38,055 nucleotides of DNA from Lachnospiraceae bacterium (GTDB taxonomy: Bacteria > Bacillota > Clostridia > Lachnospirales > Lachnospiraceae): the NCBI GenBank assembly GCA_016286555.1, contig JAEETA010000024.1, forward strand, positions 1 to 38,055, in the 5' to 3' direction. The notes under the pieces are model-generated. The model searched no databases. It was not told the origin of the DNA and was given only the letters and a program-made list of their open reading frames with translations. The position numbers and the translations under genes were made by a program. Shown piece after piece: positions 1-38,055 of the stretch (within the stretch, counting starts at the first letter, position 1; every line of letters starts with the position of its first letter).

Positions 1-1466
1 TACTGGATCGCATTGCTCAGCAGGTTCATGGCACACTGCTTGATCCGGATCTCATCACCGAAAAGCATGTGAGGCGTTTTGGGATCCACGTCCAGATGGA
101 AGGACAGTCCTTTTTTGACAGCTCTGTCACGGGTCAGGTTCACCAGGTCATTTACCAGGGATGCCAGGTCGTACCGTACGGGAACGATCTCCAGACGGCC
201 TGCCTCCACCTTGGACAGATCCAGAATGTCATTGATAATGGACACCAGAGTGCGTCCTGCGCTCATAATATCCGCCGCATACCCGCGGATGGCCTTTTCC
301 TTACTCTCCCGCAGGATCATCTCATCCATGCCCAGCACCGCATTGATGGGGGTACGAATCTCGTGAGACATATTGGCCAGAAAACGGCTCTTGGCTTCGC
401 TGGCTTCCTCCGCGATCCGTCTCTGCCGCTTCAGCTCTTCCATGTAGCTGTAATGGTCGGTCTCATCCACCAGCACATAAAGTTTTCCGAAGCTCTCCCC
501 TTCGAAAAGCAGCTCATTCTCTTCCGGAAGGTAGATCCTGTCGCCCACGGAGATACTGGTAGCCTGCTTCATGGCTTTGGAAATAGCCTCGGGAAGCGGC
601 TTATGAGAGCTGTTTTCCTTCAGCTTACCGTTGCTTCGCAGAGGGATCTCTTTCAGCTCCGGGAAAAGCTCCGCCGCAGGCTGGTTATAGTACTGCACAC
701 GGCCCAGCTTGTCCACGGCAATGATGCCCTCGGAGATCTTGTCCACCACAAAATCCCTTGCGATCTCTCCGGTCCCCAACAGGTCATAGGAAAGAATGGC
801 CACCAGCATAAAGATGGTGCCCAGGAAAAATCCGAGAATGGTCACATCATAGTCGCCGGTCAGACCGGGGATGCCGATGATCTGGATCAGGAAAAAGACA
901 CTCTCCAAATACACTGCGATGGTAACGATAAAGAGCCGCTTGGAAACCACCCTGTTGGTCTCCCGGTGATAGGCCCTCATGAGCCAGAAGATACCGCATA
1001 CGATGTAAAAGAGCATGATGGCGATATGGATGTGGTGCAATATTCCGTTGCCGTGCTCCATCCGGGCAAACATGCCGTCGGTTTTGAATTGTGGATGGGT
1101 ATAGTAAAAATTGTGGAATTTGATGGTCAGAATGGCCAAATAAGTGGTCGCATGGGTCAGGAGCAAAACGATCCTCGCTGAGTTCGGCACTCTGATCCGC
1201 ACCAGTTCCGCCACAAAGAGCCACAGAAAAAATGCATACCAGATACGACCGAAATAGGAAAATTTCAGCGCCGCAAGAAAACCCTCCTCCGTAGTGGAGG
1301 TAAGTTCCAGGAGATAACCGATATTATTGATCAGAGCCGAAATGCAACTCATGAGCAGATACGCATGGAGGTCGTTCTTCAGCCTGCGAAAAATGATCCA
1401 GGTCTCCAGAAACATGCCTGCAATGCAAATATATTGAATTCCGAGTAAGATCGAACGCAGCGTCAT
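1..1466 (-). CDS. 7TM-type sensor histidine kinase (C-terminus cut by window edge)
   Basis: Membrane sensor kinase that would autophosphorylate on His and pass phosphate to a response regulator. The first ~230 residues form about seven hydrophobic helices, as in the HisK 7TM sensor family. A PAS-like segment follows (about 235-335, beginning DFVVDKISEGIIAVD), then a coiled linker. The HisKA dimerisation box MSHEIRTPINAVLGMD holds the phosphoacceptor His368. The frame leaves the window inside the N box (GDEIRIKQCAMNLLSNAIQ), so the ATPase domain and any receiver domain are not visible. The ATG at 1466 has AAGGGGG seven bases upstream. The SHEIRTP box resembles hybrid kinases, but that cannot be confirmed here. 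The ligand is unknown. Confidence 0.9.
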   Translation of the reverse strand, partial: MTLRSILLGIQYICIAGMFLETWIIFRRLKNDLHAYLLMSCISALINNIGYLLELTSTTEEGFLAALKFSYFGRIWYAFFLWLFVAELVRIRVPNSARIVLLLTHATTYLAILTIKFHNFYYTHPQFKTDGMFARMEHGNGILHHIHIAIMLFYIVCGIFWLMRAYHRETNRVVSKRLFIVTIAVYLESVFFLIQIIGIPGLTGDYDVTILGFFLGTIFMLVAILSYDLLGTGEIARDFVVDKISEGIIAVDKLGRVQYYNQPAAELFPELKEIPLRSNGKLKENSSHKPLPEAISKAMKQATSISVGDRIYLPEENELLFEGESFGKLYVLVDETDHYSYMEELKRQRRIAEEASEAKSRFLANMSHEIRTPINAVLGMDEMILRESKEKAIRGYAADIMSAGRTLVSIINDILDLSKVEAGRLEIVPVRYDLASLVNDLVNLTRDRAVKKGLSFHLDVDPKTPHMLFGDEIRIKQCAMNLLSNAIQ

Positions 1467-1535
1467 AGGTCTGCCCCCTTGCGCGTTTGTTTTTCTCTTC
1501 GTTTCTTTTGTCTTCAGATGGGAATATTCTGTAAA

Positions 1536-1564
1536 ATTGTAACAAAAATCACGGTTTTTATCAA
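1536..1564 (-). promoter_or_regulatory. Sigma-A-type promoter for the histidine kinase gene
   Basis: Minus-strand -35 TTGATA (1559-1564), a 17-base spacer and -10 TACAAT (1536-1541) with an extended TG element. Transcription would start near 1529, about 63 bases before the kinase ATG. Confidence 0.65.
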
Positions 1565-1662
1565 CAATTGACAAGGGCCGGGCCTTCCCTTTTTCGGTGA
1601 CGGTCCGACCCTTCGTTTCCTGTTTTTTCCGATTGGTTCTTTTACTGCTTCTGCGTGATCTG

Positions 1663-2565
1663 TTAAGCCTCCAGGATTTTCCGGAAAAAGGCAATCTGAT
1701 CCCGGTTCGCCGTTTCTCCGATGGGCAATTTCATGTTGAGATGGAACACATGGGAGACTTCTGTCTCTTCTTTCGTTCCGTAGATCTTGGACTCTGCATG
1801 GCCACCCCGGGAATTGATGAGATTCGCATAGGGCTCGCAAGCCTCCAGCAGAAAATCATTAGGGCAGGAAAAAACGTAAGCAGGCGGATAATCCGCAGTC
1901 ACATAATCAAGGAGTTTAAATCTCGTATCCTCCGGATCATAGTCAGGTCCCAGATAATCCGGGATCATCTCATCTCCACCCTCCATGCTTGCCAACAGAT
2001 CATAGAGTCCGCAGGCCAGAGATACTCCCAGGAGCTTTACATCCGCAGGATGGGTAAAGCCGTAAGCTTTTGCAAAATCAGGGTTGGAGTAAATGGCCGA
2101 ATAGTTTGCGGAAAGCTGCGCTCCCGCGGAATCTCCCACCAGGAAGAGTTTGCTCTTATCGATGCCGTACTGCCCCGCATTTGCGGAGATCCAGTTCATC
2201 ACTCCCAGGGTATCCTCCAAAGGAGCCGGGAAATGATGAATGGGAGAAAGGCGGTAATTGAAATTCACCACCGCAAAGCCAAACTGTGCCAGGTGCATGC
2301 AATAGAAACGGTACAGTTCCTTATCCCCGTAAAAGAAGCCGCCGCCGTGAATGCTGACGATGACCGGAAGCGCCTCTCCCTTGCGATCCGCAGGGCGGTA
2401 CACATCCAGGAGATTCTCCTCTCCGTAGGGACCGTAGGACAGATCCTTAAACTGCTCCACATCCGCAGGCTCCGTGAGTCCTGCGTCTCTGACGGCATCA
2501 CTTGCCGCCCAGGCCTTTCGCATCTCCAGGACTCTTTCCGGTACCTTTGCTTCGTTTGTTCCCAT
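1663..2565 (-). CDS. Alpha/beta hydrolase, HSL-type esterase/lipase
   Basis: Predicted cytoplasmic serine esterase of the hormone-sensitive-lipase group, 300 residues. The oxyanion-hole motif HGGG lies at 73-76. The nucleophile elbow GDSAG places the catalytic serine at Ser146. The triad is plausibly completed by Asp237 (PND) and His272 (SHVFH). No signal peptide or membrane segment is visible. The ATG at 2565 was chosen over an in-frame start 39 bases upstream because a G-rich ribosome binding stretch (GGGGGGATAAAAGGT) sits just before it and the extra 13 residues look like leader sequence. The substrate cannot be predicted; small acyl esters or acetylated sugars fit the family. Confidence 0.85.
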   Translation of the reverse strand: MGTNEAKVPERVLEMRKAWAASDAVRDAGLTEPADVEQFKDLSYGPYGEENLLDVYRPADRKGEALPVIVSIHGGGFFYGDKELYRFYCMHLAQFGFAVVNFNYRLSPIHHFPAPLEDTLGVMNWISANAGQYGIDKSKLFLVGDSAGAQLSANYSAIYSNPDFAKAYGFTHPADVKLLGVSLACGLYDLLASMEGGDEMIPDYLGPDYDPEDTRFKLLDYVTADYPPAYVFSCPNDFLLEACEPYANLINSRGGHAESKIYGTKEETEVSHVFHLNMKLPIGETANRDQIAFFRKILEA

Positions 2566-2603
2566 ACCTTTTATCCCCCCTCTATGATCATTATCGTCAC
2601 GCA

Positions 2604-2631
2604 AAATGACGCATTCGTCACAATGTCATTT
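2604..2631 (-). terminator. Possible terminator after the SLH-like gene
   Basis: Stem-loop AAATGACATT / AATG-CG-TCATTT (minus strand) 3 bases after the stop of the SLH-like gene. The T tract is short, so this is a weak call; it could also be a regulatory hairpin ahead of the esterase. Confidence 0.35.
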
Positions 2632-2634
2632 CAA

Positions 2635-3168
2635 TCACTTCGGATTTCTTCCACACTCCCAACGGCAATCACATGCGGCATCGATATATCTGAGCCTCTC
2701 TTCGAGCAGACTCAGTGCCTCCGCAGCTTCTGCTTCCGACAGGAAGCGCTCCCCCTCAAAAATACCCTTTCTGTCAGGCCGTAGGATTCCCCGTACACAT
2801 ACCTGTGCAATGGCGTTGGCACAGATCCTGCAGTCATACACATCCGCCAGATCCGCAGCCTCTCCCCAGTCCAGATCCGCCTCTCCGCAGACCCGGTACA
2901 AAAACACATGCAGGAGCCTTGCTGCATCCTTCCTGGGCAAGGGCAGGTCATAAGCGGCGGCAGGAAAACTGCTCCGAAGGAATTCTTCGAAGGCTGCCTT
3001 TTCTGCGGATCCAACGCCCGTAATACGGTCGGAAAGTGCCGTCAGAGCATCCGCAAATTCATGCAGCGTCACAGGGTTTGCATTCATGACTCTCCTCTGA
3101 TCCTCTTTTTCCGTTTCCGGCACACCCTTCATTTGCTCTTTTCCCCGGTTCACAGAACTGCTCATCAT
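2635..3168 (-). CDS. Small SLH-like protein, apparently cytoplasmic
   Basis: 177 residues, no recognised enzyme domain. The second half reads like S-layer-homology repeats: an SLH-type ending near 33-45 (VTLHEFADALTAL), another around PLPRKDAARLLHVFL, and a nearly complete unit from RICANAIAQVCVRGILRP to FLSEAEAAEALSLLEERL. Canonical SLH domains bind cell-wall polymers outside the cell, but there is no signal peptide here, and several cysteines are present (VYDCRICANAIAQVC, CDCRWEC). The first ATG overlaps the alpha-galactosidase stop by four bases (ATGA), implying translational coupling. In-frame ATGs at residues 13 and 28 are alternatives, the latter with an AGGAG close by. The function is unknown. 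Confidence 0.7.
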   Translation of the reverse strand: MMSSSVNRGKEQMKGVPETEKEDQRRVMNANPVTLHEFADALTALSDRITGVGSAEKAAFEEFLRSSFPAAAYDLPLPRKDAARLLHVFLYRVCGEADLDWGEAADLADVYDCRICANAIAQVCVRGILRPDRKGIFEGERFLSEAEAAEALSLLEERLRYIDAACDCRWECGRNPK

Positions 3169-4913
3169 GCCATCGGGATCACGAGCCAGCTAATGTTCTC
3201 AAAAGGCTTTAGAGAGCTTACCCCAAAGCAGTCTCCCTCCAACACTTCGCTCTTCCGGTTCCAGACATCCCGCACCCGGTACAGTCCGGTAAGACGCACT
3301 TTTTCGCCGAAGGCCTTTCGGATCAGAGCTTCAGAGACCTCGAATCTTCCCTCCATCGGGTGATCGCTGAGGTTGATAAAACTGATGGCAAATATCCCAT
3401 CCTTCATGGGTTTTACCAGGATGTCCACCCGGTCATTCTTACGGACATAGGTGGTATCCGGTCTGCTCTCACATGCGGAGCAGAACAGGCGCTTTGCCTG
3501 AATTCCCAGAGGATCCTGATTGATGGAAATGAGCTCCTCGTTTGCAATGATGCGGTGCAGCGGATCTCCCTTTTTCACACGTCGCAGATCCAGTCCCAGC
3601 ATCAGCGGTGCGTTCATCATGCACCACATGGCAAAATGGGTTTTGGTCTGACTGTGATTCAGTCCCCCCATGCCCACCATCAGCATGTCAGGATCGTTCC
3701 AGCCCCTCTCGAGGCCTGCAAAACGATCCATGATAACGGCTTTGTTGTACTGGGAGGTAACGGAATTTGTATAGCCGCTGACCCAGTCTCCGTGTCCGGG
3801 ATCTCCGTCCCTGCCCACACGGAAGGTGATGTCGTTCAGGATCCGCCAGGAGTCACAGACCCGATGTCCCCAGTTCTGGGGCTGGGTCTTTCCCCACTCA
3901 CAGGCAGAATAAATGATATCTCTGTCAGGTGCATATTTCCGCAGATATTTCAGGAGCTTTGCATAGGACTGCAGGGTGTTTTCCTGCCGTCTGTGGTTCA
4001 TAAGGCGGATCTCATTTTCTCCCTTACGGAGCTGTATTTTGATGGGTTCGGAAGTGACAAACTTTTCCTCGGTCGCAGTCTCCGGCAGGAATCCATCCTG
4101 TACCATGGTCCCGTTTACGGACATCTGCAGCCATTCGCCCACGCCCTCCCGCTTTCCGGTGGCGTAGGTTACCTTCAGCGTGGTATCCTGCTCTTTCGCA
4201 CTGTTTACCGTGAAGATCAGCTCACTGCTGCGATTCCCCAAAGGAGAATATTTCGGGCCGGTGCCGTCAAAGGTACCCAGTCCCAGAACGGGGCCGTCTT
4301 TCCTGCGTCTTCCCACCTTACCGGTGAGTTTTCCTTCCTTTGCGGGGATTGCTTTTCCGGAGCCCACAGTGATGGATTTGATGACGGGAGCATAGACATA
4401 TCTTGCATTTTCCGGATTGGAAAAAGTGGCATTGTCGAAGGGATAATAGCAATTGTCCACCTTCAGAAAGTCCACTTCCCAGGCCGTATAGGAACGGGCA
4501 TCCTCCTCTTCGTGACCGCAGGTTCCCACCGCAGCCCCGGCACAGAGATTGGTGCCCACATCATTGTACATACCGAAGAGCAGGCCCTTCCCGTGAAGGT
4601 AATCTGCCAATGCTTTGAATCCGGAGGGGAATTTCACCTCTTCGTTCGCCAGCTTTCCATCCACTCGTTCCGGTTTGTAGCAGCCATCGTCCAGCACCAC
4701 ATAGCGGTAGCCCAGCTTGTCCAGTCCCAGGTCACAGATGGCATCTGCCATGGCCCTGGTCAGTTCTTCCGTATTGCCGCTGCCGAAGGCATTCCAGCTG
4801 TTCCATCCCATGGCAGGGAGATGTCCCTTTTGCTTGCCGTGAAGCGTGCCTGTTTCCACAAAAGAATCAAAGCAGGTATCTTTCGAGAGCTTATCCGGTT
4901 TTAATGCTTTCAT
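3165..4913 (-). CDS. Alpha-galactosidase, glycoside hydrolase family 27, with an inserted beta domain
   Basis: Predicted retaining exo-hydrolase removing terminal alpha-galactose (or another GH27 substrate) inside the cell. The 582-residue protein has no signal peptide. The (beta/alpha)8 barrel starts at MGWNSWNAFG (35-44), with YVVLDDGC at 71-78 and the nucleophile Asp153 in FLKVDNC. The acid/base lies in GWNDPDM, likely Asp409. A C-terminal beta domain covers about 480-582. About 110 residues (roughly 205-315) interrupt the barrel between the nucleophile strand and the later strands and look like a carbohydrate-binding beta sandwich. The start at 4913 has GGGGGAG nine bases upstream; an open frame further 5' only overlaps the gtrA-like gene. 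Confidence 0.9.
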   Translation of the reverse strand: MKALKPDKLSKDTCFDSFVETGTLHGKQKGHLPAMGWNSWNAFGSGNTEELTRAMADAICDLGLDKLGYRYVVLDDGCYKPERVDGKLANEEVKFPSGFKALADYLHGKGLLFGMYNDVGTNLCAGAAVGTCGHEEEDARSYTAWEVDFLKVDNCYYPFDNATFSNPENARYVYAPVIKSITVGSGKAIPAKEGKLTGKVGRRRKDGPVLGLGTFDGTGPKYSPLGNRSSELIFTVNSAKEQDTTLKVTYATGKREGVGEWLQMSVNGTMVQDGFLPETATEEKFVTSEPIKIQLRKGENEIRLMNHRRQENTLQSYAKLLKYLRKYAPDRDIIYSACEWGKTQPQNWGHRVCDSWRILNDITFRVGRDGDPGHGDWVSGYTNSVTSQYNKAVIMDRFAGLERGWNDPDMLMVGMGGLNHSQTKTHFAMWCMMNAPLMLGLDLRRVKKGDPLHRIIANEELISINQDPLGIQAKRLFCSACESRPDTTYVRKNDRVDILVKPMKDGIFAISFINLSDHPMEGRFEVSEALIRKAFGEKVRLTGLYRVRDVWNRKSEVLEGDCFGVSSLKPFENISWLVIPMA

Positions 4914-4947
4914 TTTCAAATCTCCCCCAAGGCCCGCAGGGCTTCTT

Positions 4948-5376
4948 TCAAGAGTTTTCAGTCTGTACTTTTGCGGTATCAAGAGTCTTACCGAAAACGA
5001 AGAATCTCTGATACAAAAATTCGGTGATGAGGTTCGTCCCCATAGCCAGCGCATCCGCTACTGCAGGGGGCCATCCGCACCGCTCTGTCAGGAGGTGCAC
5101 TACAAAGGTGGAAAGGGGTGTAAACACACAGTAATATGCTGCCACTTTAGCCATCGCTACCGGCACATTCCCCGCAGACTGGAAAGTGAACTTCCGGTTC
5201 AGGGTAAAGTTCCACAGCACCGAAAGCACCAGACCCACCAGATAGCAGGACCAGCTGGGAAGGGACGTCAGCGTCTCCAGCAAAAAGATGGTGCCTGCTT
5301 CGATCAAACCCGCGCTGGCGGAAAAAAGGACAAATTTCAAAACCCGCAGCGCTTCTTTTTTCTTATTTCCGGACAT
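4948..5376 (-). CDS. GtrA-family small membrane protein
   Basis: 142 residues with four hydrophobic helices, matching the GtrA/DPMS-associated family. The conserved NFTLNRKFTF loop follows helix two and an EFLYQRFFVF ending follows helix four. Members are proposed to help move lipid-linked sugars across the membrane in surface-polysaccharide or teichoic-acid glycosylation. No glycosyltransferase partner is present here; the downstream neighbour is the alpha-galactosidase, 34 bases away, so the two may be co-transcribed. The ribosome binding site is poor (GAGG about 12 bases from the ATG). Confidence 0.8.
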   Translation of the reverse strand: MSGNKKKEALRVLKFVLFSASAGLIEAGTIFLLETLTSLPSWSCYLVGLVLSVLWNFTLNRKFTFQSAGNVPVAMAKVAAYYCVFTPLSTFVVHLLTERCGWPPAVADALAMGTNLITEFLYQRFFVFGKTLDTAKVQTENS

Positions 5377-5411
5377 GATTACTATTGCCTCACTCTTTTT
5401 TGATATGTCCT

Positions 5412-5417
5412 ATTATA
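5412..5417 (-). promoter_or_regulatory. Possible -10 element (TATAAT) upstream of the gtrA-like gene
   Basis: A perfect TATAAT on the minus strand 36-41 bases before the ATG, directly downstream of the terminators of the preceding RNA. No convincing -35 hexamer is visible. Confidence 0.4.
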
Positions 5418-5475
5418 TCGAATTGCAGATGATTTTTCCATTTTCATCTTTTCATGTCACGGCTCTTTTTGGCAT

Positions 5476-5532
5476 AAAAAAATGAGGCATGTGGAACCGA
5501 ACCTCCATGCCTCGTGGCGGCCGAAGCCGCCA
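5476..5532 (-). terminator. Double-hairpin terminator, possibly bidirectional
   Basis: On the minus strand the stem GGCGGC-TTCG-GCCGCC is followed by GAGGCATG...CATGCCTC and a run of seven T (5476-5482). Read on the plus strand, the GC stem is followed by AGGTTTTTT, so it could stop transcription both ways. Confidence 0.75.
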
Positions 5533-5708
5533 GGTTTTTTGCAGCAGGGTGAAAAATAAGTTTGATCATTTTCCCACGTTCAACCTTATCCATGAACCTC
5601 AACCTTAACCGAATAACAAGATAAGCGAGGGATCGATAACCCTAAACGATACCACCTTCCCCCGAAAGGCTTCCCATAAAATAAGTTTTACCCCGCTGCA
5701 CGGGATAT
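5476..5708 (-). ncRNA. Candidate free-standing structured RNA, family not identified
   Basis: The 448-base gap between the gtrA-like and DIP1984-like genes holds no convincing ORF but much structure on the minus strand. A -10-like GATAAT lies at 5712-5717. Just downstream the strand GCAGCGGGGT (5690-5699) pairs with ACCCTGCTGC (5541-5550), with one G-U pair, closing a domain of about 160 bases. Inside it an 11-base direct repeat AAACTTATTTT lies next to each closing strand. There are local hairpins (CCTT/AAGG, AGGG/CCCT, CTTATC/GATAAG or GTTCA/TGAAC) and two copies of AAGGTTGA. Two terminator-like hairpins follow. A 6S-like or other small regulatory RNA is possible, but no tmRNA, SRP, RNase P or riboswitch signature was recognised. 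Confidence 0.45.
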
Positions 5709-5767
5709 GAAATTATCAAAGATCTTTACATCACAGTTCGAAGACCATCCCCTGGAACAATCCGGTG

Positions 5768-5820
5768 AAAAATCCCGAAAGGTGCCCGGGCATGATTGCT
5801 CATACCCGGGAGCACCGGGA
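5768..5820 (-). terminator. Rho-independent terminator of the DIP1984-like gene
   Basis: Long stem beginning TCCCGGTGC just after the stop codon at 5824 and closing with GCACC-TTT-CGGGA, then TTTTT (5768-5772). The inner CCCGGG arms extend the stem. Confidence 0.75.
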
Positions 5821-5823
5821 ATC

Positions 5824-6336
5824 TCAGATGTCAACCTCGAACTCCACGGTCTGATTGTACTTATCCAGCGCAATCTGCATCGCAGTGATTTCGGCGTCGA
5901 TCCTGTCGTATTCCTTTTTGATGAGCTCGATATCGTAATTGATGTACTGGTACTCGGGAGCAGCCTTGCGGGAAGCATAATACCCGCTGACCCTGGTCTT
6001 GGGCTGATGCTTGCGCATCTCGTCCAGAACGGCGCGGCGCTTGTTCTGCTGTGCCATCTTCACCAGGATCTCATCGATGGTCATCATCTTTCCTTCCACA
6101 TCGACGGAATTGGTGCAGTTGTTTACGTTGATTGCATGCTTGATCTTAACAATCTTCGCATCAATCTCTTCGATGGCCGCCGCCACCTCAGCGTAATCGT
6201 ATTCGGGAACCACAGGTTCCTCATCAATGGATGCGATGTAGATGCATCCTTCAGCCTCTTTTTTTCTCAGGTAGACCTTGTCGTCATCGAGTCTTTTCAG
6301 GAGCTTGTTTGCACAGGCAGAATTCATTTTTCTCAT
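5824..6336 (-). CDS. DIP1984-like coiled-coil protein
   Basis: 170 residues, charged and largely helical, no membrane segment. The central INVNNCTNSVDVEGKMMTID stretch, the following helix and the closing YDRIDAEITAMQIALDKYNQ resemble the DIP1984/septicolysin-like family of small cytoplasmic proteins of unknown function. The ATG at 6336 is preferred to one 39 bases upstream because GGAGG lies nine bases before it. The gene appears monocistronic: a terminator follows directly and about 200 bases of non-coding DNA precede it. That upstream stretch contains an inverted repeat TTGAAC-TTTG-GGTTCAA but no clear promoter. Confidence 0.65.
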   Translation of the reverse strand: MRKMNSACANKLLKRLDDDKVYLRKKEAEGCIYIASIDEEPVVPEYDYAEVAAAIEEIDAKIVKIKHAINVNNCTNSVDVEGKMMTIDEILVKMAQQNKRRAVLDEMRKHQPKTRVSGYYASRKAAPEYQYINYDIELIKKEYDRIDAEITAMQIALDKYNQTVEFEVDI

Positions 6337-6492
6337 AACTCTTTCCCTCCATTTTTCGTATTCAATTCGCGTCACTTCGTTTCCGGTATCAGATTATCAC
6401 CGCTGCTCTCCTCTGTCATTGAACCCAAAGTTCAACAATCAAAATATTTCCGTTTTCCCCGGTTCCGGCACAGTTGTTAGCCGGGGCAGCAC

Positions 6493-6521
6493 AAAAAAAG
6501 AAGAGGACTCTCGTCCTCTTC
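6493..6521 (-). terminator. Rho-independent terminator of the pfkB-MFS-phosphoesterase unit
   Basis: Perfect nine-base stem GAAGAGGAC-GAGA-GTCCTCTTC followed by seven T, 18 bases after the phosphoesterase stop. Confidence 0.9.
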
Positions 6522-6538
6522 TCAATATGACTCTTCCG

Positions 6539-7399
6539 TCAGATTCCATATTCCTGTAATGCCATATCCCAATACTTCTCCGGAATGCCCCGCCAGTCGG
6601 AAATCCCTTCCACTTCCTCATACAGTTGATAGGCTCTGGTCAGCGCCCTTGCCTGGGACAGATCCTGTCCCCGCAACACAGCTTTTGTTACCCGATACCA
6701 GCCGGGAGCGATCTCGTTCAACCGCTCCTCGTCCATCTCCCGGATGGCAGCTTCCACATCATACTCTAGGGTAACAAATTCCTTCTCCCACTTCCCGTCA
6801 GTGTCGGTGAGCATCATAAACTGAGCTTTCCCACCGCTCCGAAGAGGCATTCCCACAGAACCGGGATTGATCACATGCTTTCCGTTTTTCCGGTATTCGG
6901 TCTGAATATGAAAATGGGCACAGATGGTGAGTTCCGTCTCCAGTCTGCGGGTCAGATCGTCATTGTAATCGTAGTCCTCCCGGAGACTTTCATTTACCCT
7001 GAAAGGAGATCCATGGCAGATCACAAAATCAGGCATTCCATCATATTTCATCACTCTCATGATGGGCAATACGGCAAAAGCATCGATCTCCTCTGGAGAC
7101 AGTCTGTCGTAAGAATATTTCAGCATCCCTGATCCGGATCTTCCGTATTCCCAGACCCAGTTATCCGTTCCTGCCTTATGATCGATCCAGTAATCCTCTT
7201 TGTTTCCCCGGATAAAGGTGCAGGGAATCTCCTCACGAAGCTCCCGTAAGCATTCCAGCGTCCGCTCCGGGCAAGCCAGGTCTCCCAGGTAATCTCCCAG
7301 GAAGAGGAACTCCTCTGCCCCCAGACGCTTTGCCTCGTCAATGCATTTTTCCAATGCAAAACGATTGCTGTGAATGTCAGCAAGCACTGCTATTTTCAT
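6539..7399 (-). CDS. Calcineurin-like metallophosphoesterase (YfcE/MJ0936-like)
   Basis: 286-residue cytoplasmic phosphodiesterase or phosphatase with a dinuclear metal site. Ligand motifs occur in the expected order: ADIHSN (Asp8, His10), FLGDYLGD, RGNKED, ICHGSP and AHFHIQ, then INPGSVGMP. About 100 extra residues at the C-terminus are helical and unusual for the minimal ~170-residue family. It is the last gene of the unit starting at the PfkB kinase, 31 bases after the MFS gene and just before a strong terminator. The substrate is unknown; the neighbouring sugar or nucleoside kinase hints at a small phosphorylated metabolite. Confidence 0.85.
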   Translation of the reverse strand: MKIAVLADIHSNRFALEKCIDEAKRLGAEEFLFLGDYLGDLACPERTLECLRELREEIPCTFIRGNKEDYWIDHKAGTDNWVWEYGRSGSGMLKYSYDRLSPEEIDAFAVLPIMRVMKYDGMPDFVICHGSPFRVNESLREDYDYNDDLTRRLETELTICAHFHIQTEYRKNGKHVINPGSVGMPLRSGGKAQFMMLTDTDGKWEKEFVTLEYDVEAAIREMDEERLNEIAPGWYRVTKAVLRGQDLSQARALTRAYQLYEEVEGISDWRGIPEKYWDMALQEYGI

Positions 7400-7430
7400 A
7401 TTCTGTTTTCCGCCCTCTCATAAAACTTCG

Positions 7431-8615
7431 CTATTCCTTCGCAAATCTTTTCTGCAGGATCAAAAGCCCCACTCCCATAATCAAAGGAAAAGCAATGGCA
7501 GCTCCGATGCCTGCTCTCATGTTATCACCACAGGCACTGGCTACGGCTCCGGCAATGGTCGGCCCGCCGGAACATCCCAGGTCTCCTGCCAACGCAAGCA
7601 ATGCAAATAACAGCGTTCCCCGTCCCTTGACTCTGGCCGACGCGGTACTGAAGGTTCCGGGCCAGAAAATGCCAACGGAAAAACCCGCAAGGCCACAGCC
7701 CAGGAGTGCGATCATAGGGTTCGGTACAAACACGATTATGAGGTAGGCGACAAGGCACAGACCTGTGGACACCCCCATGAAAGTATTCAGATTCAGCTTG
7801 TGCCCTTTCACACCATAGATGGTTCTGGACACCGCCATGCAAAAGGCAAAGAGCATGGGTCCCATGAGATCTCCCAGGGTCTTTGACACGCCCAGCCCCT
7901 TCTCAGCAAAGGCGGAGGACCACTGGCTTACCGCCTGCTCGGAGGCTCCTGCGGCGAACATCATGAGAAACATCAGCCAAAAGATTCCCTGAGCAGCCAG
8001 TTCCTTCAGGCCGATACTCTCCTCCGCATTCTCCTCCAACCTTGCAATGGGCACAAAAGTAAACAGGGCAAAATCAACCGCCGGAACGATGCACCAGAGG
8101 ATCGCCAGGACTCTCCACTGAGATATCCCTGCAATTGCAAAAAAGGCTGTGGAAAGAAGGACCACAGCCATATGCCCCCAGCAATAAGCCGAATGCAGAA
8201 GGCTCATTTGTGCCTCTTTGTTCTCGGCAGGGCAGGCTTCCACAATGGGACTCACCAGCACTTCCTGCAATCCTCCGCCGATGGCGTAGATGCACACCGA
8301 CAGAAGGATCCCTGCGAAGGGATTCATCACTCTTCCGGGCAGGATCGTAAGGAGGACCAAACCCAGGATCACTGCCGCATTGGAGATCAGCATGGATGCC
8401 CTGTATCCGATTTTCTCGATAAAGGGAGTTGAGAACATATCGATCAGCAGCTGCAGACCAAAGTTAAAGGTGATGAGCAGCGTGATCTTCCCCAGAGGGA
8501 TTCCAAACTCCGACTGCATCCGCACAAAGAGCAGCGGCACGAAATTATTCACCACGGCCTGCACCACGTATCCAAGATAGGCTGCCTTGATCGTGGTCTT
8601 AAAACTGTTTTTCAA
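7431..8615 (-). CDS. Major facilitator superfamily transporter, TTG start
   Basis: 394-residue integral membrane protein with about twelve hydrophobic helices in two halves split by a hydrophilic loop near the middle (IARLEENAEESIGLKEL). The first helix begins KAAYLGYVVQAVVNNF. The start is TTG at 8615, preceded by CGGAGATTCAGGAT; the next in-frame Met (MQSEFG) would delete helix one. It overall resembles sugar MFS carriers. It follows the kinase/GNAT gene by 22 bases and precedes the phosphoesterase by 31 bases, so uptake of the PfkB kinase substrate is a reasonable inference, not shown by the sequence. Confidence 0.85.
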   Translation of the reverse strand: MKNSFKTTIKAAYLGYVVQAVVNNFVPLLFVRMQSEFGIPLGKITLLITFNFGLQLLIDMFSTPFIEKIGYRASMLISNAAVILGLVLLTILPGRVMNPFAGILLSVCIYAIGGGLQEVLVSPIVEACPAENKEAQMSLLHSAYCWGHMAVVLLSTAFFAIAGISQWRVLAILWCIVPAVDFALFTFVPIARLEENAEESIGLKELAAQGIFWLMFLMMFAAGASEQAVSQWSSAFAEKGLGVSKTLGDLMGPMLFAFCMAVSRTIYGVKGHKLNLNTFMGVSTGLCLVAYLIIVFVPNPMIALLGCGLAGFSVGIFWPGTFSTASARVKGRGTLLFALLALAGDLGCSGGPTIAGAVASACGDNMRAGIGAAIAFPLIMGVGLLILQKRFAKE

Positions 8616-8637
8616 ATCCTGAATCTCCGATCAAACA

Positions 8638-9690
8638 TCACAACTGCAACTCATAATCGATCAACGTCATCTTCTCGTTAACGGGCTTTTCCTCTCCCAC
8701 TCTCACAAACCCGCACTTCTCATACAGATGGCAGTTGCGCTCCTCCTGCAGGATGGTCTCCAGTTTCCAGGTCTTCACCTCCGGATACAGTTCAAATGCC
8801 TTTTGGATCGCAGCATAACCGATCCCTCGATCCCAAAATTGGGGACGGATAAAGATCGGGCTGATGAAGGAGACCTGTTTTTCCTCCGGATCATTGTGTC
8901 CGAGATTGATGGCACCCACGCGCGCGCCGTCCATCACGATAAAGTAATACTTCCTGTTGGGCCTTGCAGCCCTCCCCTTGATGCGTTCGAAGGACTCGAT
9001 GGCAGGGGATCCCTCATCATGATATTTCTCATAAAGGGGCATAAAGCTCTCCACCTGCATCTCATGAAGCATCGGCAGCTCGTCTTCCCTTACCTCCTCC
9101 AGCTTCACACGGTTCAGCAAGGCGGTACTGCTGATATCGGGAAGGTGAAAACGCTCCTTGATCATGCGGGCCACCACGTCCGGCTCCAGGTGCGTATTAT
9201 CGATCTTGATGTAGTTCTCAAAGGGAACCTCACCCTCGTTGCTCACGATGCGGTATTTGGTCTCCTCCCGGATCATCCTCGCCTCAGAGATCGCAAGATC
9301 CCTCTTAGACGCCTTGTTGCGGAGTCTGTTCTCCGTCTTGTTTCTCTCAATTCTGACAGCGCGGTCAGCTACCAGTTCCACGTAATACACCGTGCCCCCG
9401 GTGGCTTCGAACCTGTCGGCGATCCCTTTGATATAGTCCCAGTCGGATTGCATGTCAAAGGCCCACATATAAGTGAAGATCATGCCCTGATAATCCGTCT
9501 TGAGAAACGCTTCAAAAATATCCTCCCGCAGCTTCGACACCACCGCACCGTCAAAACGGCCGAAGATCTCCAGCACGGGCTCGATCATCATATGATTGTG
9601 AAAAAGCCGGAAATCGGTTATTTTCATCAGTTCCTGGCCGACGGTCATCTTGCCTACGGCACCGCTTCCGATCAATACAATGAGATCCAT
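8638..9690 (-). CDS. P-loop kinase-like domain fused to a GNAT acetyltransferase
   Basis: 350 residues with two unrelated domains. The N-terminal ~185 residues are an AAA/shikimate-kinase-like P-loop domain (IGSGAVGKMT at 7-16, then LFHNHMMIE and a lid region rich in Arg, NKTENRLRNKASKRD). The C-terminal ~150 residues are a GNAT N-acetyltransferase, with acetyl-CoA loop PQFWDRGIGYAAIQKA and the NCHLYEKCGFV motif. ATG 9690 is favoured over the overlapping GTG at 9696 because GGGAG lies seven bases before it. It overlaps or abuts the PfkB gene upstream. The substrates of both domains are unknown; a dual phosphorylating/acetylating modification enzyme is one guess. Confidence 0.8.
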   Translation of the reverse strand: MDLIVLIGSGAVGKMTVGQELMKITDFRLFHNHMMIEPVLEIFGRFDGAVVSKLREDIFEAFLKTDYQGMIFTYMWAFDMQSDWDYIKGIADRFEATGGTVYYVELVADRAVRIERNKTENRLRNKASKRDLAISEARMIREETKYRIVSNEGEVPFENYIKIDNTHLEPDVVARMIKERFHLPDISSTALLNRVKLEEVREDELPMLHEMQVESFMPLYEKYHDEGSPAIESFERIKGRAARPNRKYYFIVMDGARVGAINLGHNDPEEKQVSFISPIFIRPQFWDRGIGYAAIQKAFELYPEVKTWKLETILQEERNCHLYEKCGFVRVGEEKPVNEKMTLIDYELQL

Positions 9691-9692
9691 AG

Positions 9693-10595
9693 TCACTCTC
9701 CCATCAACTGCTTCACTTCTTCGAGCCTTGGCGGATTCAATGGCAACGGGAACCTGGAAATGGCCACACCCGAGCAGGCGCTTGCAAATCTGACAAGTTC
9801 GTCATCACTCATGCCCTTCAGCAGTCCGTATACGCAGCCCGCCTTGTAGGTATCTCCGGCGCCCAGCGTACTTTTTACTTCCACCTGAAAAGGCTTCATT
9901 CTGCGGATCTCTCCACCCTTTCTCGCGTAAAGCATGTCGCCGCCACCCTGTGTGATGATCGTCAGGCCATCTGTTTCAGCCTGCATCAACTTCATGATCT
10001 CTTCCGCATCCATTCCTGCGTAATGCTCTGCGGTACATTCCTTTGATACCACATTCACCGCCGCCTTGCGATGCAGGAGGGAATCATGGGGGCTGTCTAT
10101 GGTCACATAGGGAATCCCATAGCGGCTGCAGATGTCAGCAGCAAGCAGAGATTCGTCACCAAAGAACGGATCTATTCCAGCTGCCCTGCAGTCCTTGATA
10201 TCCTCTTCCCGGGGAATGCTCCACCATCTCTTCCCGGTGGAAAACAGAGTCTGGAACCTTCCCATGGGGGAACGCACCAGTCCCGCAATCACCACATAAT
10301 CCATGACCCCGGGATCGTCATCCATAAAATGAATGGAAGAAAGGTCCACTGTTTTGTCCTGATAGAAGGCCCTCAGCATGGGCGCTACCTCGGTGCCGAT
10401 CCAGGTTCCGTCCATACGAACGCTCACTCCGAGAGACGCCAGCACCGTTGCAGCGGTCCCGGTCTCACCACCCGGCAGGAAATACTTTGCTTCGATCTCC
10501 GAATACTCATCGGGCCGTAAAAAACCGTCCTTCAGCAAAAAGGAATGGGTCCCGAGGATCTGTCCGAACAGGTAGCTTTCCGCTTGTGTTTTCAT
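9693..10595 (-). CDS. PfkB-family carbohydrate/nucleoside kinase
   Basis: 300-residue ATP-dependent kinase of the ribokinase/PfkB fold. The second PfkB signature TLGAGDTYKAG gives the anion hole and catalytic base Asp248. The N-terminal glycine-rich region is represented by FLPGGETGTAATVLASLGV. The substrate (ribose, fructose, a nucleoside or another sugar) cannot be assigned from the sequence. First gene of a four-gene unit with a kinase/GNAT fusion, an MFS transporter and a phosphoesterase. The ATG has GGGAG nine bases upstream. Confidence 0.87.
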   Translation of the reverse strand: MKTQAESYLFGQILGTHSFLLKDGFLRPDEYSEIEAKYFLPGGETGTAATVLASLGVSVRMDGTWIGTEVAPMLRAFYQDKTVDLSSIHFMDDDPGVMDYVVIAGLVRSPMGRFQTLFSTGKRWWSIPREEDIKDCRAAGIDPFFGDESLLAADICSRYGIPYVTIDSPHDSLLHRKAAVNVVSKECTAEHYAGMDAEEIMKLMQAETDGLTIITQGGGDMLYARKGGEIRRMKPFQVEVKSTLGAGDTYKAGCVYGLLKGMSDDELVRFASACSGVAISRFPLPLNPPRLEEVKQLMGE

Positions 10596-10651
10596 GTGCC
10601 GCTCTCCCTTCTTTCTATGAAATCTCCATTTCTGCCATTTTGACGCTTATT

Positions 10652-10697
10652 GAAAGAAAAGCAAGGCATCCGATCGTATTCCAGGAGCCTTGCTTTT
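10652..10697 (-). terminator. Rho-independent terminator of the pcrA-rlmD unit
   Basis: Stem AAAAGCAAGGC / GCCTTGCTTTT on the minus strand, with a T-rich tail, eight bases after the rlmD stop. Confidence 0.75.
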
Positions 10698-10704
10698 ATC
10701 AGGA

Positions 10705-12111
10705 TTACCCTTTGCTCAAGAGTGCGATAAGTTCGATATTTGCGGTCCAGGGGAATTGGTCAACACACCCGATGCGGATCGCCTGATACCCGGCTGCATG
10801 GATCATCTCCATGTCCCGTACAAAGCTGGTGGGTTTGCAAGACACATAGATGATGTAATCTACGCCGTAAGAAAGGATCTTGGGCAATGCCTTGGGATGG
10901 ATCCCGTCTCTGGGGGGATCCAGGATGATGAGATCCGGCTTTTCCTCCAGGTCATCGATGACCTTCAGCACGTCTCCCGCGATAAAGGTACAGTTGGTAA
11001 GTCCGTTCTCCGCTGCATTCTTCCTTGCAGCTTCCACGGCTTCCTCCACGATCTCCACGCCCACCACGGAATCCGCAACGGGCGCAAGGAGCTGTGCAAT
11101 GGTACCGGTGCCGCTGTAGAGATCAAAGACCACGGGTTTTTTCCCGGCAGAAGTGTCATATCCTTCCAACGCTTCCTTCACATAGCCGCGGACCGCATTA
11201 TAGAGCACCTCCGCGCTGTAGGAATTGGTCTGGAAAAAGGAAAAAGTGCTGATCCGGAACCGCAATCCAAGCAGTTCCTCGTAGAACCAGTCCTGCCCGT
11301 GCAGCATCTCCATCCGGTCGCAAACAATGGCGTCGGACAGGGAATCATTGACGATATGTGCGATACCAGCATAGGTTCCTTCCAGAGGCAGTCCCAGAAG
11401 AAGCTCCCGATACTCTGCCAAAAGTTCCGTCTCATTGACACCGCTGTCAGGATGAGACGTGGTAACGAGAGCCACAAGGATCTCCCCGGTGCGGGATGCT
11501 TTCCGCACCAGGAGATGCCGCAGATAGCCCTCATGAGAATTCTTGTGATAGTAAGAGGCCCCCCGCTCACCGAAAAAGTCCCTGGTGGCGGTGAGGATCT
11601 TCCGATAGTCTCCGTCCACGATCATACAGTCGGAGACGGTGACCACGTCGTAAAAGCTGCCCCTTCTGTGCATGCCCAGTTCCAGAGGACCGTCCTTGGC
11701 GGAATCTCCGAAGGAAAATTCCATCTTGTTCCGGTACTCGTAGGCCCTGGGGCTTCCCAGGATGGGATCCAGAATGCATTCTCCCTCCTGTCCTTCCAGA
11801 ACCGGCCGGATGAGCCTGTGAATCTGCTCCTCCTTCATCCGGAGCTGTTCCTCATATTTCATGGAGAGAGAGGTACATCCCCCACACACGCCAAAAAAGG
11901 AACACGTAGGGCCCTGCTCTCTACACGTGTCAATGACACGCAAAAGCTGGCCTTCCGCCTTCCCTTTTCTGACCTTATTGATACGAAATTCAATTGTATC
12001 GCCGGGGAGCGCGTTTTTCACCACAACGTCGCCCTCCGCCGTTTGTACTATTCCCTTATTGGGAAAATCCATACGAAGGACTCTGCCCTCGGCAATCATT
12101 CCTTTTTTCAT
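10705..12111 (-). CDS. rlmD: 23S rRNA (uracil-5-)-methyltransferase, RlmD/RumA family
   Basis: 468-residue SAM-dependent enzyme making 5-methyluridine in 23S rRNA. An N-terminal TRAM/OB domain covers about 1-60. The [4Fe-4S] ligands appear as Cys70, Cys76, Cys79 and Cys162, spacing typical of RumA. The SAM motif is FDLYSGTGTIAQ (329-340), followed by LDPPRDG and the catalytic Cys425 in YVSCKPT. In Firmicutes one enzyme of this family can modify both U747 and U1939 (RlmCD), so the exact target base is uncertain and the symbol is by family. Last gene of the pcrA unit, nine bases after the small membrane protein gene and before a terminator. Confidence 0.9.
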   Translation of the reverse strand: MKKGMIAEGRVLRMDFPNKGIVQTAEGDVVVKNALPGDTIEFRINKVRKGKAEGQLLRVIDTCREQGPTCSFFGVCGGCTSLSMKYEEQLRMKEEQIHRLIRPVLEGQEGECILDPILGSPRAYEYRNKMEFSFGDSAKDGPLELGMHRRGSFYDVVTVSDCMIVDGDYRKILTATRDFFGERGASYYHKNSHEGYLRHLLVRKASRTGEILVALVTTSHPDSGVNETELLAEYRELLLGLPLEGTYAGIAHIVNDSLSDAIVCDRMEMLHGQDWFYEELLGLRFRISTFSFFQTNSYSAEVLYNAVRGYVKEALEGYDTSAGKKPVVFDLYSGTGTIAQLLAPVADSVVGVEIVEEAVEAARKNAAENGLTNCTFIAGDVLKVIDDLEEKPDLIILDPPRDGIHPKALPKILSYGVDYIIYVSCKPTSFVRDMEMIHAAGYQAIRIGCVDQFPWTANIELIALLSKG

Positions 12112-12120
12112 GAAACCTGC

Positions 12121-12465
12121 TTAATTCTCGTCCGAATCTACAAAGAAGTCATCATCATCCTCAAAGGGATCGTCATCTTCGAACTCGTCCTCAAAGTCCT
12201 CCAGATAGTCGGGCTTGAAATGACGATACACCAGATAACCCACTACCAGGCCGATGACGATAATGCCCAGGATTGCAAGAACCACCAGCCATACCTTGGT
12301 CTTCTTCTCCTCGACGACTTCCTCTTCTTCCTCTTTTTTCAGGAAGCTTGCCAGCTTCGCCATGTTAACGTTCTTCGCAGCATCTGCAAATCTGGACATG
12401 TCTACCATGTCGGAAAGAGCCTCAAGACTGATGCCATCCAAATTGAATTTTCCCAATTTACTCAT
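12121..12465 (-). CDS. Small single-pass membrane protein with acidic C-terminus
   Basis: 114 residues, not assigned to a family. An N-terminal amphipathic region (1-43) is followed by a Glu/Lys linker, one hydrophobic helix (about 57-80, KVWLVVLAILGIIVIGLVVG) and a tail very rich in Asp, Glu and Phe. It lies between pcrA and rlmD in the same direction, 56 bases after pcrA and 9 bases before rlmD, and so is probably co-transcribed. Function unknown. Confidence 0.75.
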   Translation of the reverse strand: MSKLGKFNLDGISLEALSDMVDMSRFADAAKNVNMAKLASFLKKEEEEEVVEEKKTKVWLVVLAILGIIVIGLVVGYLVYRHFKPDYLEDFEDEFEDDDPFEDDDDFFVDSDEN

Positions 12466-12521
12466 TGCGTCCGCCTTTCCGGGAACCCCCGTAAAATCCT
12501 TATAAATACGGAATTATTTTA

Positions 12522-14810
12522 TCATACCTTCTCCAGTTTTGCAAAGGAGGCATACATAACTTTCGTTCCGTAGGCATCAAAATCCACGGTGACTTTGTAA
12601 TCTCTCGGTTCGGAAACCATGGCGGTAACGGTGCCGGCCCCGAATTTCTTGTGCCGTACCCGGTCTCCCACCACGTAATCCGGTGCGGAATTTTCCGTCT
12701 GTCCGCCGGTCTTTACTCCGCTCTGACGCAGCAGATCCAGTCCCCCGCCGGAAAGAGCAAAAGGCTTCACACGCCCGGGCGTCTCCCGCTTCACGGCGCG
12801 CAATCTTCCATCCCCCTCATCTCCGCCGATGCGGTCCTCTGCCCCTCCGCCGTAGAGCTCGGGACGCCGCTTTTCTTTGGGCATATTGCCTTTCAGCAGC
12901 TCTCTCGGGATCTCACGGACAAAGCGGCTGACGGGATTGAACTGGGTCTCTCCGCGGATCATCCGCATTTTCGCACAGGTGATGATCAGCTCCTCCTGTG
13001 CTCTGGTAATGCCCACATAGGCCAGACGACGCTCCTCCTCCAGCTCCCCGGGATCCTCGGAATTGATGCTCATATAGCTCGGGAACAGGCCGTCCTCCAG
13101 ACCTGCCAGATACACAACGGGAAACTCCAGACCCTTTGCGGAATGGAGAGTCATAAGCAGGACTCTCTCGTCCCCTTCGCCCACACTGTCCAGATCACTG
13201 ACCAGGGCCACCTCCTCCAGGAAATCTGTCAGAGAGGCTCCTTCATGAGTCTCCTCAAAAGCAACCGCCTTAGAAATGAGCTCGTCCACATTTTCTACCC
13301 GGTCCTCACCGGTTTCATCGTCGGTCTGGAGCAGATAATTCTCGTAATCGATGGTATCGATGATGGTGCGCAGAGTTTCTGCCACGCCACGGATCTGCAT
13401 TCCGGCCCGCAGGGAAAGGATCATGTCCGTAAAGCTCTTCAGCTTCGCTGCGCTCTTCCCCATGCCTGCCACATCCTCGGCCTCGGTCATGGCTTCGAAG
13501 AGGGAAATGTCCCGAACTTCCGCATACTCCGCCAGTTTGGAGATGGTAGCGGCACCGATGCCCCGCTTGGGGACATTGATGATCCTGCGGAGCGCCACTT
13601 CATCGGTAGCGTTCTCAATGGTCTTCAGGTAGGCGATCATGTCCTTGATCTCGGCACGGGAATAGAAATTGGTGCCTCCCACCACATTGTAGGGAATGCC
13701 CTTCATCACCAGCCGCTCCTCAATGAGACGGGCCTGGGCATTGGTGCGATAGAGCACTGCAAACTCCGAATAGTTTCTGCCTTCCCGGACCTTTCTGCGA
13801 AGGTCCATCACAATGGTCTCTGCCTCCTCGTAGGCAGAATCGCATTGCTCGAACTGAATGGGATTGCCCCCTTCCTTGCTGGTCCAGAGGGCCTTGCTCT
13901 TCCGTCCGCGGTTGTTGGCGATCACTGCATTGGCCGCATCCAGGATGCACTGGGTGGAACGGTAATTCTGCTCCAGCTTGATCACGGCTGCATCGGGATA
14001 ATGCTGCTCAAAATCCAGAATGTTCCGAATGTCCGCACCACGGAATTTGTAGATGGACTGATCGTCATCACCCACCACGCACAGATTCCGGTATTTCTCC
14101 GCAAGCAGAGAGATCAGACGGAACTGGGCATAGTTGGTATCCTGGTACTCGTCCACCAGGATATAGCGGAATTTCTCCCGATACTCCTCCACCACCTCCG
14201 GGCACTCCGTGAAGAGGCGCACGGTGAGCATGATAATATCGTCAAAATCCAGGGCATTGCTCCTGGCCAGGGTCTCCTGATACTCCCGGTAGGCTCTGGC
14301 GATCACCACCTTCGTAAAGTCTCCGAAGGTCTCCAGCTCTACATCCTGCACCGTCATCAGCTGATCCTTGGCGGAGGAAATGGCTCCCAGAATGGTCCGC
14401 TCCTTGGTCCGCTTGGTATCGATCCCCAGCTTCTTGCAGACGTTCTTCATCACCGTTTTCTGATCATCCGTGTCATAAACGGTAAACTTCAGATCATAGC
14501 CGATCTTATCGATGTGTCTGCGCAGGATCCGCATGCAGCAGGAATGGAAGGTGGAGATCCACATCCGCTCTGCGTCGGGGCCGATCATATTGGCCACACG
14601 CTCTTTCATCTCTCCCGCCGCCTTGTTGGTAAAGGTGATGGCCAGGATATTCCAGGGACTTACGCCGCACTCCTCCATGAGGTAAGCGATCCTGCAGGTC
14701 AGGGTTCTGGTCTTGCCGGAGCCTGCGCCCGCCAGGATCAGGAGCGGTCCTTCCGTGTGCATCACGGCTCTTCTCTGTTCATCGTTCAATCGGTTCAAAT
14801 ACTCAGACAT
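12522..14810 (-). CDS. pcrA: ATP-dependent 3'-5' DNA helicase PcrA (UvrD/Rep family)
   Basis: 762-residue superfamily 1A helicase for repair and plasmid or replication-fork processing. Walker A is AGAGSGKT (27-34), followed by the helicase motifs ITFTNKAAGEM, LVDEYQDTN, VVGDDDQSIYKFRGA, LEQNYRST, LMTLHSAKGLEFPVVYLAG and YVGITRAQEEL. The C-terminal tail (HKKFGAGTVTAM onward) is the Tudor-like module that binds RNA polymerase in PcrA. The ATG at 14810 has GGAG five bases upstream; an open frame extends 57 bases further but only across the preceding terminator. Confidence 0.96.
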   Translation of the reverse strand: MSEYLNRLNDEQRRAVMHTEGPLLILAGAGSGKTRTLTCRIAYLMEECGVSPWNILAITFTNKAAGEMKERVANMIGPDAERMWISTFHSCCMRILRRHIDKIGYDLKFTVYDTDDQKTVMKNVCKKLGIDTKRTKERTILGAISSAKDQLMTVQDVELETFGDFTKVVIARAYREYQETLARSNALDFDDIIMLTVRLFTECPEVVEEYREKFRYILVDEYQDTNYAQFRLISLLAEKYRNLCVVGDDDQSIYKFRGADIRNILDFEQHYPDAAVIKLEQNYRSTQCILDAANAVIANNRGRKSKALWTSKEGGNPIQFEQCDSAYEEAETIVMDLRRKVREGRNYSEFAVLYRTNAQARLIEERLVMKGIPYNVVGGTNFYSRAEIKDMIAYLKTIENATDEVALRRIINVPKRGIGAATISKLAEYAEVRDISLFEAMTEAEDVAGMGKSAAKLKSFTDMILSLRAGMQIRGVAETLRTIIDTIDYENYLLQTDDETGEDRVENVDELISKAVAFEETHEGASLTDFLEEVALVSDLDSVGEGDERVLLMTLHSAKGLEFPVVYLAGLEDGLFPSYMSINSEDPGELEEERRLAYVGITRAQEELIITCAKMRMIRGETQFNPVSRFVREIPRELLKGNMPKEKRRPELYGGGAEDRIGGDEGDGRLRAVKRETPGRVKPFALSGGGLDLLRQSGVKTGGQTENSAPDYVVGDRVRHKKFGAGTVTAMVSEPRDYKVTVDFDAYGTKVMYASFAKLEKV

Positions 14811-14830
14811 ATCTACTCCATACATAAGAA

Positions 14831-14857
14831 TGCGCCCGTCCAAACCGGACGGGCGCA
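14831..14857 (-). terminator. Hairpin terminator between the SPFH gene and pcrA
   Basis: Perfect 11-base stem TGCGCCCGTCC/GGACGGGCGCA, 24 bases after the SPFH stop. The following T run is weak (TTCTT), so read-through into pcrA is possible. Confidence 0.6.
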
Positions 14858-14881
14858 CAAACGTCATCTCAAATCCGAAAC

Positions 14882-16213
14882 TCAGATCTTGTCGTTGTCA
14901 TCAAAAGGATCGCCGCACTGAGGGCAGAACTTCGGAGGATTTGCAGGATCCTCGGGCTCAAATCCGCACTTGTCACACTTGTAAAGAGGTGCTCCTGCGG
15001 GCTTGGGAGATCCACAGTTCTGGCAGAACTTGCCCTGGTTCACGGTGCCGCAGCTGCAGGTCCAGCCTGCATCGGACGGCTTCGGCTTACCACAGTTCGC
15101 ACAGAACTTACCGGTGTTGTTATCCGCACCGCACTCGCACTTCCAGCCGATCTTAGCGCCTGCCGCGGGAGCCGCTGCTGCTGCAGCTGCCTTTGCTGCC
15201 TGCTGCTGAGCTGCTACGCCGTAAAGGTCGCCAGCGTTCATGCCGCCTGCCATCTGTGCCATGTTCATGCCTGCGAAGGCCATCATGGGACCGGTGGAGG
15301 TATTTGCAGCAGCTGCCTTCATAGCCTCTGCCTGTGCGTCGTTCAGGTTTGCAGCGCCCATGCCGGGATCGCGGTAAACTGCCTTCTTCTGCAGTTCCTT
15401 GATCATGGCCTCGTCTTCCTCGGAAGCCTTCACGGAATTGAATGCGATGCTCTCGAGAGTGATACCTCTCTTGTTCGCCCAATCCTCAGCCAGCTCAGCG
15501 TTCAGCGCTGCCTTCATCTCCTTGGTGTGGCCGGGGATCGCACTGTAGCGAACGCCCTGCTCGGAAATGGTAGCAAATGCGGGCTGAAGCGCATCAATGA
15601 GCTCGGACTTCATCATGGAAGTGATCTGCTCGGTCTTGTAGGAATCGCTGACATTGGCTGCCACATTCTTGTAGAACAGCAGGGGATCGGTGAGACGGAA
15701 GGAATACTTTCCGTTACACTTGATGGAAATATCCACATCCAGGCCGATGTTGTTGTCAACGACACGGAAAGGCACGGGATTGGGAGTGCCGAAGAGATTA
15801 TTGGGAATCTCCTTGGTATTGAAGAAATACACTCTCTGATCTTTGCCGGTGCTGCCGCCCATGGTGAATCTGCGGCCCAGCTGTGCGAAGGTTGCCTTCA
15901 GGTTGTCACCCAGGTTGCCGTAGAGCAGGGAAGGCTCGGAAGAGGTATCGTAAACGAACTCACCGGGCTCTGCACAGAAGTCTACGATGGCACCCTGATC
16001 AACAATGATCATACACTGGCCTTCGTTGACGGCAACGATGGAACCGTTGGAAATAATGTTATCCGTTCCTTTATTGTTTTTGGATCCGTCCTGGCGGGTC
16101 TTACCCTTGACCATCAGTACGGTCTCGGGAAGAGACTCACAATAGAAGTACTCTCTCCACTGATCCTTGAGCAGTGATGAAACCGAATCCTTTGCAGCTG
16201 CTATTAATCCCAT
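14882..16213 (-). CDS. SPFH-domain protein with C-terminal zinc ribbons (YdjI-like)
   Basis: 443 residues. The N-terminal ~300 residues form an SPFH/virion-core-like domain (from MGLIAAAKDSV, with DQRVYFFNTKEIP). An Ala/Gly/Met-rich linker includes a run of alanines. Three zinc ribbons end the protein: WKCECG...FCANCG (~357), WTCSCG...FCQNCG (~384) and YKCDKCG...FCPQCG (~411). The family includes B. subtilis YdjI, linked to PspA/YdjG-type membrane-stress complexes; no PspA homologue is in this window. It has its own promoter and is followed by a hairpin. Role inferred: membrane-associated scaffold. Confidence 0.87.
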   Translation of the reverse strand: MGLIAAAKDSVSSLLKDQWREYFYCESLPETVLMVKGKTRQDGSKNNKGTDNIISNGSIVAVNEGQCMIIVDQGAIVDFCAEPGEFVYDTSSEPSLLYGNLGDNLKATFAQLGRRFTMGGSTGKDQRVYFFNTKEIPNNLFGTPNPVPFRVVDNNIGLDVDISIKCNGKYSFRLTDPLLFYKNVAANVSDSYKTEQITSMMKSELIDALQPAFATISEQGVRYSAIPGHTKEMKAALNAELAEDWANKRGITLESIAFNSVKASEEDEAMIKELQKKAVYRDPGMGAANLNDAQAEAMKAAAANTSTGPMMAFAGMNMAQMAGGMNAGDLYGVAAQQQAAKAAAAAAAPAAGAKIGWKCECGADNNTGKFCANCGKPKPSDAGWTCSCGTVNQGKFCQNCGSPKPAGAPLYKCDKCGFEPEDPANPPKFCPQCGDPFDDNDKI

Positions 16214-16282
16214 TTTTTATACTCTCCCTTCGATGTCAGGCCCCTTACAGGTGCCCTTTTCTTGTAGTGCCCCAACGAGAAT

Positions 16283-16311
16283 ATTTTAATTCAAATGGCA
16301 TTTGCTGACAA
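16283..16311 (-). promoter_or_regulatory. Sigma-A-type promoter for the SPFH gene
   Basis: Minus-strand -35 TTGTCA (16306-16311), a 17-base spacer and -10 TAAAAT (16283-16288), about 70 bases before the ATG. Confidence 0.7.
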
Positions 16312-16316
16312 GTTTT

Positions 16317-16934
16317 TTAGTCACTTTCCCTCAAACTTTCCATGTCCATTTCGTCGATCATCTGCTCGATGATGCTCTTCTTCAGGAAAATGTCGTAACC
16401 CATCTCACAGATGTAGGCAAACTTCCGCAGATAATCCCGCTGATTCTCCGGCAGATCCTTAAAAGCATCGTCCGCAGTGCTGAATTTCTCCGTCATATCA
16501 CGGCGCACCGCTTCCCTGGAGCCCCGGCCCATCTTCAGGATCTCAGCGTAGATCTCCTGGATGCCGAAGTCCCCGCCCTTCCCGAAAAACTCATCGTTCA
16601 GGGGTGTCAGCAGGGTCTGGATGTCCCCGATGGACAGAAAACTCTTGAAATAAAAGATAAAGAGGAGCTCGAAGAGATGCTCCTTATTGTACTTTTTCTT
16701 GTTCGGCGGAGGGATCAGGTCGTTTTTGGCGTAGTTGTTGATCATAGTCTTGGTCAACACCTTGTCCCCGGGATTCCGAAGGGTGGACCGGAGCTTCCGA
16801 TCCATGAAGGTGGTCACCTGATCCATATACAGTTCGATGTTCGGAAACTCGTCCGGCGCGATGGTCTCCATAAAATCCAGGGATCTCGCCGCCTTCTTCA
16901 GGGCCCGTTCCAGATCGCTGTTCTGATTCTCCAT
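16317..16934 (-). CDS. DUF1836 protein, probable MerR-like DNA-binding regulator
   Basis: 205 residues matching the DUF1836 pattern of Clostridia. Conserved segments are ELYMDQVTTFMDRKL, KVLTKTMINNYAKNDLIPPP and the long helix LFELLFIFYFKSFLSIGDI. The KTMINNY...IPPP stretch resembles a winged helix-turn-helix recognition region, suggesting a transcription factor, but no target is established. Divergently oriented from yerC across 250 bases. A perfect palindrome lies inside its own putative promoter spacer, which would fit autoregulation. Confidence 0.8.
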   Translation of the reverse strand: MENQNSDLERALKKAARSLDFMETIAPDEFPNIELYMDQVTTFMDRKLRSTLRNPGDKVLTKTMINNYAKNDLIPPPNKKKYNKEHLFELLFIFYFKSFLSIGDIQTLLTPLNDEFFGKGGDFGIQEIYAEILKMGRGSREAVRRDMTEKFSTADDAFKDLPENQRDYLRKFAYICEMGYDIFLKKSIIEQMIDEMDMESLRESD

Positions 16935-17017
16935 TTCATCCCCCTAAATGTATGATACCCACGGATTGCTCCACTGCTGCGCAGTTCTCACAATCCTGCA
17001 TTTATGAGTATCATATC

Positions 17018-17046
17018 ATAATCTAGTTTTAAAAACTACATGGCAA
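17018..17046 (-). promoter_or_regulatory. Possible DUF1836 promoter with a palindrome in the spacer
   Basis: Minus-strand -35 TTGCCA (17041-17046), a 17-base spacer and -10 GATTAT (17018-17023). The perfect inverted repeat TAGTTTT-A-AAAACTA (17024-17038) fills the spacer and could be an operator. TATGAT just downstream is an alternative -10. Confidence 0.45.
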
Positions 17047-17106
17047 ATTCAAAAGAAATCCGCACAAGTCTCTGCCCCTTTTGACAAAAACTCTCGAAAA
17101 ATCGTG

Positions 17107-17135
17107 TTTACTTTCACATGCTAAAGTGTTACTAT
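17107..17135 (+). promoter_or_regulatory. Promoter of yerC
   Basis: -35 TTTACT (17107-17112), 17-base spacer, extended -10 TGTTACTAT (hexamer 17130-17135), about 50 bases before the ATG. A TTGACA at 17081-17086 lies further upstream without a well-placed -10. Confidence 0.6.
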
Positions 17136-17184
17136 GTGAATATCGAAATCATTTTTGACCGAGTACGGTCATCAGGGGGCTATC

Positions 17185-17478
17185 ATGAACGACAAATTAC
17201 AGAATGACTCCGTCGATTTTCTCTTTGATGCGATCCTGCAACTGAAGACCCGGGAGGAGTGCTACTCCTTCTTCGAGGATCTGTGCACGGTGAAGGAGCT
17301 TCAGAGCATGTCTCAGCGCATGGAAGTGGCGGCAATGCTGACAGGGAACGAAACCTATCTGACCATTGCTTCCAAGACGGGAGCGTCCACCGCTACCATC
17401 AGCCGGGTGAACCGCTCTCTCGCCTACGGTAAGGACGGTTACAAGCTCGTGCTGGACCGCATGAAAGATGAAGAATGA
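17185..17478 (+). CDS. yerC: YerC/YecD-type TrpR-like regulator
   Basis: 97-residue small DNA-binding protein of the TrpR/YerC-YecD family. The helix-turn-helix lies in the second half (MEVAAMLTGNETYLTIASKT then GASTATISRVNRSLAYG). The family is widespread in Firmicutes; targets are unknown, and ligand binding as in TrpR should not be assumed. The start at 17185 is chosen because AGGGGG lies six to eight bases upstream; an open frame 30 bases longer lacks such a site. Its own promoter and a strong terminator make it monocistronic. Confidence 0.88.
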   Translation: MNDKLQNDSVDFLFDAILQLKTREECYSFFEDLCTVKELQSMSQRMEVAAMLTGNETYLTIASKTGASTATISRVNRSLAYGKDGYKLVLDRMKDEE

Positions 17479-17486
17479 TGGAATCG

Positions 17487-17521
17487 AAAAGAGCTGCCCG
17501 CTAAGCGGACAGCTCTTTTTT
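17487..17521. terminator. Bidirectional terminator between yerC and the bactofilin gene
   Basis: Stem AAAAGAGCTG-CCCGC-TAA-GCGGA-CAGCTCTTTTTT. A T run follows on the plus strand and TTTT on the minus strand, serving converging yerC and bactofilin transcripts. Confidence 0.85.
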
Positions 17522-17535
17522 GTTGATCATATGAT

Positions 17536-18051
17536 TTATTCTTCGGAAGTGACAGTTTCAACAGCCTGATCCTCTACTGCTTCCATGTTCAGGCCTTCCT
17601 TCTCTTCCTCATCCCGTACCTCCTGCAGGGCTGCGGCTACGGCTGCGGCTGCGGAACGCTTTCCGTTCTTTGCTGCCTTGCGATAGACGGCCTTGCGGCG
17701 GTTCTGATGATCGGGAACCTCCTGATTCATGTTGCAGCTTCCCTGGAAGATGGCGTGCTCATCGATAACGATGGACTCGGTGTTCACATCTCCGATGACT
17801 CTTGCGGTAGCAGTGATCTCCACCTTGCGCTGTGCGGTCACGTTGCCGTTGACCTCACCGCCGATGATGGTGGCTTCCGCATTGATGTTACCGTTGATAA
17901 CGGCTGCGGTACCCAGAACCAGAGTCCCCTCCACCGTTACATCACCGTTGACACATCCGTCGATCCTTGCGGAATCCGGTGCGGAAAATGCACCGTCCAG
18001 TACTGCGCCCTTACCCACCAGGGTCGTGATCCTAATCTCCTGTTTCTTCAT
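17536..18051 (-). CDS. Bactofilin (polymer-forming cytoskeletal protein)
   Basis: 171 residues. Residues ~8-115 are a bactofilin right-handed beta-helix with repeating short turns (DGCVNGDVTVEGTLVLGT, INGNINAEATIIGGEVNG, IGDVNTESIVIDEHAIFQG). A basic/Ala-rich stretch and an acidic tail follow. Bactofilins self-assemble without nucleotides into filaments that scaffold cell-wall enzymes and shape or septum factors. The gene lies 13 bases downstream of the degenerate M23 membrane protein gene, in one transcription unit, matching the recurring bactofilin-M23 pairing seen in other bacteria. Confidence 0.92.
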   Translation of the reverse strand: MKKQEIRITTLVGKGAVLDGAFSAPDSARIDGCVNGDVTVEGTLVLGTAAVINGNINAEATIIGGEVNGNVTAQRKVEITATARVIGDVNTESIVIDEHAIFQGSCNMNQEVPDHQNRRKAVYRKAAKNGKRSAAAAVAAALQEVRDEEEKEGLNMEAVEDQAVETVTSEE

Positions 18052-18064
18052 TTTTCCCCCTCAT

Positions 18065-18802
18065 TTATCCGTTGATGGACAGCTCGTCCATAGGACTGAT
18101 GTACTCACCCTCAAACATCATCTCGTAAACCAGCTTGTGCTTTTTATCGGAAATGACGAACAGGGTATTACCCCGGGATACGCTCTCCCCTTCCTTTACC
18201 ATCACATCATCCGCATTGCGGTAGATGGTGACATAGCCGTTCCCGTGATCGATGGTGACACAGTGACCGTAGGTCTCGTCATCGGCGATCTCCGTTACGA
18301 CACCGGCGGCGGATGCAACCACTGCGGTGCCTGCGGAAGCGGTAAATACCAGGATCGGATGATCTTCGTTAAACTCTTCCATAGAAGCGGAACTGGTCAG
18401 CGGGAACTCCGTGGGCATGGACTGAGAATTGATGGTCTCGGTCAGCTCTGCCTCGGCTGCGACCTTGGTGTTGACGGTGTCACTGAGGATCTGAACCTCT
18501 CCTTCCAGAGAGTTGATGGTGGACTGAAGCGAAAGCTTCTCCTCCTCCATCTCGGAGATCAGGTTGCCCTGCTCTGCGATCATATCCTGATAAACCGCCT
18601 CACGATCCTTCTGAAGATAGAACAATCCCACCATCACACCCAGAAAAACACTGAGTGTCAGAATCAGAACCCAGGAAACGACAGGATGGAAAGTCATAGG
18701 CTTTACTTCTGCGTCTACTGCACTGGTGGTCATGATCATCAGATGCTGCGTCTTGCGACGATGCTTCTTCTGCTTTAAGGAAATCTGATAAGAAGTTTCC
18801 AT
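18065..18802 (-). CDS. Membrane protein with coiled coil and degenerate M23 (LytM) domain
   Basis: 245 residues: a basic cytoplasmic N-terminus (1-40), one transmembrane helix (~41-63), a coiled coil (~70-125), then an extracellular LytM/M23-like fold (~150-240). The fold is recognisable from AGVVTEIADDETYGHCVTIDHGNGYVTIY split over the usual strands and VKEGESVSRGNTL. Zinc ligands are missing: no HxxxD before the first strand, Tyr-Arg-Asn where Tyr-x-His is expected (194-196) and LVYEM where LHFE/HxH is expected (224-228). It is therefore probably a non-catalytic regulator or scaffold, as in SpoIIQ or EnvC. ATG 18802 has GGGAGG six bases upstream. Operon with bactofilin. Confidence 0.85.
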   Translation of the reverse strand: METSYQISLKQKKHRRKTQHLMIMTTSAVDAEVKPMTFHPVVSWVLILTLSVFLGVMVGLFYLQKDREAVYQDMIAEQGNLISEMEEEKLSLQSTINSLEGEVQILSDTVNTKVAAEAELTETINSQSMPTEFPLTSSASMEEFNEDHPILVFTASAGTAVVASAAGVVTEIADDETYGHCVTIDHGNGYVTIYRNADDVMVKEGESVSRGNTLFVISDKKHKLVYEMMFEGEYISPMDELSING

Positions 18803-18844
18803 AACATACCTCCCAAATACCATTTATGACACTGGTGCCTTGTC

Positions 18845-18873
18845 ATAGTAACACATGGGATAAAAATATGCAA
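18845..18873 (-). promoter_or_regulatory. Promoter of the M23-like/bactofilin operon
   Basis: Minus-strand -35 TTGCAT (18868-18873), 17-base spacer, extended -10 TGTTACTAT (hexamer 18845-18850), some 40 bases before the ATG. Confidence 0.75.
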
Positions 18874-18917
18874 CAAATAGTTAATATTTTTGTAATATGT
18901 TTTGAAAACAGGTGTGA

Positions 18918-19694
18918 CTAAACCTCACAAAACCGCGCTATCTCTGCAAAGTTCAGATTTCCGCCATAGATGTCAAGTGCACTCCCCACAGTGACATGAA
19001 TTCGGTTCTTTCCCAGGTCCCGCAAGGCTTTCAGGTCATCCATACTGTGTACGCCACCCGCATAAGTCACGGGAGACCGCTCCCAGTCTGACAAAAGCCT
19101 TACCAGATCCCCCTCGATACCGTTGCTCTTCCCTTCCACATCCACTGCATGAATTAAATATTCGTCACAACTGTCAGAAAGAAATTCCAGAAGATTCAGG
19201 TTTACATAAACATCTGTTTCCTTCTGCCAACGGTCTGTCACAATCACATATCCGTCTGCCTTTTTGCGGCAGCTCAGATCCAGTACCAAATGCTCTTTTC
19301 CTACGGCTTTCACCATTTCTGACAGTCGTTCCGGGTCCATTTTTCCGTCCTGAAAAACGTAAGAAGTAACGATCACATGGGAGGCACCTGCCTCCAGATA
19401 CTCCTCCGCATTGTCCGGCCGGATACCGCCCCCTACCTGGAGCCCGCCGGGATATGCCCGCAGCGCTGCCAGGGCCTGGGCTCTGGTGGCTTCGTAATGC
19501 TCGCTGGAAGCCGGATTTAAGAGGATCACATGGCCGCCCTTCAGCTGATGCTCCGCAAAAAGGCGGGCATACTCCTCCGCTCCCTTCTCGGAGACGAAGT
19601 TGTCTCTGGCGCTGTCCCCCTCATCCTTCAGGGAGCTTCCCACGATCTGCTTTACTTTTCCGTTGTGAATATCTATACAGGGTCTGAATTGCAT
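18918..19694 (-). CDS. hisA: HisA, ProFAR isomerase of the eukaryotic (HIS6) type
   Basis: 258-residue TIM-barrel enzyme for the fourth step of histidine biosynthesis, converting ProFAR to PRFAR. The start FRPCIDIHNGKVKQIVG and the inserted length match the eukaryotic-type HisA (HIS6) rather than the usual bacterial form. Likely catalytic acids are Asp8 and Asp139 (VLDLSC). Phosphate-binding glycine loops are VGGGIRPDN and YAGGVHS. No other his gene is in the window, so it stands apart from a his operon. It follows the dapB terminator and may have its own promoter, which was not identified. Confidence 0.9.
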   Translation of the reverse strand: MQFRPCIDIHNGKVKQIVGSSLKDEGDSARDNFVSEKGAEEYARLFAEHQLKGGHVILLNPASSEHYEATRAQALAALRAYPGGLQVGGGIRPDNAEEYLEAGASHVIVTSYVFQDGKMDPERLSEMVKAVGKEHLVLDLSCRKKADGYVIVTDRWQKETDVYVNLNLLEFLSDSCDEYLIHAVDVEGKSNGIEGDLVRLLSDWERSPVTYAGGVHSMDDLKALRDLGKNRIHVTVGSALDIYGGNLNFAEIARFCEV

Positions 19695-19708
19695 GGATTT
19701 CTCCTTAT

Positions 19709-19740
19709 AAAACGAACTCCGAAACGAATCGTTCCGGAGT
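19709..19740 (-). terminator. Hairpin between dapB and hisA
   Basis: Imperfect inverted repeat ACTCCGGAACGA / TCGTTTCGGAGT followed by TCGTTTT on the minus strand, after the dapB stop at 19766. Confidence 0.55.
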
Positions 19741-19765
19741 CCTCTCGTTTCTATCTGTACTTTTA

Positions 19766-20521
19766 TTAACCAATCACGTCGCTCATATCATAGAGGCCGG
19801 GTGCCTTTCCTACCAGGAACTTGGCAGCGCTGATGGCGCCTTTGGCAAATACAGCTCTGGAATAAGCTCTGTGGGAGAAGGTGATGACCTCATCCTGACC
19901 GGCAAAGATCACATCATGGTCACCCACGATGCTGCCGCCGCGGATGGCGGAGATACCGATCTCCTCTTTGGGTCTCTTCATTCTGCGGCCGGTGCGGTCG
20001 TAAACATACTGGTACCTCTCGGGCAGTGCATCGTTGATGGCGTTTGCCAGGGCGTATGCGGTGCCGCTGGGAGCATCCAGCTTACGATTGTGATGCGCCT
20101 CCACGATCTCGATGTCGAATCCCGCAGGATCCAACACAGCGGTTGCTTCCTTCAGAAGCTTCATGAGAAGGTTGATTCCCAGGCTCATGTTAGCGCTCAT
20201 GAGGATCGCTACCTTGGTGGAGCAGACTCTCATTTTGGAAATCTGGTCATCACTGAGACCGGTGGTGCACAGAACCAGCGGAATTCCGCGTTCCACGCAC
20301 TCGTCCAGGAGCCCGTCCAGGGCCACCACGTTGGAAAAATCAATGATCACATCAGCATCCACTCTGCAATCCGCAATATTGGAAAACACGGGATACTGAT
20401 TGTGTCCGTCGTCAAAGGCATCAACGCCTGCTACGATCTCAACATCATCCATCTCGTCGATCATAGCGGTGATGGTACGTCCCATTCGGCCGTTGCAGCC
20501 GTGCATGATCACTCTGGTCAT
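19766..20521 (-). CDS. dapB: 4-hydroxy-tetrahydrodipicolinate reductase
   Basis: 251-residue NAD(P)H-dependent reductase, second committed step of the diaminopimelate/lysine pathway. The N-terminal Rossmann motif is VIMHGCNGRMGRT (4-16). The substrate-binding signature is EAHHNRKLDAPSGTA, with catalytic His/Lys. It lies 23 bases after dapA in the same operon and supplies peptidoglycan diaminopimelate and lysine. Confidence 0.95.
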   Translation of the reverse strand: MTRVIMHGCNGRMGRTITAMIDEMDDVEIVAGVDAFDDGHNQYPVFSNIADCRVDADVIIDFSNVVALDGLLDECVERGIPLVLCTTGLSDDQISKMRVCSTKVAILMSANMSLGINLLMKLLKEATAVLDPAGFDIEIVEAHHNRKLDAPSGTAYALANAINDALPERYQYVYDRTGRRMKRPKEEIGISAIRGGSIVGDHDVIFAGQDEVITFSHRAYSRAVFAKGAISAAKFLVGKAPGLYDMSDVIG

Positions 20522-20544
20522 AAGTCTCCCCTCCTTATTCCCGA

Positions 20545-21429
20545 TTAAAGTACGCCGTACTCCTTCATGGCCTTCTTCAGGCGCTCAACATTGGCAGGCT
20601 CCATCTCGGTCAGAGGCATACGAAGAGTTCCGCCGCAGACGCCCTGCAGCTCCAGTGCCTTCTTCACGGGGATGGGGTTCACCTCACAGAACAGTGCCTT
20701 CACCAGGTCGATGGCTTCCAGCTGCAGTCTGCAGCTTTCCTTCACATCGCCGTCCAGGTACTTCTGGCAGATGTCGTGAGTCTGCTTCGGTGCTACATTT
20801 GCCAGCACGGAGATGACGCCCTTTCCGCCCAGGCTCATGATGGGAACGATCTCATCATCATTGCCGGAATAGATATCCAGCATACCGTGGGTCAGGGATG
20901 CGAGCTCTGCCACCTGGCTGATGTTGCCGCTGGCTTCCTTCACACCGACGATATTGGGCACATCCTTTGCCAGTCTTGCGATGGTGGCGGGCTGGATGTT
21001 GCAGCCGGTGCGGCTGGGTACGTTGTAGAGGATCACGGGGATCTTAATGGAATCCGCCGTGGCCTTGAAATGCTGATACAGGCCGTTCTGGGTTGCCTTG
21101 TTGTAGTAAGGGCTTACCAGCAGGACGCCGTCTGCGCCGTATTTCTCCGCTTCCTGAGACAGGTAGATGGCGGTCTCCGTGCAGTTGGAGCCGGTACCTG
21201 CGATCACGGGGATGCGGTGATTAACCACCTCGATACAGAAACGAACGGTCTCCAGATGCTCCTCATGGCTCTGGGTCGCCGCCTCACCGGTGGTGCCGCA
21301 GACGATGATGGCATCGGTGCCACCTTCGATCTGCAATTCGATCAATTTACGAAACGCTTCAAAATCTACAGAACCGTCCTCTTTCATGGGAGTGACGATC
21401 GCTACTCCGGAACCGGTAAATAATGCCAT
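20545..21429 (-). CDS. dapA: 4-hydroxy-tetrahydrodipicolinate synthase
   Basis: 294-residue class I aldolase-type TIM barrel condensing pyruvate with aspartate semialdehyde. The motif GTTGEAAT (45-52) carries the catalytic threonines, Tyr136 sits in LYNVPSRTG and the Schiff-base Lys164 in VGVKEASGN. The start at 21429 has AAGGAGG eight bases upstream; an open frame 34 codons longer is 5' untranslated sequence. First gene of dapA-dapB, with a near-consensus promoter. Confidence 0.96.
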   Translation of the reverse strand: MALFTGSGVAIVTPMKEDGSVDFEAFRKLIELQIEGGTDAIIVCGTTGEAATQSHEEHLETVRFCIEVVNHRIPVIAGTGSNCTETAIYLSQEAEKYGADGVLLVSPYYNKATQNGLYQHFKATADSIKIPVILYNVPSRTGCNIQPATIARLAKDVPNIVGVKEASGNISQVAELASLTHGMLDIYSGNDDEIVPIMSLGGKGVISVLANVAPKQTHDICQKYLDGDVKESCRLQLEAIDLVKALFCEVNPIPVKKALELQGVCGGTLRMPLTEMEPANVERLKKAMKEYGVL

Positions 21430-21502
21430 GAATCCTTCCTCCTTATGGATCATCGTGAGAGGAAGCCGGGGAGGCTTCTTCTTCATCCGATAAATCACGG
21501 TA

Positions 21503-21531
21503 ATTATAACAAACGAAAGTGTGCTTTGCAA
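21503..21531 (-). promoter_or_regulatory. Promoter of dapA-dapB
   Basis: Minus-strand -35 TTGCAA (21526-21531), 17-base spacer and -10 TATAAT (21503-21508) with extended TG. The untranslated leader is about 65 bases. No lysine riboswitch fits in this space. Confidence 0.8.
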
Positions 21532-21555
21532 TAATACGGAAACGCATTATTTCCC

Positions 21556-23388
21556 TTAATTGCTAAAGCCAGCACGCTTTCGGAGACGGGGATCCAGGAT
21601 CTTTTTCCGGATTCTCAGATTGGAGGGGGTCACCTCCAGGAGCTCGTCGGTGTCGATAAAGTCCAGAGCCTGCTCCAGGGAAAGGATTCTGGGGGGCACC
21701 AGGCGCAGTGCTTCGTCTGCGCTGGAGGATCTGGTATTGGTCAGCTGCTTCTTCTTGCAGACATTGATCTCGATGTCCTCGGACTTGCCGGTCTGACCCA
21801 CCACCATGCCGGCGTAAACCTTCTCGCCGGGGCCGATGAAGAGGGTACCGCGCTCCTGGGCATTGAAGAGGCCGTAGGTGATGGCTTCGCCGGGCTCGAA
21901 AGCGATGAGGCTTCCCTGCTTCCGGTACTGGATATCTCCCTTGTAGGGCGCATAGCCGTCAAATACGGTGTTCAGGATACCGTTGCCTTTGGTGTCCGTC
22001 ATAAACTCGCCGCGGTAACCGATGAGGCCTCTGGCGGGAATGGAAAACTCCAGTCTGGTGTAGGTGCCGCCGGAGATGCTGCCCATATTCCGCAGCTCGC
22101 CTTTGCGAGCGCCCAGCTTCTCGATGACTGCTCCCGCGTAATCGTTGGGAACATCGATGTAAGCCAGCTCCATGGGCTCCGTCTTTTTGCCGTTCTCGTC
22201 CTCACGGTACAGAACCTCTGCCTTGGATACGGCAAATTCATAGCCTTCTCTGCGCATGGTCTCGATGAGGACGGACAGATGCAGTTCGCCTCTGCCGGAG
22301 ACCTTAAAGCGGTCCATATCCTCCGTCTCCTCCACCCGGAGGGACACATCCGTATTCAGCTCACGGAAAAGTCTCTCGCGAATGTGACGGCTGGTGACGA
22401 ATTTACCTTCCTGGCCTGCCAGAGGGCTGTCATTTACCATGAAGTCCATGGCGATGGTAGGCTCGGAGATCTTCTGGAAAGGAATGGGAGTCACCGCATC
22501 GGGGCTGCAGAGGGTGTCTCCAATGTGCAGGTCGGAAATACCGCTGATGGCAACGATGGAACCGATGCCTGCTTCCCGGACCTCCACTTTGTTCAGGCCG
22601 TCAAACTCATAGAGCTTGCTGACCTTGGTCTTGATCAGTTTATCGGGCTCGTGGTGGTTGCAGATCACCACTTCCTGGTTCACGCTGATGGTGCCGTTGT
22701 CTACCTTACCTACGCCGATCCGGCCCACATACTCGTTGTAATCGATGGTGGAGATCAGCACCTGGGTACCTGCCTCGGGATCTCCCTCGGGAGCGGGGAT
22801 GTAGTCCAGGATGGTCTCAAACAGCGGCTCCATATCGGTGCCGGGGGTGCTTGCGTCCAGGCTGGCAACACCGGTCTTGGCAGAGGCATAGACAAAGGGA
22901 CAGTCCAGCTGGGAATCGTCCGCATCCAGCTCCAGGAACAGTTCCAACACCTCGTCCACCACTTCATCGGGTCTCGCCTCGGGGCGGTCGATCTTGTTGA
23001 TGCATACGATGACGGGAAGCTTCAGTTCCAGTGCTTTGCGCAGCACGAACTTGGTCTGGGGCATAGCACCCTCAAATGCGTCCACCACCAGGATGACGCC
23101 GTTGACCATCTTCAGCACACGCTCCACCTCGCCGCCGAAATCTGCGTGGCCCGGGGTGTCGATGATATTGATCTTGGTGTTCTTGTAGGTGACTGCAGTG
23201 TTCTTGGACAGGATGGTGATGCCGCGCTCACGCTCCAGATCGTTGGAGTCCATGACACGCTCCGCCACCTCCTGGTTCTCACGGAACACGCCGGACTGCT
23301 TTAACAGTTCGTCCACCAGGGTGGTCTTCCCATGATCGACATGGGCGATGATTGCTACGTTTCTTACATCTTCTCTCTTCTGAATCAT
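21556..23388 (-). CDS. typA: Translational GTPase TypA/BipA
   Basis: 610-residue ribosome-associated GTPase related to EF-G, important for ribosome assembly and stress or cold growth. The G1 motif is AHVDHGKTT (15-23), with [13 protein letters not shown] (G3) and [15 protein letters not shown] (G4). Domains II, III and V and the BipA-specific C-terminal domain ([20 protein letters not shown] region) follow. The ATG at 23388 has GGAGG eight bases upstream; a TTG 15 bases earlier is less likely. It is preceded by an array of perfect hairpins carrying small overlapping ORFs, unlike any other gene here. Confidence 0.95.
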
Positions 23389-23516
23389 TTTTTCATCCTC
23401 CAAGCCTGCAAATTCAATTTGCAGGCGCTTGAGGAGAAATCTGCGAATGCAGTTTCTCCGAATAGATCATGCAGTTTTGCCAACCGGCAAAACTGACGTT
23501 TGAAAGAAAAGCGCAT
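23385..23516 (-). other. Possible 43-codon ORF coupled to typA
   Basis: ATG at 23516, TGA at 23385-23387 overlapping the typA ATG (ATGA). The peptide begins MRFSFKRQFCRLAKLH and has three cysteines at most. Most of it is encoded inside the hairpin array, so it may be a by-product of the repeats. It is itself preceded by a six-codon ORF (MFERKR, 23516-23536) whose TGA shares a base with this ATG. Coding status unproven. Confidence 0.25.
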
Positions 23517-23546
23517 CAGCGTTTTCTTTCAAACATTTCTCCTCAA
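23404..23546 (-). repeat. Cluster of four perfect or near-perfect hairpins before typA
   Basis: In about 143 bases: GCCTGCAAATT-C-AATTTGCAGGC (23404-23426); GGAGAAA/TTTCTCC with inner CTGC/GCAG (23433-23459); CAGTTTTGCC-AACC-GGCAAAACTG (23472-23495); and a 13-base stem GTTTGAAAGAAAA/TTTTCTTTCAAAC (23498-23534). A 12-base inverted repeat TTGAGGAGAAAT / ATTTCTCCTCAA (23429-23440 and 23535-23546) embraces the last three. It resembles a compound palindromic repeat element or a multi-hairpin leader RNA. No second copy was seen in the window. Confidence 0.85.
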
Positions 23547-23563
23547 AAACTACTCAGACGCAT

Positions 23564-23569
23564 ATTCTA
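23564..23569 (-). promoter_or_regulatory. Possible extended -10 upstream of the typA hairpin array
   Basis: Minus strand TGATAGAAT straddling the end of recN; no -35 hexamer is evident. If real, typA is transcribed from here with a leader of about 170 bases; otherwise it continues the recN operon. Confidence 0.35.
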
Positions 23570-25246
23570 TCAGATCTTGGATTTTTGCGCCTGACTCTTC
23601 ATCTCGCGTGCATTCTCCAGTGCAGCCTCGGTGATCGTATCCGATCCCAGGAGTCTGGCCACTTCCGCAAGACTTTCCTGCTCATCTGCAGGATAAACCC
23701 GAGTGCTGGTGGAACCGCCCTCAGAGGTTTTTTCAATGATATAATGGGAATCCGCCATTGCGGCGATCTGGGGCAGATGGGTGATGCAGATCACCTGATG
23801 TGCCCGGGATACCTTCCCCAGCTGGGTGCTGACCTTCCATGCGGTCTTACCGCTGATGCCGGCGTCGATCTCGTCAAAGATCAGAGCATCGCATCCGTCA
23901 CGGCCCGCCAGCACCGTCTTTACCGCCAGCATGATGCGGGACAGTTCGCCGCCGCTGGCCACATTCTGCAGAGGCTTCCGGGGCTCGCCGGGATTGACGG
24001 AAATGCGGAATTCCACATCATCCGCTCCCTTGCTTCCCATGGGGGCCTCTCCCACATGGACCTCAAAATCCACCGCGTCGAAATTCAGCTCTGCCAGTGC
24101 TACACTCAGTTCCTTTTCCAGTGCCTTCGCTTTTGCTTTCCGCACTGCGGTGAGCTTTGCGCAGAGGCTAGTCAGTTCCGCCCTTGCCGCATTCAGCTTT
24201 CCGCGGAGCTTCTCCAGATAGGCATCGTAGTCCTCGTACCGGGCCAGGGATTCCCTGCATTTTGCCCCGTACGCCAGCACTTCTTCAATGGTCCTGCCGT
24301 ATTTGTCCTTCAGACGGTTCACCAGATCCAGCCGGTCCTGTACCGTCCGGAAGGTGTCCTCATCGAACTCCGCATCCGAAAGATAGGAAGAAATGCTGCG
24401 GTTAAAATCCGCCAGCAGGTCTTCGGCCTGCAGAAGGAGCTCCTCCTGCTCTTTCAGGCTGTCATCATAGGCGGTGACTACCCGAAGGCTTCGCAGCGCT
24501 CTGGAAATCTGTTCCGCCGCGGAATCCTCTCCCGTGCCGGACGCCCGGTAACATTCCCCCAGGCCCTCCAGGATCTGACGGGAATTCACCATTCTGCGGT
24601 AGTCCCGCTCCAGCTCCTCGTCCTCACCGGGAACGAGATGCGCTTCCTCGATCTCTTTACATTCAAACTCTGCCAGGCTCTGTTCCCTGCTTAAAGAGTC
24701 CCCGTCCTTTTCTTCGGCTTCCAGCTCTGCTTCCAGATCCGCCGCCAGACGATAAGCACTGCGTACCTGCTCCGGCAGATTCCCCTCTTCCTCAGCTCCG
24801 TACTGGTCCAGGATCTCCAGATGGGAACTTTTGTGCAGGAGGGTCTCACTCTCGTGCTGCCCGTGGATGTTGATGAGTTCGGAGGCCAGGGCCTTCAGCT
24901 GTTTGGTGGTAACACTCTCTCCGTTGATCCTGCAGGAACTCCTGCCGGCGGAAAGCTTGCGGCTGATGATGACCAGACCGTCCTCGGGAGGATCCAGGTC
25001 CATCTCAGCCATGGCCTTTGACAGCGCCTCACTCTCGGAACGGAACACCAGCTCTACCTGAGCCGTATCCGCACCGTGGCGCAACATCCCGGAATCGAAG
25101 CGGTCTCCCAGGGCCAGTCCCACAGAGCCCATAAGTAAGCTCTTGCCGGCGCCGGTTTCGCCCGTCAGGATGTTGAGGCCGGGTCCGAATCGGGCCTCGG
25201 CGTCCTCCATCAGTGCCAGGTTTTTGACATGAATACTTTCTAACAT
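23570..25246 (-). CDS. recN: DNA repair protein RecN
   Basis: 558-residue SMC-like ATPase for double-strand break repair. Walker A is GETGAGKS (29-36). Long coiled-coil arms lie about 160-370. The ABC-type signature lies at ASGGELSRIMLA, Walker B at DALIFDEIDAGISG, and ITHLPQIAAMADSHYIIEK follows. The start at 25246 has AAGGAG seven bases upstream. It follows argR by 57 bases, the usual argR-recN order in Firmicutes. Confidence 0.95.
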   Translation of the reverse strand: MLESIHVKNLALMEDAEARFGPGLNILTGETGAGKSLLMGSVGLALGDRFDSGMLRHGADTAQVELVFRSESEALSKAMAEMDLDPPEDGLVIISRKLSAGRSSCRINGESVTTKQLKALASELINIHGQHESETLLHKSSHLEILDQYGAEEEGNLPEQVRSAYRLAADLEAELEAEEKDGDSLSREQSLAEFECKEIEEAHLVPGEDEELERDYRRMVNSRQILEGLGECYRASGTGEDSAAEQISRALRSLRVVTAYDDSLKEQEELLLQAEDLLADFNRSISSYLSDAEFDEDTFRTVQDRLDLVNRLKDKYGRTIEEVLAYGAKCRESLARYEDYDAYLEKLRGKLNAARAELTSLCAKLTAVRKAKAKALEKELSVALAELNFDAVDFEVHVGEAPMGSKGADDVEFRISVNPGEPRKPLQNVASGGELSRIMLAVKTVLAGRDGCDALIFDEIDAGISGKTAWKVSTQLGKVSRAHQVICITHLPQIAAMADSHYIIEKTSEGGSTSTRVYPADEQESLAEVARLLGSDTITEAALENAREMKSQAQKSKI

Positions 25247-25303
25247 ATGCACACTCCTTGTGCCTTCTCCGAAAGGAGTCTGCCCGGACTCCAAAAGCAG
25301 GGC

Positions 25304-25762
25304 TTACGCCTTGCTGAGCATACCTGAAATGAGGTCCATGAGGGCCTCCGTATCTCTGGAGGTGCGCACGGCGACGAAGATGGTATCATCTCCCGCAATG
25401 CACCCCAGCACACGGTCAAAATGCATGGCGTCGATGGCCGCAGCCACCGCCATAGCCATCCCGGATACCGTGCGGATCACCAGGATGTTCTCGGCTCTGT
25501 CCATGGACACAAAGCCGTCCCGCAGCACGCGGATGAATTTATCTCCCATGTCTTCCTTGCCGGCAGACAGAGCCACATAGCGCTGTCCCTTGTCGGCGGA
25601 AGCCACCTTAGTAAGACGCAGCTCCCTGATATCTCTGGAAACCGTCGCCTGGGTCACCTGACAGCCCCGCTCCTGAAGCAGATCCGCCAGTTCCTCCTGG
25701 GTGGATACTCTGTTTGTTTCGATGATCTCCAGGATCATATTGTGTCTTGCTTTTTTATTCAT
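25304..25762 (-). CDS. argR: Arginine repressor ArgR/AhrC
   Basis: 152-residue hexameric transcription factor sensing L-arginine. The N-terminal winged helix (RHNMILEIIETNRVSTQEEL, QVTQATVSRDIRELRLTK) binds ARG boxes. The C-terminal oligomerisation/arginine domain includes GCIAGDDTIFVAVRT. The ATG at 25762 shares its A with the nadK stop (TGATG), with GGAG eight bases upstream inside nadK; a TTG one codon earlier is also open. No arginine genes are in the window. Confidence 0.95.
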   Translation of the reverse strand: MNKKARHNMILEIIETNRVSTQEELADLLQERGCQVTQATVSRDIRELRLTKVASADKGQRYVALSAGKEDMGDKFIRVLRDGFVSMDRAENILVIRTVSGMAMAVAAAIDAMHFDRVLGCIAGDDTIFVAVRTSRDTEALMDLISGMLSKA

Positions 25763-26568
25763 CAAAGTTTCTCCTGCAAAATGTCCAGAAAACTGGTCTG
25801 TCTCAGGGTCATCAGTTCCGTAACACCGGCAGATTTTGTAATGGTGATCCGGTCTCCCGTTTTGATCTTCACCACGGCCGAGCCGTCAAAGGAAGCTTCC
25901 ATCACCTGCTCTCCGCCGTCCTTGGAGGGAAGCACCTCCACTTCGATCTCATCCTCGGCGGAAAAGACGATGCTGTTCCGGTTCAGATTGTGAGGACAGA
26001 TGGGGGTCAGTGTGATGAGCTGCGCCGTGGGCTCCAAAAGAGGGCCGCCCGCTGACAGGTTGTAACCCGTGGATCCCGTAGGTGTGGTCAGGATCACGCC
26101 GTCCGCATGGAATTCATGCAGGAACCTGCCGTTGACGCTGATGCGTAGCAGCTGGATCTTCAGGCTTCCGCAGCGGCTGATGACCACGTCGTTTAATGCC
26201 GTATCCTCCATCACCTCTCCGTTAGCAAACCGGATCCGTCCGCTGAGCATCATCCGATTCTCAAGATAATACTGCCCGGCGGCGATGCGGTCAATGGCTT
26301 CTTCGATACAGTCCGGCTCCACCTCCGTCAGATACCCCAGGGCGCCCTTGTTCACGCCGATGATGGGAGCGTTGAGACTCCTCACCTCTCTGGCTGCCTG
26401 CAGCATGGTACCATCTCCTCCGATGGCGATGACAAAATCCCCGTCGGATATGGGATCCTGAGGATACACGCCGTAGGAAATGCCCCTCGCTTCCAGGCAG
26501 GAGCGGATCTTCCCGGTGATGGCACCGTCCGGATCCTTATAGGTATTCGGATAAATTATGACATGCAT
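25762..26568 (-). CDS. nadK: NAD kinase
   Basis: 268-residue enzyme phosphorylating NAD to NADP. The diacylglycerol-kinase-like motif GGDGTML starts at 50. The NE/D-type substrate region is LNDVVISRCG, and the glycine-rich TPTGSTGYNLSAGGPL motif is present. The ATG is preceded by GAGGAAATGAT. It lies 45 bases after tlyA and overlaps argR by one base, within the large housekeeping operon. Confidence 0.94.
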   Translation of the reverse strand: MHVIIYPNTYKDPDGAITGKIRSCLEARGISYGVYPQDPISDGDFVIAIGGDGTMLQAAREVRSLNAPIIGVNKGALGYLTEVEPDCIEEAIDRIAAGQYYLENRMMLSGRIRFANGEVMEDTALNDVVISRCGSLKIQLLRISVNGRFLHEFHADGVILTTPTGSTGYNLSAGGPLLEPTAQLITLTPICPHNLNRNSIVFSAEDEIEVEVLPSKDGGEQVMEASFDGSAVVKIKTGDRITITKSAGVTELMTLRQTSFLDILQEKL

Positions 26569-26613
26569 ATCATTTCCTCGATTGTTGAACTGCTGTTACA
26601 GATCATTAAGATA

Positions 26614-27495
26614 CTACAGATCATGCGAGGCATCCACGATAGCGTCGATCCGTGCTTTCCATTCGGGAGTGACGGACAGTCCTCTGCCCTCCTCCGTGAT
26701 CTGTTTTCCTCCGCTTTCCGCGGTGGCTTCCTCCAGCGCCTCCTGCTCCGGGGTCAGCTCCTTTTTCCGGATATGCAGGAGATACTCGATGTTGCCCTCG
26801 GGTCCCTTAATGGGGGAAAACTCCAACCCCAGGACCTCAAAGCCCACGAAGTCCGCAAAATCGATGACCTTGCAGATCACTTCCCTGTGGACACTGCTTT
26901 CCCGGACCACGCCCTTCTTCCCCACCTTCTCGCGCCCCGCTTCAAACTGAGGCTTGATCAGGGTTACCATCTCCGCTCCCACCTTTAAAAGGTTCCGGGC
27001 GGGGATCAGGATCTTCGTCAGGGAGATAAAGGACACATCCACGCTGGCAAAATCCAGAGACTCTCCGATGTCCTCGGGCTTCACGTAGCGGAAATTGGTC
27101 TGCTCCATCACCACCACTCTGGGGTCCTCGCGAAGCTTCCAGTCCAGCTGGCCGTGACCCACGTCCACGCTGTAGACTTTCGTAGCGCCGTTTTGCAGCA
27201 TACAATCCGTAAAGCCGCCGGTGGAGGAGCCGATGTCCATACACACGCGGCCGGTCAGATCGAAGCCCCAGACCTCCATGGCCTTTTCCAACTTAAAGCC
27301 TCCCCGGCTGACGTACTTCGGGGAGGCTCCGCGTACTTCCAGTTCAAATTTGCCATCCGTCTGGAACATGGCCCCGGCCTTGTCTTCGCGCTGTCCGTTG
27401 ACAAAGACATTGCCCGCCATGATGATGGCCTTTGCTTTTTCCCGGGAGGGGGCATAGCCCCGCTCCGTCAGGATCACATCCAATCGTTCTTTCAT
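26614..27495 (-). CDS. tlyA: TlyA-family rRNA 2'-O-methyltransferase / hemolysin-like
   Basis: 293 residues. The N-terminal S4 RNA-binding domain (about 1-65: RLDVILTERGYAPSREKAKA) precedes an FtsJ/RrmJ-type SAM methyltransferase domain (MDIGSSTGGFTDCML, YSVDVGHGQLDWKL). The name comes from mycobacterial TlyA, which methylates 16S and 23S rRNA; the target here is inferred. The C-terminus is longer than usual by about 25 residues. Start overlaps the dxs stop by four bases (ATGA). Confidence 0.92.
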   Translation of the reverse strand: MKERLDVILTERGYAPSREKAKAIIMAGNVFVNGQREDKAGAMFQTDGKFELEVRGASPKYVSRGGFKLEKAMEVWGFDLTGRVCMDIGSSTGGFTDCMLQNGATKVYSVDVGHGQLDWKLREDPRVVVMEQTNFRYVKPEDIGESLDFASVDVSFISLTKILIPARNLLKVGAEMVTLIKPQFEAGREKVGKKGVVRESSVHREVICKVIDFADFVGFEVLGLEFSPIKGPEGNIEYLLHIRKKELTPEQEALEEATAESGGKQITEEGRGLSVTPEWKARIDAIVDASHDL

Positions 27496-29357
27496 AATGC
27501 AATCGAAATCTTTCTGTTAATCCGCTCCGCGATGGACTCAGCATCCATATGCAGTTCCTTCCGCAGCAGATTCACATTGCCGTGAGTGACAAAGGTGTCG
27601 GGAATACTGATGTTCAGGAAGTCCGTGCTGAGGCCTTCCCGATTCATGTAGGAAAGCACACGCTCACCGAAGCCGCCACTCTCCACATTTTCCTCCATGG
27701 TCACCAGCAGGGAATGATATCTGCAGGCTTCCAGGATGATCTCCTCGTCGATGGGCTTGGCAAAGCGGGCATTGATGAGGCTCACATGCTTGCCCTCAGC
27801 CTTCAGGATCTCCCGGACCTTCTCTGCGATGGCTACCATATTGCCCAGTGCCACCAGCACGATCTCATCCTCACGGTAGATCCATTCCGCCCTGCCCTTC
27901 TCGATGGGAGAACGGAAGTCCTCCAGCCCGTCGTAGGCTTCCCCTCTGGGATAGCGGATGGCGATGGGCTCAGAGAGCTTCAGGGCAAATTTCAGCATAT
28001 CGGAAAGCTCCCATTTGTTCTTGGGAGCGCAAATGGTCAGATTCGGGATGGAGCCCAGGTAGCTCAGGTCAAAGATTCCCTGATGGGTCTCTCCGTCCGC
28101 TCCCACAAGGCCTGCTCTGTCCACTGCAAAGATCACCGGCAGCTTCTGGATGCAGACATCGTGCAGGATCTGATCGTAGGCTCTCTGCAGGAAGGAGCTG
28201 TAGATTGCCACCACAGGCTTGTAGCCGGAAGCGGCCAGTCCCGCAGCAAAGGTAACGGCGTGCTGCTCTGCGATGCCCACATCAAAGAGTCTGTCCGGGA
28301 ACTTGATCCGGAATCTGCGGAGGCCCGTTCCTTCGGACATGGCAGCGGTGACAGCCACCATCTTGGGATCCCGTTCTCCCAGCTTGAACATGACTGTGGA
28401 AAAAATATCGGTCCAGGCAGCCTTGGCGGAATTAGCCGCAGGAATGCCCGTTTCGATCTCAAAGGGCGCCGTACCGTGGAATCTGGCGGGATGCCGCTCC
28501 GCAGGGGTATATCCTTTGCCCTTCTCCGTGATCACATGGATCAGCACGGCTCTGTCAAAATGCTTTGCTTCCCGCAGGGCTCTGCGGACGTCATCAATAT
28601 TGTGGCCGTCCACAGGCCCCAGATAGACCAGGCCCATCTCCTCAAAGAGCATGCCGGGCATCATCAGGGATTTGAAACTGTTCTTTGCTCTGCGGATGGT
28701 GGTAACGATGGCGTCACCCTTTTTGGATCCGACGAGCTTGTCATAAACGCCCTTCTTCAGGTCCAGATAGGGCATGGAAGTACGGAGGGTGTTGAGATAC
28801 TTGGGGATCCCACCCACATTCTCCGAAATGGACATATTGTTGTCGTTGAGGATAATGATGAGATTGGAATCGAGCTTCCCCGCATTGTTCAGAGCTTCAA
28901 AAGCCATGCCCCCGGTGAGAGATCCGTCTCCGATGACCGCCACCACCGTCTCATCGCCCAGACTCATATCTCTGGCGGTGACCATCCCCATGGCTGCGGA
29001 GATGGAGGTGGAGCTGTGGCCCGTGTCAAAGGCGTCGCAATCGCTCTCATTACGCTTGGGAAAGCCGCTCATTCCGCCGAATTGGCGCAAATGATCAAAA
29101 CCGTCCTTGCGGCCGGTCAGGATCTTGTGGGTGTAGCACTGATGGCCGACATCCCAGATCAGCTTATCCTTCGGCAGGTCCAGCTCCAGATGCAGGGCCA
29201 TGGTGAGCTCCACCACGCCCAGATTGGAGGCCAGATGACCGCCGGTAAGACTCACGGACCGGATCAGGAAATCACGGATCTCCTGGGCCAGTCCGGCATA
29301 TTGATCGGGCGGGAGCTTTTTGATGTCTCCCACCCGGTTAATTTCATCCAACAACAT
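27492..29357 (-). CDS. dxs: 1-deoxy-D-xylulose-5-phosphate synthase
   Basis: 621-residue thiamine-diphosphate enzyme condensing pyruvate and glyceraldehyde 3-phosphate, the first step of the MEP isoprenoid pathway and a source of thiamine and pyridoxal precursor. The ThDP/Mg motif runs from GDGSLTGG (143-150) to NDNN. DVGHQCYTHKILTGR (69-83) and the transketolase-type DRAGLVGADGETHQG segment are conserved. It directly follows xseB (11 bases); the ispA gene usually between xseB and dxs is absent. Confidence 0.96.
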   Translation of the reverse strand: MLLDEINRVGDIKKLPPDQYAGLAQEIRDFLIRSVSLTGGHLASNLGVVELTMALHLELDLPKDKLIWDVGHQCYTHKILTGRKDGFDHLRQFGGMSGFPKRNESDCDAFDTGHSSTSISAAMGMVTARDMSLGDETVVAVIGDGSLTGGMAFEALNNAGKLDSNLIIILNDNNMSISENVGGIPKYLNTLRTSMPYLDLKKGVYDKLVGSKKGDAIVTTIRRAKNSFKSLMMPGMLFEEMGLVYLGPVDGHNIDDVRRALREAKHFDRAVLIHVITEKGKGYTPAERHPARFHGTAPFEIETGIPAANSAKAAWTDIFSTVMFKLGERDPKMVAVTAAMSEGTGLRRFRIKFPDRLFDVGIAEQHAVTFAAGLAASGYKPVVAIYSSFLQRAYDQILHDVCIQKLPVIFAVDRAGLVGADGETHQGIFDLSYLGSIPNLTICAPKNKWELSDMLKFALKLSEPIAIRYPRGEAYDGLEDFRSPIEKGRAEWIYREDEIVLVALGNMVAIAEKVREILKAEGKHVSLINARFAKPIDEEIILEACRYHSLLVTMEENVESGGFGERVLSYMNREGLSTDFLNISIPDTFVTHGNVNLLRKELHMDAESIAERINRKISIAL

Positions 29358-29368
29358 TACAAACTACC

Positions 29369-29593
29369 TTACTCTTCTGCCTTCAAGGGAGTCGTGGTGC
29401 CATCGGCCTGAAGCTTCAGTACCTGCTTCTCCACCTTGTCCACCTGCTCATTACAAACCTTCAAAAGCTCCATGCCCTTGCTGTATGCCTGGAAGGCCTC
29501 CTCCAGAGTGATGCCCTCGCGCTCCAGCAGGGATACGGTGTCCTGCAGCTCCTTGAAATTCTCTTCCAGTGTCAGTTCTTTCTTCTCATCCAT
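29369..29593 (-). CDS. xseB: Exodeoxyribonuclease VII small subunit
   Basis: 74-residue helical subunit that binds several-fold in excess to XseA to form the single-strand nuclease Exo VII. The family pattern is clear: LTLEENFKELQDTVSLLERE, then ITLEEAFQAYSKGMELLKVC. Start overlaps the 3' end of xseA by eight bases. Confidence 0.92.
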   Translation of the reverse strand: MDEKKELTLEENFKELQDTVSLLEREGITLEEAFQAYSKGMELLKVCNEQVDKVEKQVLKLQADGTTTPLKAEE

Positions 29594-30848
29594 TTTTTGA
29601 AATCTCCCTCACTCTTGCAATCGCCGTGCCGTCCGTCATGTAGAAGCGAATCTCCTGATCCGTCTCCAGATCCTCTACGGACTTGATGTTGTTGCCGTTC
29701 ATATCCTCCACGTAGGAGTAACCGCTGCTGAGCTTGTTTAAGGGAGATAATCCCTTCATGCGCTCGATCAGCAGGCCGAGCTTGTGCTTTCGCAAGGTCA
29801 GGATCTTGTCCATGTAGCGGTCCAGCAGATCCTTCAGATGCTCCAGCTCATCCTTCCGATCCTGCAGGGCGTAGTACATACCCTGTTCCAGGTGTCTTTG
29901 CAGGACGACGAGCTGTTCTTTTTTGTGATCCAGCTGATTGATGGGGCTGTAGCCCTCCAGACGGCTCCTGGCCATCTGCAGATTGCTTCGCTGGTCCCGC
30001 AGGTGCCTGCGCATGAGTTCGTTCAGGTACCGCTCCTGCTCCGAAAGGTCCCGCAAGACCTGACGCATATCGGGAACGGATGCCAGGGCTGCCGCCGTGG
30101 GAGTGGTCTCCCAGACATCTGCCACGAAGTCCGCAATGGAGGTGTCCGGCGTATGACCGATACCCGTGATGATGGGCACCTTACAATGGAAAATGGCTTC
30201 CGCCACGCTCCGGTCGTTGAAGCACCAGAGATCCTCTATGGTACCGCCGCCCCTGCCCAGGACCATGACATCCACGCCGTATTTTTCCAACGCCTGAATA
30301 CCGGCCACAATGTTGGGGGCAGCCTTCTCACCCTGTACCAGGGTGGGGTAAACAATGATCTGTACGTAGGGGTCCTTCCCCAGGATCTTGGAAGTGATAT
30401 CCTCCACCGCATCTCCCTTGGAAGAAGTAAGGACACCTACCGTCTTCGGGAACAGCGGGATGGGCTTTTTGTATTCCCGGGAAAACATGCCCATTTCCAG
30501 CAGTTCGGTCTTCAAAGCCTCAAAGCGCTCATGGAACTGGCCCATGCCCACTCTGGTGATGGTGACCGGATTCAGGGAATAGGTACCGCCGGGCTGATGG
30601 ACGCTGACAGAGCCCTTACAGACTACTTCGATACCGTCCTCCAGCTCGAAGGAAAGCCTTTGCATCATAGAGGGCCGCATATAGCAGCTCAGCTTCGACT
30701 GCGGATCCTTCAGCGTAAAATACAGTCCAGAGGGATGATACTTGCAGTTGCTGACCTCTCCCTGGACCTCCAGATTCGCCAGGAGGCCATCCCCCTGGAC
30801 CAGATCCGACAGATGCTTATTCACCTGACTGACTGAAAATACCGGCAT
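29586..30848 (-). CDS. xseA: Exodeoxyribonuclease VII large subunit
   Basis: 420-residue catalytic subunit. An N-terminal OB fold covers about 1-100 (FSVSQVNKHLSDLVQ, VQGEVSNCKYHPSGLYFTLKD). The nuclease core carries VGVLTSSKGDAVEDI, VLGRGGGTIEDLWCFNDRSVA and ITGIGHTPDTSIADFVAD. A long coiled-coil region follows (~260-370) and the C-terminal segment has KLSSGYSYVEDMNG. It lies 14 bases after nusB in the operon. Confidence 0.95.
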   Translation of the reverse strand: MPVFSVSQVNKHLSDLVQGDGLLANLEVQGEVSNCKYHPSGLYFTLKDPQSKLSCYMRPSMMQRLSFELEDGIEVVCKGSVSVHQPGGTYSLNPVTITRVGMGQFHERFEALKTELLEMGMFSREYKKPIPLFPKTVGVLTSSKGDAVEDITSKILGKDPYVQIIVYPTLVQGEKAAPNIVAGIQALEKYGVDVMVLGRGGGTIEDLWCFNDRSVAEAIFHCKVPIITGIGHTPDTSIADFVADVWETTPTAAALASVPDMRQVLRDLSEQERYLNELMRRHLRDQRSNLQMARSRLEGYSPINQLDHKKEQLVVLQRHLEQGMYYALQDRKDELEHLKDLLDRYMDKILTLRKHKLGLLIERMKGLSPLNKLSSGYSYVEDMNGNNIKSVEDLETDQEIRFYMTDGTAIARVREISKNG

Positions 30849-30862
30849 ACCCCGCCCCTTCC

Positions 30863-31270
30863 TTAAGCCTTTTGAATCTTGCTCAGGATTGCATTGACAA
30901 AGCTTCCGGAGTTCTCGCGTCCGTAGCGTTTTGCCAGTTCTACCGCCTCATCGATGGCCACTCCGTCCGGAATGTCATCATCGTATTTCAGTTCATAGGA
31001 TGCCAGCCGCAGAACCGCCAGCTCCACCTTACCGATACGGCCGATGTCCCAGCCCTCGGTGTTTTTGTCGATCAGTTCGTCCAGTTCGGACTGTTTTGCC
31101 AGGATCGCCTCGTATTTTTCCTGCACATAGGTGCGATCCGACTCATCCCAGTCCAGATTCTCCTCGTCCAGACGGAACGCTTCCCACTGCTCCGGGAGCT
31201 CCTCCGCGGGGAAAAATTCGATGCGAAACAGCATTTTGAAAATCCTGTCTCTCAGTTCATGTCTCGTCAT
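30863..31270 (-). CDS. nusB: Transcription antitermination factor NusB
   Basis: 135-residue all-helical RNA-binding protein that, with NusE (S10), binds boxA for antitermination in rRNA operons. Recognisable motifs are [50 protein letters not shown] and [10 protein letters not shown]. It lies 13 bases after the Asp23 gene. Confidence 0.93.
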
Positions 31271-31283
31271 TGTGATGTCCCCT

Positions 31284-31715
31284 TTATGCGTTCACATCCA
31301 CGCCGACCACATGCACATTCACGTCACCGACGGTAAGTCCGGTCATGGTCTCCACTGCGGAGCTGACCTTGGACTGTACCTGCTGACCGGTAGCGGGCAC
31401 GGGATAACCGTACTTCACGACGATGGCGATGGAGATACGGACGGTGCTGCCGCCGATGTCCACCTTCACGCCTCTGTACTGGCTGCTGTTCTTGATACCG
31501 ACCTTGCCCATCAGCTCTCCGGTGGCGGAACCGGCTACCTCGCCGACGCCCTCCACCTCCAGGGCTGCCAGAGATGCGATGTTTGCCACCACATCATCCG
31601 CGATCATGACCTGTCCGATGTTCTCGGAGGTCTTCAGTACGATAGAACTTCTCTCCGCCTTTTTCTTTGCGGAGTTATTCTTTGCTTTCTTGGTGCCTGA
31701 TGCATTGCCTGCCAT
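31284..31715 (-). CDS. Asp23/Gls24 family protein
   Basis: 143 residues. After a basic, Ala/Lys-rich N-terminus (~1-25) comes the Asp23 domain: [50 protein letters not shown], and [10 protein letters not shown] at the end. Family members coat the membrane or act in envelope stress; in Clostridia one copy is typically located before nusB, as here. The ATG at 31715 has AAAGGAG eight bases upstream; the longer open frame is leader sequence. First gene of the operon running to recN. Confidence 0.9.
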
Positions 31716-31732
31716 GGATGTTCTCCTTTCAA

Positions 31733-31754
31733 ACATGTATAAAACATGTATAAA
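31733..31754. repeat. Perfect 11-base tandem repeat in the asp23 leader
   Basis: ACATGTATAAA occurs twice back to back just upstream of the asp23 ribosome binding site; each unit includes the palindrome ACATGT. Confidence 0.8.
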
Positions 31755-31791
31755 TACCAATACTACATCTCACTATATCACAAAATGCCGT

Positions 31792-31820
31792 ATTATACTA
31801 TGTTTTTTCTTATGCACTAA
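31792..31820 (-). promoter_or_regulatory. Probable promoter of the asp23-nusB-...-recN operon
   Basis: Minus-strand -35 TTAGTG (31815-31820), 17-base spacer and consensus -10 TATAAT (31792-31797), just after the prfC stop. Confidence 0.55.
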
Positions 31821-31828
31821 ACCCTGTA

Positions 31829-33424
31829 TCAGCCCCGTCCGAACTCGGAAAGTTCCAGGCCGGGATTGCGCTCCAGGGTCATGCCCACACTCCAGGGATT
31901 GATGAAAAGAAGCAAAGGATTGCCCTTCATGTCCACCACCTTCTTCATGTCGGAGGTGCCGCTGAGCTTCTCCATATCCACGGTCTCGGGATGCTCCACC
32001 CAGCGGATGTGCTCGTAGGGCAGATTCTCCAGCCGGATCTCCACGTTGTACTCATTCTCCAGGCGGTATTTCAGGACATCAAACTGCAGCACGCCCACGA
32101 CACCCACAATGATCTCCTCCATGCCGGAATGCATTTCCTGGAAGATCTGAATGGCGCCCTCCTGAGCGATCTGCTCGATGCCCTTCACGAACTGCTTGCG
32201 CTTCATGGTATCCATCTGCCGCACCCTTGCGAAGTGCTCGGGAGCGAAGGTGGGAATTCCCTCATATTTGAAGTTCAGACCGGGTGCGCACACCGTATCA
32301 CCGATGGAAAAGATACCGGGATCGAAAACGCCGATGATGTCGCCGGCGTAAGCCTCTTCCAGGATCTTGCGCTCATCCGCCATGATCTGCTGGGGCTGGG
32401 ACAGGCGCATGACTCTGCCGCCCTGCACGTGCCGTACTTCGTCGTTGGCGTCGTACCGTCCGGAACAGATGCGCATAAAGGCAACGCGGTCTCTGTGGGC
32501 CTTGTTCATGTTGGCCTGGATCTTAAAGACAAAAGCGGAGAATCCTTCCTTCACGGGATCGATGACACCCGCGTCGGATTTTCTGGGAAGGGGCGTCGTC
32601 GCCATGTTCAGGAAATGCCGTAGGAAGATCTCCACGCCGAAATTGGTGAGAGCGGAACCGAAGCACACGGGGGTCAGCTCACCCGCACGAACCGTCTCCA
32701 GATCAAAATCCGCGCCGGCGCCGTCCAGCAGCTCGATCTCCTCCAGGAGCTTATCCGCAGCCTCATCGCCGATGGTCTCCCGCAGCAGCGCTTCGTCGCT
32801 GACGGGAACGGTGACGGACTTTCCTTCTTTGGTACCCTTCTCCGTATCGGAATAGCAGATGATGGAGGCGCTTTCTCTGTCGTAAACGCCCTTAAATCCC
32901 TTACCGGAGCCGATGGGCCAGTTGATGGGGCAGGTTGCGATGCCCAGCTCCTTCTCGATGTCGTCCAGCAGATCAAAGGTGTCCATGGCATCCCGGTCCA
33001 TCTTGTTGATGAAGGTAAAGATAGGGATCTTGCGCATGACACAGACCTTGAACAGCTTCCTGGTCTGGGCCTCCACGCCCTTGGATCCGTCGATGACCAT
33101 CACTGCGGAATCCGCAGCCATCAGGGTTCTGTAGGTATCCTCCGAGAAGTCCTGGTGTCCCGGAGTGTCCAGAATGTTGATGCAAAATCCGTCGTATTCA
33201 AACTGCAGAACGGAGGAGGTGACGGAAATACCTCTCTCCTTCTCGATCTCCATCCAGTCGGAAACCGCATGTCTGGCGGTGGCTTTTCCCTTGACGGAAC
33301 CTGCCAGATTGATGGCGCCTCCGTAGAGCAGGAACTTCTCCGTCAGCGTGGTCTTACCGGCATCGGGGTGGGAAATAATGGCAAAAGTACGTCTTCTGTT
33401 GATCTCTTTGGAATAATCAGGCAT
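31829..33424 (-). CDS. prfC: Peptide chain release factor 3
   Basis: 531-residue GTPase that recycles RF1/RF2 from terminating ribosomes. G1 is SHPDAGKTT (18-26), with INILDTPGHQDFSEDTYRT (G3) and TFINKMDRDAMD (G4). Full length for RF3, with domain II and the C-terminal EF-G-like domain (VGVVGVLQFDVLKYRLENEY). An SD-like GGAG precedes the ATG. It follows deoB by about 70 bases without an obvious terminator. Confidence 0.96.
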   Translation of the reverse strand: MPDYSKEINRRRTFAIISHPDAGKTTLTEKFLLYGGAINLAGSVKGKATARHAVSDWMEIEKERGISVTSSVLQFEYDGFCINILDTPGHQDFSEDTYRTLMAADSAVMVIDGSKGVEAQTRKLFKVCVMRKIPIFTFINKMDRDAMDTFDLLDDIEKELGIATCPINWPIGSGKGFKGVYDRESASIICYSDTEKGTKEGKSVTVPVSDEALLRETIGDEAADKLLEEIELLDGAGADFDLETVRAGELTPVCFGSALTNFGVEIFLRHFLNMATTPLPRKSDAGVIDPVKEGFSAFVFKIQANMNKAHRDRVAFMRICSGRYDANDEVRHVQGGRVMRLSQPQQIMADERKILEEAYAGDIIGVFDPGIFSIGDTVCAPGLNFKYEGIPTFAPEHFARVRQMDTMKRKQFVKGIEQIAQEGAIQIFQEMHSGMEEIIVGVVGVLQFDVLKYRLENEYNVEIRLENLPYEHIRWVEHPETVDMEKLSGTSDMKKVVDMKGNPLLLFINPWSVGMTLERNPGLELSEFGRG

Positions 33425-33493
33425 TTCTTATCTAATCTCCTTAAATGTGCAAAATGATAAAGTCTCAAAACGAAATTCTTAAGAAGATGCCCG

Positions 33494-34672
33494 TCAGAGA
33501 TCCTTTAAAATACTGTTACCCGTAAATGCGGGGGTGATGCCGAAATGATCCAGCACCGTAGCGCCCACATCCGCGAAGGTGGAGCGGGTGCCCAGGTTCA
33601 CGTTTTTCCCGCGAAGTGCAGGTCCCCACAAAAGCATGGGAACATACTCTCTGGTGTGGTCCGTGGTGCGCTTGTAGGAAGGGTCGCAGCCGTGATCCGC
33701 AGTGATCAGCAGCAAGTCCTCCTCTCCCAGCCGATCCAGCATGGCCTGCAGATGCTCGTCAAAATAGGTGAGTGCGGAAGCATAGCCATCGATGTCACGG
33801 CGATGTCCGTAGATCATGTCCGTATCCACCAGGTTTACAAAGCACAGACCGTCAAACTCCCGGTCCAGCAGTTCCAGCGTGCGGTCAATGCCCTCGGGAT
33901 TTCCCGCCGTGGGGAAATGCTCCGTGATGCCCTTGCCAACGAAGATATCACGGATCTTACCTACGGCAAGTACATCCTTCCCGGCGTCCTTCAACTGATC
34001 CAGCATGGTAATTGCGGGAGGCACCAGGGAAAAATCGTGTCTTCCGGAGGTTCTGGTAAAGTCAGAAGCGCAGGTGCCCACGAAGGGTCTTGCGATGACA
34101 CGGCCCACGCCGTGCTTTCCCTGCAGGATCTCTCTGGCCATATTGCAATATTCATAGAGCTGCTCTCTGGGGACGATATCCTCATGAGCAGCGATCTGGA
34201 ACACGGAATCCGCAGAGGTATAGACGATCAGGTCACCGGTGCGCATATGCTCCTCGCCGTAGTCACGGATGACATCCGTGCCGGAATAGGGCAGGTTGCA
34301 AAGCACGCCTCTCCCGGTAGCCTTACGGAAAGGCTCCAGCACCTCCTCGGGGAAGCCGTTGGGATAGGTCGGCAGCGGATCAGGGGAATAGATTCCCGCC
34401 AGCTCCCAGTGGCCGATGGTGGTGTCCTTCCCGGCGCTGCGCTCCTGCATTCTGGCGTAGACACCCTCGATGTCGGACCCTCTGTCAAATCCTTCCGCCG
34501 TCTGTACGCCGTCGATCTGAAAAAGGCCCAGGCGCTTCATCACAGGAACATTTAATTTTTCCGATGTGGTAACGGCACGGATCGTGCTCACATCAAAATC
34601 TCCGAAAGCCGCGGAATCAGGAGCCTCTCCTGCCCCGAAGCTGTCCAGTACGATCACAAAAAATCTCTTCAT
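33494..34672 (-). CDS. deoB: Phosphopentomutase
   Basis: 392-residue alkaline-phosphatase-superfamily enzyme interconverting (deoxy)ribose 1- and 5-phosphate in nucleoside salvage. Metal and active-site motifs are FVIVLDSFGAGEAPDSAAF at the start, AGKDTTIGHWELAG, NLVDTDMIYGHRRD, ITADHGCDPSYKRTTDHTRE. The start at 34672 is preceded by GGAAAGG; 33 additional open codons upstream cover the promoter and the preceding terminator. Confidence 0.95.
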   Translation of the reverse strand: MKRFFVIVLDSFGAGEAPDSAAFGDFDVSTIRAVTTSEKLNVPVMKRLGLFQIDGVQTAEGFDRGSDIEGVYARMQERSAGKDTTIGHWELAGIYSPDPLPTYPNGFPEEVLEPFRKATGRGVLCNLPYSGTDVIRDYGEEHMRTGDLIVYTSADSVFQIAAHEDIVPREQLYEYCNMAREILQGKHGVGRVIARPFVGTCASDFTRTSGRHDFSLVPPAITMLDQLKDAGKDVLAVGKIRDIFVGKGITEHFPTAGNPEGIDRTLELLDREFDGLCFVNLVDTDMIYGHRRDIDGYASALTYFDEHLQAMLDRLGEEDLLLITADHGCDPSYKRTTDHTREYVPMLLWGPALRGKNVNLGTRSTFADVGATVLDHFGITPAFTGNSILKDL

Positions 34673-34714
34673 GGCAATCCTTTCCGGACTTTGTTTCGCC
34701 CAAAGCCCCACCAT

Positions 34715-34743
34715 ATTATACAGGATTTCGGGCAAAATGAAAC
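34715..34743 (-). promoter_or_regulatory. Possible deoB promoter inside the preceding terminator
   Basis: -10 TATAAT (34715-34720) on the minus strand, a 17-base spacer and a weak -35 GTTTCA (34738-34743) formed by the terminator arm. Confidence 0.4.
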
Positions 34744-34814
34744 CCCCGACTGCATTGACTTGCACCTGCATCCGGTTGTCCGGATTGCAGGCTGCAAATC
34801 ACAGTTCGGGGGTT
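34734..34814 (-). terminator. Long nested terminator hairpin closing the B12-uptake operon
   Basis: AACCCCCGA (34806-34814, lying in the last ECF codons) pairs with TCGGGGGTT (34741-34749), then TCATTTT. An inner hairpin CCTGCA-CCGG/CCGG-TTGCAGG fills the loop. Confidence 0.65.
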
Positions 34815-35383
34815 ACCGCCACCTTTTTGATGGCTTTTTTGATGGGCTTAAACAAAAGCAGCATAAACACAAAATTACCTGCACAGTGGATCAGATCGTA
34901 AGGGATCCCCGCCACCCACCAGGCCATCTGGGTATGAAGGGCATCCTTCAGACCGTTTTGCGTCAGGCCCATCACCAGATAGACCAGACTGCACAGATAT
35001 CCGAAGGACAGTCCGAAGGCGCCGGAAAGCACCGCCCAGAACAGGGGCTCTTCCCGCTTTCGGAAGGTCCATGCCAGAAAGGCCAGAAGCGGCCACACGT
35101 ACAGGTACATGATCCACCAGACATGGACGCCGTAGATCATCCCTTCGATCAGAATGAACACCGGCACGATGGCGATGATCCGCCAGCCGAAGCAGACGGT
35201 GAACATGATGATCCAAAAGCTGGTAAGCTCAACGTTGGGCAGACCGCTGAGCGCCGCTTTGCACACCTCGATCACCGCCACCATCAGACCTACATAGGCG
35301 ATGTCTCTGGCGGAGATGCGAGGCGCTGCTTTTTCCTCTTTACTTTTCTTATCCGGCTCTTCCGGATCAGAAGGAAGACGCAT
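34799..35383 (-). CDS. ECF transporter S component, predicted cobalamin/corrinoid specificity
   Basis: 194-residue integral membrane protein with about six hydrophobic helices. The ECF S-component style is seen in ARDIAYVGLMVAVIEVCKAAL, LPNVELTSFWIIMFTVCFGW and the closing IPYDLIHCAGNFVFMLLLFKP. S components bind one vitamin and share an energising EcfAAT module encoded elsewhere; none is in the window. It follows the DUF4430 gene, overlapping it by 17 bases, under a cobalamin riboswitch, so B12 or a corrinoid precursor is the inferred substrate. The start is uncertain: ATG 35383 has no clear ribosome binding site (translational coupling), and ATG 35407 is an alternative. Confidence 0.75.
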   Translation of the reverse strand: MRLPSDPEEPDKKSKEEKAAPRISARDIAYVGLMVAVIEVCKAALSGLPNVELTSFWIIMFTVCFGWRIIAIVPVFILIEGMIYGVHVWWIMYLYVWPLLAFLAWTFRKREEPLFWAVLSGAFGLSFGYLCSLVYLVMGLTQNGLKDALHTQMAWWVAGIPYDLIHCAGNFVFMLLLFKPIKKAIKKVAVTPEL

Positions 35384-35786
35384 CTGTGTAGACAATGCTG
35401 AATGCATCGCCGTCAGCCACGGGCTGGGAATCGATGCCGAAATTGCAATACTCACCGTTTACATAGAATGCCCAGTAAGCATTGTCGGTAGCGTATACGG
35501 CAGACTCGCCGTTCACAACCTCTACCATCATGCCGTACTCGCTGTCGGTACCGGAATAGGTAAGGCCATCAGCCTCGTCCATTGCCTGGCGCAGGAACTC
35601 TGCGTCTGTGTTGACATTGTAGGTCTTAGAGCTGCTGTCGGAACTCACCACCTCGATGGTGATGTTCTTTGCGCCTGCCTGTGCCTGAGGACGGTTCAGA
35701 ACGAACACAACGATCAGCGCAATGACAGCCACAGCAAGTGCACAGACTCCGATAATGAGTCCCGTCTTTTTCTTCTTAGCTTCCAT
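35367..35786 (-). CDS. Membrane-anchored DUF4430 (transcobalamin C-domain-like) protein
   Basis: 139 residues: a short basic N-terminus, one hydrophobic helix (~9-31, GLIIGVCALAVAVIALIVV) acting as signal anchor, then an extracellular ~100-residue DUF4430 domain (NITIEVVSSDSSSKTYNV, LRQAMDEADGLTYSG, YWAFYVNGEYCNFGI, VADGDAFSIVY). The DUF4430 fold is related to the beta domain of transcobalamin/intrinsic factor. The segment IIGVC does not make a proper lipobox. AAAGGAG lies ten bases before the ATG. The upstream cobalamin riboswitch and downstream ECF S component suggest surface capture of B12 for the transporter. Confidence 0.82.
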   Translation of the reverse strand: MEAKKKKTGLIIGVCALAVAVIALIVVFVLNRPQAQAGAKNITIEVVSSDSSSKTYNVNTDAEFLRQAMDEADGLTYSGTDSEYGMMVEVVNGESAVYATDNAYWAFYVNGEYCNFGIDSQPVADGDAFSIVYTDASSF

Positions 35787-35835
35787 AATTAGCTTTCTCC
35801 TTTATTCGATTGTAGCTTTGTCAAAAGGGAAAGGT

Positions 35836-35862
35836 GGAAAGCGCCCCTGCCCGGGCACTTCC
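35836..35862 (-). promoter_or_regulatory. Candidate expression-platform hairpin of the riboswitch
   Basis: Strong stem GGAAGTGCCC / GGGCGCTTTCC (one bulge) between aptamer and start codon, followed by ACCTTTCCCTTTT. It looks like a transcription attenuator with a poor T run; about 40 bases separate it from the ribosome binding site. Confidence 0.5.
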
Positions 35863-35936
35863 GCAGAAATGTCAGCTTCTTTGATAAGATGCCGATGCTC
35901 TGCACAAACCATATCCGCGTGGTCTGCAGCTTATGA

Positions 35937-36131
35937 TTACAGGCAGGTCTCCTGGCTCGGATCTCAGCGCCGGATCATTACCTTCCCGGGTGCCCCCAGT
36001 GGCCTGCCTGCCACGGCAGCCATGTCCGACTACTTCCATACAGTGACGGGATCGCGCAGGCCTCGCACCTGCTTCCCTATTCTCCGAAAGGGGCATCGCA
36101 AAGCGATCGGCCGCCCTTCCGGCACCTGTAA
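35937..36131 (-). promoter_or_regulatory. Cobalamin (adenosylcobalamin-type) riboswitch aptamer
   Basis: Minus-strand RNA of about 195 bases. The closing stem TTACAGG (36125-36131) pairs with CCTGTAA (35937-35943). Conserved core elements occur in order: GGTGCCGGAAGGG, AATAGGGAAGCAGGTGCGAG with GCCTGCGCGATCCCGTCACTGT, GCCACTGG, and the B12 box AGCCAGGAGACCTGCC (35942-35957). It is placed in the leader of the DUF4430/ECF-S genes, so binding of cobalamin should repress them. Confidence 0.93.
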
Positions 36132-36155
36132 CTCCTGATTTGACGAAACGAGCAT

Positions 36156-36184
36156 ATATTACCAAAGAGCGGCGAAAAGTGCAA
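36156..36184 (-). promoter_or_regulatory. Promoter of the riboswitch-controlled operon
   Basis: Minus-strand -35 TTGCAC (36179-36184), 17-base spacer, -10 TAATAT (36156-36161). Start of transcription near 36149, 18 bases before the aptamer. Confidence 0.7.
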
Positions 36185-36201
36185 ATCGTTTCATGGTATG
36201 A

Positions 36202-36207
36202 TATAAT
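36202..36207 (+). promoter_or_regulatory. Extended -10 promoter element of trkA
   Basis: TGATATAAT with consensus hexamer TATAAT, about 50 bases before the trkA ATG; the -35 region is weak. It is divergent from, and partly back to back with, the riboswitch promoter. Confidence 0.55.
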
Positions 36208-36255
36208 GATTAGTCGCACTAAGAGATTAATTCTCATTTACACAAGAGGAAACAT

Positions 36256-37611
36256 ATGAATATCATCATAGTCGGCTGCGGTAAGGTGGGCTCAACCCTG
36301 GCTCAGCAGCTCAACGGAGAAAATCATAACATCGTCGTCATCGACAGCAATCCGGACCGTGTGGCTAATATGACGGACACCCTGGATGCCAAAGTGCTCC
36401 TGGGCAACGGCGTCAGCTTCAAAATGCTGCAGGAAGCCGGTATTTCCCATACGGATCTCCTCATCGCCGTCACGGATTCCGATGAAGAGAACCTGCTGTG
36501 CTGCTGCATTGCGAAAAAAGCCGGTCACTGTAAGACCATCGCCCGGGTGCGCAACCCTATCTACAACGATGACGTGGCATTTCTGCGGGACGAGCTGGGT
36601 CTGGCCCAGGTCATCAATCCCGAGCTTTCCAGTGCCACCGAAATTGCCCGGATCTTCCAGTTCTCTTCCGCGGTGAAGATCGAATCCTTCTCCAAGGGTC
36701 TCATCGAGCTCATCCATTTCCGCGTCACCGGGGACTGCCTGCTGAAGGATTATTCCCTGATGAATGTCCGTTCCAAGCTGAACATGGACGTGCTGATCGC
36801 CTGCGTAAAGCGCGGCGAAGAAGTCATCATCCCCAGAGGTGATTTCGTCTTCCGGGAGGGAGATGTGGCAGGCGTTCTGGCAAAGCCCCAGATCGCTACG
36901 GAATTTTTCTCCAAGATCGGTATTCCCACCGGCAGGATCCGCACCGCCATGATCGTAGGCGGCGGCAAGATCTCCTACTACCTGGCACAGCGTCTGCTCC
37001 TGGGCGGCATCGACACCAAGATCATCGAGCAGAACGCAGACCGCTGCAGAGAGCTCAGCGAGCTCCTGCCCAAGGCCACCGTCATCTGCGGTGACGGAAC
37101 GGACGAGAAGCTCCTGATGCAGGAAGGCCTGGAAAATGTGGACGGTTTCGCCGCTCTCACGGGTCTGGACGAGGAGAACATCCTCCTGAGCCTCCTGGCC
37201 AAGAAACGGTCCAAGGCCAAAGTGGTGACCAAGATCAACCGCATCAATTTCAACGCCGTTCTGGGAGACATGCAGGTGGATACCATGACCTTCCCCAGAC
37301 TTCTTACCGCTGACATGATCGTCAGATATGCCAGATCCATGAACGCCGCTTCCGACAACGTGGAGAACCTTTACCGTCTGGAGGACGGCAAGGCGGAGGC
37401 GCTGGAGTTCCTCATCAGCGAGGAATGCAAGGTAACGAACGTTCCGTTGGCAGAGCTGAAGCTGAAGAAAAATCTGCTGATCGGCTCCATCAACCGGAAA
37501 GGCCGGGTATTCCTGCCCACCGGTTCCGATATGCTCCAGGTAGGTGACCATTGCATCGTCGTCACCACCACCCTGGGTATGAAAGACATTCGGGATATCC
37601 TCCAGGGATAA
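36256..37611 (+). CDS. trkA: Trk potassium uptake regulatory subunit TrkA
   Basis: 451-residue cytoplasmic subunit that gates the TrkH channel. It has two tandem RCK units, each a Rossmann RCK_N plus an RCK_C domain: the first begins MNIIIVGCGKVGSTLAQQL (1-19), the second AMIVGGGKISYYLAQRLLLGG (~233-253). Acidic residues after the nucleotide-binding strands (VVIDSNPDR, KIIEQNADR) suggest NAD(H)/nucleotide binding. AGAGGAAACAT precedes the ATG. It lies 18 bases upstream of trkH in a typical trkA-trkH operon. No c-di-AMP riboswitch fits in its short leader. Confidence 0.95.
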   Translation: MNIIIVGCGKVGSTLAQQLNGENHNIVVIDSNPDRVANMTDTLDAKVLLGNGVSFKMLQEAGISHTDLLIAVTDSDEENLLCCCIAKKAGHCKTIARVRNPIYNDDVAFLRDELGLAQVINPELSSATEIARIFQFSSAVKIESFSKGLIELIHFRVTGDCLLKDYSLMNVRSKLNMDVLIACVKRGEEVIIPRGDFVFREGDVAGVLAKPQIATEFFSKIGIPTGRIRTAMIVGGGKISYYLAQRLLLGGIDTKIIEQNADRCRELSELLPKATVICGDGTDEKLLMQEGLENVDGFAALTGLDEENILLSLLAKKRSKAKVVTKINRINFNAVLGDMQVDTMTFPRLLTADMIVRYARSMNAASDNVENLYRLEDGKAEALEFLISEECKVTNVPLAELKLKKNLLIGSINRKGRVFLPTGSDMLQVGDHCIVVTTTLGMKDIRDILQG

Positions 37612-37629
37612 CCGAAGGGAGACATCTGT

Positions 37630-38055
37630 ATGAATATCATCATGATCCTTTATATCATCGGTTGGATCCTGGAGTTTGAAGCCATGTTCATGCTTCTGCC
37701 CACCATTGTGGGACTGATCTACCGTGAGCCCATGGCGGCGCTCTGCTATTTCCTCACCGCAGTCATCACCTTCGCCATCGGCTATTTTCTGAAGCTCCGA
37801 AAGCCCCGGACCACCGACCTCTACATGCGGGAAGGCTTTGCCACCGTGGCACTGGGCTGGAGCGCACTGAGCATCTTCGGTGCCATTCCCTTTGTGGCGA
37901 CGGGGGACATTCCCAACTATATCAATGCACTCTTTGAAGCCGTCTCCGGATTTACCACCACGGGAGCCAGCATCCTCAACGATGTGGAGATTCTTACCCA
38001 CGCAGGGCTCTTCTGGCGTTCCTTTACCCACTGGATCGGCGGCATGGGCGTATTC
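37630..38055 (+). CDS. trkH: Trk potassium channel subunit TrkH (N-terminal part; runs off window)
   Basis: 142 residues visible, no stop. Starts [20 protein letters not shown], a hydrophobic helix. Several membrane helices follow, then the first pore loop with selectivity-filter motif FTTTGAS, and HWIGGMGVF at the edge, as in TrkH/KtrB potassium translocators. The ATG at 37630 has AAGGGAG eight bases upstream, immediately after trkA. Confidence 0.93.

Follow-up and report, generated by a model that had tools for sequence, protein, structure and literature searches.

The hairpin array in the leader of typA is probably a copy of a small non-autonomous mobile element of Lachnospiraceae, which enters ribosome-binding sites and carries its own Shine-Dalgarno sequence (SD). 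Copies of the array are dispersed, are present in one sister species and absent from the other at most of the genes compared, and lie in one orientation; most full copies have an SD on both sides, their hairpins covary, and in other genera they contain a pseudoknot. The element would be about 105-150 nt long and would enter in one orientation, either between the SD and the start codon of a gene or directly 5' of that SD. Since it usually ends in an SD of its own, the interrupted gene would retain a ribosome-binding site.

The hairpin array in the typA leader

The window (the whole stretch of DNA analysed, 38,055 nucleotides) comes from a genome of 2.93 Mb in 83 contigs, referred to here as G000; its sister species is G010. 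The gene typA (BipA GTPase; 21556-23388, minus strand), recognized from its open reading frame and the Pfam domains GTP_EFTU, BipA_C and EFG_C, is preceded on the same strand by a recN-like gene (23570-25294, from the ORF list, named by eye from its translation), the stop codon of which forms the 5' border of the leader. The minus-strand RNA of the array folds at -78.7 kcal/mol, compared with -51.75 +/- 4.75 kcal/mol for shuffled sequences (z = -5.67, 0 of 200 shuffles as good), and the four packed hairpins described in an earlier note on this sequence are present, all on the minus strand. Hairpin A (23498-23534) has a UGAU loop and recurs in identical 37-nt copies at other places; hairpin D (23472-23495) was placed by sequence and fold; hairpin E (23433-23459) is the counterpart of a module termed C, which covaries, and has one unpaired base on each side of its stem; and hairpin F (23404-23426) occupies the place of the pseudoknot strand of most copies from other genera. 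The number of hairpins was correct in the earlier note, although the stem of A is longer than was given there, with 16 pairs and one bulge, and bulges occur in E as well as in A. The alternative outer fold, formed by an inverted repeat, was also recovered as a long-range pairing of two 19-nt arms (23429-23447 and 23528-23546) that are 84% complementary.

The array lies between two SD-like sequences on the minus strand: GAGGAG (23539-23544), directly upstream of hairpin A and taken as the older SD, and GGAGG (23397-23401), which closes the array at its 3' end and from which typA would be translated. The bases downstream of GGAGG are similar to the short typA leaders of congeners. Covariance model R2 matches 23424-23534 on this strand (71.1 bits), and model R3 recognizes a copy at 23389-23534 (63.1 bits) that ends immediately before the typA ATG. 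The earlier note saw nothing like the array elsewhere in the window, and across its 38 kb R2 indeed finds this single place, its second match (25.8 bits, plus strand) being a palindromic echo of hairpin A.

One reading in the earlier note made the array a translation-sensing leader specific to typA, with translationally coupled mini-ORFs. The overlapping chain of stops and starts that favors this reading does exist in the window copy, where the mini-ORF MFERKR (23516-23536, minus strand, read from the sequence) ends TGATG into a 43-codon ORF (23385-23516, minus strand, from the ORF list), which overlaps the typA ATG at 23386-23388. Neither ORF is conserved in G010, where a TTG frame without the stop replaces the ATG of MFERKR and the second ORF is only 16 codons long, which argues against coupled mini-ORFs. 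Coupling through mini-ORFs also fares poorly among 27 copies from the window genus and a second genus, g5 (common to Lachnospiraceae bacterium NC2008 and genome G034), just 13 of which have a start codon overlapping the first base of hairpin A. Furthermore, the readable typA leaders of 21 other congeners (24-280 nt; contig ends truncate those of G003 and G019, and the set excludes six congeners) contain no module by eye, a typical one consisting of AAAAGAGGATTATGAAAAA followed by ATG, and of the leaders read only that of the sister G010 shares the typA copy. Because the same kind of array stands before many unrelated genes, in this genome and in other Lachnospiraceae, a typA-specific feature is refuted, and we give that explanation practically no credence.

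Dispersal within the genus and differences between sister species

In a search of 59 genomes, the array at typA was matched in G000 and G010 only, strong matches in other congeners being restricted to the typA start (query positions 250-321). G000 contains ten further matches to the array at nine loci (E<=1e-5), and G010 many dispersed copies in addition to the one at typA. The order of modules is constant: hairpin A is followed by B or D, then by C or E, sometimes by F, and as a rule by an SD and a start codon. A pattern consisting of the 3' end of C plus SD (<=1 mismatch) occurs 11 times in G000, 25 times in G010 and 0-9 times in 29 other genomes of the genus, compared with 3, 3 and 0-7 occurrences of the reversed control, and the pattern of hairpin A (<=3 mismatches) occurs five times in G000, nine times in G010, once each in G014 and G018 and not at all in the other 27 genomes of the genus. 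In 400 kb of G000, R2 gave three matches with E<=0.0011, a fourth with E of 0.025 at a copy already known, and a fragment with E of 0.9. It gave none at E<=1 in 200 kb of the congener G011, where R3 gave one weak match (13.7 bits, E 0.029). Generic leader hairpins were considered and set aside, the non-genic hairpins in 400 kb of G000 being mostly terminator-like or unrelated by eye.

The genes downstream of the copies have no common theme. A Pfam scan of 20 downstream proteins returned unrelated families: TypA/BipA, ornithine carbamoyltransferase, SAICAR synthetase, phosphorylase, NeuB, glutamine synthetase, YhbY, TsaE, a PALP enzyme and PheS, together with MGS-like, sigma-70, ParB, L-PSP, MntP, endonuclease/exonuclease/phosphatase, heavy-metal domain, germination protease, FGGY kinase and M24 peptidase proteins. 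The remaining downstream genes were named by eye from their translations.

Orthologues in the sister species were located for 21 of 22 query genes, the exception being a glnQ-like gene without one in G010. We aligned 20 pairs of filled and sister sites, and at 16 of them every module is missing from one species. The array is found in G000 only at six (thrH-like, L072, rpiR-like, glnA, a glycosyltransferase and rsmF-like) and in G010 only at ten (argF, tsaE, purC, neuB, pheS, cysK, yifB-like, bactofilin-like, glgP and a membrane gene). At rpiR the sister leader carries a different sequence instead of the array; the ECF site pair is ambiguous in the alignment; and at yhbY and an ABC gene hairpin A is present in both species, with the later modules missing from one. 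Arrays occur in both sisters at three loci, namely typA, the Fur-ABC junction and C69/C72. As 16 of the 20 loci lack any module on one side, the element appears, on this comparison of sequences, to have spread recently. Copies within a genome have a mean similarity of 0.86 (genome means 0.58-0.97), compared with 0.70 between genomes. Some of the empty sister sites may be losses, for example the symporter site in G000, which retains AATGTTTGAAAG, the 12-base start of hairpin A.

The window itself holds an empty counterpart of one G010 copy, at about 18050-18070 (minus-strand start at 18052): the bactofilin-like gene has a hairpin-A insertion between SD and ATG in G010 (L064), and in the window its SD and ATG are uninterrupted. 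In two comparisons of sister loci (L069 with L169, and L107 with L163) hairpin A is common to both, the later modules differ, and short direct repeats of the GGACAG type lie at the joints, which suggests that single modules can be gained or lost. At about 1970-2262 of L062 in G010 the whole A-D-E-F-SD unit is tandemly duplicated, and the sister retains just the last hairpin and SD. A different sequence, GAATTGCGAGAGTTTCGAAGAAACGGAGCAATT, is repeated with its neighbors in the leaders of glgP in both species (L060 and L168, upstream of the array) and of rpiR in G010 (L156), and is possibly another dispersed element.

Placement at ribosome-binding sites and conserved RNA structure

A catalogue of 68 loci was compiled, with 14 from G000, 28 from G010, 20 from G034 and six from NC2008. 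It omits, out of 21 sites, L241 (T-box-like by eye) and L242, L249, L252, L253, L255, L256 and L257 (coding or chance by eye), and further omits L299, three reverse-strand echoes and one row without a locus; for L240 and L254 the scripted starts are internal, and a nearer ATG was read by eye. At 67 of the 68 loci the element lies in sense orientation before a start codon, the exception, L294, being a weak match; at L066, L056 and L068 the downstream start has a low or zero SD score by script. L241 was left aside as a T-box-like leader (about 540-640) whose end resembles the 3' end of the element (ATTTTCTTCAAGGAGG), a resemblance taken as coincidence.

Since the catalogue was partly found with a pattern that contains the SD, two independent sets weigh more. 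The matches to hairpin A in G000 and G010 are in sense orientation before a start in 14 of 14 cases. For 67 model matches from other genera, a script found a downstream sense start in 61 and an antisense start in none; two of the 61 are doubtful, as L354 runs into a second array and the start at L364 (64 aa) is 78 nt away, leaving 59 firm. The six without a start are L326, L333, L355 and L363, where another array follows, L376, and the false match L341.

SD sequences are found on both sides of most full copies. An SD core lies directly 5' of hairpin A in 21 of the 27 copies from the window genus and g5 (a set that includes L282 and L284, read on the wrong strand), and in windows further upstream, used as control, its mean frequency is 0.19 (maximum 0.33). 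The corresponding figures in other genera are 54 of 64 copies (a set that omits L316, L317 and L341), with a control mean of 0.14 (maximum 0.27); for tandem copies among these 54, the 5' SD probably closes the array that precedes them. The 5' SD-like sequence is established as the older one by a sister site at some loci only, among them glgP, the membrane gene, the bactofilin-like gene, L072 and pheS, where a second SD ends the array. At tsaE, GGAGG is present in the filled site and the sister site lacks an SD. Copies consisting of C or E only (thrH-like, tsaE, the glycosyltransferase, yifB-like and ECF) lie directly upstream of an SD. The shortest remnants (L309, L310, L239, L243 and L248) retain the 3' end, an end that the searches favor, and this is as expected if the 3' end is selected. 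Bases 4-6 of hairpin A form a stop codon in 22 of 27 copies from the window genus and g5 and in 59 of 64 from other genera; a start codon at bases 1-3 precedes it in 41 of the 64 and in none of the 27. The stop codon would end initiation from the older SD, and the folds would leave the new SD open.

The sister alignments show SD-like sequence on both sides of filled sites and no clear identical target duplication. By eye, no terminal inverted repeats are seen, the 5' end being GTTTGAAAG or GTGTGAAAA and the 3' end GGAGG. No mobilizer was found in G000 and G010 in a search for a single family, the REP-type transposase PF01797 (Y1_Tnp). Copies truncated at the 5' end are compatible with target-primed reverse transcription, which is only a lead as to the mover because copies consisting of hairpin A alone and internal deletions occur too.

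REP sequences and BIMEs, with their RAYT transposases, are small dispersed palindromes inside transcripts, and the element resembles them in this respect; we know of no SD-carrying end among them. The earlier note offered a dispersed compound REP-like element, tolerated where it landed, as its second reading. Dispersal was borne out, and 'tolerated' undersells a landing in one orientation and abutting the start codon, with an SD usually supplied, covarying stems and, in other genera, a pseudoknot. That the array is nonetheless an ordinary REP/BIME or MITE-type repeat without any tie to translation, its position reflecting only the survival of insertions in spacers, would fit its small palindromic modules and tandem copies, as well as its decay and internal deletions. 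We regard this as very unlikely given the single orientation with placement at start codons, the SD on both sides, the lack of visible terminal inverted repeats, and the lack of any PF01797 match in G000 and G010, both about 90% complete (the family is present in nine of 31 genomes of the genus).

Compensatory changes are present in the stems of element copies. In an alignment of 22 C modules of the same length class, from which the longer E and G034 forms were excluded, 92.1% of cells are paired, compared with 77.7% in shuffles and 30-56% in slid alignments, and eight of 11 pairs have changed on both sides. For A-B-C (15 sequences) the values are 97.3%, 90.4% and 33-52%, with both-side changes in 17 of 37 pairs compared with 4.5 in shuffles. 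For A-D-C-pseudoknot, an alignment of 30 sequences chosen by hand from 56 distinct ones, they are 93.0%, 84.7% and 33-47%, with both-side changes in 24 of 51 pairs compared with 12.9. The pseudoknot, found in most copies from other genera, pairs the D loop CCGGAGCG with CGCTCCGG before AATGGAGG, beside the SD. Taken alone it is 93.3% paired (shuffles 86.7%, slid 20-40%) and has 18 double-changed cells compared with 5.2, and on its weaker measures, the number of pairs with double changes (four) and of pair types, its values were reached by 25 and 60 of 500 shuffles. Conservation extends to the unpaired loop of hairpin A and to a few unpaired bases of the linkers.

Riboswitches and T-box leaders are folded 5' leaders adjoining the SD, and the element is likewise a folded leader beside the SD, with a pseudoknot in copies from other genera. 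The pseudoknot covarying next to the SD, the loop of A and other unpaired bases that are conserved, and the start-stop in 41 of 64 copies from other genera could all be explained by a regulatory leader RNA of many genes, riboswitch-like or bound by a protein, which was spread by duplication for its usefulness, with hairpins and pseudoknot that gate the SD and a 5' start-stop that senses initiation. Unlike such leaders, the element has no coherent gene set, as the 20 downstream proteins illustrate, and shows recent gain or loss between sisters, the same gene having the array in one and not in the other. A CUCC-GGAG hairpin that would hide the SD has no covariation support (85.8% paired, compared with 86.6% in shuffles), and in the window copy hairpin A does not begin with a start-stop and we could find no pseudoknot partner, hairpin F standing in its place. 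On balance we consider a regulatory leader of this kind unlikely, and prefer the mobile element with its own SD. An extension of the latter, to which we assign a similarly low probability, is a mobile riboregulator aimed at ribosome-binding sites: a folded nucleic acid would enter the gap between SD and start, turn native initiation into a start-stop (GTG-TGA), and hand initiation to its own SD through the D-loop pseudoknot, which would place dozens of unrelated genes under one control at the level of translation.

Spread across the Lachnospiraceae and comparison with known systems

Among 392 genomes of the order, only G000 and G034 were matched when the array was used as a DNA query. An exact hairpin A was found in NC2008, as part of a full A-B-C array before a cysK-like gene. 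R2 extends the family considerably, with matches in 35 of 397 family genomes and 31 of 334 genera (E<=0.01); it scored eight candidates per genome, and copy numbers are therefore lower bounds. At least one locus was inspected in each of 30 of the 35 positive genomes (all except G425, G500, G522, G643 and G687); by eye, the array is recognizable in 29, and the match in G502 (L341) is false and terminator-like. Model R3, consisting of 30 copies from other genera and excluding the window genus (g1) and g5, recovers 23 of 24 sources from those two genera, including the window copy, and misses only L064, which has hairpin A alone. On the strength of these models, we read the copies from the window genus, g5 and the other genera as one family.

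Carriage by phages was considered and rejected: two patterns matched no viral contig, and of three records labelled as phage that did match, the one inspected, MT836788.1, looks like a bacterial contig because by eye its ORFs resemble iscR, iscS and enolase. In this record, labelled Bacteriophage sp. (L383), the element precedes the enolase-like ORF. The plasmids searched contained no match to the element. Pattern matches in Bacteroides (two records), Chitinophagales and Nitratireductor were discarded, as they show no paired array by eye. Among open-licence papers on repeats or structured RNAs, whether at ribosome-binding sites or in Lachnospiraceae, we found nothing on the element.

The Rfam families TD-1 (RF03155) and TD-2 (RF03162), the latter occurring in Treponema denticola, were compared with the element. 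TD-2 matches the window at 23439-23538, over hairpins E, D and A, with 34 bits against a cut-off of 48.7 and on the strand opposite to the typA transcript; its matches at L322 and L336 are likewise below threshold and antisense, and it exceeds the cut-off in none of 59 genomes. Membership in TD-2 was rejected on score and strand. A cmscan of the window stretch and 14 loci from other genera gave no Rfam family above its cut-off at the element. The passages of PMC2864571 that were consulted name neither TD-1 nor TD-2.

The closest working analogue is the pneumococcal BOX element, to judge from passages of PMC3049150. BOX elements are small, dispersed and modular (boxA-boxB-boxC), their transcripts are strongly folded, they are often near genes, and they are thought to affect co-transcribed genes (PMC3049150). 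The element is also dispersed, modular, under about 200 bp and strongly folded. BOX elements have terminal inverted repeats and target duplications, and are also found inside genes and pseudogenes (PMC3049150), whereas the element has no visible terminal inverted repeats or clear duplications, is fixed in orientation to the downstream start, and carries an SD. The TAACTGA repeats of Beggiatoaceae are dispersed, mostly forward, and directly upstream of the start codons of genes without a common function; they possibly spread horizontally, by no known mechanism, and are short heptamers mostly without an SD (PMC4679880). They share with the element dispersal, mostly in one orientation, before the starts of unrelated genes and a possible horizontal spread by no known mechanism, whereas the element forms several covarying hairpins as RNA and usually has an SD at its end. 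In the passages compared, neither BOX nor TAACTGA is an oriented, covarying element that carries an SD, and we file the element as a new variant of small interspersed repeat, outside any named family.

Small interspersed repeats are usually regarded as parasites of spacer DNA, and a family that lives inside ribosome-binding sites and replaces what it interrupts would represent a different way of doing little harm. The element occurs in many genera of Lachnospiraceae, and no Rfam 15 family exceeds its threshold at the loci scanned. With a pseudoknot lying beside the SD, an effect on translation is directly testable, and the leaders of typA, argF, purC, glnA and other housekeeping genes are to be read differently in the species that carry the element.
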